60,569 nt of DNA. Origin: Ectocarpus siliculosus. Taxonomy: Eukaryota; Sar; Phaeophyceae; Ectocarpales; Ectocarpaceae. The position numbers and the translations under genes are program-made. Location: NCBI GenBank assembly GCA_000310025.1, contig FN649746.1, forward strand, positions 2,018,993-2,079,561. The letters run 5' to 3'. The notes beneath the pieces are model-generated. The model worked only from the letters and a program-made list of their open reading frames with translations. It was not told the DNA's origin and did not search any database. Positions 1-60,569 of the stretch are shown here, in pieces. Each line of letters begins with the position of its first letter. The first letter of the stretch is position 1.

Positions 1-1572
1 ACGGGGGGGTGAAGCAGTTTGTGAGCCTAAAACTGGAGTTGGCTGCCGCCGCCGCCTTCGTGGCCGGACGCGGGGCCGTGCGCAGCGGCGCGGGAGGCGG
101 CGCCGGCGCGCACGCCGGCACAAGGTCGGCGTTCAGCTCCATGAAGAGCCGCGTGGAGCGGTCCTTCATGGCCGCGTTCTCCGTGTCCCGGACGGCCTCC
201 GCGGCCTTGGTCGCCGCCTCGGCGGCGGACTTGGCGGCGGCGGAGGTGTTTTTCTTGTCGGCGAGGCCGGCGCCGGCGCCGTTCGCCGCCGATGCGGTCG
301 TAGCGGTCGTAGCGGAGACGGCCGCCGGGTTCGAGGTGAAGGCCTTGAGGGCGGCGAGGGCGCCGCGGCGGTCGCCCGCGGCCTCGCGGACCTCGGAGAG
401 GCGGAGCCGGAGGGGGCGGGAGCGGCCGTAGTTCCCCTTGCTCTCCGCGATGTCGACGCACTTGGACAGGGCCTCGGCCAACTGCTTGTTGTCGTTGCCG
501 GTCTCGAGGAAGTCTGCGAGGGCTCGCCACGCCTTGGGGTTGTCGGGTGCCAGCTGTATGTTTGATTGGTTCGACGAGGCACGGCAGCGGGTGGGAGCCA
601 GGCTTCGTTGGCGAAGGGAGACAGGTATAAACGCACGCATGTATAGTACACCCTTAGGAACTACTGCCATGTCAGGGATAGACGGGAGATGTGGAACGTT
701 CTTTGGAACGTTGTGCACGGAGAGGAGGCGCTGAAGCCGCGGGTGTTGCTCTGTGCGTGCGGTTGACATTATGAACAGTCTACAAGACGAGAGACAACCA
801 TCACGCTGTGCGTGCGGGGAGAGAGCGCGCGTCGTTGCCGCAAAAGAGGGTAGCAAGATGCGGCGTGCTACCTGCTGCTGCAAGAAGCAAGTGCGAGACC
901 CAAGTGTGGCATGCCTTCACACACCTGAGGTTCGTTGACACCACACCGATAGTGCAGAAAATAAAAAACGAACGGTTGACGAACAGTCCACGGTTTGGTA
1001 CCCAACCACTCGAGAGCTACAGCTTCCACAAAACCCAACACTCCAAATCACACCCTTGGGAGCGCAGTCGCTCACAATGATGCCATGTGGGCAATTTCTC
1101 GAACATTGCAATGGGAGCGTATGGACTACTGCACTGGAGTCGAGAGCGACGCATAATTCCGCCGCAATACCGCTGCAGCAGCCAACCCGCATCCAAATTT
1201 CTGACCGTCAACAAACCTATCCGCGTCTCAGGGCATGCATGCTCATTGCATGCACACAATAGAAATGAGCACATCAAATGGCCGAACAAGGGCCCGCAAG
1301 GGCTGAGAAATGCCGCCTTGCTGTGAATTCTTAAAAATCGCACACCGACCCAACAGGGGTACTTCGGTACAATACCCCGATTTTTTTTACCCGTTTGTAT
1401 AAACAAAACACCCCCCAGCGAACCGAGGGAGCACTGCTGGCGGTGCCAACCGGAACCGTCAACACACCTTGGTAGCCTCGTGCAGCTGCTGAGAGGCAAC
1501 GGTTCGGTCACCCGCCGTCAAGGCCGCCTTCGCCCCGGCAAGCAGGCCGCCCACCGAAGGCTGCGAGTCCAT
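1..1572 (-). CDS. TPR-repeat protein, 5' part (possibly SKI3/TTC37-like), runs off left edge
   Basis: Two exons are visible. Exon 1 is 1572-1468 (35 codons, starts MDSQPSVGG, donor AAG|GTGTGT). Exon 2 starts at 553 after ACATACAG and stays open to base 1. Both junctions are phase 0. Joined, they give a helix-turn-helix run typical of tetratricopeptide repeats: LLAGAKAALTAGD, then LAPDNPKAWRALADFLE, then EALSKCVDIAESKG and AAGDRRGALAALKAF. A glycine/alanine-rich linker follows. TPR proteins are scaffolds, so no reaction is implied. The 'AW-AL-FLE' pattern resembles the N-terminus of SKI3/TTC37, the scaffold of the cytoplasmic Ski RNA-decay complex, but this is a guess from a short stretch. The start codon is the first in-frame ATG before a good donor. 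The gene is divergent from the CEP164-like gene. The 914-bp intron (554-1467) holds nothing recognisable. Confidence 0.6.
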
Positions 1573-2585
1573 CGTTCCGTTCGTGGCGTGCTCGGCCTTC
1601 GGCGGGAGGGAGGCAAAGAGAAGGTGAAACACACACACACGCAGCGTTAGAGACGCGGGAACACCGGCCGTTGCAGAGGAAATAGGCAACCAGTGCAGCC
1701 CGCCTACTGCTAAACACTTTGTCTTTTCGAAGTTGTGTTATGTCGTTGCTGTCTGCTTGTACAGGCAGTCGATTGTGTTTGTTGAGTTCTCCCGCGAAAA
1801 AAAAAAAACGAGGGATGCTTCGAGAGAGAGAAAGAAAAAGCTTGTGTGATGACGCGTACGTGGCGCGATTCAAATATGGAGGAACGTTCGGAACAAAGGT
1901 TTGCGCAAGCTTTGCGGAACAGCCGGTGGGGCAGCGGCACCTCCTACGATACCGCTGCCATGGCCCTGAGTCAAGTGGTGGCCAATGAGGCCAGAAACGA
2001 AATGCCAACTGGGAGAGAGGAGAGACGGGAGGGGGCGTAAAATAAAACACCCAACAACGCGCGGGTGGCTGTGAGTTCAGCAGTGTTCAGTGGCAAACGC
2101 GTTTGAGAGGGAACCACCCAAAAGTGCGTGCTGTCCAAGGCAGTCTGAAAGACACACAAACACAGGCCAGGGTTCACCACACCAAGGATTCCTCGATGTA
2201 CGACACGAGGACTTCCGCCGTGCCTCGTGCACTCGAGTCCGATCTGCATCACAGCGCGCTAGCACCCAGTCGAGCCTTCGGATGACAGCAGCAGTGCAGC
2301 TGGTAGCAGGCTGCTTACCACCATCGGATAAACAGGGTTTGACCGCACCGATTCCCGCATCACCACCCCACGCCTACAACACCCTGCCGATAGCAGACTT
2401 TGCCGAGCCTACCGTGATTTCGCGACATACTACTCACCGTTCCCATATTGCCTTGGCGGGAAGCTGGCTGTCGCGAGAGGTTGATGTGCGAAAGAGGCCA
2501 GATCGAGAACTATGCAGGAGAGGGCCGATGAGAGAGAGACAGTGGTGATGACGCATCTCTACGAACTCTCTGAAACGGCTGAAAA

Positions 2586-2622
<37 letters not shown>

Positions 2623-3175
2623 TCGAAGTGTTTTGTCTTGAACTGACACATAGGAGGGAAGAGAGACTCAAGCGTTTTGCCCCCTCCGCGCTCTCTCTTG
2701 AGGCCAGACGTGATGGTATTGCGGGGAAGATCTAGGGCATAGGTGTGGGTGCAGCAACGAACGGCTCAGCTGCTCAGCTACAGCAAGCAGGAAGTTTTCG
2801 GTACGATTTCAACGCTCAGCGCACATACGAAAGCCTGCGACAAGTTTTGAAGGTTTGATTCGTCTGCAGGAACAAGCATCAGCTTGTTGTACCAATAGAT
2901 CCTGCGGCGGGTGGAAAATTAACCTTGGGGTTTGTCCCGAAGGAAGGTGTTGTCCCCTATATTTCGGGGACAACGTAAACGACACGCCGTCTTGTTGGCC
3001 CTCCATTGTTCATCCCGATATCAAAGCTGCTGCGTTCCCACCGGAAATTCAACCGCATGTGAGTGATGGCGGAGTGCCTCAGCACGACGACCGGATCTTG
3101 ACCAGCAGCCACTTTCATGTCACGCAGAAAGATACCGCAAGCAACGTGCAGCTTTGGGATTGAATTGTCTTCAAC
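1573..3175. other. Divergent intergenic/promoter region
   Basis: This 1.6-kb stretch separates the start codons of the leftward TPR gene and the rightward CEP164-like gene, so it must hold both promoters and 5' UTRs. I see no TATA box, conserved coding segment or RNA gene. It contains an (AC)n microsatellite and a plus-strand open frame at 2855-3163 that ends 13 bases before the CEP164-like ATG. That frame could be an upstream ORF in the 5' UTR but has no recognisable protein features. Confidence 0.5.
2589..2618. repeat. (AC)n microsatellite
   Basis: An uninterrupted AC dinucleotide run of about 15 units preceded by an A tract, in the divergent intergenic region. Confidence 0.95.
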
Positions 3176-6100
3176 ATGGCTCCTGCTGGAGATGACGACG
3201 AGCAACTTCCTACCACAAAGGGAGCCGAGGATGGTGCACCGCCGGAATCCGAGGAGGACTACGTGGAGGCGGTGACGAGACATGCCAAGTATCTTGGCAT
3301 GGATCCAGAGCGTGATGGTGCCTACATGTGGATTGCAGAAGAGGTTCGTTCGTGCTGCTGTTATGTCACTGTTGTAGTAGTGATTTCTCTCCAGTTGATC
3401 CCGCAGCACCAAGTCTGGAGGGCACGTACGGAGTAAGGCGTCTGACTGCTGGTGTTGAGTTGTGCAGGCTCATGGTGTAACAAACTCAACATGGCTCCCT
3501 GTGTTTGTGAACGATATTTGGTACACTCGTATTCATGACAGCTTCAACAGCACGCACTGGACGAGAGTGTGCTTTGCACACAGCCATCACGTTGTGCCAC
3601 AGAAGGTTGTTCCGCAAAGTCTGAACACCAGCCCTTGAGAGGCTCCAGCCGTTGCCCTTGCACCCATAAAGCAGCTGCAACAGAGGAAGGATTGGTTTTC
3701 AGTCGTTTGCATCGGTACCTTCGCAATCTATGTACGTACCACAAGACTGGTGTTAGCTGCTCAGGATCGTCTCAATAAAAAACCTGACGATAAAGTAGGA
3801 ACCAACAGTCGAGAGGATGCCAGTCAGCACCTTAGCTCCATGAGGCACTCATGCTTCCTCTACACCCCAGGCGCTAAGCGCCGAGGTCCCCGAAGGATGG
3901 GTAACCGGGGAGGGAGAGGGAGAATACGAGGGCCTCGTTTACTACTACAACGAGGCCACGGGAGAAAGCACGTGGGACCACCCCCTCGACGAGTACTACA
4001 GGTGCGTGAAGCAAGGCCAGAACCTATCGTACGCGTACTCGGTGATGGAGGTGTGCAATAGGTATCGGCTATTTAGGAGGCTAACCCTGCCCTTCGTTGA
4101 AACGAAGATGGAGAAACTCCGGATTCAGAAGCAATATCACGACTCAGACTCGAACACGAGGGAATATAGCCCAACATCGCAAACTTGACAACCGAGTTGC
4201 CGCCGACAAAAAGGGCTATCGTTCTACGAAGATTACGTTGGGCGTGCGTAAGAAACTTTGTCAACCTGAAACCTTTTAACACTTGTGCGCTTCGTGTGCG
4301 CACCCACGTATCATTCGTGCCTGCATTTGGAACGAAGGTTGGTTGAGTTTTCCATCTTAGACTACGGCAACATCACCTGGCGGCTATACTACTAACATGT
4401 TGCCTGCGAGTATCGATTAACTCAGGGAGCACCATGGTGACGAGTCGCTGATTCAAGCGGCTTTCCCTCGGTTGCTTGCTCGCAACAGGGAAAAACTCAA
4501 GAGAAAAAAAGCCAGGCGGGCTGCGAGAGAAAAGGAAGAGAAAGGAAATCGACAAGACTCGAAGTCTCGCGCATCTGCGTCCAAGTCAAGAGCCAGCCGC
4601 AGCACTAGCAGCAGGCGCCACAGGTCGGGGGATGACATGGAAAACGACGAACGTAGCGAATCTAGATCACGGAGAGAGCACACGACGGAAAAACACGGGT
4701 CTTCAAACGGAGTGGCCAACGGAGATCAGGGCAGCCAAAGTTCGGGACACCGTGACAACGCTAAGCGAAGCAAAACGCGCAAGGATAGTCGCAGGCACAG
4801 GGATGACAGGGAACGGTCGAGACACCGCAGCACCAGCAGTAGGACCCAGCGTGATGACAACGGGGACGGTAGAGATGAACGCCGAAGCTCGACGCACCGT
4901 CGGAACGCAAGCAACCGACACAGCGATAGCGGCCGGGCCCACAGGCGCGAAGAAGAAGACTGGGGGCACCGGCGAAAGGAAGAGGGCCGTCGAAGACGGG
5001 GGAGTGGTCGCGAGCAGGAATCATCGAGTGAACGGCATCGAAGCCGAACCCGAGACAAAACACGGAGGAGCAGCAGTGGCGGCGGTGAAAGCGACAGGTC
5101 GAAGCCAGACGAGCCACCAGAGGGGAGAGAAACACAGGTGAGGGTTGGGAACAGGGCAGCCACTTACGGCTATTGATTCCTGTCGCCCAATGACAACGTT
5201 CCTCAGGCAAGGAGGCAAGGCCATTTCGTAAGGCCAAGTGGTAGGATAAAGTGAGCATCGCCGACCTTTACGCGAAGATGTCGATGCCATGCCACGACAA
5301 AATAGACCGGTGAGAGAGACCGGGTGCGGGGCACACAACAGGTTAATTTTCTCTTCAACCTTGTTGTCTGAAGCAGGAGTCCCCCAGCAAGAATCCAGGG
5401 CCCGACAAACATCGCAGCCGTAGTCGAGAGAGGGGAGCACGAGATGAAACTCGTGAGTCATTCGAGCCCGACCGTAAGGAGGGAGGAAGGGGGTCCAGGC
5501 AAGAAGTCTCGATGCAGCGAGAGGAGACAAACCGCGGGGGCATGACAACCGTGGCAACAGTTAGTGGAGACCTCGCAGCAGCAACCGACAACTGGAGGAC
5601 TAAAAGCGTAGTGGGAGGAAGCACGTACTCACACAACGAGAAGAGCGGCCACGACGATGCCAACCGAAGGGCTGCCGATTCCCGGAAAGGAAATGCCAGC
5701 AGCGAAGCAAGACGTGGTGGTTTCAGAGAGGATACTGATCGCGAAAGCGGGCACCGGGCGGCGAAACCAACAGTTGAGCGTGCGGAAAGCGTAGTCAACG
5801 GGCTCGAAGTTCAAAGCAACACTGCATCTGTACAGGAGGATCGCGGGAATAGGGTTGACATGCCAGCGGTGCACCACAGTGTTGATGGAAGGAGCTCCAC
5901 GCAGGCCTCGCCGGCGGCATGGAAGAACAACGATATGGAGGTATGCAGGATTGTGGGACCCTCTGTTGCCCCTGAATTTTGCACGGGTATAGAAGCGAAG
6001 GCTTGCTCTCGCGTTGGACAGTGTCAAAGCGGGTATTCTGTCAGCATATCATTGTGGGCAGCTTTGCTCGCGCTATAAGAAGGGGGTAGATGGAAGTCTC

Positions 6101-9100
6101 ATACCGTGGGATAGGTGGCGGGAACTCTCGGCTCCATGGTAGAAAAAAGAAAAATGCTCTAGCCCTTACGAACATAGACATACGAATAGCACACAGTTAT
6201 GTCGATGTCGACATCATTCCATGCGAACTCCCTGTTTCTATCCAGCAGGAAATAGACTTTGAAGACGAGCTACGAGACATGGAAGAAGGCGACGGTGACC
6301 CAAACGTTCGGCATGAATCGCCAACTGAGATGGAAGCCCCCGACGCAGAACCGCAAGGCAGATCATCTCCAGCCGTATCCGGAGTCGGTATTGATACGAA
6401 GAACCAGGGTGAACCACTGTCTTCCCCACCGATGTCCAAGGCTGCAGCAATTGCGATGGACGACAAAGCCCGACGATCCAGCCCGCGTGACCATCCGAAC
6501 AAAGCTAGCAAGGCCAACAAATTGGGCAACGAAGACGAAACGCACTCCCGTCGTGATACAAGTGGGGAACGAGGTATCAACTCGAGAGAGAGCGGACTGC
6601 CGTCGGCAGCGGGGAAGGCAGATCGAGACCTGGACGACTGGCCAGAGGTCGCCGGCAATCCCGCAAAAGAAGACGCGTCGGGGGATTCCGCAAAAGAGCA
6701 AAAGGGAAAGCAATACTCGAGCGCGCACGGCACCCGTACAGAACGTGAAAGTCGGGCGGAGACTGGCCGGAGGGGTCGAGAGAGGGACGACCAACCCGAC
6801 GTTGTTTTTGCTAACGCTGCTGATCGGAATCGTTCGTACGGTGAGGACAGCGATGACCACTGGCGAGGCAACGGCGCAACGCGAGGCTACGACAGAAACG
6901 TGGAGCGAACGTCTGAGCGGGAATCTCGCCGCCTTCGACACGGCGGTGGAATAGAAAGGGATCGCGATTCCGGAATGGCGTCACCCCGCCGCGGAGACCG
7001 CACGGACAGGAACGACGGACAGGGTGGACATTCAGGAAGACGACCAACCGCAAAAGGCAACACCGCAGGCCCCAGGCGACCGTCTGGAAGCCTTGGGGGT
7101 GACCACGGTGCTGACCAGTACTCTAGTGGCGACCGTTGGGACCACCAATACAGCAGCTTCGGCGATATCGAGGGTCAGCGATGGGGTGGCGGCGAGAGGG
7201 TCACGGCAATGCAAAGACACCGCAGAGACGAAGACATGCAGCAAATGACGAGGGAGAAGGACAAGGTCGAGAGGCAGCTGCAGCAGCAACAGCAAGATGC
7301 TGCCAAAAAAGCCAGGGAGCTGGAGAATAAGGTATATGTCGGGCTAGGCTGTGGTACTAACGGGACAATCAAACCAGATTGAGCATCTAAGCACGGTCCG
7401 CCTAGTTGAGAGTTATAAGTTTGACAACAAGTTACGGTTCAGCGCGAAACCTGAGGAGAAGTAACCACAAGACTGCGGTCACGGCCCACGGCCTACGCCG
7501 TGTAAACCCGGGGCATTTTGCTAGTACGGAACGCAACAAATCATGCAGTATGGACGCCAAGGGTCAACTTACCCCCCCCCTTTGCTGAAAGTACGTTCCG
7601 AGCAACGGAGTACAACGTTCGTGTACACAGGACGTGCTGGGAGGACGGGAAGATGTGCGAGCACCTAAGAAGGGGGTAACCGAGCGTAAGATATATCAAA
7701 ACGTTCGTTCCGCCACTTGTCCTGATGGCAAGCTCTTCTTGCGTGCCGAACAAACCTCAACATCCTGCCGGCCACACAATATTCTTCACCAGGCCGTGTT
7801 GCGTGCGCTTCGTCGTTCGTCGCGTTCTAGGTATTGAAACTCGAGGCTAGCTTGGCTTCCAGCACTTCGCGCGAAGATCTCCTCCGCAGGGAGCTAGCGG
7901 ATGCGGCCAGGAGAGAGGGAGTCGCCCAAGAGAAGCACGCGAGGGCACTCTCCGAGGTAGGGCAAAGAGCGGCGGGGGTCGGGGGCGAGACGAAGGAGGA
8001 GGGTGACACATGCAGACGGACGGTCTCGTGTGGGCTTTGGTCGGACCGCTGGGCCCGCATGGCTTCCGACACGTGATGACTGACATCCCTCGTCCGTGTG
8101 TTCCTTTCTGTCCGAACCAACCTCTCTCGAGCAGCAAGAGCGAAATGCGACAAGTTTGAAGGAAAAGCTCGCTGAGGCCGCCTCGAAGACAAGGGAGGTG
8201 AGGTAGGTATGGCAGAGGTATCTCCCGTGGCCCAACCAACGTACACGCTACTGCCGGCCTCGCAAGAACCCGGTAGGAAGCAAAAATCGATTGCCGAGAG
8301 CTAAGAGCGCAAGAGCTGCGGTCATTTACAGACACTGATTACCCTGTGGCCCTTTCCTCGCGGTGTGTCACGGGCGCTCGCCACCAAAGCCGTACCCCCA
8401 CCCCCGGCGGTGTATGTCACCTGCTCCCTACGTGTCCGGTTCAGTATCTACCACTGCGATCTGGCGCACGCAATTTTCAAAGTCTGGAAGCAAGCGCACA
8501 CGCGGCTTCCCGCTTGTAATATGCTGCCATCCCGTGGTGTTACACCGACACCCTGGTTTCAGCTGTCCACCCCTACGAACGTTTGGAGTCCGCGCTCTAC
8601 TACCCACTCATGATGGCTGTCCTTCCTCATGCTCGCCTGTCCACAGACTCGCTGATACCTTTGACGGGCTCGAGCAAACGCTATACCCTTGCGCGTCCGT
8701 TATTCTCCTTGTAGATAACTGCGCATCTGGTTTAAGGTACCTTCGTGCTGGTTGTACTCTTTCGTCACGGAAGTCGGGCGGTAGTCATTGCGTATTCACG
8801 TACGGCACAGAGGTCGCTCCTACTTGGTTTCAACACGATGTAGCTTTATATGCTCCGTATCACTCGGAGAGTGAAATTGCATGAATCTCATCTCTCATTT
8901 ACGTGTAACCTCGTTGTCGGACACCCGACGTTTGAACAGGAGTTTGTTCTATAGAGCGCTCAGGTTCTCGTTCTTGGGTAGGTTGGTCATTCTCGGAGAT
9001 TATGTAGTACATCTTGCTGTTGAACCAAAACCCAACCGTTCTTTCACTCATCACTTGTGGCACGTATTTCAGATGTCTGTCGCTGGCGTGGCCGGGAAGG

Positions 9101-12100
9101 AAAAGGAGGAGGGGTTGCGACTAGAACTGAAGAACGCTCTCAAAAAGGCAGAAGACGCGGAAGGCGCCCTCGCTCGGAAGGAGGTGAGTGTAATGTCAAA
9201 AGTCACAACATGGTTGAATCTACGGGTACGTAGTGATGGTTTACGGATATTCCGGAGACTGATCGCGCTTACGATGGTACCAACTGTTCCAGGTATGAGC
9301 GATACTGCAGCTGCACGTAAGCTGAACCACAAGATAGTAGCAAGAGACTTCATTTGTCGAACGCCTGCACTTCGCTCACCATCCTGCGTGTATTTGCTCT
9401 ACAGGAGGCAGAAAAGGCCTCGGCGGAGAGGGAAAGTGACGTCCCAAGACTTCGACTCCTGCTGGCAAACAAGGAGTCAGAGACTGAAAACCAGGTGCGA
9501 GGGCGTCTTACAACGTTGTATTCCCGCAAGCTCCTTTAAAGTTGCCCCTGCATTCAACTGGCCAGAGTGGATATGGTCACGACCTTCATGAGAACCGACA
9601 ACGAGGCCATGGGTCCCTCTCCGTCCGTACCAACCAAGCCGTGTCCGCACGGCTGTTTTTTTGCACGGGAACGACTCTCTAGACATTGGCGGTGAAACTT
9701 CATCGTGCACTCTCTCCTGTACTCAGTTCAAACCGCCTCGTAAGACGCATATGTCTAACCAAGATGAGGCCCAGTGGATGTATTCACGTCCCTTCAATTA
9801 GGCAGGTCGAACAGCGAGAATAGCAGAAGTAACGCATAGTCTAGTAAGTTGCTTTCAGTCACATGGCGCTCACTGTTGTTGATGAAATACACTTGTCTAA
9901 GCAAACGGCCATGAGAACCACTCCGAGAAGTGCGCTATGACAAGCATCTCTGTTGACTCGCGCGGGTCTGTTGCTGATTGTTCTTCCTCGTTGTGCCTTT
10001 CGTCTACCAGGGAAAGGACCTTGTGGAAATGCAAAGTCGGTTGGCAGAAGCACTGACGAAGGTAAGATGGAAGGATCGCAACCGCGTGTCGCACGTGTCG
10101 TTGAGCGCAGTACTGAAGAGGTAATTATGAGTATATTATTTGGGTTTGTGTACGTTCGATTACAGCAGTCTAGACGAGATGTTTCAAAACAGGCCATGTT
10201 GCGAGGTGGGTAGTCATCACCTTTCAACATTATTTTTCCCTGTCGTAATACCCTGCATGACGTATGGCGGAATGGTTCCAGGAGTCGGAATCATCGAAGG
10301 AGGTGCATCGCACCAGAGATCTGGCGGAACGACGGAGACTAGAGGCTGCTGAAACCAGGCAAGCATATCGGTTTTCGCTGGAGTGAAATAGTAGCACAGG
10401 GATACGAAAAGAGGGTCGAGGCTGGGCATTCACCGGTTCGCCCCTATTCTTCGAAGTAGTTTCGTACGGCACTTTGCTGACAGCTCAGTTCTTCCTCGCG
10501 ACGGTACGAGTACTATGCAGCAGGATGCGTATACCACAAACCCGATTCCGCATCATAGTAGCAAATCTTCATCCTTGTCTTTGTTGGTCGACCTTGGACT
10601 GCACACGAAAGAGCAGCAACTCACTCCGTGGATATGACCACCGCACAGATTATGTGAAATACAACCGACCTTGACCTGCTGTTTGATCCTACGTATGCGG
10701 GTACGATGCAGTGCTCGAGCGTCCACTTCGGAGGCGGCTCTTTCTCAGGCTGCCAGCGAGATGTCTGCGCTCAACCACGCGCTCTCCAGGTGCAGCCAAT
10801 GTAGGACTGGCCAGCTAGAAACTCGACACCATAGGACAATCGGTTTGGGAGGGGAGGGTGAAAGAACCCCACATGGAACTACGTATTTCCCAGCACGGGA
10901 TCAACGGTACATCGTGGATGTGAGGTACATTGTTGAACGAGAAGATGGTGCTCATGCGCTGAAAGATGGATCAAAGCATGTTTAGACATGGAGCTCGAGC
11001 CGTAGCCCGCCACGAGCGGTGTTAGCATTCAGAGACACCGGATGGAAGTGGAGAGATGTCAGCCAACGAAGAACGGGCTAGTCACTTGCTTCACAAACCG
11101 CGCTTAATCAGAACCAAACCACCTTCAACCATGATGTACATCTCGCTGGGACGGGATTGCGAAATTTAAAAGCAGGGCCCGCGACGAAGTATCCTTCAAG
11201 GAATCGGAGATCGCAAAGGCCGGGGAGGAAGCAAGCCGTTTGCGTGTGCAGCTGGGCCTTGAGCAGGAGAAGCGCAGTAATGCTGAGGTCAGTTAAGGAA
11301 CCGGGGCGGGGCACCGGAAGAGATTTTTACTGCATCTGAGCCTTAGTTCTCGTCTCTAGACCTTATACGGTGTAGAGGTCATTCTCTCCACCCTTTGTTC
11401 GATGCTAGGGAAAAAGCAGCTACGCCCGGTCAACTAGTTGAGGCCATGACACAACAAAGACTGTACCGTTAGCACTGACGTTCCCGCTTCGCGACGGACG
11501 TGCATATCAGGGTGCCTAGCCACGGCGCACCGGCGCGAGAACTACAAACCCACCAGTGAGACCTAGCGGGAAGAAGAACATCGCAGCTAGATCACAATTT
11601 TCGTGTTGTTCGCCGATGTACGAACGCAAGATCGAAATACCACCTGTAGAATGCGGTGCGTACATGAAGCCGAGCGCCACGTATCAACGACGTTGTGAAA
11701 ACCAGGCTTGTCAGCAGCGGACCAAGGCCGCGTTAGAGAGCGAGGCCGAGAGTTTCCGAGCAAGGGCGGCGGAGCTTCAGTCGGCCAACGCCTCCATGGA
11801 ACGAGAAATGCGAAACGGGCAGCAGGACGCTCTATCAAGGTGCTCCGAGCAGTGCATAGGGCGGTTTGGAATGGGCCGTTTGGAACAACAAATCGCTGCT
11901 CACTGTAGGAAACAGGCTGCGTAACGTTAAGTAGTGAGTTCGACGGAGGCTAACGCAAAAGCGGCAAACGAGATATTCGTCGTGCCAAGAAGTCCGAGAC
12001 ACGTCAGGTTACCGCGAATCACTTGCAGGGGCTATAGCGATTTCAATACAACTCTCCCGATCAGTAAAATCCCCACTCGATTCCCCAGGCTCAGAGAGTC

Positions 12101-15100
12101 GGAAAGAGAGCGCGACGCAGCTGTCTATGAGGGGAAGAGGTCCGCGGAGCTCGCCGCTTCAGCCGAAACGTGGAGGTTGAAAGAGACCCTCAGGGCCGAC
12201 GCGTGAGTACATGCGGTACCCTTCTCAACCTTCGGTGAAATGGCAGTCTCCACGTCCGTATTGCGAGAAATTTGAACCGGTGGAGGTACGAAGCGAACGT
12301 TAGATCGGTACTGAGAGTGTCGCATGTAAATAATAACAGCGAGGACATGCGGAAGCACGTTGAATTTCCAGAACAAGTCTCGAGTTTGTAACATGGATGC
12401 CACTTTGTGACGTGCTCAGTGAACTCCTGACGGAACGAATTGCACATCTGAACGGCGCTTTCGAAACCTAGAACATTGCGAACGTGAGGGAAAGCGAGGC
12501 ACCTATCGATTCTGACGCAAAATCCGACGCTCCACTGCATCTAGTCCAAAGGAACGTATCATCCGACTACAAAATTCATAGAGGTTGGCATCTGCGACAT
12601 GCCACGAACGCTCCAAACGCTTGGATATCATACCCGGGGTTCTCTTCCAATATATCTGCAAGCTGTACCCGTCGATGAGGACCAAACACCAGCCGTAGTT
12701 CTTAGAATTGGTGGGATATACGACGACGCTAAGCTTCTGTTTACGAGCTATCGGAGAGTCGACCTTCCTTGCTTTGTTGGCCCGAAGCATTGCCGTCCGC
12801 ATTTCCTTTTCCGTACAACCCACCACACGAAACCGTGTAGAGCGGAAGCTAAAGCCTTGAGCACGGGTACCGAGGTGGCAGAGCTGCGGTCGGAAGCAGC
12901 GAGACTACGGACCAGCATGGACGCAGTGGCCGCGCCGCATGTGAAGCGTAATGTAAGATTCGTCTGGATCACGTAGACGATACCGGCAGTGTTGGCCGTG
13001 CTGCATGCATGGCTGGTGAATCTTGTTTGGAGCCTCTCGTACGAATTTCTGGGCCACAGGCAAGTGCCTGAGAACCTGATTAAGCTGCCTAGAGACCTTT
13101 CCTTTTGGGTTCTTAGGAGAAATCTCGCAGTAGTGCGCCGACCAAAGGTCGAACAGGAAAGGGGGCTTGACTGCGCGGTTGCATTGGCGAACATACACTC
13201 TGTTGTATGTTGTATTCTTGGAATTATTATCGACGACGAGTTCCCGGGAGATCTACGATTGAAGGTCCTGGTATGAGGTGCGATCGGCTGTTCTTCCAAT
13301 TCGAAAGTTTGTGAGGGAATGGAAGCTCATCTACACCATTCTACGGTGATTCGCCCAGCTCCTCGCCTCCCGACCGTAGTTGATTGAGACGTCCTTTTTC
13401 GGTGTCATTCCTTGGTCAGATGGAGCTACGGCGACAAGTTCAAGACGCTCGCAGGGGAGCGGCCGACCTGACAGCCGAGGCGAAGCGTCTGCAGGTGTAG
13501 CGCACTATAGAAATCATCGGGGGGGGAAGGGTTGGTCTGTACTTCTGGTGAAATGTACGCGGAATACATTTATGCTGGTACGTGTCCAGTCCGCTGGGCA
13601 CCAGGTCTTCGTTTTGGCAAACAAAGAGACACGCACGGCGAACAAACCGCTACGACTATACATTCAGCCACTAAAATAGACACCACGAACCATGGTTCCG
13701 TACGGTCCGCAAACCAATGAGGGTACACGTAGACGCAATAAGCGAGAAATGATCCCGTCGCCGCAGAGAGCACTTTGAGTCTCTTTTCGACGCGCCCAAA
13801 AAGCTTCCGCGGTGTTCATCGCGACTAACATACGCAGGTCTACGAGCCGGTCACCTCATGTTATCCATGGTCGAGAAACCTACTGCAACGATCTTTACCA
13901 CCTGCAGCGATATTTTTGGAGCTCCTCAAGAGCCAAAATGGTGTGTGAGGTACAGCCAATCTCTGAACAAAGAACCTCGCCAATCTCACGTTTCCTCATC
14001 GCGACTTCTTCGTTTCTTGTCCCAGGAGACGCATACTTCTGAACTGTCTTCCCTAAAGGACGAAGTTTCCCGCAAGCTCCCTTGGATTGCTGAGAAGGCC
14101 GTAGCTGAAGCGGGGAAGCACTTCCGACAGAAGGCAGAGGAGGACATGAAGGCCCTTAGGGCGGATAGGGATCGGCGGCTCGAAGAGCTGCAGGTCAGTG
14201 ATGGTTCTGTGGAGACACACAACAGACCAAGTTATCCGAAGTGCCCAATCAACACGCGAAACGCCTTTTCCTCTTTCCGCTTATCAAGGCACGCTCTCTT
14301 CGTAACTTGAAGGGCGGTAGCCTACACCAGCTGCAATTACACAACGCACGTGAACGTATGGCGTAGGGTACAATAGTACTTACCCAACGAGGGACGCTTT
14401 GTTCAATGCTATTCCATCCCAGCACGAGCAGTCCATGAAAGTTGGCAGCATTTTTCGGCCGGGTGGAGTCGGGAGGTGTCTTGTTTACGCGTCAAGTGAG
14501 GCGTGACGTCTTTGGTTCGCTCCTCTATTCTGTATCCCTGCTCATTGTGTGCCTGAAAGAAACCGTGCCCGTGGAACGTTGATTTGTGATGTTCAACCTA
14601 CATAGGCTGCTATGACAGAAGATGAGGCCAGGCGGCACGATGATGTGGCAGGGGCGAGGGTGGAGGCCGAGCGATTCCGGGTGAGTGTTAACTGCACCTG
14701 CAGTAGTAGTGCACACCAAGAATCTCTACGCCTTTGGTTCATTGCTGCTTCTCCATGTTGCGTGTTTCTTCGTCGAACCGCCGCTCTCAGCGTTCTTGTC
14801 TACATATATCAAGACAAGCCGACCTTCCCCTTTCAGGGGGTGAAATATGTTAGCGCACCGGCAAGAATCTTGGGGCTTCCTAGGCTCCCATCTGCCTCCA
14901 TCCAACGCAACTGTATTGGTCCAATTTTTCCTGAAAAGTGTGCGTGCTCCTCCATGATCCCGGGCAGCGTTCTCGGGGACACGAGAAAGGTGTCATCTTG
15001 CTGGATTTGCCCGAGTCGCTTCATGGTTCTCCAATGTCCTTGTTGTAAGGCTCTTGGTTCCTCATTCTCTCGTCGTTCACAACTTTGACCAAACAGACTG

Positions 15101-16477
15101 TAGCCGAGAGGCTTGCCGCCGAAAATCATAGCATCCGTGGGGAACTTCAGAAGTACCTCACATGGAGTGAGAAGCAGCCGCCACTTGCTAAGTCGGGCTG
15201 CTTCAATCACGACAGCGGCCTGGGGATTTCCACACGGTCCCCTTTGAAGACTGGTGGTGGTAGTGGTGGCGGCGGCGGCGGTGGTGGTGGTGACCCAAGA
15301 GAACCTACCAGCGGCAAGGGCTGGCAAGGTGTTCTGCAAGCCCAGGTGCGCGGTTTCAATGTATCTCGCAGTCCATAGTCTACTCGGTTCAGGAGAGGAG
15401 CACAGGGTTCAATGTAGCCACGTTCGAGTTCTAGGATCACGTGAGCACGACAAGTACTCCATAAGAACTCAAACCGTCCAAATAGCGACAGTAGTCGGTT
15501 CCTAGTCAAGGGATGCAATCATGACGGCTTCCCTGTTACAGGAGTGCCAAAACTCTACGATGCATTTTACCCCAGCCCGCCGCCTTCGATATGAAACCAA
15601 GTTCGGTGCGTATTGCGGTGCACGACGTTCGCAACCCCACCGGCACCCTACCCCGCCCCCAACCCGAATCCCCGCCTTTCACCTCGCGCAGGTACTTGGG
15701 CAGGTTGAGGCACACATAAACGCGCTTCGGGCACAGCTGAAGCATGAAACACCTGGCCCGGATTCCCTCACGGGCAATGAAGGCCCTAATCCTGGTGGCG
15801 GGGCGGGTCTGAGCTCGACCCCGTCGGGTGGTACTCGGATGCCTGGGCACTCGGTATCGGCAGCGGGTGCGGGAGAAACTGTCGAAGTCCCACTACCCGT
15901 GGAAACCCGAGGCAATTACCATCATCCGCCGCCGACCGCCCGTGAACGTAGCGGCAATGAAGACGGGCTAACGGAACGGGAGGACATGCGTCTAAACCGC
16001 CTGTTGCGCTCGAGCAATTCCTCCGCCCTATCGTCACCGCCACCAACCCCGGGTGACGTGATGGCACCGATTAGCCCGCACCGGAGAGCGGAGCTAAACG
16101 AACAGCGGAGCATTACTACTGCAACGCCAGGTGTCCACAACAACGGCGCTTCGGGCGGAGAAGGATCAGCGAGGAGAGTGGGCGAAGGTGACGCCGAACA
16201 ACAGTACCGCTATGCGATAGGAGGCGCTACGGACGGCGGCGTTAGTGACCTGCCCCGCGAGCTGTTCGCCGCCAGTCCTACGGGTGGAACCGGGCGTACC
16301 AGTGGTGACAAGCTGGCAAGACGATTGGGAGAGGCCAGGGACAACGGTGGTTACACAGCTACGCCTCGATTCGGGTCGTTGGCGGGTGACGTTGAGGACG
16401 ACCTAGAAGATATTTCGGACGGCGGGTTTCACTCGGGATGTTGGAGGCGGAAGTACGTCCGCGGAGAAATGCGTTGA
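3176..16477 (+). CDS. CEP164: CEP164-like centriolar distal-appendage protein (WW domain plus coiled coil)
   Basis: Reconstructed from 21 exons: 3176-3343, 3871-4001, 4426-5137, 5377-5940, 6246-7331, 7831-7956, 8135-8197, 9073-9183, 9405-9494, 10011-10061, 10282-10358, 10712-10789, 11176-11287, 11718-11839, 12089-12202, 12841-12940, 13420-13494, 14026-14193, 14606-14680, 15097-15345, 15692-16477. Phases agree at every junction, giving about 1685 residues; human CEP164 has about 1460. Residues 26-56 (EEDYVEAVTRHAKYLGMD, then MWIAEE) match the acidic helix that precedes the CEP164 WW domain. The WW domain spans about 64-100, with W66, YYYNEATGESTWDHP (W91, P94) and LDEYYR. A Lys/Arg-rich block, a long Arg/Ser/Glu/Asp-rich disordered region (about 130-650) and about 600 residues of heptad coiled coil follow. 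CEP164 docks centrioles to the membrane and recruits TTBK2 for ciliogenesis. The intron after 10358 starts with GC. The exon-14 start could be 11715, and the last exon start is the least certain. Confidence 0.85.
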
Positions 16478-16591
16478 AGCACAGCTTGTAGCCATTGAAG
16501 TCGAAAGTGGTCGGAAGCGGTGGTTCTCTTTCCATGTCTCGGAGTGCCGATATCATAAGCTCCCAGAACACTTTCTTCGTAGAGCACTACA
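16478..16591. other. Short convergent 3' intergenic spacer
   Basis: Only 114 bp separate the stop codons of the CEP164-like gene (+) and the pseudouridine synthase (-), so their 3' UTRs almost certainly overlap. No clear AATAAA signal is visible in it. Confidence 0.6.
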
Positions 16592-19500
16592 TCAAAACAA
16601 ACCCTCTTCCCACCAAGACATGCCTCGCAAGAACATCATCATGTCATCTGGCGGCTCGGCGTACACGTGGAAACCTTCTCCCACTAGCTCCTCTTGTGCC
16701 TCCCCATCAATAGGACGAGGTCTACAACCTCCTGTGGAACTCTCTTTCTTCCCTACAGACGGTGAAATGGCCGCACTGATCTCAGCCAGAGTGGGAACGA
16801 ATGGTTCGGTTGATATTTCTTGGCGCGGGGCGGAGGCCGGGGGCGTTCTGGTTGAATCAAATTCCGAACGGGGTTTGGGGTACGGGTCGCCGGTGTTAGA
16901 AGCTGCTTTCTCAGTTTCGACGGGAGCCTGCACTTCCTCCGAGACAGAGCCAAATGCTCTACCTTCCCTGCCATCGACCCCCCTGGTATTGCCGTGGCCA
17001 TCCTCTCTTTTCCGACTACGGCGTTCGCCTCTCTCCTGCCCAGCTCGGGCGTTGTGCCCCCTCTCTGATTTTCTTTCACGCTCACAGTAGTGATTCGTCA
17101 TCGTGTCTTTGTCCGGCGCCGTCTCCGGCGACAAAATTCCCCCTGTTGCGTGTTTCAACGCCTGTGATACCGCGTCCGGCAATGTCGGTAGTGACAACCG
17201 GAGGCAGTGGAGCATCAATCGCCCGGCGGGTGCCGAGTTGCGGTGATCAGCCACCTCTCGGTTAAAGCGGCAGTCCCCATGCACAGAGTCGCCCACGATG
17301 GGATGACTGAGCCCGTTCAGGTGCCTTCGGATCTGGTGAAACCTGAAAGGACACACGGGCAAAAATGCCGGAGGGGGGGAAACCCTGGTTCACATAAAAC
17401 CTATTCGCTTCGATGTTGCACGGGGCAGGTCAACTGGCGTCCACTGCTTGATCGTCCATGAGCCGGTGGTCATGATGGCATTGGAAAGATATTTCTTGCA
17501 GTTATGCGGTCGCTTTTTTGCGCTGCACGAGACCGTTTTTCCTATGTTTGACAATCGAACAACACGAAGAATGGCAAACGACGCAAAACAAACGTTCGCT
17601 CACCGTCCAGTGGAAGGCTGTGCGAGCACGAGACAGCACCTGGGATCAGGGTCGTTTCCACCCCTCACGAAGAGAAATCGCGTTGACGCCTCCCTCAAGA
17701 TCTTCTTCTCATCCTTGATTGGTCTGTCCACCTGAATGGGTCGATGGTCGTCGACACAATGTTTAATTTACACAAGTAACATTTTTATCAACCACTGTCA
17801 ATTCCTGCATGCACGTATTTCTTTGGTAGAGAAAAAACGACCTGCTTTCTTCGTATTTCGAGGCCTCCACAGGGAGAGTCTCACGGAAAAGGCACATGAA
17901 TCGGGCGATACCACGGAAGAAAAAATCTTACCGTGAACCACCCCTTGCCGACAAATGCGCCCCCGCTACCCCTCACGATCGCCACGTACGTCTTGCTGGA
18001 GTCGGGTTGGGCAAGCGTTTGATGGAGCACCTGTTGGTGCATGAGCCACGAACACGCAGAGTTGCCCTCAATCCCTATCGAAAGCTCGCGACCTGGTCGG
18101 AAAAACATGTGTGTGGCACTGGGAAAACATGGGATTTTACGTGCCCGTTACAGTCAGTCGCAAGCATCAACGTGATCCTTGCCGACAAGCCTGCAAGAAA
18201 TCGTTCTGTAAGCGGCTCGCCACGGAACAGGATCTCGTTCAAATATTGCTCATCGCTGCTTGGGGCGTACCTTGGCTGCTTGGGAACTGAAGCCCACCAA
18301 GAGACATCCAGATGTGGCGCGGTCCAAACGATGCGGTAGAAAAACGCGGCGCCCTAGCTGGTCTCGAGCTTTCGGCCAAGGTGTGCATGATTACGCGAAC
18401 GGGCACATGAGGTAGCCAAGAGATAACGTAAGATGAAACCGTTCCATGCAACAAAAACCCATGCAACAAGGAGCCAAGATCCTTCTCACCCTTACTGCTT
18501 CGAAACGCAGCAAGCAATTGGCTAGGGCGCACGTCGCTTCAAGGTCGAGCCGTCGGGTGGGTTTTTTAATTTATGCATGTAATCTGTGTACTGTAGTGCA
18601 GTGTACACATGATGGACGCACCCTTCTGCATTACGAAGTCGGGATCGCGAGAGCCAAACTCAGGGCGATGACAATGCATCCCTGGCGGCTTGGAGACCAC
18701 ACTGCAGCCGTCGTAGCAAGAAAGGGTTGGGAATAGGGTTAGGGTAGTGATTAGGGGGACGCGCGTACCTGTAACGGCATGCGCGCGGGCACCAAGCAAC
18801 AAAGCGGTCGCAACAACTCGTACAGCAAAAAAACGTCGTCTGGGAATGAAAAGGCAAACAAACGGAGGAGGGGTGGAGGCACCGGGATGGGGCGGGGTGG
18901 TTTTGATCGGACAAGGAAGGGCTTTCGCTCTGCAGATAGAGTGGCAAAAAAGAATACGTAGTACGAAGTAGACATCAGTGGGTGCACAACATGAGGCTGG
19001 TCGCCAAACGTGTCGAGCATCCATGAGGGCTGTAAGACGTACGCCAGCAAAAACACGAGGAAGGCAAACAGACTTCAACCACAAGGCTTGGCCACAAATT
19101 CTCCAGCAGTAGCGTGAATTGGCACACACATACAACCACGCCCGCCATTTCCCCAGGTAAACGAGCCCTTGCCACCTCGGTCCCGTTCCCTCTACAGAAA
19201 GCGACATGTCATATGCGCATTATGCTCACGCGAAGTGCTCATTTTGATGGAGGACCTCCAACGGCGGCGATTGCTGAGGGGACTCCAAAGACGATGAGCG
19301 GCTGTTGTTGCGTCCCGCTCTATTTTTCTCGCTGTTGCGTGCCTGCCGCCTTCGAGACGAGCCATCCGATAATTCATCCTCTGTCCCGGATGGTGATGAA
19401 GAGTGGACGGCAAAAGAAAAGCCCCCCCGCGCTACGCGCCAGCCTTGTGGTTGCGGTGTCTGCGTCTTCTCCCAACAGCTATCCCCGTGCAACCGCGCAG

Positions 19501-19657
19501 TAGCACGTGTTTGTGGCAACACGTCCTTGTTGTACGGGATGATGGCGGTAGAGGTGCCTCGCTCGAACACTGGCGGTCGGTGGCGTATCTGCTGAAGGCC
19601 CAGCGCACCACACAGCACCAGCATCGCCCGCAAAGCTCCGGCAGGTGACAGCAACAT
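16592..19657 (-). CDS. RluA-family (TruC-like) RNA pseudouridine synthase, probably organelle- or secretory-targeted
   Basis: Six exons: 19657-19230, 18701-18622, 18353-18271, 18030-17932, 17731-17604, 17342-16592. Phases match throughout, giving 522 residues. The family isomerises uridine to pseudouridine in tRNA or rRNA. Family motifs occur in order: EVLHQNEHFAVVSKPPGMHC (exons 1-2), HRLDRATSGCLLVGFSSQAA with the catalytic Asp near residue 180 (exon 3), SSKTYVAIVRG (exon 4), LAQPSTGRFHQIRRHL (exons 5-6), then HPIVGDSVHGD and GRLMLHCLRL. The GD-x-x-HGD and QIRRH signatures are closest to bacterial TruC (tRNA U65 synthase). The first 142 residues are extra: a hydrophobic start (MLLSPAGALRAMLVLCGALG) that looks like a signal or transit peptide, then a basic Ser/Arg-rich linker. 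After the catalytic domain comes an unusual tail of about 190 residues rich in Arg/Glu/Lys, ending in acidic and aromatic residues. Bacterial homologues (about 260 residues) lack both extensions. Confidence 0.87.
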
Positions 19658-20544
19658 GACCACTGCGTTCCCTTGTTGAGTCCTCTACTTCAAGCAGATC
19701 TGTAGCAGCTCAGTGTTGCTGGTCTGTCTGTCTGTTGTTTGGGCACACCCACCAGACGACATACCATTGAATTTATATGCTGGTGGATCGACACGCGTCG
19801 CGACTTGGCCACAACCACGAGACCACGAGGGCTACACACAACATGCACAGGACAAGTTATTGCTTTGACGAACGCGACCACCCACTGGCCAAGTTGCAAG
19901 TTTGTTGTGCCTGCAGGACAAGAGCAGTGACCTGTTTTTTTTCTTTTAAGCCAGGGTCCCTGCAAATGGTATTTAGCAGGGTAGTGGTCGCCATATCAGT
20001 GCGTGCACCCCGGCCTAGTGAGTGCACAGCGGACACCAGCTGCTCCTGCCTCACCCAGCCGCTGACCGACCGAGCAGGGTCTGCTGTGCTTGCCTTGCCG
20101 CTGACCAGTGGTCCCCTCCTACACACCCTCGTCCATAGCCGTTTCGTGGGGTGCTCGTGTAGGGAGCTCGGAGTCCTCCAGAGAAACTGCCACAAAAACA
20201 TTGCAAGCGGTATCTCTTTCGCTGCTGGCGACCTATCTCATCAGCACGCCCTCCGATAAAGGGCACCCCCATCAGGCGTTGCGGGCTGCTGCTAGGCGAA
20301 AGCGCCGGTGGATTTTACTGAGCTCGGGCTAGGCGGTTTGCGGTCCCGGGGAGGCAGCATCGCGTTTCAGGGGATAAGCAATTGCTACTGGCTCATCAAG
20401 GTCTCACTTTTGTGTCGGCGGCTCAAGTCTCTGCTGCTTGCTTCGCGAGCGGGGACGCGGCGCGGGTTCCTGTTGCCCCTTGGCGAAGCAAAGGGAAGGG
20501 GAAACTAGAATAAGGGTCGGGATCAGCGGAATTGGGGCAGAGTG
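19658..20544. other. Divergent intergenic/promoter region
   Basis: This 887-bp region separates the start codons of the pseudouridine synthase (-) and the HOOK gene (+). It should hold both promoters. I find no conserved reading frame, RNA gene or distinctive motif. Confidence 0.5.
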
Positions 20545-23500
20545 ATGTCAAGGATGGAGACCGGCATGGTGGAGTGGGTGAGCGTGCGTTCGGGTTTAGG
20601 CGTGAAGCGTTTGGCAGCTGCCGCACTGACTGCCATGTGTAGATCCGAAGTTGACTTTCGTTCGGGTGGAGGCCCCTCTGGAAATTTCTCGTGTTGCGGG
20701 TTTGCCCCCGACAAGCGAGAATGATGTCGACACCGCCGTTCTCTGTTCTTCAACGATACGTGACAACGATCCCCCCCCCCCCCCCCCCCCAACGCGCTGC
20801 TGCGTGAAGAAGCTGGACGGGGTTTAGTTGCTTCTTCCTTGCCTGTTGCCGGCGTGTGTAGGTCAAGCGTGTAGACGCGAACGTAAATGATTTGGCGACA
20901 CCCAAAATTCTGCTGGCAGTCACACAAGAAAAGCAGCACAAACACACCCCAGTTGACACGCAGCCTCATGCACACAAGACGGGCAACCTTTCCGCTAACC
21001 TCCTACGCATACCCACGCGTTTGGCGCGTACGCGAAGGAACCATCGGCTTGTGTTTGCCATTAACCCCCCACTCGTGCTTTGGGTTGAACTCGGCACGCC
21101 AGATTCTTAGAAATCAAGTTGCACCATCGGCGTATCAAACGGCGTCTGTATGAAGCAGCAAACCGGTGACATCTCCCTTCCGACCCGACCCCCCTCCTTT
21201 TTGATGCGCAGTCCTGTCTACCGCCGTTGGGGGGCGGCGGAGTGGGCGTTTGTGCTGTTACGCGACGCAGCCATTACAGTACAATGTTTTTAGGGTGGCG
21301 ACGGCTACCATATGCAGCGTTCAGCAGGAACTTTGTCGGCGGGGGTTTCCTCCTTCTTGCACGCATGCCATGCAGGGTTCAGCTTTTTTTTTTGTTCGGC
21401 CGAAGCACGACCCGTCTTTTGTATCAACGAAGGCAGCGCGAACGGCGCGGGCCCCATATCAACACAAACGACCAAGTGGCGTTGAGGAAATCCATGCTGC
21501 CGTCCTCTCCCTGCCATTCCTTTCAACAAAGGTTGTCGGAACAGATACCGCCTCCCTAACCTTTTTGGTTCACCCCGTTCTAAACCTCACCTCCAGTCCC
21601 GGCTTCCGACGCCATTTGCGTTACATACTCACGCGTTTGTCGATACCGAAGGCGCACAGCATCGTTGAAGCACTACATAGTTTCGTGCCTTATTGTAGTA
21701 GGTGTGAACACGACGCAAAATCAACTACCCCTCCGCGCCTGCTCGATTACCGTATATGACACAAGATAACACACCCCCTTGGCCGATTTTCAAAGCTCGA
21801 TTTCTCAACAGCAGGAAGAGTCACAGCGCCGAAAACGGCGGCGTTGGAACCGTCTCGTCGAGAGCTGTTCGAAAGCGTATTGTTTCATTTATGCATCCTC
21901 TTCGTCGTGGAGTAGTCGAGCTTTGAAAATCGGTCCAGGGGGTGTGTTATCTTGTGTCATATACGGTAGTCCCCCTGTTTTGGCCGCGCTTTCCCGGGGA
22001 TTCGGATCCAATTTTTCAGCAGTCTTTGGTCAGGAACTGGCGCGAGCATGACACGACAGGGCCTAATGTCAAAAACATCACCCGGGCTTCCCGTGCTTTC
22101 TTCGACAACCTCTGTGTGCGATGCTTTTTTTTATTCATATTGGAACCTCGGTCAAAGAAATTCTACCCACTTGAGGCAGTTTTTTTTGCTTTGGCCGATG
22201 TAACGAGCCTTGATTGTAAGGACTTCAACACATACACCCCTCAAGTCCAGTCTTTTGGGGTTTTGTCAGTAAATGAATTGCTTTTGACCCAGCGCGTGTC
22301 CTGTGTCGCCCTTGCTTGCATGCAGGTTAACACCTTCGAGCTGTCATCGAGATGCTCGTCGCTGTCCGACCTAGCCGACGGGGTGGCGCTTTCGGAGGTT
22401 CTCCTTGGAATGTGAGAACAGATAAATAACGGCGCAACGTGTGCCACCACTTGAGAACCTCTCACTTTCGCCGAGGCTCGTTTCGTATATTGTATTGTGT
22501 ATGGGGTATAGTAGACACTACCCCCACAGCGAGCGACAATGAAGGTTTTAGGGTACGATTATTGGCTGGGCTTCATGTTGTTATGGCCAAGTTCTAAGAT
22601 TTTGGGATATTTTAGGTGAGAAACGTTGTTGAGTTCGTCAGTCGTGGCGCGTTCTTCAGTCAGATAAACAAGATCTTAAGTCAGATACACAAGATCTTAA
22701 GTCAGATACACCGGATGGCCACCTTACTTGCTTGTTGAGCCTGTTGCCCACGGGGGGAACAATGTTGTAGTCGTTGCTTGTGCCTGATTCTTTTGGTGTC
22801 GGCGCCGGCAGGTGGGGTAAACGCCACTTCCCCCCTGTTCCCAGCTCCATAACCCCCCGGCAGGCCGGCAGGCGATGGCATTGTTTTTTTCGATGGAAAC
22901 CCCCCCGAGTTTGATTTACGGTCTCGACGGAGGGGTTTCCACAAAGAGCCGTTCACCTTGATGTGGTTACCCGGTCCCTGCCGAGGAGTTTGAGACTCAC
23001 GGAGGTCTTTAGTACAAGCCTGCAACAAGTCATTAGACTACTCAGCGCTGACTGTCGAAGGTTTTGTTTAGGTTACTACAGGCCCGGTGTCCAGCATGGA
23101 GAAAGTTGATGATTTGTCTGCCCTTATTCTTTACCCAAACCGTACCTCTTCACGCCCACCTCCCACCCCCGACGGTACTGGTCGCCGTGCCCCCCCCCCC
23201 CTCTCTACACCTACTCGCGTATCCGCCCAGCGCACCCGGACTGTTCGACCCAAGCGCCATCAAGCGAGACGTGGGAGACAATTGGGCTCTCAAGCTCAAC
23301 AACCTCAAGAAGGTGAGTGTTTTCGATAGAACCGCAAGACATCCCTCTAGCTGGTAGCGGTAGCGGTTGCCTCCGGAAAGGGGGAGGGAGCCTGTTGAAC
23401 AAAAAACGTTCGTAGAAATGAGCCGTATGTTCGAGTAATTGCGGCAGCTCTCCTGGGGATGATCCCGCACACAATGTGCGCTTTCCGTTCAGTACGGTGC

Positions 23501-26500
23501 GGTATGATACGGTACGATATGATACGGGACGGTATGATACGGTATGGTATGATAAGGGTGCGACGTGATACGGGAAGGTATGATATGGTACGGTATGATA
23601 CGGGAAGGTATTATTCGGTACTGTACAGCAGCCGAGGGAGGTTGTTCCCGTGTTGCGGAGCTCGGCGTAGGTAGGTAAGCCTGCGTCTTTTTCTTTTTCT
23701 CGCATTCCGTACCGGCAAGCCGGTTGTTTCCGACGCAAGATGTCAGGTGGTGCCGCGGGGGTCGTTCTGGTGGGGGCTGCCCCCCGTTTCGGTGAACGGC
23801 AGCACAATCATAACGTTGCACGCAGCAGCGGCGGGACACCGGTTTGCGGTTGTGATCATGTCCGTAACTATGGTGGGATTGGTTAAGTGGTGGCTGTGGG
23901 TTTATCATGCATACACGCAAACTCTTTTTGGTTTCATCTTGAGCACATACATGCTTGGGGGTACCCACACACCCCGTCATAGGCACATGACATTTTTGCC
24001 CAGTTCTCTCGCGCGAACACACTTTTTTCCCCACTCGTTTCCAAAGACTGCAAGACGTCCCGTTCGGCTGTGGCATTTTCTCGAACAGGTACAAGACTCT
24101 TTGTGATCGTATGTAAGTTTTCTAAATAGCAGATCTTCTCCCTATCCCTCCCTCCGCATGACGCTGTTTACAATATTAGAAAACACCTACAGCACTCTTG
24201 CCCCCCCCCCCCCCCCTGTGGGGCTTTTTCACATGCCCGGACCAGGGGTCCTTCAACCTTGAGTCCTTCTACAGAAAAAGGCTTGGCCTTGAGTATCCCG
24301 NNNNNNNNNNNNNNNNNNNNNNNNNNNNNNNNNNNNNNNNNNNNNNNNNNNNNNNNNNNNNNNNNNNNNNNNNNNNNNNNNNNNNNNNNNNNNNNNNNNN
24401 TTTGTGACACCAGGGGGCGGGGGGGAATGCATCACGTCTCCCGGGATGTCTACCGGGGGGGGTGCTCCACATCCCGTGTTTCGTTTGAGACACCAGTGCC
24501 GAGGGGGGTGGAGGGGGGGGTGCACCGCGTTCCCTGGGGCGTCGATGGCGCAGGGAGGGAAAGGACGTGCCGCGTTTGGAGAGGCCTATCAATGCCGTTG
24601 GCTTTAGCAATCCCGTTCAGTTGCGCCTCCTGGCTTTTTGGCGGACTCCCGCTGTGTTCTTTTTAGCGCCCTTGCGCGTTTTTTTTGTTTTTGGTAGTCA
24701 CTTGCCGCACGGGTGCATGCTGTAGCGGCTTCCTCTGTCTTCGTGACTTCCCGCGACGCTGCCAAGCTCGCTCAGTGTCCCGCCAACGCTGCACCCCCTC
24801 CTTCAAAGCAAAACGTCTCACATTTTTCCCGCGGTTGTGTTCGCACGCATCCGAACAGATGTCCGTTGAGGGGCAAGAGGCCATGCAACAGGTGGTCCAG
24901 GACGCGATGGCCGGGATGTCTACCTCGGGGCAAGGGGCCCCGCAGGATGATGCGTACTCGACGGACCGCGACGGGGAGGGCGTTGTTGGGGAGGGGGGCG
25001 GGAGCGATGGGGGAGGGGGCGGGGGGCGGGAAGGAGAGGAGGCCTTGGTGGACGAGAGCATGTCGAGGGACCACAGGGAAGAGGAGTGGGCGCTGAGAAT
25101 GTCGGAGACGGAAGATGCGATGGTGCGCGCGGTAGCAGCATGCAGGCGTTGTTGTTGTTGTTGGTTCAAAAAATCTGCTGTCTGTCTGCGGTTCAATGTC
25201 ATTGGTGCGCGCGGTATAATGTAGACGTTGTTTGTGATTTCGTGGTTATCGGTTGGCTATATGTATTTACATTAAAGAAGTACACGCTGTCTTGTTTCCA
25301 CTGCTGTAAGTACCTACGCTTGCAGTGAGTTTCCGTCCCTTCCTGGAAGGGTGTGTTGCCTTACTCTAACTGCTTACGAATTATTTGGCAGATGCATGTT
25401 CGCTCTCTCTTCAACTTGATCTGAATGCTGGATCCGTTGGTTAGCACCAACAAGCTCTGCATTGTCTAGTATGCGCCACGACAGCAGTTTCGAAAGTGCC
25501 TGCCCTAACACTCACACACACACACTCCTGCGCGCCTTGACGGCAGTAAAACCCTTGGAATAGAAAGCTTGTTCGCGTCTTTTTTCCCGCTTCAAGGCAG
25601 ACGTATTTTCATTGGTCAGCCGGTTAACGCCGTCGATGCTATTTCAAATACACGCACACAGGCACACACACACGATTGGCCACGGTGACACGCCCGCATT
25701 GGTATTCCCAGGACCGCTTTCGCGAGGATTATATATGTTTATCTGTGAAATCGAGAGGGAAGATTCGGATCCCTAACTCTCACCCCCGAACCCCCAACTC
25801 CGGTACCCCTACTAACGTATACGACACAAGATAACACACCCCCTGGACCCATTTTCAAAGCTCGAGCACTCCACGACCAAGAGGATGCATAAACGAAACG
25901 ACACGTTTTCGGAGAGATCTCGACCAGACGGCTTCAACGCCGCCCTTTTCGGCACCCCCCACCCTTTCTGCTGTTGATAAATCGAGCTGTAAACAGTCGG
26001 TCCAGGGTGTGTGTTATTTTGCGTCGTATACGGTAAAGCCGAGCTTAATACCCTCGCGAAGGCCACTATATTCCTATATCGATAGCCTCCCTCCTTGGGT
26101 GCAATTGGCCTCATCGCCTCACGTGGCATCCAACTGTTGCCTGTACGCCGGTTGTCGTCAATAATAGCTGGAGTTGAGGCGAGAACGGGAGCGCGAGTCG
26201 GCCTTGAGGACCGAGGCGGAGAAGGAGGTGGCAGCGCTCAAGGAGAGGACCGTTGAGCTGGAGGCCCACGCCAAGGCTAGGTGGGTGTGGTTAGATTGTG
26301 TTGTGTTGAGATGGATAGGGTCAAGGTGGATTGGGTGCGGTTAGATCGAATTAAGTCCGCATGGAATGGAATGGTAGGTGGGTGTGGTTAGATTGGGTTG
26401 GAGATCGATTGTTGTTGGTCCTTTCGGGCTGTGTAAGGAGATGACCGTATTTGGTGCTTGTTTGCTTGCCATATCTTGTGGATTGGGTTGGGGTTGAGAT

Positions 26501-29500
26501 TAGTTAAGTTGGGTCCTATTGGCGCTGAACCACGTGTTGTGTTTTTTCGTGCGGTACAGTATCTTGAGGATGTGGGCCGAGATGCAATGGGTCCTTTGGG
26601 GCTGTATCAGGTGACATTTATCTTTTTGTTTTGCCTGCGATATCTGGACTATCGATTGGGTTGGGTGGAGTTGGTGGTGAGACTCGGCCCGTCAATTGGC
26701 TGTTTTGGTGGGTTAACGTGCGGGTGGGTATGCGTCGGGACACGTGAGGTGGGATGGCAATGGGTGGAAAGAACGCCTTTTATTTTCTCTCTGCCTGTGG
26801 GTTTTGTGTGTGTTTCATGTGTGTCCAGATGCTGATTTTTTTTTCTGTGATTTTTTGTTGCCACAACGAAAGGTAGGAATGCTCACACGCTTGCCTGTGA
26901 ATGCGTCACGAAATCGCTTTGTTTTTTTCAGGAGTGCGCGCGACGAGGAAACGTCTAGCATGTCGGCCTCTCTGCAGCGGACGATGAGCAGCCTGGAGGA
27001 CAAGGAGGCGGGGTTGCAGCAGGCGCTGCAGGACACGAGGGTGGCGGAATCAAAGCTTGCTCAGGTTTGTGGGGTGTTGCGGTAGCCACCTACAGAACGC
27101 CACCGCTTCAGGACTTAGCGGTTAAGAAACTTGAGCCTGAACCTGTTCCAAAATATACGTAGGAACTTGTCCATCGGAGCATGTGCTCAGTAAGGAAACC
27201 TACTTGCTCACTAAAACCTATATTGTCGCCGTAGGGGTAGTCTACTTTAACCCCAAGCAGGTTGCAATATGCGAAACGAGCCTCGGGCAAAGTGAGAGGT
27301 TCTCAAGTGGTGCCGCGTTCTGTATTGGTTGGTCGCATGCCCCTGCTGTGTCTTTGTCGAAGGGCGCCCGGCAGGTTGTCGTCGGTAGAGAGGGGTCTTA
27401 ACGACGTTGGCACCCCAAACGTACTGACTCAAGTGTAGTGCTTGAAGTATAATAGGACTTTTTGGTCGTTTTTCGGGGCTACTGTTGGTAAGGTTAGACG
27501 TGGTCCGAGAGGTCTGCTTCTGATTGGCGAAGCGTTGTGATCTACTCGTTGGCTTTTGGGCTTGGGGTTGTCGCTGGTGTGGTTATTGTGCTGGTGTAGA
27601 CCGGCGGTGTGCTGGGACGCTGCCGTGCCTTGCTTGCTGGGAGGCTTTAGCTTCTGTCTGCTGAGGGAAGCACGCAGACAGTTGTTCAGTTTTTGCGGTC
27701 ACGCTAGTGCCTCGCATCCGTTGTGCGGCTGTCTGCTGTTTGGTGGGGTCTGTCTCTGTTGTTTCGTGTTTTTCTCATTACCGGTGTCACCGTTCGGTGA
27801 TTGTACCTCTGGTGAATGTTTGTGTTGCCGGCCTCCCGCGGACAAGCAGTGCTGTTGGCGGTGGACCGCTGTTTCTCTCCCTCTCGCTTGACACTGCTCT
27901 CGACGGTGGTCTTCGTTTGTCTTGAGCAAGATAAAACTTTTCTGGTCAACGCCCTTGTTTTTTTTTTTTCCGACATTTTCTGGTCGCTGGTTCTTGTGAT
28001 ACGTTGAGTAAACACTTTTCCCATCGCTGCCTGTTTTTTGTCGTGAAGAAACTACTGTGTCTGTTCGCTGCTGCCTGTTGTTTTATCTCGAGTCATCAAT
28101 TTCTGCTCGTTGTCTGTCGCTAGACACGAGTTGTCCCCCTCGCTGCTGCTGCTGCCTCAGGCACGTCCAACACATGCCCCGTTCTTGTAAGGATTGTCTC
28201 GAACGGCTTCGTATTCTTGTTGTTATAGAAGTACGTTTTTTTGTATGTAGTTGGTGTCCGTTTTACCACATGGTCAAAATTGTGCCCTTGTTCCGCAGGA
28301 GAGCAAGGCGAGGGCGGAGAAGGAGTTCGAGCTTCGTCAGATGGAGGACGAGCTCGACATTGCCAAGGCCAAGGCCTCCCAGCTCACAAAGGTAGATTTC
28401 GTCTGCTTTGTCTCAGTGACAGTGGTGTGTGGGGTTTGTCGGATGATGTGGGTCCGGACCCGATGGAGAGACTTGTGTTGGGGATGTCATTCGTTGCGAT
28501 TGGTTCGTACTGGTGTGCGGGCCTCTCCCTCTCCCTCTCGATGCCACGTACAGGCAGTACATCAGAAAATGTTTAGTTGTTTCGCTTGGCGCTATTGTAT
28601 TTTAGTAACTTGCCTTTGACCAAGGAAACTTTCAACACCGTTTATGTTTTGTTTTTGGGTGTGTGGATATTGTGGTGATGCACTGGGTATATTGGTCATG
28701 GCGTGTTTTTGGGCGAAGCCAACACGACAGCAACAATACCTCTCGCTGCCCAGCAACCCCCATCCACACGTGCTTCCTCCCTCGTTGCCCCCTTCCCCTC
28801 CTCCGCCCCCCCCACGGGCTTGATCTGAAAGATGGAAGCTACGGTTGAGAAGTACAAGCGGCGATTGGAGGACATGGCGGAGCTGCGCCAGCAGGTGAAG
28901 GAGCTGGACGACCTCAACTCCAAGTACCTCGACCAGATGCTCAAGCTCGAGAGCACGGCGAAGACGATCCCCACGCTGACGATGAAGATCGAGCAGTACA
29001 AGGACCAGGTGTGGAAAACCCTCCACCCAAGCGTCAACCAAGAACAAAAGAGTGGGACGTTGATCTTGACGCATGCCACGTTCTGTGTGCGCGTGGTTCA
29101 GATGCTTTGTGCGTGTGTTTCTTCGATTGGGTAGCATCGACCGCCTTAACCCGCTGACCGTTGAAAACTCGTCAGCGTTAACGGAGTATTGTGTGTTTGT
29201 CTTGGCATCGACCGCGCTTAGCCGGCTCGCCAATGAAAATTTCGCCAGCCCCAAACGTGCATGGGTCTTCCATGTGAATTAACATCGACCTCTCTACACC
29301 GTCTGAACAATGGCAATACGCCATTCTCATATACAGCGGTGGCTCCGAAGTAGTAAGAGGGTGACGTGAGAAAGGCCCTCGACTCTCTTGTATAGGACCC
29401 CTTTCTACCGGAATAAGAGGGTACTCAACTATAGAGGATCGAGTACGTGGCAACCGATTTCGACCCGCTTATGTCGGAGCAACGACTGCTGTAGCGGGAT

Positions 29501-32500
29501 AAAAAAAAACGCATTCACGCTTTCTACTGAAAGGGCTCCTGTGTGCGGACTTAAAACCTGTGTGGAGCAGGCGGTAGGGCTGGAGCGGCAGAACTTCGAG
29601 GCTTCCTCGGCGGTGGTGGTGAAAGAGACAGAGGTGCAGAGGTTGAGAGAAGAGCTGGAGGCGGCGTTGCAGGCGAAGATGTTCTTCGAGGACGAGCTGA
29701 TCGCCCTCCGAGACCAGAACAAGGCACACGCCGATGCCGCGGAGGAGGACCCCTCGAAGGGCAACCAGAGAGATCTATTCGAAGGTAGGTGCACACGTGT
29801 TGGTTGTTTCCTTTGTGTTTTGCGGGGTTTATTTGTCGGCAGTGACGGCGCTAACCGGTTGACCAAATGAAAATGTTACCTCTCTAAGGGCAACCATAGA
29901 GATGTATTCGAGTGTGTTATGTTGTTTTCGCGTGCTTCGGTGAGTGGCATCGGCCGCGGTATCCGACTGGCCAATGAAGAGAGGAAGGGCAACCATAAAT
30001 ATATTTTCGAAGGTGTGTGTGTTGCTTGTGTTTCTGTCGGCATAGATGTGGGTGTGGGTAAGCGTTTCTTTAACGTCCTCAGTCTTGTTTCGCGAGACGA
30101 CGCGAGCACGACTTCTACGTCGGTCGTCAGTATGGAAGAATCCCGATGAATTATCGGAACAGAACAACCAAATTACAGAACCCGGTTGCCGCAGGTGGCA
30201 TGTTGTGGAACCAACGGTATACTCTATGATCGGTTCTCGATTTTCGTTTTGCGATTTTGGAGTGGTTTTTCCAGCGGCAAGACTCGCACTAAGCCGCTGC
30301 TACCCTCTCTCCCCTCACCCCCCCCATCTCTCGCTGTCCCTTGCTTCCCTAATCTCTCGTGCGATTTTTTTGGCATATACACCAGGGGCAGCTAACCGCG
30401 CAGAGCTACGGGAGCAAGTGGCACGAAAGGATCGAGAGATCGCCCTGCTAAAGGCGCAGGTGGCGGAGGGTGGCGGCCAAGACGGAGAGGGGGGTTCAAG
30501 GCTGGAAGTGCTCGAGGTAAGATGTATGTCGCCGCATGCTGAAACGGGACCCAGCGTTACTACGCACGTTCGGAGAGAGGGTTTTCGATGCTTTTATATG
30601 TGTCGTGTCAAAGGTTTGCGTCGCCCCGGAAACCCGCCAATAGTGCTGCTGCATGCCGGAATACGGTACGCAATACGGTACGGAATACGGTACGGAACAC
30701 GGTACGGGTCAACAAACACCTCGCCCCGCAAGCGAAGAGGAAGGTCGGCAGCAGTACGTGCAAATGCACATCTCTAACCTGCCGTCTTTATGGGCGCGCG
30801 CGTATGTCTGCTGCGCCCCTTGCCGTTGTTGCCCCGTCGCATTATTTGTTTTTGTTCTTGGTGGGTAACGTGACGTGACAGTCGCAACTGGAGGACGCCC
30901 TCCGCGTTAAGGACGAGCGATCAGCGGAGGCGTTGGCGGCGAAGAGGAACGCCGCGGATCTCGAGCAAAAGGTGTGTTGTGCGGCCATAAGATATGAGGC
31001 ATGTGGCATCGACCGAGCTGTCCGGCTGACCAGATCTCGAGCAATAGTTTGTGTGTGGGCGTAAGATGTGGGCTACTGGCATGTGGCGTCGACCGCGCTA
31101 TCAGGATGGCCAGAACTCAAGCACAAGTTGTGTGCTGGCGTAAGATACGACTCTTCTGTGAGCTGCGTGGCATCGACCGCTCTGCTCGGCTGGCCAACCA
31201 AGGGACGACATTCGTCTCGACGGGCGCCATCAACCGTGCTGGTGCTGTGTCCTGTGTGGCTGTCATCCCCCTTTTCGTCGGGTTATGTGTGCCTGTAGTC
31301 GTGTTGTCGGGCGCACAAGTCGGGGGTCACACGAGAGAACGACCACACCGGAGTGTGTCTTGTCCGGTTTTTCTCCATGGTCGTTCTGCGGTGCATGCCT
31401 TTTTGTGTTTTGCTATGTAGAAGGATCAAGCGGTTTCTTTCCCTTGTGGGCCTTGAGTTCGAAGCGTGCGCCTGCACGAATTTTAGCGGAAGCTGTCCGC
31501 TTTTGTTTTGGACACCGGCGTGGGAAAATATTCCCGCCTGGTGTGATCTGCTTGCAGCGAAAGAGATTTGAGTAGCCGCAGTCGTTCCCAGCGGGGGGGG
31601 CAGCCGTGTGACACCGAGGTACGTACACCACCCCGACAGCGCTGTCATTGTCCGCGTATCCCCCATCTCTGTCCGTCTCCGCAGAACAACAAGCTGGAGC
31701 AGTTGGTGTCGGAAATGAAGGGGGCGCCGCAGAGCGCAGCACAGGTGGGTTTTGTGGGTGTGGAGGTTGCGTAGGAGGAGAGTGGAACCTCCGATGAGCC
31801 GCCGCTTTCGTTTTGGTCGTGTATGCGGCGTGGCGTTCATATCATTATGACGTTACCGACCGCGCTTGCGGTTGATTTCACAAGTCCCGCTTCGGTTTTG
31901 CGTTTGATTTGTTGTTGGTGGTGGTGGTGGTAGCGTTGTGGTCGTGTTAGTTGTCCGTGAACTGGTGGGGGGTTCTTGCACGCTGTCGGCCGTTGCCGTC
32001 GTTGCCGGTTGCCCCTGAACCCTGCGTTTGCACGCTCTCTTGCCTCTTCTCAGTTGTCCGAAAAGTCTTCCGCCAAGACACAATTCTTCCCGGTACTGCT
32101 GTGTCCTGCATTTACATCCACGCGTTTGTCACATCTGGGTAGAGCAAGAAGTCTTCCGCCAAGAATATTACCACCAGCAATCAACGAAACACCAACAGCA
32201 TACATTTTTCCCCGATACTACTGCTCCCTGCGTTTTGCCACGTCTCGGTACATAGGCCGAGAAGTCTTCGGCGAAGATCCAGAGCATGAAGGAGGAGATG
32301 GACAGGCTGAGGGTCCTGGCGGACGATCGCGAGCGGCTGAGTATGACCGCACAGAGCATGGAGGACCGTCTCAAGGAGCGGGAGACGCAGGTACGATATT
32401 GTCAACTACCAATTGTATCAAGCCCTCTATATGTAGCGATGAAGTTTTCGCTTTCATACCTAACCAGTAGATGCTCGTCTTCCTGCTTCCTGGTTTCTTA

Positions 32501-34266
32501 GATCAGGTACGCTGGTTGGTTTGTTCCGCGTTTATGCCAAGAATGAGTGGAAGGAAATCCAGCTACAATGAAACCAGTGCCCTTCTGAACAATATGCCAG
32601 ATGGACCAATTTTCTCATGGCGCCAGGCTTCATTATACTCAACAATATGCCCAGTACCAACCGGTTTTTCTCCCACTCACTATATAGACTTCAGCACATC
32701 CCCTTAGACTTCTGTGGTGTTATCTCGAACGGCTAGCCTTTCGGTGATGTTGTATGCATTTGTCCTAAGAACACGACCGAAGAAACGCGAGACTCAAATG
32801 CAAAAGACTTTCAACACATCCCCTTCGACTGTCAGATCGTCATCTCGAACGGCTAGCCTTTCACAGTGATTTTGTATGAATTTGTTGAAAAATTACGGCC
32901 GAAGAAACACGAGGCTCACTGCAAAGGCTTTCAACACACCCCCTTCCACTTCTGTGGAGTTACCTCGAAGCTGGTTGTCTCTCTGTGTACGCTACCCAAA
33001 ACCAAAAAGACATAAAAGAACAAATGACACACCCCGTCCTCACTTTTTATGGTCGATTTTGGTTGATTTTCTTGCACGGGGCGAAACGCCACTCCAACGC
33101 ACAACAACTCCCCCAGGTGAACAACCTCCAGACGGACAAGGAGAAGCTGGAGTCGTACACGAAGAAGACGCTGCACAAGTTCCAGGACAAGTACATGGTG
33201 GCCATCTCGCACTGCAAGGCGCAGATCGCCGAGAAGAACGAGAAGATAGACTACCTCGAGGTGCGGTTCGCACGTCCGCAAGTGCAGTCGTATTGAGTGC
33301 AACTTTTTTTGTCAGGGGCATGGGGCCCCGCAGAATAGTGACGCAATACTTATAGCGGGGTATGATTTCGAGGGCATGTTTTGCAGAGGCATGGCGCCCC
33401 GCAATGATAACGCAATGATGAAAAGGGGGTACATTTTTCAGTTTGAGAGTGTCATGGTGCCCCGCAGAATGACAAGACAAAAACAAAGGGGGCAACAACA
33501 AAGAAGGTTTTTGTTCGGGCGCTTTTCGTGGAAGAAACCCCCTGAGCGTCCTTGGAGCAGGGGTGGCTCTACGGGATGTCCGTTGCAGTTTGTGGTGCCG
33601 GTATGTTATGTTTTGATGACACGTCAACGAGGCCTGCCCGATGTCTTTGGCGGCTTCTGTTCTGAGGACCTCTCCGTCATGTTGGCGTTAATTTTGCGGC
33701 TGGTTTCTATCTGTGGCGTGCAGAGCAAGATATCGCAGGACAAGGCGGCCTCTAAGCGGGAGGAGAGGCTGCTCATGTCCTCCGTCTACGAGCTGGGTAT
33801 GGACATCATCGAGAGACAGCTCAAGTCATCGGTGAGGGTCACGAGTTTTTGCGCCAGATGGAACAACGAGTGTTGTGTCAAGGAGTCGCCATGGTCGTCG
33901 TCCTCGTCCCCCCTTGCTTGCGGTAATTGCCCGTCGAGACCGTATTTTTGAGCTCGGCGGTTTGAGTTGTTTTTGCCTTCCCTAGCGATTCAGTTGCTTC
34001 TCGAGACCCTTATCGTAAGCTCGGCAGTTGCTTTTGTCCTTGCTTTCCCCTTGAGCAAGCGTAGCGACGTGCCGTGTCTTTCCGTAAGGGCAGCTAGCTC
34101 TGCTTGTGTGTGGATGTGTGCCGACACACTCGACTGATGGACCGCGCGTGCGTCTCTGCTTCCCCAGGTTTCGGACCAGATCCGCGGGGCAGACTCGGCG
34201 CCAGGCTCGTCTTGGATGCAGAGGAAGCGGGCAGAGGTCAAGAAGGCGAACCCTGTGGCGCTCTGA
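20545..34266 (+). CDS. HOOK: HOOK-family dynein adaptor (N-terminal HOOK/CH domain plus coiled coil)
   Basis: Sixteen exons are assigned: 20545-20577, 22326-22411, 23231-23312, 24859-25131, 26168-26280, 26932-27064, 28299-28391, 28832-29008, 29571-29784, 30386-30516, 30882-30971, 31685-31744, 32256-32390, 33117-33260, 33724-33831, 34168-34266. They supply 656 codons; human HOOKs are about 720. The micro first exon encodes 11 residues ending EW and joins VNTFELSSRCSSLSDLADG, then APGLFDPSAIKRDVGDNW and LKLNNLKK, the hallmark HOOK N-terminal domain that binds dynein light intermediate chain. Exon 24859 (EGQEAMQQVVQDAM) matches the conserved end of that domain. MEATVEKYKRRLEDMAELRQ is diagnostic HOOK coiled coil, and REERLLMSSVYELGMDI is the C-terminal cargo/FHIP-binding segment. 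The part of the domain between 23312 and 24859 is missing: at least one exon lies in or near the gap at 24301-24400, perhaps preceded by a 17-nt micro-exon around 24092-24108. HOOK links dynein-dynactin to endosomes. Confidence 0.92.
20771..20790. repeat. Poly-C tract in HOOK intron 1
   Basis: A run of 20 C bases in the first HOOK intron. A second run of about 16 C lies at 24193-24208, just before the assembly gap; such tracts often stall sequencing. Confidence 0.95.
21750..21966 (+). mobile_element. MITE copy 1 (TA target site, long terminal inverted repeats)
   Basis: A 217-bp element in HOOK intron 1 begins CCGTATATGACACAAGATAA, ends with its reverse complement, and is flanked by TA on both sides (21748-21749 and 21967-21968). 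The inverted repeats extend about 45-50 bp inward to a GATTTTCAAAGCTCGA-type motif. The middle carries a short Arg-rich frame shared with copy 3 but no transposase. TA duplication and small size fit a non-autonomous Tc1/mariner-type element mobilised in trans. Its internal sequence is inverted relative to copies 2 and 3. Confidence 0.88.
22656..22712 (+). repeat. About 21-bp tandem repeat in HOOK intron 2
   Basis: Nearly three copies of a unit like AAGTCAGATACACAAGATCTT lie head to tail. Confidence 0.85.
23492..23622 (+). repeat. Degenerate GGTATGATAC tandem repeat in HOOK intron 3
   Basis: About a dozen imperfect copies of a 10-base unit (GGTATGATAC with variants such as GGTACGATAT and GGGAAGGTAT) lie in direct orientation. 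A related 12-bp repeat occurs at 30658. Confidence 0.85.
24301..24400. other. Assembly gap (100 N)
   Basis: Exactly 100 undetermined bases, probably a placeholder length. The gap falls where the middle of the HOOK N-terminal domain should be encoded, between exons 23231-23312 and 24859-25131. The flanks are C-rich and G-rich, which may explain the failed read-through. Confidence 0.98.
25611..25643 (-). repeat. Dispersed ~35-bp repeat (GCATCGACCGCG...CCGGCTGACCAAT type)
   Basis: On the minus strand this reads AGCATCGACGGCGTTAACCG and continues into GCTGACCAAT. It is the reverse-oriented member of a family found about seven times in the HOOK introns at 29.1-31.2 kb and twice at 44.2-44.4 kb. 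Confidence 0.6.
25815..26033 (-). mobile_element. MITE copy 2 (same family, more diverged)
   Basis: A 219-bp element in the HOOK intron between exons 24859-25131 and 26168-26280, flanked by TA (25813-25814 and 26034-26035). The ends are ACGTATACGACACAAG and its imperfect complement, and the middle aligns with copy 3 in the same orientation (ATGCATAAACGAAAC against ATGCATAAATGAAAC). Substitutions in both inverted repeats show it is the oldest of the three copies in this window. Confidence 0.85.
26281..26420 (+). repeat. Diverged GT-rich tandem repeat at start of a HOOK intron
   Basis: Three imperfect copies of a motif like GGTGGGTGTGGTTAGATTG begin exactly at the donor of the intron after exon 26168-26280. 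Later copies therefore recreate a GGTGGGTG donor-like site. Confidence 0.6.
29757..30070 (+). repeat. Junction-spanning tandem repeat, HOOK exon 29571-29784 and its intron
   Basis: The 3' end of the exon (AAGGGCAACCAGAGAGATCT, then ATTCGAAG|GTAGGT) recurs at 29886 (AAGGGCAACCATAGAGATGT) and 29986 (AAGGGCAACCATAAATATAT). Units are about 129, 100 and 85 bp. The third copy ends TTCGAAG|GTGTGT and so keeps a plausible donor. Each unit also carries one copy of the dispersed CATCGACCGC element. Confidence 0.82.
30658..30705 (+). repeat. 12-bp tandem repeat, four copies
   Basis: Four head-to-tail copies of GGAATACGGTAC, with one or two substitutions, in the HOOK intron after exon 30386-30516. Confidence 0.92.
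30957..31198 (+). repeat. Junction-spanning tandem repeat, HOOK exon 30882-30971 and its intron
   Basis: Three units of about 76, 80 and 86 bp start at 30957, 31033 and 31113. Unit 1 covers the exon end GATCTCGAGCAAAAG|GTGTGT; unit 2 starts GATCTCGAGCAATAGTTTGT and unit 3 GAACTCAAGCACAAGTTGTG. All continue through a GCGTAAGAT-like segment to the dispersed GGC(A/G)TCGACCG element. Only unit 1 keeps a good donor. Confidence 0.85.
32057..32275 (+). repeat. Junction-spanning tandem repeat, acceptor side of HOOK exon 32256-32390
   Basis: The exon start (CATAG|GCCGAGAAGTCTTCGG, then CGAAGA) has two upstream look-alikes, each after an AG: TTGTCCGAAAAGTCTTCCGC near 32055 and AGCAAGAAGTCTTCCGCCAA near 32143. 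The stretches between them also align (TACTGCTGTGTCCTGC against TACTACTGCTCCCTGC). Duplication of the acceptor plus the first coding bases left two possible decoy acceptors, each encoding a KSSAK-like peptide. Confidence 0.8.
32689..32985 (+). repeat. ~120-bp tandem repeat in a HOOK intron
   Basis: Two and a half copies begin at 32689, 32810 and 32928 (CTTCAGCACATCCCCTT, CTTTCAACACATCCCCTTCG, CTTTCAACACACCCCCTTCC). They share ATCTCGAACGGCTAGCCTTT and a CCGAAGAAAC(A/G)CGAG segment. Confidence 0.85.
33314..33480 (+). repeat. ~70-bp tandem repeat in a HOOK intron
   Basis: Three copies of a GGCATGGNGCCCCGCAGAAT-like core at about 33316, 33389 and 33451, each followed by an A-rich then G-rich stretch. 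Confidence 0.75.
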
Positions 34267-34676
34267 CTCTGACTTGCCGAGAAAAATCTCAATTCCAACA
34301 CGAGCAGGAAGACCTAACACGTAACACGTAAGACAAGATCCGATCCAAGAAGAGGAAGGTAGCTCAGGCTCACTCTCCGGATACGCGGAAGGTTATGAGA
34401 AACCTATTTGCTGCCTGTGCGCCACAAGGCATACGGTATCGGCTGGCGGCCCTTGCAAGCGGGGCCGAGAAGCGGGGGGCACCGCATGAGTGCTGCTATG
34501 TAGGGGGGTGTGCCAGTGTATGCATCGCCCAGATTTTTTTTTCTTTTTTTTTTGTAGCGCGGCCAAGGTTGTGATTGTATGCTCACTGGCCGAGATCGTG
34601 AGACTGGCGCGGCCCCCGCCGCAGGCGTGGGTCTGGAGTCCGCGGCGCTGGCGTTGGCCAACCCCCCTCCCCGCGT

Positions 34677-34870
34677 GTCTGCCTGGCGGGAGCTACTTAT
34701 TCAACACGCGTGACATGTTGCGGGTATTTCCTGAAGAGTTGTCTGCCTAGCAGGAGCTGGTACAGGGAGGGTTGAAACGCGTCAGGTGTTTTCCGAAGAG
34801 TTGTCTGCCTATGTAGGTAGGAGCTATTCGGGAGGCGCGAAACGTTTATACAGACTGTTCACCGAACGGT
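34677..34870 (+). repeat. ~63-bp tandem repeat downstream of HOOK
   Basis: Three imperfect copies start with GTCTGCCT at 34677, 34741 and 34803. Shared segments include GGAGCT, a GAAACGCGTCAGGTGTT-like stretch and TTTCC(T/G)GAAGAGTT. Confidence 0.8.
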
Positions 34871-36679
34871 TGGTCTGTTTCGTGGAAGCGATTGGAGAGG
34901 GCGTGAAACGTGCGAGTTTTCCTCCTGCCCTGTTGGGCAGGTCGGACCAAAGTTTGCTCCCGCAATCAGCAACATGTCTTCGACATGGCGTCTACGTCGG
35001 CCTGTGTACGATGACTCGCCTCTCCAACGACCGGGGCGGGGGGGGTAGCAATTGGCGGGCGGCGGGCGTGGTGGACGTATCTCGGAGTCGTACGCGTGTT
35101 CGTTCCCAACGTGCAAGTCGCAAGACAGGGAGTATAGTAGTAGTCAGGTGTTTTTGCCACGCTGTTGCCGGGGTGGGACGATTGGACGTGTACAGAATGG
35201 CCGAATGCGCGAGCAATACCGGTGGAGTTTGATGCACCGCGAGAAGTAGCGTAGGGTGCTGTTTCCTAGATCTTACTATCTTGCGCAGCCATTCGACCAC
35301 GTCGATGATTGGTCGAAGGGTCTCATTATCAACCGTTGTATGGGCTGGACGTTGCTGTGCGGGGTGTGCGGTCTTGCCCGCACCCCGCCGGGGGTCTAGC
35401 TATGATTTCCTTGTATTTCATGAACTATTGGGGGTAGACGTTCGAAAGTTTTTCCATGTGGCAGCTACATGGGCGATGACCTTTACATTCGCCCGTAAGT
35501 AGCACTTGTGAACAAGTGCAGCGTTCTTGTTTTCCACTGCTGGGGCAGCTGAGTATGGATATCCCACCGAATCTCTCGTCAGAGTCGTTGAGTGAAGAAT
35601 GTCCGAGCGGCCGATGCATGAAATAGACCAGACCAGGCCAACGAGAGCACCACCTTTGCATACGTCTTGGATAGATTTTCTCCCCTTTCCCGTCTTGCGT
35701 GTCTTGTATGAACAAATCATTGTGAGGAAGAACAGAGGAGATGCCTGGATAGTGCGCGAGTGGGCGCGGCAATGGGGGGTGATCTACGGCGGAATTTCCC
35801 ATGAACCTGCTGCTTGAAAACGACAGGAGGGTATATCTCTAGAAATGGCAGCGCCAGAGGATGATCCCGTCCCCTAGATTCGTCGTAAGAGAGGGGGCTG
35901 TGATGCGGGGGATACGTGTCGCTTGGCTTGATTGGCTGCCCCCATGGTATGCTCAACTGAGCAAGGTGAGGTGGTGTTCGCTTTTGGTGTTATACTTAAG
36001 CGGTGGTGATTCCGTGTTGCGGCATCACCACGTTCGGGTTTTATCGTGTTGGAAGTGCGCGACTGGCCGGTTCGGTTTGTTGTTTCTTGTTTTTTCCTCC
36101 CTCTTCGCCGGGTTGTTCCCGCATTTTTTATGTGTAAGGTAAACATCTGCGGGCCTTCGCAATTCGTAGGCTACCCTGGCCTCCGTTCTCATTATTTATT
36201 TGTGGTTTCATTGTTTCCTAAAGAGCCTTAAATAGCTGCTTTCTCTTGTTTTTTTGGGTGTCGATTCGGTTTTTTTTTTTCATGCTTGCCCTTGAAAATA
36301 GCGCCAAAGAAAGGGCCGAGCGCGGCATTGTTTTGAATCCCAGGTATAATTACTGGACTGCCATTGCTTCTTTCTTCGCTTGGCGGAGGATGTCTCGTGA
36401 CAACGTGTTACGCTGGCACCCTTGATTGCTCAGGGAACCTTGTATTTGAGAACGCCCTACGTACTCTTCGGCACGTGGAGGCACCGTAATAATGGTTCGG
36501 TTGTACCGATGGTGACAAGAAGACCCTTTACCTACGTGCCCGAAAGCTACATCTACAGTAGCAGTCCAAATACCAGAAATAACTGCTGACAGGAGGGAGC
36601 CGCCCATCACCATGACAACAGAACGAATGGAGCCGAACAGTTATTTAGTTTCTCCGCCCACTACTGTAGTCTAGGTAGA

Positions 36680-36904
36680 CTATTGTTTTTCATCCAACGA
36701 CGGATCCCACCAGTCAGTCAGCTTGAACCATACTGGTTGTGCTGGGTCGGCAGCGATTCCGATCTGAGGCAGTCTCCAGCTGCTAACGGCGTTGTGTGGC
36801 ACCAGCAACACAAGCGCCCCGAGTGGACCGTAGACTTCAAGGTACATTGGGGTGTCTAATTTTTCGAGGGGCTTGCACTCTTGCAAAGAGAAGCCTGGAC
36901 ACAC
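36680..36904 (-). other. Unidentified open frame, uncertain coding status
   Basis: A 74-codon frame on the minus strand reads with normal amino-acid composition through PMYLEVYGPLGALVLLVPHN and ends WFKLTDWWDPSLDEKQ. No upstream exon with a matching splice site was found and no family is recognised. It could be the last exon of a lost or lineage-specific gene, or chance. Confidence 0.2.
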
Positions 36905-38360
36905 TCCTGTCTCTAGTTACCCATGGCACTTATCGAGACCCTATTTCACACACTCCGCTGTCAGCCTTTGTAGGATATCAGCGAATAATCCATGCGTATA
37001 AACAAGAAAACAATGTGGTGGTAGGTTTCAAAATGCGGCGAAGTTTGGACCTAAAACCAAGCAATATTGCCAGGGCGAGGTTCGTCGTGTCCCCGCCCTT
37101 ATGGGTGGAGTGAATATATCATTGGCAGCATTAGGGAGCTATTGATTTACAACATGTGTGTATGGAACCGAAAATGAAGTATGTGTGCATAGAGGGGATT
37201 TGGTTTTCGAGCTCGACGCCTGGTGGAACACATCTATCTATCTGCACAAGAAAAAAGTGCGAAGAAAGGAAAGTGGTTTCGAAAAATTCATGAGTGAATT
37301 ATGAATGATCTACAGTAGACGGATTGGGACCCTGAGAACCGAGAAATGATTCATTCTCTTTGTGCGATATGAAAAATAGGTGAAATCCTTCCACAATTTT
37401 TAGACGTCTACAAAACAAACGTACTTTGCATTATTGTTTACTACCTATGTACAGGTTTGCGTGTCAATGGAGAAGGTGCCATAGATGTAGCCACAAATTC
37501 GAAAACTGATTCTCAATGCATGGCGATATTTTTCAATGAATTGGCGTGGAGGGGATCCAGAGGAGGAGTGGAGTGAACTCATAGAAGATGTGGAAATGAC
37601 CAGGAAGTGACCAGACAGACTTGTCTGTTTAGCTCTCCGTCCCCTCCTCCGACATGACCAAGAATGAAAGGTGGCTAGTGTTGTGAACGCTTCAAACCGA
37701 AAGAGGGACGGGTATGTTCGCAGGGAATGTGACAGACGGCACGTTTCATTGGAGGTAGGAACGAGCGTGACTGGCCGCCATATATATATGCAGTAACCCC
37801 AGGTAACCCCATCCCACAGAGAAGCGGATGACACCTGGCGGTCCAGCTGAATTTTCCTCTCGAAACGCGCATACTTATCCCAGCACCCTTGAAGTCCTTC
37901 TCATATAGTTAATTACAACCCAATCCGAGCAACAACATCGAACACGACATCGAAAACGGGTCACCACGTGTACAGCGTTCATACAGTCGAAATGTAACCA
38001 ATCTACGGAGGAAAGACAGCAGATGCTATTCCTCCATCATAAAATTTCGCCAGCAAGGTATCCTTTCTGCAATCTTGACACGTTCATTCACAGTGAAGTG
38101 CCCTGGGTGCTGGGCAAAGCACGTCTCCTCCCGGTCGGTGGGATCCGTAGGCTTGTGAGTGAAGCGTCACCCGTTCCCCGAAGAAATGTGTATTTGATCA
38201 TAGTAGTAGCCGGTCAATGAAGTGAGTGCTCCACCCAAACGTCCGCCTTGTGACCGATGTCGGCCCCTCCCTGCTGATCTACGTTTCATCCCCCACTAAA
38301 CAAAGCGCATGACGTTACGAAAAACACCTACTTCCATAGCGCCTAGCCAGAGAAAAGTCT

Positions 38361-40276
38361 CTATGGCCCCCCGTTCAGGGGTCCAGCCTGTGCCACTGCC
38401 GACGTAGCCGGTGCGATCGCCACCAGTCGAACCGAGCTGAGCCAAAGATGGCACCGAAAGCATTGAAGTGAAATTGGTGCCAGTGCCATTGTAAATCTGG
38501 TGGAAGGAAGACACCCCTTTCCACGGACGATGTGGGTTTGCCTACAGTGCAGGCCGGATTTTGTTTTACGGCTGGTTTCGGCTCCTCCGCCGTCGGCGCT
38601 GGAGGTTTCATTGCCCACCACCCGAATCCGTTTCTGGCCGGCACCGGTGAGATCCTCAACGACCATCTTTTCGTCCACTATCATCGCCGGAACCCTTGGC
38701 ATGGTCATCCTAGACACTCTTCTAATACCACGGGCGTGAGTCTTGGAAGCTCTGGTAGTGTTGGGAACCATGTTCATCGCCATCGCTTGTCGCGTGGCCA
38801 GCACGACCAACCAGCCCCGACGACGCCAAGTGCGATCCTTCCTCGCTTTCGACAGAGCCAGGCGGATGCGGGTCGCCAACGCTTCGTTCTTTAGCCGGCC
38901 GGTTTCATTCACAGCTCCAGGGAGAATGGGCGGGCTCTGACGTCCCGTATGGCGGGGAGGGTCGCCAAGGCCAGTCACGGAGCCAGCGTCCGCGCCCTGG
39001 TTATCCAAATAGTCGGGGTCGGCTCCCGCTAACAGCAAGCACTCGACGATGTCAGCGGTATTGAGCCGGCAAGCCCAGTACAGGGGGGTCGAGCCCGCGG
39101 AGGACCTAGAGTTAACGTCGGCTCCCGCGTTTAGCAAGACGCGTAGCATGGGAGTGAGGGAGAGCTTGGACGCCCATGCAAGCGGCGTGATGTCAAGGTA
39201 TAATTCGCGAGCTTTGAGAGAGGACCCCGCAGCGTCTAGTAGCAACCTTGTGACACTAATCCTGTTGTAGACGACCGCCAGATGTAGCGGCGTATAACTG
39301 TCATTCGTGCGTGCGTGCGTATCGGCTCTGGCACAGAGCAGTCGGCAGCCTCAGCCTCGCATCCCTTGACGGCAACCATATGCATCGGGGTAACGGCGTA
39401 ACGGCAAGGTTGTCGGCGACGTTTGGGTTGGCGCCAGTAGTGAGTAGGATCTGAAGAATCTGGGAATGCCCGAAGTTCACCGCCCGGTGCAACGGAGAGC
39501 GTCTCCTGTGGCTGTCCTGCCAATCCAGGAACGCCCCGCCTTTGACCAGACCGTACACGGTAGCCACGTTCTGGCTGACCATGTTGACGTAATCGTAGAC
39601 CAGCTTGCCTCCTCTGTCACCGCCTAGGAGCCGACGGGTAGCTTCCCGTGAGGACTCGTGCCCCACTCTGGCGGATATCTCGGCTGCGGTTACACCGGTC
39701 TCGTCATGCTGACCCTTGCAGAAGCCAGCGCTCAGCAGGGCTGTGATGACTCCAACGTGACCAGGCACAGTGAAGGGCGGTACTCCTCAACTCAGCGTGG
39801 CAACGCCCTTCGCAGTTGTAACGGTTGGGCGCACCAGCCCCGGCATACAGCAGACAGCGAACGACGCGCTCGTGCCCCCCCAAGGCCGCGAGCATGAGTG
39901 GCGCGGCCTTGAAGTGGTCGCGAGAGTCGACCAAGGCTCCGGCATCCATGAGCACTAAGACAATGTCGACGTGTCCTTGCGGCAGCCCAGTGAAGAGGAG
40001 CTTTGCCGAAGCGACCTTCCGCGTTACAGGCGATACGCCCTTCCGCAAGCAAAGCTTGGGCGGCGAACGTGAGGCCCTGGGAGCGCTTCGGAGTGAAATA
40101 TCTCGCCAGCTTCTCCGATTGGAGTGCTGTTCATCGACTTATCCGTCACGGTAGAGTAACCCTCAATCTCTGATCTTGGGAATATCTGCGCAACTAGCCG
40201 CTGATGGCGAATTACCAATTGGCGCCGATCATAAGTGTCGAAGCCAGGAGGAGTTACTTCTGATGTTCTCGCCATG
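38361..40276 (-). pseudogene. Ankyrin-repeat protein pseudogene, multiple frameshifts
   Basis: Ankyrin repeats can be followed on the minus strand only by changing frame. A start at 40276 (MARTSEVTPPGFDTYDRRQL) shifts near 40120 to ALLAEGRIAC and GKAPLHWAA. It shifts near 39985 to QGHVDIVLVLMDAGALVDSR, near 39770 to GHVGVITALLSAG and SPLHRAVNFGHSQILQILLT, near 39397 to TPMHMVAVKG, and near 39345 to YTPLHLAVVYNRISVTRLLL. From there the frame is intact to the stop at 38361, through ADVNSRSSAGSTPLYWACRL, a basic RTWRRRGWLVVLATRQA stretch and a low-complexity tail. The 39397 break is an exact 8-bp tandem duplication (GTAACGGC twice, 39390-39405). Repeats abut with no room for introns, so these are indels rather than splicing. 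Draft-sequence errors are an alternative. Ankyrin repeats mediate protein binding; no specific role is inferred. Confidence 0.65.
39390..39405. repeat. 8-bp exact tandem duplication that breaks the ankyrin frame
   Basis: Two adjacent copies of GTAACGGC. Removing one copy restores the ankyrin reading frame locally, so this looks like replication slippage. Confidence 0.8.
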
Positions 40277-42544
40277 CTCGTGTCTTGCTGATGGTGCGGA
40301 AATGTTGCGGAGATGAGGATCTCGCAGGAAGCACGGAGTGAGGCCCTGCGCGAAGGAGGCAGACGAAAGAGCAAAATCATACCAATGGGCGGCCGCGGGA
40401 AGGTTAGGGTTTATGAAGATCAGGGGTGGGTGCAATCAGCATGGCACGATGATCCTTACACCTCTACCGCACTACCCGACCGGTACAACCGGGAGCTCTT
40501 CCATTGTTTCAGCCAATTCTTTACGTGTAGACTGACTGTTTTGTCTGTACAAACAGCATATCTTCACCGGGTGCTTCATTCGCTCGCCTATCTACTACAA
40601 GAAGGCAAAACAGAAACCCGGCGGAGGAGACAACAGCGGGAACATGAAAACTTTTGCAATCCTTCTCCTTGAACGCTTCAGTAAGGGGTGTGGTCGACAA
40701 CAACACCGCACGATTAGCATCAGCATTTGTATCTCCATCCAACGAGATTGTCGTCGTCAACAAAAATCACCCCGGCGGGATTGAACGAGCTCCCAATAAA
40801 CATTGCCGCTTACGCCACCTGATCTCCTACAGCAACATCGTGGGGACCACCCACTTTCTGTCCTTTGGCGATCGCGCGATCCTCTCCACAACGTCTCTGA
40901 CTTGCCTCCTCCAATGGTTTGTGCGGTGAGACGCGTAGACGTTCCGTTATCGGGAGGTGGGAACGAATATCGCAGCCGGATATGTGGAGGTCGCTCAGTC
41001 CCTTGCTTTGAGATCAATGAGATTGGCCTGGTTCGTAGAAGGCGATCCAGTATTGTACCTTCTATTTGTTCCCCTGCCAGCGAACCAGCAGCGGGGTAGT
41101 TGGTGGTGTAGTATATCCGCCAACACAAGGAGGTAGGGGATGTGTGAAGGATAATCACCCTTGTTTTGTCCCTCTCCACAAAATACATTTACCGGCTCTC
41201 TTTGGTTCAGACTCTTGCCACCCCGGCATTGGTTGGCGACCATCACGGTCACGGCACGTCTCCTGGCACTGTCGAAACGCATCCACCTAGCCCTTTCCTA
41301 GAGTTTTCGGTCAATCGTTCACTGTAGGTGGTGATTGATCCCCCTGTGAAGTTGTAGGTTTTTGTGCATCTGCTTGGGGCCGCGACCTCCGGGGTCAAAC
41401 CCACGGAAGTGCCCGAGTGTTGGATGCGGAGGAATTATCAAAACACCCGGTAAATATGGTGCGTTGAATTTTATGTAACAGGTGGCGACCACATTGTGAC
41501 GGCATCCTTGCGAACCATGTGCTTCCCCTCCGCCTGTCCAATGATACCGAGGGTGGTAGTGGTGGCGTGGAGAAAGCGCTCTCAGGGTAAGATAACAGCG
41601 TTCTTCGACGAAGGAAGCATCCGTTCTCCACGAAACAAGTATCCGTGGCGAGGTTGTCACAAGATAGATAGAGATAGGGTTGTAGGGCAACAACCTAGGT
41701 TCCAGGGAAACTGGTGTTTGCTAGCCCTCCAAGAGGGTTAACTTTCCCCACCTCAAGTTCTCAAGACATGCATGCAACTATCTCAAGATGTGTTGAGTTA
41801 GAGGGTTGCTTTCAATAATTTGTGACGGCGACCCTGGCCCGACGTTTATATACCTTCTCTCGTCCCACAGGGGTCCTGCAGCCGAACCATCAATCACGAC
41901 GAACACAAAACAACAACAACGACAAGAAGAGGCGTAAACGAAAGTCTTTGTGAAAAACAAAACGCTCAACTTCTCCCGCCGGCGCCACCCCGCTCTCCCC
42001 CGCGGTGAAAACTACAAAAAACAAAACATGAATACGCTCGTATTTTACAACCAATGGGATAACTCAGATGAGCAAAAGTATAATAAGAGCAAGAGCAGCA
42101 AGTGAACAATCGGCACATTTCAGTACGTTTGGAAAATGAACGCGTACACCTACCACAGCTTGCTGACCAGAACAAAACCCGATGGCCGGTTGTATGCATA
42201 CGAAGTATATTAACCACAAACCAAAATATTCTCACGGGGTTGGAATTCGTGTTTTCAGCAATAAACAGTACACGCTCAGCATGCCGAACATCAAAGGTGC
42301 GCCATACAGCGCTCCGACAAATAAACATGAACGTTTCGCGGCAAAGCGTGCAAGTACAAGAACGGCGGACCCCAGAGTGTTGGTCATGCGCCATATGCAT
42401 GCTACAATATCGACAATCTAAGCTCTGCATCTGATCCGTTCAAGGACAGCAAAGCACGGCAAACATTTGTTGTGCAAAAATACCCCCGAGAGGTAGGACT
42501 TGACGCTACACGACACACGCTATATCCTGAACACGTAAAGTCGC

Positions 42545-42590
<46 letters not shown>

Positions 42591-42693
42591 CTCTCTCTTT
42601 CCCACCTCCGTCAACTTATCCGTTCTTCACACAACAAACCGAACTTCTTCAAAATTACTCCACACCACCAATTGCGACGCCGTCTTCCACACA
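40277..42693. other. Intergenic region with no recognisable gene
   Basis: About 2.4 kb between the ankyrin pseudogene and the stop codon of the SAM gene. No family-matching frame, splice chain, RNA gene or transposon was found. It ends in a (CT)n microsatellite that probably lies in or near the 3' UTR of the SAM gene. Confidence 0.5.
42549..42598. repeat. (CT)n microsatellite
   Basis: About 24 CT units with one interruption, roughly 100 bp downstream of the SAM gene stop codon. It reads (AG)n on the coding strand. Confidence 0.95.
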
Positions 42694-45276
42694 TCAAGCG
42701 CGTCCGCTGCGGCGAGGGATCATGCTCCTTCCCGCCTTCGGTGACGGGCGGGGGATAAAGTTTCTCCTGCCTCCTCCAGCTGCCGCTTCCCCCTGCCTGG
42801 TCGACTCGTCCACAGACTCCGCCGGCCCGGCCCCGCCGTCCTCCTCCCCGGCGTCAAACTCCACCGCCGCCTGCACCACCGCCGCCGCCGCCGCCGCGCC
42901 GGCAGAAGCCCCCCTGCCGCCGCCGCCGGTTGACGAGCTCCGGCCTCCGAACCTCGAGGACGGCGCCGCCGCCGCCGCCGCCGCAGCCAAGCGCGACGAC
43001 GGTACGGATGCCACCCCGGGAACCGCCGCCTTCCGCGGGATCCCGGTCCGGGGCAGCCGGCTCGGGCCGCCGGTCGCCTCCTCGACGGCCATCGCGGCCG
43101 ACCTCACGGCCGCCGCGGCCGCGGCGGCCGCCTTGCCGCGCCTCGCGGCCAGGCCACTCCCGCCTATGGTGGCGCGGTGGTTGNNNNNNNNNNNNNNNNN
43201 NNNNNNNNNNNNNNNNNNNNNNNNNNNNNNNNNNNNNNNNNNNNNNNNNNNNNNNNNNNNNTCCCGCTTTCTTGGGGGGCGAAAACATCGCAGTCCTCGC
43301 CCCCCCCGGTTACGATTGCCGCGGGGAACGTACGGCGGCCTTTAGCGGCGGCTCCTGCTGCTGCTGCTGCGCCTGAGGCGGCGGCGGCGGCGGCGGCGGC
43401 GATGACGGCGACACTGCGGGCGGAACAACGGCTGCCGCAACGTGGTAAGGCGGCGGCGGCGGCATTGGAGTACCGGCCACCGGCGTTCGAACCGGGGTGG
43501 CGACGCCGTGGACCTCCACAAGGAGACGTTTTCGGGGGCCGACCGGCATCCCCATCTGTTCGCCCACAAGTTTCCAGCGGGACCGGGTGTGGTGGCGGAA
43601 GAGGTTAAACGAGTGACAAAAAAAAAATAATCTGGCACTTTTCCGGGACCGGCAGCGAGCGTTCGGCAACAACTTGGTGCTGTTAAGACAAACGAACTCG
43701 TCAAAGTCCGCCGAGACAGCAGGGCGGAGTTGAGGGGGGCCGAGCCAAAACAGACGCGACCCTCTTGAGCATTCATGCATTCGGCGTGCGCAGCGGTGTG
43801 CGGGAAGGCTTCTTCACGCACGCATGCGCTGATGCGCGGTAACCCATCGCTGAGAAAAGCTTATCCTTACAAGTTGAACCGTAAATATCGTTACAATACC
43901 GCTTGCTCTTCCCCCAGTGGCTCGAAAAACGGCAAGTTGAGTGCGCGTCGTACACCCCCCACTCGCCTCCGTCAAGTCTCCCTCGGTGAGGTGCTGCAGG
44001 TCGTCCAACCGGACCTCTCGACGTCGGAACTCCTTGAAGTATTTGCTGAGGGAGACCTTGCCCAGGACCCCCCGCAGGCTGTCGTACGCGGCGTCTGAGT
44101 CGCTTCCGGACCGCGGCGAATCGACCGGGGTGTCTGCCGGGGTGTCGTTCTGTCATTACAAATAACGCGCACAAAAAACACAAAAACAAAACATGGGTCA
44201 ACCGGATACGTAGCGCGGTCGATGCTAATAGTAAAGACACACACACACCCAGACATCCGAACAGTACTCTAGCTTCCACGATGACACGAGGTCCCAGAAG
44301 TCAGAAGAGCTTTCCGTTTTTTTAGTTGCACTGAGACTGACGTAGTTCCTGTGGTCAGCCGGTTAGCCGTAGATGCTAATTAGAAAGACACAAGCAACGC
44401 CAAGGACATGGGGCGCCAGGATCACAAGACGTGCGCCAGAGGGTGTCGGCAACAAAATTGCGCGACTCGAAACAAGCAAGCGTCAATCGAGCAAGAATGC
44501 AGCATCGATTGCTGCTCCGCGGCCCCTTACACAAGCCAAGCTTACCGGGGTCGAAATGGTAGAGTACCGCCCCTTCCTCCTGTACGGATCTGACCCCTGC
44601 TGGCCGAAGAAACCCGACCCACCACGCCCTCGAGATGTCTCGTGACCCGCCGCCGCCGCCGAAGACGACTCCCCGCCCTGGCCCCACCTCCCCCCGGCGC
44701 TGCTACTCGAAGCGACGCTCTCGGAGCTGCCCCTCCCTCCCCGGGGGGTAGCGTACGACTCCTCCTCGCTCTCCAGCACCGTGTCCGCCGGGAGGATGCT
44801 TCCCAGCCGGCCGCCACCGCCGCCCTCCCCGCGAGCGGCGGGCGAAACGTCGACGACGCCTTCGTCTTGGAACTCCCTGAGCGCTGCCGCAGATCCCCCC
44901 GGTGCATCGCCGCCCCGGCTCCTCCGGCTGGCTCGCCTCGCCTCGAGGGCTCGACGTCGGGCCGCTATGGTCTCCGCAGCGGCGGCCTCCGCGGCCGCTC
45001 TCGCCGCCGCCGGCGACGCCCCCAGAGCCACCGCTTCGGCCTCCTCCGCTGCTCCTAGTTCCGCCGCCTCCGTGGCCACCGCCGTCGCGCGGAGCGTTCC
45101 AACGGACGCTCCCCGCGACAGGCGGCGGGATATCGACTGCCTCCGGCTCTCGCGGTTCTCGGAGGTGGACACCTGGCGCTTGGCGGACATGAGCGAGGCC
45201 AGGTTGTTGTTAAGGTTTCCCAGAGCCTCCTGCGTGACCACCAAATTGGAGCTGGAGGACGGGCTGCCGAGGCTGT

Positions 45277-45307
<31 letters not shown>

Positions 45308-46303
45308 GTGGCCGGTCCGCGAGAGCCTAGGGGACCTTACCCCCCCGGGCCCGCTGCCGCTGCCGATGCCGCTCGTCCACGACCCGGGCCCGCGCAGCAA
45401 GTGCCGCCTCCCGGCCGTCGCGACAACGTTTGTCGCGACAACGTTTGCCGCCGCCCCGCCCTCTCCGTCGTCCATGGCACCGTCCGCGGGAGCCTTCTGC
45501 AGGGGCTCCTCCCCCGTCCGTGGCGTTGGCGCTTGTCGCGATTGTCGCCGCCGGGCGTTGAGCCTGGCCATCCGCTCTCGAACGGACTCGTCCGCGGAGG
45601 CACGCACGGCGAGCATCTCCTGGCGTTGCTGTTGTTGTTGTTCGTTCCACGAAGGCCTAGACTCAGCCGTTGTTCCAACGGTCCCGTCCTCTTCCCCGCG
45701 TCCAAAAGACGCCGGCAACGACTCCGGCAGCGACAACGGCGCCGCCTCCAGCGGCGGCGGCGGCGGCTGCAGCTGCCGCCGCCGCTCCTCCCTCCAGCTC
45801 ATCCTCCTCCGGTCGTCGCTGTCGCTGCCGACCTCGAACCCCAACGAGCCTCGCCCGCTTCCCGCGCCGTCATCGTCGCCGACGCTCCGCAGGCTGTCCG
45901 GCCGAAGCAGTACCGATGATGCCGACGACGAGGCACCCGAAGCCAGGGAGGAGGAGACCGCAGGAGGCGGCGGAGGCATCAGCTTGAGCGCGTCTTCCTC
46001 GTCCGGCCGGGCACCGTGAGGGGCACTCCCCCCCCCCGGCCCGACGATCCCCGGAGCCCCGTCCACGGACAGCCTGTGCTGGCTCCACCGGAGGGGATCT
46101 GCCGGGGGAGCCTTGAGAAGCATGTCGTCAAGGATGTCGTCCCACGCACTTCTTTCGCCTTCCGGAAGGGCCAGCCTGGTGTTGGGGGGACGGGCGACAG
46201 ACCGGAGGGCGATGTCCACGTTGGCTTTGGCGCTTAGAGGACTACACTTGTACACAGTAACTTGCACCAACCAGTGCGGGGGCTGAAAAGTATGAGTATC
46301 CAT
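42694..46303 (-). CDS. SAM-domain protein with long low-complexity N-terminal region; may be the 3' part of the TOG gene
   Basis: Exon 1 ends at 44546 (donor CCG|GTAAGC) and starts either at the ATG at 46303 or at an acceptor such as 46232. Exon 2 is 44149-43967, exon 3 is 43555-43334, and exon 4 starts in the gap at 43184-43261 and ends at the stop at 42694. The SAM domain is assembled across exons 2 and 3: LGKVSLSKYFKEFRRREVRL, then LQHLTEGDLTE joined to MGMPVGPRKRLLVEV, matching the SAM helix 1 pattern and the GIxxxGPRKRLL ending. SAM domains form homo- or hetero-oligomers. The intron between them starts with GC (GAG|GCGAGT). Exon 1 (about 560 residues) is disordered, rich in Ala, Ser, Gly, Gln and Arg, with one likely coiled segment near LGNLNNNLASLMSAKRQ. 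The C-terminus is Ala/Gly-rich and ends MIPRRSGRA. Specific function unknown. Confidence 0.72.
43184..43261. other. Assembly gap (78 N)
   Basis: Seventy-eight undetermined bases in a GCC/GGC-rich part of the SAM gene. The acceptor and first codons of its last exon are hidden here. Confidence 0.98.
44194..44229 (-). repeat. Dispersed ~35-bp repeat, copy in SAM-gene intron
   Basis: On the minus strand it reads TTAGCATCGACCGCGCTACG and continues to ATCCGGTTGACCC, the same family as the HOOK-intron elements. A second, shorter copy is at 44352-44380. Confidence 0.6.
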
Positions 46304-46859
46304 AGAAACAAAAACTATTTACTCAATATCATTACCAAAAACAGGTTTAATATTCTTTTGGACTACGGTAGCACAATCTGTGCACGCTGTCGCGTGGAAT
46401 CGTAACGGCGGTTTCAGCCGCTGCCATTCTTCGCGGTGGTTCAGCGTGAGACGTAATTAGGACGGAGCTCTACCCCTCGAAAACAAAATAAGCAATCGTC
46501 TCATTTTCTGCATTTTGGCGTTCCACCGAAACCACCCCCACAAGTTATGTCACCAGAGCGGAATCCAAAATATCTGGGTGACTTGCCACGGGGCGACCAA
46601 GACTTTCGCCATGATTCGGTTTCTCGAGAGCGTGTGTGGGCGTGTTTAGACGCTCATCCTTCACTCGGCCTTTTCCCAGTCAACAGCCCGATCGGCTTCT
46701 GGAACGAACGCAGGCCGACAGCCCTTCCAACAGCAGTCTCACAGCGACCGACTTCACCGCTGCCTCAACAAGTCGTCGTCGAAAACGTTCATCAAAAAGA
46801 GCGCACCGCTGCCCAACACATTCGTCGCCAAATACCTTCATCAGAGAGAGCGCACTCAC

Positions 46860-46964
46860 ATCTGAGTCCCCAAGAACTGCGTCTCCCTCTCAACAGACGT
46901 ACGGACACCACGTTTCTTCCCCGACCCCCGGTACCCCGGGGTAGACAACCGCCTGGGAGTCTCC

Positions 46965-47009
<45 letters not shown>

Positions 47010-47217
47010 CCGCGTTCCGACGACAGTCTCTCGGCCAGTCCAAGCCGCGTCTTCGCCCTCCCGACTTCGCCCGCCCCCCCCGGCGGCGCTGCTCGCGAGC
47101 CATCTTCCTCGGAAGGGGAGGCGGTGATTCGGAGATCTGGGAGATCAGCCGACAGGCCGTCAAGCAGGTCGTCGTCGTCGTTGTCGTTTACGCCGCCGCT
47201 CTTGACGGCCGTGCCGC

Positions 47218-47248
<31 letters not shown>

Positions 47249-47433
47249 TGTGTCCGCCGCCGCTCTGTCCTTGTAGTCGTCGTCGCTCGCGAGCCCTCCC
47301 CTTCCCCCCCAGTCCTCTTCATCGTCGTCTTCCGACCACAGCTCGTCGTCGACGGCCGACTCGGGTACACCCGACTTCGCCGCCTCCGCTGGCTCGTTGC
47401 CTCCTAGCGGTGCGATGCCTTCATCACCGGTGT

Positions 47434-47476
<43 letters not shown>

Positions 47477-50400
47477 CACCCGCGGTTCGGCCAAGCGTTG
47501 TTCCGGCACCCTCGAGGCCGGAGGCGGCGGTGTGAGGAGCTCGAGACTGTCATCGTCGTCGCTGAGGAGGTCGATCGCGCCGCTGCCGCTGCCGCTGCCG
47601 CCGGCCGGCGTGGGTGTCGCTGGCGGGCGTATCGGCGGCGAATCGGGCACAGCCAAGGGCTCCTTTGCGACGGGTGAGTTGTTACCGCTGCCAACTGCTG
47701 CTGCTGCCGCTGCATCGGCGAAGGACCTTTCGAGCTGCATCCCCGACGGACAAGTTGGAAAAAAGCAGAGGTGGGGGTGTGGTCACGGAAACGCATGCCG
47801 TAGTCGTTTGACCTCGCAGAACTACAATGCCGGGACGGAGGAGGGATATGCCGGGATTTCGCCGGTGCGGGGTACGTTTCACAAAAATGAACCAAAATCT
47901 GGCCATCATCCTTGCAAGGGGGGATATTGTCTGATGAAGAACGTTCAGCACAAGAGTACCGCCAGCCCAAGGGAACGTCGCGAAACCCCTCAAAAGGCTT
48001 TTTCTGACCATGTAGAGCAACAGCGATAAATGAACGCGCACCTAGCGTTTGTCCCAGAGTCTTGCAGAAGTAGGCCTCCTGCTGCTGCATGTACCGACGC
48101 AAAAGCACGACCGTGATGCTATTGTTGCTGCCGTCTTCAAAACAAACGAATCCATTCCGGTCTCCGCGCTCTGTGGGCTTAGAAAAACAACGAAAACCTG
48201 GTGGACAAAAACGCCATACCTGAGATTTGATACGAGCCTCCATGCCCTCCACCCCAAGGTCATCCCTGGCGACGTCCCCTTCCGCAGCGTAGAGAGCACC
48301 CGAGAGGGAAATGCCTGCCATCTTCACGGGCAGCTTCGAGCTTCCCAGCATAGCCTTCGCCGCTGAGTACACCTGCGGGACGGCAGGATTGCCAGAACGG
48401 ACATGTCGTCATCATCGTAAGAAACGAATGGAAACGACCTTCGCCTTGCTGACATGGAGGAACGGTGCTGTCAGTCACTGACGGTGGGAGGGTCCAAACC
48501 ATCCAAGTGACCTGCAAGGTCTACACACCCAAAATGTTTTTGAAGAGGCGAGGGGCAACTGTGAGAAAAACCGCGACAGCAGTGGTCGGATGGAATTGGA
48601 AAGACGTCAATCTCACCATCGAGAGAAAAACAACCACGAAGTACTTCGAAGAACAAGTCTTGGAGATCATGCCCAAGCACTAGACCTGACTTTGTAACCT
48701 CCTTTCACGTCAATCTACACGAACAACACACCGTACCTCCGCCCTTCCACGTCAGCCTACGCGAAGAACACACCCGTACCTCCTTGCGGGAATCCCCCCC
48801 GCCAGCGACGACGGTCCTGCCCTTCCCCATCCCCGCCGACATAGCCCTCACGCATCCGGTCACCGCCTTCGGCGCCGCCGCGGCCACCTTACTCCTCCCA
48901 CGCCCGCCCTCCTCCCCGCCGGGAGGGAAGAACTCGTTCTCAAGCCCGCCGGCGCGGGCCGCTAGGGCAAGCCAGGCCCCGCGGCGGGCGAGGCCGCCGC
49001 TGCCGCCGGCGCCGGCCAGCAGGGTGGCGGCGGCGGCGTCTGCTTTTGCCTCAACGGGGGCGCGGCCGCAGCACAGAGCGCGCTCGGCCAGGGCGGAGGC
49101 TAGGGAGGAGCCTTCTTCGGCGCCCATGGTAGACCGTAGCGAGAGGTACGCCGTCAGGGTGTCCACCGCGGCGTCTACGGCCTGCGTCCGAGGGAGTTGA
49201 TAGAGATACGGGTGAGGTGGGGGGGCGGGAAGAGCGGCCGGTGTGGCACGAAGGTTTGCGCGATAGGGAGCGATGGGTGGGGGGACCTGCTTAGGATGGG
49301 CGGTCCGTGTTGCACCAAGGGTTGGACGAGAGTTGTGAGAGAGCGATGGATAGGGGCATGCTTAAGATGGGCGGCTGGAATAGTACGAAGGGCTGCACGA
49401 GAGCTGATAGAGAGCGATAAATGGGGGCATGCTTAAGAGGGACAGTCGGTTATGCACAAAGGGATGCACGATAGTTGATATAGAGAGCAATGCATGGGGG
49501 CATGCTTAGGAGGAGCAGCCGGTCTAGCACGAAGTATTGCAAAAGAGTTGATGGAGACATAGATGGCGGCAAACGTAGAAGCGGTGGCCCATGGAGCACG
49601 GAGGACCGCGCCAGAGTTGACAGAGAGCGGTGGATGGGGAGAAGGGACGGGCCACGGAGCACTATGGGGTATGGGGTGCAAGGCAAGGGAGGCAACAGCG
49701 CAAACTAGTCGCGTGTCACGCGGTCGGTGCATGACGGCGCCAAGAGGCAGAACAACAACGAGGACCCCTACAGCAGCAGAAGCGGCCGCGACGAAACGGG
49801 TCCGAAAACGTGGTACCGCGGTCAAGCCGCTGCCCCAAACGAAAACAGCAGCAGGGTCGGCGTCGCCTCTAGACAGATGGTTGCCTATCTCACCTGAACA
49901 TTCTTGTCTTGGAGCATGCGCGGCAGTAGCGGGCCTACCTTGCCGGCGGCCCCTTCGACGCGGCTCCGGCAGGCGAGGGAGGCCGCCTGCAAAAAAACAG
50001 CACGTCCGGAAAAGGTCCGAACGAGGGAATGGAAATGAGAGAATCAGCTGTGGGTGTTTGATGCGGGAAATTGCAGCGAAACAAATCAAGAGGCGCGGGC
50101 ATCCTGGACGGGCATCAGGGCCGTGGGAGGCAAGCCCTAAAAACAGGACAAAACAACTGAATTTCACGACGGCGGTTGATCACGCTAAATCAAGGTCGTA
50201 ACAGGGAAGAAAAGAAAATGACAGACGAAACCACGAGGGTTGTATATCAAGATAACTCATTTTCGCAACACGAGTGGGCGGGGGAGAATACCAAAACAAT
50301 GACGAGGGTAGTCGACCAAGTGAAACGAAGGTCATACAACGGGAGGTGAAAAAATGAGCAGGAGGGCGATCAAGTGAAACTTAAGGTCATCTATTTACAC

Positions 50401-53400
50401 GGAATAGATGGAATACTAACACCACGATGGTGTGATCTACCAAGTGAAGGCGCAGACGAGGGCCATACTGTGCACGGGAAAACAGAAACGCAACCAGTTT
50501 GCGCTACAGGGGCATGAATGCAGGGCCAGGCCTGGCCGTGACCGACAAACGACACACACCCACCTCGAACACAGCCACCCTCTTCTTCCAATCCCTCTCC
50601 TCCAGGCACGCCTCCAGTCCCGCGAGGCCATCCTCCCCGCCGGCACTAACACCCCCCTCTCCCGCTCCCCGCCCAACCCCTTCCGGCATCACAGCAGCCT
50701 CCTCGACCGTCTCAGACGCCGCCCTCGCATCCGCCTCCCAAGGCTTAGCTACGACGGCGTCGTTATCGCCCGGCTTGTCGCTACTACCACCGTCGGGGAC
50801 GGCGCCGGCCCTATCGCCGCCACCGGGCCGCTTCTTCTTAAGCCAAGGCTTGACCGGAGCAGCGGTTTCTTCCACCGCCGCTGCGGAATCGCCCGCCTCG
50901 TCACCAGCACTACCACCGACCTCAGCAGTCGAGTCCTTCGGCAGGGCACCGGCCTTCTTTGTCTGCCAAGGCTTTGCGGGCGCCGCCGCTGGTACCGCCT
51001 CCTCCGTACCATCGGCAAGCGGATCAGACTTCGCAGCGCCCCTTCTCTGCCAGGGCTTAGCGGGGGGCGCGGCGGCGGCGGCGGCTTCCGCCTGGTCCTC
51101 TCCCCCTCGTTCCGCCGCTGGCTTTCGAGAAGACGCGACTTTTCTTCGCCCCTGCCACGGCTTGAGCCCGCCCGCCGGGGGCTCCGCTGGCCCCCCGTCC
51201 GTACCCACCGCCGCCTGGCTCGAAGTGTCGAGGACCCCCCCGCCACCGTTTCCTGAAGATGAAGAGGCTGCCCCGGTTGTCTCCAGACCCCCGCTGTCTG
51301 CTCCTGGGTCGAACCCGTCGAGCTGGGTGGACCGCTTCCCTCCGATCGGGCGGTCGTCCCTTGATGCCGGTGGGACGTTGTCGTTCCCGTCGTCTTGCGA
51401 GGCGTTTTGCTCCTGTCGAGGCGAGGGTCACCGCAGATCGCAGAGCGGAGAGGGGTCGGGTCAGGCGGGGCATTGCAGGGTCGTCCCCCAAGTCTCGGAG
51501 AAGACACAACAATCTTATAAACACATACCACGTTCTTCTTCGTGCGCTATTCTGATCCTTGCCGCTGCAAAATGTCTAGGAGGGGTGCAATCTCTCCGCC
51601 TCTTTCGATATTACCCCCCCCCAATTGATGTCGCATCCCTCCATTAGAGAGCTCCTATCCGGTGTTACCGTACGCACCTGTTCTGCCCACGCCGCCTCCG
51701 CCTCTTCCTGGTCCTCCGCAGCCGTGAGCATCTTGCCTCTCTTGTTCTCCGTAAGCACCCAGCCGTCCGTCTTGCCTCGGTACCCCACTCGAGCCCACAA
51801 GTCCTTCATCTATGGTCGCCGACAAGGACAGGGATAGCCCCCACGGTACGAAATGACAACGAGTTGCTGGAAAGACAACATCAATATTCCGACAACGGCA
51901 CCGCAACTTTTGGCCAATGGTGTTATTCCTTCTCGTACTTAGTTTAGTAGAAGGGCTCTTTTCTTGGGGGAGCGCGCGGATGGTGTATAGGGGGGGGGTG
52001 TACTCATGTAACTGTATGCCGTCGTCGTTAGGCCATTGACCTCGCATTCCAACAACGCCGGGGCGGAGCGATACGACGGGTTCTCGCCGGCCCAGGCTAC
52101 ATTTCAGAAGGACGAAGCAGTAGCCGGCCATCATTCTTCCTTGCGATGAATGGAGGAGTAATCCGAGGCAAGGGTCATGGCCAGGCAAGCATCAAGCAAG
52201 AGCACGAAGCGGTGGCGGCACAACCCTCGGAATATGGCGAGCAAGCAAGCAGAGGAACAAACAAGCACACGACAACACAAACAATCCATCCCTAGGCACC
52301 CCCAGAAAAGGCAAGAGAGACGAAGAATTCCCTTCCGAGCGGTACTACTCAAGCTTGCCAAAATTTATAGGACGTTAGACACCATCGCAAACCCCTGTAC
52401 GCGACAAGGTAAACACAAACACATCAGCGCATGTGCGCCTGCCCCCCCTATCTCTCTGCCGTTGTCGCCGAGAACGCCCACCTCCAACACCTTGACCACG
52501 TGCTCCTTCTGAACCACCCCAAGGTCCATGGAGAACGGGTCCGCTTCTTCCCGAAGCTTGATCACTCTGCGCCACGTCCGAACCGGGGCAAACGACACAA
52601 ACCAGCAGCAGGCACCGGTGAGATCAACGTGCAGCAGAAGGGCGCCCCGAACACGGGCACAGCAGCAACAGCGCCGGCATTGTCCTGATTGCGGGGTGTC
52701 TTGAGAGGTGTGCTCGGCAAGAGTTGGCTCTGGCGTTCAACCACCCCAGCCCCTGCTAGCGACAGCTGGCAAGCGGTTGCCGCGGTACTCCTCGGCGCTT
52801 GGCGGGATATTCACACGAAAATAGTTCCACATGTTCTCCCGGCACGTCGAGGACAGGGTCAAAATAAAATAAAAATCGTTCCACATTCTCCAAGTACGTG
52901 AAAGAGCGGGTCAAAACAGCCCCCACCTCTTTGGCACAGCAAAAGCAAGGATGACGACCAGCTTCTGGCTAATCCTTGTGAAACGCAGCCTGGGCCGGCG
53001 ATTTCAATCCGTCCCGGCATTGTAGGGATGCAAGGTCTAACAACTACGGCATGCATTTACATGACTCCCCTCCCGTAATACTTGCCCGAGCGCCTTCATG
53101 TACTCCACGGGAACCTCATCGCCCCCCGACACCGCTCCACCACTCGCAGCACCCTCTTCGCCCTCCGCTTTCTGCGCCGCGCGCAATGGCCGTTCGTCCT
53201 CCGGCCCTGGCGTGACGCCCCCGGTGCTACCTCCGCCGCCACCGTAAGAAACGGGTCCATCTTCTTGGCCCGGCGGGAACTCGCTCGGCGGTACCCACGC
53301 ACCCTTCCCGCCGCCAGTCAACGGCCGATCCTCGCTGTCCCCTGTCGCCGCAGTGGGCGCGGCGGGAGGTGGCTTTGGCTTAGCACCCGTCAGGGGTCTA

Positions 53401-54904
53401 TCAGCGGGATCCTCCGGTAGAGTCCCGCCGCTACTTGATGCGAAGGCCGCCTCCTGCTTGTGGAACTCCCTCGCGGCGGAGGCTTGGTCTTCCGAAGGGA
53501 CAAGGGTCGGGCCTCGCTTGTTGGCGGTGAGGACCCAGCCGTCCTCTCGACCGCGGTAGCACACACGCACCCACAACTTGGACGTCTGGAACGTAACGGG
53601 GTAAAATTGCCGAGAGGATTCAACTTCGGTGTGGCACGTCTGACTGCTGCTGTCATCGAGGCCGATCCGTTGCTCAATCTAGAGCGCGACACACAGGGAT
53701 CGCCCATACGGACAGCCTGCTGTAACAAGCCCTACGCAACAAATCCGAAACAACTATCCCTCCCCCCGACAATTCGGTGGCGGCATTCCTCGAGCAGGAG
53801 GCCAACAATAGGAGAACCTTCAGTGACCAAGATCAGGTTCAAACGAAAACTCGGCAACACACACGCAACGGCAACAACAGTCCCACTTCCCACCACAAGC
53901 AACAGAGAGAAAGTCTGGAATGAAACGTACCTCCAGCACCTTGACGATATCCCCTTTCCTCACGCTCCCCAGGTCCATCGAGAAAGGGTCCGCCTCTTCC
54001 CGTACTTTCACGAACCTTGCCGCAACAGAGTCAACACCCGAGAACCATTAACGCCACACGTGGCGAGCGCATAAAAGCCGGTAGCAGCGGGGGGCGGTGT
54101 CGACATTGTGAGCAAGCAGGGGGTGTGAGTGACCTCGACAACCTGTTCATAAACCGCACGGCACAGGCCGGTCCACGAGAACCGTGGAAACCTCCAAGCA
54201 GCAATCAAGAGGCTCGTGTATCCCTATTCACTAGAAATGGTGCGGTGGCCTCGAACGCGCGGCCCGCATCAGCTGGAGCGCTTGCACTGCTGTGTTTACC
54301 CAAGTAGCTCTACTCTGGTCCTCATCAGGGCTGGGTCTACATCCAGAGGGAGACAAAACCTCTAATAGGGCAAGTTCAAGGTACGCGTAGAACGAATTTA
54401 CCTATCGGAAGTCAAACTCACCCCAACGCCGTCAAGTATTCCGGAGATACAGCTTCACCCTCAACAGAACCATCCGCCTGCCCCCCTGCGTCAACTCCCC
54501 CTCCTGCCGACGGCTTCACGCTGAAGGCGTCATCCCCGACTTGGCCACTTCCACCAGACGAAGCTGGTTCATCTTCTTGGCCCGGTGGGAACTCGCTCGG
54601 CGGTACCCACGCACCCTTCCCGCCGCCAGTCAACGGTCGATCCTCGCTGCCTCCTATCGCCGCGGAAGGGGCAGCGGGACGTGGCTTGGCGCCCGTCAGG
54701 GGTCTGTCGGACGGATCCTCCGGTACAGCCCCGCCGCTACTTGCGGCGAAGGCCGCCTCCTGCTTGTGGAACTCCCCTGCGGCGGAGGCTTGGTCTTCCA
54801 AAGGGACAAGGGTCGGGCCTCGCTTGTTGGCGGTGAGGACCCAGCCGTCCTCTCGACCGCGGTAGCACACACGCACCCACAGCTTGGACGTCTGCAGAGG
54901 AGGA

Positions 54905-54952
<48 letters not shown>

Positions 54953-57900
54953 CCAGAGGATATTACCAGCTGGATATTACAATCAAAACCGTAGAGTGGA
55001 GATTATAGGTATGAACGGGCCAACGCTAGATGGTGCATTTCATTGTTGGGTACGACGGATAACTCACCCCCTTGCCGTGTGCTGCAGCGCTCCAACTGAA
55101 CAACACCCCACCACACCAAACCCCTCGAAATAGGATAAAATCGCCGTCTTGCGACAAGGTCCAACACACCAACACAGTCGCCACAACCGTGAGCCAAAAA
55201 CACGCCATATGTTGCCGAACACACGCGTCACACAGCCAACACTATCCCGGGGAATGGACAAAACCGAAAGCGACGCTTGGTGCGTTCCCACGCAACAAAC
55301 AGCTCCACAATGTGGGGTCCTCATGCTCCTGGGACGTACCTCCAGCACCTTGACGATGTCCCCCTTCTTCACGCTCCCTAGGTCCATCGAGAAAGGGTCC
55401 GCCTCTTCCCGTACTTTCACGAACCTTGCAGTGAGCGTTATTAGCAAACCAGCGGTTACAAACCACATTTATCGGAAGGAACGGGCATGGGATACATCTA
55501 GGCAGGGAGGCGCAAGAGTCAAAACAGTCCCTGAGCCAGACCGATATTGGACTTTGGCCTGGAGAACAATCTCTTTGGGTGGTATCAACGATAAATCAGG
55601 AAGAAAGCCTCACACTGACACCCTAAAAAGAGGAAGGCTGCCAGGCATACCATTGTACCCACAACGCTTTCGTCTGGACGTCTTGACTATTACTTGCAAG
55701 GCCGGCAGAACGACTATCAACATGTCGAATATCAAACTCACCCCAACGCCGTCATGTATTCCGAAGACACAGCTTCATCCCCAGCCGAATCATTCCCCTG
55801 CCCCGCTGCGTCGACGACACTTCCTGCCGATGCCTTCTTCACAAGAGCGTCCCCGCCGTCGCCACTGCTAACAGGTCCATCTTCTTGGCCCGGTGGGAAC
55901 TCGCTCGGCGGTACCCACGCACCCTTCCCGCCGCCAGTCAATGCCCGTTCATCGCCGTCTCCAGCTACGCTGCCCGATGCCGCCGTAGGTGCAGCGGGAG
56001 GTGGCTTAGCGCCCGTCAGGGGTCTGTCGGACGGGTCCTCCGGTACAGCCCCGGCGTCATTTGCGGCGGAATTGGCGAAGGCCGCCTCCTGCGCGTCGAA
56101 CTCCCCGGCGGCGGAGTCTTGGTCTTCCGAAGGGACAAGGGTTGGGCCTCGCTTGTTGGCGGTGAGGACCCAGCCGTCCTCTCGACTGCGGTAGCACACA
56201 CGCACCCACAGCTCAGACGTCTGCCAAGGAAAAACAAAAGAGGATTTGTTGCTGCAAACATCAGGACCTAGAGCAGTACCGCCATGAAAAAACTATCGCG
56301 ATGCATACGGCTGTGGTATGTAGTATGCTGTCAATCGTCCTTGTATGCGAATTCCACCCTCTTGCGGCCGTGATGTTGTATGACTCACCTTTGGTATTCA
56401 CATGAGTCACTCAACAAACACCGCACCGCGGGGTAAAAACCCCTCTCGGACAAAAATCCTGGCCTACCCACAAGGTGCACACAGGTGTCCCAAACTTGTG
56501 CTCCCAACAAAAAAACAAGGTGCTACCAGCCCAACGAAGCACTGAGAATCGACGACTTCACACAGCAGTAAGCAACACCACGCATCTGCAGTCCCCTGTG
56601 TACGCCAGTAAAAGCAGCAGCGCAGCTTAAGGTGGCTAGGTGGCTTCGTGCCGGCACGTACCTCCAGCACCTTGACGATGTCTCCCCTCTTCACGCTCCC
56701 CAGGTCCATCGAGAAAGGGTCCGCCTCTTCCCGTACTTTCACGAACCTTGTTGCAAACGTTTTCAACAAATCAGCGGTTACACAACCAGGACCATCGGAC
56801 GGAACGAGCATGACACGGGCAGGTTAAGGCCAAAAAGCGAAAAAAAAAAGTATGGCTCAATGAGCACGCGAGTGGGTTTGTGGTTGAGAATATTTCGTCC
56901 GGCATGCACAGGCAGCGCTCTTGAGCAAAGAGGTTTTGAGCCCGCTGGGGGAGGGCACCGACTGATCCCGACAGGAGTATTTCGGGGGGCGATTCTGATG
57001 CCGCAGGCTGTGTGACGTGATCGTGCACGCTGCGAAAGGAGCATCGACCTCCGCATGGCAACCTTCGAATAGCTTACCCATGCAACCATACCAGCTTTGC
57101 ATTGAGCCTTCCGCAGGCCAAGCCTGGGGAACGAGTCAAACCATCGGAAACTCACCCCAACGCCGTCATGTACTCCGAAGACACAGTTGCACCCCCAGCC
57201 GAATCATTCCCCTGCCCCGCTGCGTCGACGACACTTCCTGCCGATGCCTTCTTGACAAGAGCGTCTCCGCCGTCGCCACCACCAACAGGTCCATCTTCTC
57301 CGCCCGGCGGGAACTCGCTCGGCGGTACCCACGCACCCTTCCCGCCACCAGTCAACGGTCGATCCTCGCTGTCCCCTGTCGCCGCCGCAGGCGCGGCGGG
57401 AGGTGGCTTAGCGCCCGTCAGGGGTCTATCAGCGGGATCCTCCGGTACAACCCCGCCGCTACTTGATGCGAAGGCCGCCTCCTGCTTGTCGAACTCCCCC
57501 GCGGCGGAGTCTTGGTCTTCCGAAGGGACAAGGGTTGGGCCTCGCTTGTTGGCGGTGAGGACCCAGCCGTCCTCTCGACCGCGGTAGCACACACGCACCC
57601 ACAGCTTCGATGCCTGAAGAGGAGCAGCAGCAGCAGAGAACATTGCGACCAAAACCGTAGAGTGGAGATGACGGAGATGAACAGGCCCATGCTAGATGGC
57701 GCAGTTCATTGTTGGATACGATGCATACCTCACGCTCTTGCCGTGCGCGCTGCTACACTCGACGATGCCACCGCAAGCGCTTCGCTCGCATCAATCACTG
57801 AACATCGTCCAACCATACCAAACCCCTCCAGGACAAATCGCCGTCTTGCGATAAGGTCCAACGCACAAAAAAAACGGCCGACGACAGCGAGCCAAGAAAC

Positions 57901-60569
57901 ACGCCAGATGCCGCAAAACACGCGCTCCACACAGCCAACACTTATCCCGGGGAATGGGATAACGCAACAGCAGTAACACTCGGTACACTCCCGCACAATG
58001 AAAGCTCCACAATGTGAGGCCCTCATGCTCCTGGGACGTACCTCCAGCACCTTAACGACGTCTCCCTTCTTCACGCTCCCCAGGTCCATCGAGAAAGGGT
58101 CCGCCTCTTCCCGTACTTTCACGAACCTTGTTGTGAAGTATTAAACAAAATCAGGGGTTATATCTAGGCAGGGCGAGGCAAGAGTCAATACAGTCCCAGG
58201 GCCAAATAGAAATTGAACTTTGGCCTGGAGAGCAATCTCTTTGGGTGGTGTCGATGAGAGATTGGGTAGAAAATTACACCCTTAACAAAGAAACAAAGAA
58301 ACTAAAAAAACAAAGAAACAATGAAACGAAATGCTGTGCGAACTGACCCTTCATGCCGCGAGACTGGTCTAGCCTTCACCTCGCGATCCCCTCCCATGAA
58401 CCGCAACCCTTTCGTCTGGAGCTATGGACTATTACTTGCAAGGCCTGCAGAACGATTACCAACAACAAACTCACCCCAACGCCGTCAAGTACTCCGAAGA
58501 CACAGCTTCACCCCCAGCCGAATCATTCCCCTGCCCCGCTGCGTCGACGACACGTTCCGCCGATGCCTTCTTGACAAGAGCGTCCCCGTCGTCGCCACCA
58601 CCAACAGGTCCATCTTCTCCGCCCGGCGGGAACTCGCTCGGCGGTACCCACGCACCCTTCCCGCCGCCAGTCAACGGTCGATCCTCGCTGTCTCCTATCG
58701 CCGACGTAGGCGCGGCGGGAGGTGGCTTAGCGCCCGTCAGGGGCCTGTCGGACGGATCCTCCGGTACAACCTCGCCGCTACTTGATGCGAAGGCCGCCTC
58801 CTGCTTGTCGAACTCCCCCGCGGCGGAGTCTTGGTCTTCCGAAGGGACAAGGGTTGGGCCTCGCTTGTTGGCGGTGAGGACCCAGCCGTCCTCTCGACCG
58901 CGGTAGCACACACGCACCCACAGCTTCGATGCCTGAAGAGGAGCAGCAGCAGCAGAGAACATTGCGACCAAAACCGTAGAGTGGAGATGACGGAGATGAA
59001 CGGGCCCATGCTAGATGGCGCATTTCATTGTTGGATACGATGCATACCTCACGCTCTTGCCGTGCGCGCTGCTACACTCGACGATGCCACCGCAAGCGCT
59101 TCGCTCGCATCAATCACTGAACATCGTCCAACTATACCAAACCCCTCCAGGACAAATCGCCGTCTTGCGATAAGGTCCAACGCACAAAAAAAACGGCCGA
59201 CGACCGTGAGCCAAGAAACACGCCAAGATGCCGCAAAACACGCGCTCCACACAGCCAACACTTATCCAGGGGAATGGGATAACCCAACAGCAGTAACACT
59301 CGGTACACTCCCGCACAATGACAGCTCCACAATGTGGGGTCCTCATGCTCCTGGCACGTACCTCCAGCACCTTGACGATATCTCCCTTCTTCACGCTCCC
59401 CAGGTCCATCGAGAAAGGGTCCGCCTCTTCCCGTACTTTCACGAACCTTGTTGTGAAGCATCAAACAAAATCAGGGGTTACATCTACGCAGGGTGAGGCA
59501 CAAGTCAAAACAGTCCCTGAGCCACACCGAAGTTCGACTTTGGCCTGGAGAACAATCTCGTTGGGTGGTATCGATGAAAGGTCAGGGGGGGGGACGTATC
59601 CTACATTTACACCCAAAAAAACAAGACGAAGGCTGGCAGGGCGATGTTCATGCAAAACTACTGTGCGATCTCACCCTCCATGCCGGGAGACTGGCCTACC
59701 GTATATGACACAAGATAACACACCCCCTGGACCGATTTTCAAAGCTCGATTACTCCACGACGAAGAGGATGCATAAATGAAACAATACGTTTTCGAACAG
59801 CTCTCCACGAGACGGTTCCAACGCCGCCGTTTTCGGCGCTGTGACTCTTCCTGCTGTTGAGAAATCGAGCTTTGAAAATCGGCCAAGGGGGTGTGTTATC
59901 TTGTGTCATATACGGTAACCTTCCACGCCACGGTCCCCTCCCTTTAACCACAACGCTTTCGTCTGGACGTCTTGACTATTACTTGCAAGGCCGGCAGAAC
60001 GACGATCAGCTTGTCGGATGATATCAAACTCACCCCAACGCCGTCATGTACTCCGAAGACACAGCTTCATCCCCAGCCGAATCATTCCCCTGCCCCGGTG
60101 CGTCGACGACGCTTTCCGCCGATGCCTTCTTGACAAGAGCGTCCCCGCCGTCGCCTCTGCTAACAGGTCCATCTTCTTGGCCCGGTGGGAACTCGCTCGG
60201 CGGTACCCACGCACCCTTCCCGCCGCCAGTCAGCGGTCGATCCTCGCTGGCTCCTGTCGCCGCCGTAGGGGCAGCCGGAGGTGGCTTAGCGCCCGTCAGG
60301 GGTCTATCGGACGGGTCCTCCGGTAGAGCCCCGCCGCCATTTGCTGCGAAGGCCGCCTCCTGCTCGTCGAACTCCCCCGCGGCGGAGGCTTGGTCTTCCG
60401 AAGGGACAAGGGTTGGGCCTCGCTTGTTGGCGGTGAGGACCCAGCCGTCCTCTCGACCGCGGTAGCAAACACGCACCCACAGCTTGGACGTCTACGGGGA
60501 GGGTGGGTCAAGGTGAAATCGGAGCGGGGGGGGGGGGGGGGGGTCGAAGGGCCATTTTGGGGTGTGGGG
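46860..60569 (-). CDS. Giant SH3-like-repeat / TOG-domain protein, 5' end beyond the window
   Basis: Exons, 5' to 3': B1 60491-60034; A2 59446-59362, B2 58932-58475; A3 58126-58042, B3 57613-57156; A4 56746-56662, B4 56220-55742; A5 55424-55340, B5 54891-54422; A6 54015-53931, B6 53585-53086; A7 52566-52482, B7 51809-51678; C 51412-50564; D1 49986-49894; D2 49181-48780; D4 48372-48220; D5 47734-46860. All phases agree, giving about 1945 codons in the window. A plus B codes an SH3-like fold (FVKVREEADPFSMDLGSVKK, GDIVKVLE, then TSKLWVRVCYRGREDGWVLT, ANKRGPTLVP) and a linker with two DRPLTG motifs. Exon C is disordered with five KPW motifs, then LEACLEERDWKKRVAVFE. D1-D5 continue a HEAT-like TOG domain of the XMAP215/CKAP5 type (LLPRMLQDKNVQAVDAAVDT; AKAMLGSSKLPVKMAGISLS), which binds tubulin. 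D5 is a low-complexity acidic region with poly-Ala and poly-Gly. If the donor at 46859 is not used, a stop follows at 46856. Confidence 0.75.
46965..47006. repeat. (GCA)14 trinucleotide tract coding poly-alanine
   Basis: Forty-two bases of pure GCA on the plus strand lie inside exon D5 and encode an alanine run on the minus strand. Neighbouring (GCC)n tracts near 47218-47247 and 47440-47476 encode alanine and glycine runs. Length variation between individuals is likely. Confidence 0.9.
48737..48822 (-). repeat. 43-bp tandem duplication carrying the donor of TOG exon D2
   Basis: The exon end and donor (GGAG|GTACGG) occur twice, 43 bp apart, at 48780 and 48737, with matching downstream sequence (GTGTGTTCTTCGCGTAG against GTGTGTTGTTCGTGTAG). 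The proximal donor keeps phase 0 with exon D4; the distal one would exit in phase 1. Confidence 0.7.
49195..49660. repeat. ~70-bp minisatellite in the D1-D2 intron
   Basis: About seven imperfect units start with GTTGATAGAGAGCGATGG-like sequence (near 49195, 49258, 49333, 49401, 49472, 49546, 49614), most containing GGGGGCATGCTTAAGA and AGCACGAAGG-type segments. It fills most of the intron and begins only about 14 bp from the D2 acceptor. Confidence 0.8.
51678..52566 (-). repeat. SH3-like module 7, most diverged, linker lost
   Basis: A 52566-52482 reads VIKLREEADPFSMDLGVVQK, EHVVKVLE. B 51809-51678 is only 44 codons (MKDLWARVGYRGKTDGWVLT, ENKRGKML), has no DRPLTG linker and leaves in phase 0, joining exon C. 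It is probably the oldest, ancestral-position module. Confidence 0.85.
53086..54015 (-). repeat. SH3-like module 6, GC donor
   Basis: A 54015-53931 (GSVRKGDIVKVLE) and B 53585-53086, the longest B linker (500 nt). The B donor is CTCGG|GCAAGT, a consensus GC-type donor at the position where the other modules use GG|GTGAGT, so the phase is kept. Confidence 0.82.
54422..55424 (-). repeat. SH3-like module 5 with expanded CTG tract at its B acceptor
   Basis: A 55424-55340 and B 54891-54422. The B linker has SVKPSAGGGVDAGGQADGSV and ends EYLTALG. The pyrimidine tract before exon B is an expanded trinucleotide repeat, listed separately. Confidence 0.88.
54908..54951 (-). repeat. (CTG)n expansion in the acceptor tract of exon B5
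   Basis: About 15 CTG units on the coding strand lie directly upstream of CTCCTCCTCCTCTGCAG|ACG. The homologous acceptors of modules 2 and 3 have only about four CTG units before CTCCTCTTCAG. Confidence 0.9.
55742..56746 (-). repeat. SH3-like module 4
   Basis: A 56746-56662 and B 56220-55742. A has GSVKRGDIV; B starts TSELWVRVCYRSRED and has a 7-codon longer linker with ANSAANDAGAVPEDPSDRPL. The A-B intron differs in sequence from those of modules 2, 3 and 5. Confidence 0.88.
57156..58126 (-). repeat. SH3-like module 3 (near-identical to module 2)
   Basis: A 58126-58042 and B 57613-57156, separated by a 428-bp intron. Exon lengths equal those of module 2, and the ASKLW start is shared. A reads GDVVKVLE where module 2 reads GDIVKVLE. 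Confidence 0.9.
58475..59446 (-). repeat. SH3-like module 2 (near-identical to module 3)
   Basis: A 59446-59362 and B 58932-58475, separated by a 429-bp intron that matches the module 3 intron almost base for base. B starts ASKLWVRVCY instead of TSKLWVRVCY, a change shared only with module 3. Confidence 0.9.
59699..59915 (-). mobile_element. MITE copy 3, inserted in the SH3-module array
   Basis: A 217-bp element in the intron between exons B1 and A2, with TA on both sides (59697-59698 and 59916-59917) and CCGTATATGACACAAGATAA termini. It has the same length as copy 1 and nearly the same sequence in the opposite orientation. The homologous intron after module 2 keeps an uninterrupted site: GAGACTGGTC-TA-GCC around 58370-58371 against GAGACTGGCC-TA-[element]-TA here. 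Insertion therefore followed the duplication. Confidence 0.92.
60034..60491 (-). repeat. SH3-like module 1, exon B only
   Basis: First module in the window; its A exon lies beyond the right edge. The linker carries SDRPLTGAKPPPAAP and SEDRPLTGGGKGAWVPPSEF. The donor GG|GTGAGT is followed by an intron carrying MITE copy 3. Confidence 0.88.
60526..60543. repeat. Poly-G tract
   Basis: Eighteen G bases near the right end of the window, about 35 bp upstream of the B1 acceptor on the minus strand (a poly-C run there). Confidence 0.95.

Follow-up and report, generated by a model that had tools for sequence, protein, structure and literature searches.

Does the Ectocarpus siliculosus genome contain, within a gene for a TOG-domain protein, a tandem array of exon pairs in which each pair encodes one SH3-like domain, and by what exchanges may such an array have grown? 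A preliminary description, made from the letters of the DNA, claimed seven two-exon modules of this kind. The window analysed here is the whole stretch of 60 569 nucleotides (C21:2018993-2079561), and the genome searched comprised 189.5 Mb in 492 contigs.

Gene model, exon phases and assembly gap

The gene model was spliced by hand and consists of 18 exons on the minus strand, all predicted from the sequence. Modules are numbered from the N-terminal side, from M1 (B1, 60491-60034) to M7 (A7, 52566-52482; B7, 51809-51678). The SH3_3 scores listed refer to the bacterial-type SH3 family PF08239 (curated cut-off 27 bits) and are not strictly comparable, the queries for M2, M6 and M7 being long and those for M3-M5 comprising 70 residues.

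60034..60491, minus strand: exon B1 (M1), 458 nt, phase 0 in, 2 out, acceptor ccgtag, donor gtgagt
59693..59918, no strand: foldback element in the intron between B1 and A2, not part of a module; 98% identical to 21747-21972 and 84% to 25812-26036
59362..59446, minus strand: exon A2, 85 nt, phase 2 in, 0 out
58475..58932, minus strand: exon B2, 458 nt; SH3_3 score of M2 37.5 bits
58042..58126, minus strand: exon A3, 85 nt
57156..57613, minus strand: exon B3, 458 nt; SH3_3 score of M3 41.0 bits
56662..56746, minus strand: exon A4, matching A2, A3 and A5 at 96-98% identity; the introns on either side are for the most part unrelated to those of other modules
55742..56220, minus strand: exon B4, 479 nt; SH3_3 score of M4 37.8 bits
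55340..55424, minus strand: exon A5, 85 nt
54422..54891, minus strand: exon B5, 470 nt; SH3_3 score of M5 41.5 bits
53931..54015, minus strand: exon A6, 85 nt
53086..53585, minus strand: exon B6, 500 nt, GC donor gcaagt; SH3_3 score of M6 37.7 bits
52482..52566, minus strand: exon A7 (diverged), 85 nt, identity to the remaining A exons 71-74%
51678..51809, minus strand: exon B7 (short, without linker), 132 nt, phase 0 in, 0 out; SH3_3 score of M7 38.4 bits
50564..51412, minus strand: linker exon, in which the TOG part begins, with a single DRPIGG and five KPW motifs, 849 nt, phase 0 in, 0 out
49894..49986, minus strand: TOG exon a, 93 nt, phase 0-0
48780..49181, minus strand: TOG exon b, 402 nt, phase 0-0
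48220..48372, minus strand: TOG exon c, 153 nt, phase 0-0, outside the stretch aligned to PF21041
46856..47734, minus strand: last exon with acidic low-complexity tail and stop codon TGA, 879 nt

Between B1, where the window's part of the array begins, and the TGA at 46856, the hand-made model reads through 1946 codons without an internal stop. Its introns are of the GT-AG type (16 of 17) except for one GC-AG intron after B6. The splice sites of the linker, TOG and tail exons were picked so as to preserve the frame, and the open frame in that part is therefore partly by construction.

Exon A is exactly 85 nt long and is entered in phase 2 and left in phase 0 in all six copies found, as had been claimed. 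The count of seven modules holds for the B exons; the window contains six A exons only, the M1 partner of B1 being absent. Phase 0 in and 2 out, given for exon B, is found in six of seven copies (458-500 nt), whereas B7 is 132 nt long and runs from 0 to 0. The period of about 1.32-1.45 kb describes the A-to-A distances (1320-1449 nt) but not the B-to-B distances (1306-1776 nt), one of which is lengthened by a dispersed foldback element of about 226 bp. As a unit, A+B leads from phase 2 to phase 2 in M2-M6 (five of the six complete modules) and from 2 to 0 in M7.

In a search of the whole genome (189.5 Mb) at least seven matches to B and at least six to A were obtained, all inside the array. 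The B exons of M1-M6 are mutually 77.7-95.9% identical. At the level of sequence comparison the likeness of the repeats is far above chance, and the array of two-exon modules is a real observation with the corrections given above.

The foldback element looks like a member of a high-copy MITE-type family, judging by its copies: at least 39 further places at 96-100% identity among the 40 scored of 2480 candidates. A separate repeat (approximately 70% identical) is common to three introns of the gene (51991-52138, 52945-53065 and 47770-47915), one copy being inverted, and near the B5 acceptor the A5-B5 intron contains an (AGC)n run (54907-54956, about 17 units), the length of which could vary. 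Downstream of the gene on the same strand a long low-complexity frame (44000-46318, minus) is probably a separate gene; it gave no Pfam match on that frame, and a stretch at approximately 44100-44000 resembles, by eye, the beginning of a SAM domain.

A run of 9816 Ns begins at 60570, directly past the end of the window, the start of which is likewise preceded by Ns. The A partner of B1 would fall in this gap, and the 5′ end of the gene lies in or beyond it. Long C or G runs occur at both edges of the gap, which therefore need not stem from the array. Over 30 kb on the far side no array exon was found, the search yielding one DNA match of 39 nt (to the intron that follows B7) and, at the protein level, matches with E values of at least 1.5. 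Three exons on the same strand past the gap (C21:2090019-2092039), with an ATG start at C21:2092039, SH3b-like text and usable splice sites, the last of them exiting in phase 2 towards the gap, are possibly the 5′ end of the array gene as judged from these features. They were not counted as parts of it: their SH3_3 score (16.1 bits, E 0.013) is below the cut-off and a profile comparison with the modules was negative.

The SH3-like domain and the TOG part

The intron between A and B had been placed within an SH3-like fold, and the profile searches bear this out. SH3_3 was matched above its cut-off by all six complete modules (M2-M7; 37.5-41.5 bits, on queries of unequal length), while exon A alone reached 22.2 bits, A extended into its intron 20.6 bits, and exon B alone gave no match to this profile. 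Exon A corresponds approximately to profile positions 2-29 and exon B to the remainder up to 51; since each covers part of the profile, the intron lies inside the domain. A swapped control (B followed by A) scored 28.3 bits, above the cut-off, its best stretch being the A part only. The cut-off alone is therefore no proof of the A-B order; what argues for the join is that the true order scores 9-13 bits higher.

The assignment to an SH3-like fold holds at the level of the sequence family, through SH3_3 membership of the six complete modules, whereas sequence matches in the PDB are weak: a profile search with the module gave 6nnb as the best entry (E 0.0044) and HCK SH3 domains at E 0.17-0.21. 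Against the eukaryotic family SH3_1 (PF00018, cut-off 22.9 bits) M2-M6 remained at 17.4-20.4 bits and M7 was unlisted at E up to 1.

The linkers between modules are rich in Pro, Gly, Ala and Asp. Those of M1-M6 contain DRPLTG in 11 exact copies, the second copy in M4 reading DERALTG, and a [RK]xxPxxP stretch as well as WVPPSEFPPG in six of six. Aromatic residues of eukaryotic SH3 domains bind PxxP; by eye, the SH3b core is without these aromatic positions, and for this reason no ligand can be named and self-binding is not claimed.

Elsewhere in the genome one further SH3_3 match above the cut-off was considered (C2:605385-605498, 30.4 bits) and set aside as belonging to a different gene; it is the only such match in the six-frame search, in which nine candidates were scored, and the gene around it has UBA-like text. 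Exon matches to SH3_1 over its cut-off are located at C472:533845-533976 and C472:484470-484568. A scan of IMG/VR for relatives of the module gave 19 pattern matches, none of which was confirmed.

For the TOG part the spliced query was assembled from the end of 51412-50564, 49986-49894, 49181-48780, 48372-48220 and the start of the tail exon. It matched PF21041 (XMAP215_CLASP_TOG) with E 4.2e-6, residues 10-105 of 285 being aligned to profile positions 8-115 of 230. The description as a TOG protein is supported by this match, the score of which sits exactly on the threshold (27.1 of 27.1 bits). According to the available part of a study of Stu2, the tubulin contacts of TOG2 comprise a Trp in HEAT A and an Ala and an Asn in HEAT B, together with basic residues in the C, E and F loops and a Thr and a Pro in the D loop (PMC6641166). 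Placed by eye, the query shows the Trp of the HEAT A loop and the Asn of HEAT B but lacks the Ala adjacent to the latter.

A search of the PDB with the spliced TOG part (phmmer, E up to 1) was negative. AlphaFold2, applied to TOG exon b by itself, gave a helical model with a mean pLDDT of 51.5, which is too poor for a fold search. The six-frame search of the genome with PF21041 also gave no match; control genomes gave none either, and this result therefore says little about a domain split between exons. Compared with its own genome, the TOG part produced five matches at the array locus and one elsewhere at E 0.8, and CLASP_N produced two matches elsewhere, one of them barely over the cut-off (27.7 versus 27). 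The DRPIGG of the linker exon resembles the DRPLTG of the modules, a likeness that ties the array to the TOG part.

Divergence of exons and introns

Exons A2-A6 are mutually 92.9-97.6% identical, and M7 stands apart from the other modules (A 71-74%, B 58-60%). Between M7 and M2-M6 the SH3b core has dS 1.3-2.0 and dN 0.26-0.27 (ratio 0.13-0.21); against M1, for which exon B only can be compared, dS is saturated beyond the range of the formula. Of the 55 residues that do not vary among M2-M6, M7 retains 39. These values support the view of M7 as an old module that would have been under purifying selection. Within M1-M6 the core has dS 0.045-0.20 (dN/dS 0-0.53) and the linker dS 0.09-0.61 (dN/dS 0.37-0.78). 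Third positions account for 9 of 17 variable columns in the M1-M6 core, a weak excess (P 0.075), and for 58 of 139 in the linker, where the excess is modest (P 0.024).

Unequal crossing-over had been proposed as the source of the array. It suits M2 and M3, which are 95.2% identical over 1114 nt including the intron (97.4% in the A-B intron), and whose likeness fits derivation from a single recent unequal exchange or conversion. The pattern of exons and introns across the array implies a more complicated exchange, or replacement of introns. The proposed link to the symmetric phases is looser than was claimed, in-register exchange being frame-safe whatever the phases; phase symmetry matters when a unit is first duplicated, or when A and B are skipped together. 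Overall the divergence supports a later in-register amplification of M1-M6, apparently homogenized by unequal crossing-over or conversion.

Introns had been described as repeated together with the modules. This is true of some, which are up to 97% identical, but others are unrelated beside exons of 96-98% identity. Homology links the A-B introns of M2, M3 and M5 (80-97%, local scores 266-796), whereas pairs that include M4, M6 or M7 score 18-29, where 200 shuffles reached at most 27. Among the B-A introns, numbers 1, 2 and 4 are homologous (73-76%, scores 127-169), number 3 shows likeness near its 3′ end only (27-48), and numbers 5 and 6 are without homology (19-24). Both introns flanking A4 matched nothing but themselves in the genome search. 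Around A4 (region 56221-57155) a near-identical 85-nt exon is thus embedded between largely unrelated introns.

Could the modules simply be old duplicates that owe their likeness to constraint at the protein and synonymous level rather than to recent exchange, while their introns diverged? The identity of A2-A6, found while several introns are at or about the shuffle level, would suit this account, which nevertheless appears unlikely. Synonymous divergence is saturated towards M7 (1.3-2.0 for M2-M6) yet low among the M1-M6 cores, and hence no general synonymous constraint is at work. M4 is moreover nearer to M2 (dS 0.158 overall, 0.207 in the linker) than M5 is (0.253), yet the A-B intron of M4 is unrelated and that of M5 is 80% alike. 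When intron divergence was simulated, homology was lost down to the level seen for M4 in 0 of 200 runs at d 0.15, in 4 of 200 at d 0.3 and in 90 of 200 at d 0.45. Because homology is so rarely lost within the range of the M2-M4 dS values, plain divergence does not account for M4. For M6, with a linker dS of 0.31-0.61, the last of these frequencies is compatible with the old-duplicate account, and divergence with many indels is a possible cause of the loss of intron likeness there. For the array at large the mosaic is read as exons held alike by exchange while some introns would have been replaced.

Proposed architecture of the product and known systems

The account that we consider probable, though by no means secure, is that the window holds the 3′ part of one gene encoding a TOG protein, with at least seven SH3b-like modules on the N-terminal side, a KPW linker, a single TOG domain and an acidic tail. 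Its basis, as far as the DNA itself goes, is the exon structure, the phases, the open frame of the model, membership of SH3_3 and a TOG match at threshold. The TOG domain would engage tubulin, and the SH3b array would form a multivalent arm by which the protein is tethered close to the growing ends of microtubules, either to a partner or along the lattice. With the array taken as such an arm, its length would change avidity.

A wider form of this proposal must be called doubtful. It would have the SH3b array set the avidity of the TOG tubulin binder, with a module number that varies between strains through unequal exchange, extra modules inside the 9.8 kb gap, and exons homogenized while introns are replaced, so that the modules evolve in concert independently of their introns.

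The modules might alternatively be cassettes, with splicing taking in varying numbers of A+B pairs. Skipping A or B singly shifts the frame, whereas joint skipping is frame-neutral (2 to 2), and the alternatively spliced ROCO genes discussed below offer a precedent (PMC11378527, available part); the splice sites of the array are, however, ordinary save for one GC donor, and on analysis the idea seems improbable. That the array and the TOG part belong to separate adjacent genes, the first giving an array-only product that ends after B7, is quite improbable. The B7 frame is indeed open beyond the donor before a stop is reached (frame 51579-51809), but the B7 donor (gtgcgt) and linker acceptor (gacag) fit, with phases 0 and a frame that runs on to the TGA, and the DRP[LI] motif common to the linker exon and the modules also argues against a split. 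Multiplication of a single module by mis-assembly is barely credible: the array does adjoin the 9816-N gap and M2 and M3 are 95% alike, but the modules differ in their linkers, in exon length (B 458-500 nt, B7 132 nt) and in their introns, several of which are unrelated.

In the brown-algal ROCO (LRR-ROC-COR) genes, as described in the available part of PMC11378527, which cites earlier Ectocarpus work, tandem LRR exons occur, each 72 bp long and in phase 2, with alternative splicing. The single-gene array proposed here shares with them tandem exons in one phase, so that repeats could be gained or lost in frame. It differs in having two exons per SH3b domain and in being part of a TOG protein, whereas in the ROCO genes one exon equals one LRR motif and the product is a candidate immune receptor (PMC11378527, same part). 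One COR match was found in the genome, and a scan for 72-nt LRR exons that took in 19.8 kb of its surroundings and upstream sequence was negative; common lineage with the ROCO arrays is therefore not claimed.

Fibronectin type III repeats are encoded by two exons each, so that a globular module is split internally and the outer phases match, and they too stand in tandem. They differ from the array in their fold, in being extracellular and in lacking a TOG domain. XMAP215/CLASP proteins resemble the product of the array gene in the TOG domain and, going by placement by eye, in the Trp and Asn of the HEAT A and HEAT B loops respectively; in the part of PMC6641166 available they have arrays of TOG domains, whereas here one TOG is seen and the array is of SH3b. 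SH3D21/MNMIP1 is an SH3 protein inside manchette microtubules, with one to three SH3 domains per protein across animals, and is thus a further case of SH3 on microtubules; it is animal, its domains are SH3 rather than SH3b, and the available part of the report mentions neither a TOG domain nor an exon array (PMC13373224).

The statement that no TOG protein with such an array has been described stands for the literature covered: none was found by title or opening of the abstract among the matches listed, in a collection with subscription journals mostly outside its scope. As far as this coverage and the available parts of the sources go, the mechanism of tandem frame-safe exons is known in kind and the combination of an SH3b array with a TOG domain is undescribed.

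The mosaic of exons and introns offers a test case for the confinement of gene conversion to exons. If a transcript confirms the model, frame-safe exon amplification, which in brown algae is described for candidate immune receptors (PMC11378527, available part), would be joined with a cytoskeletal TOG protein. If the proposal is true, array length would be a natural and measurable variable for the effect of multivalency on a microtubule regulator.
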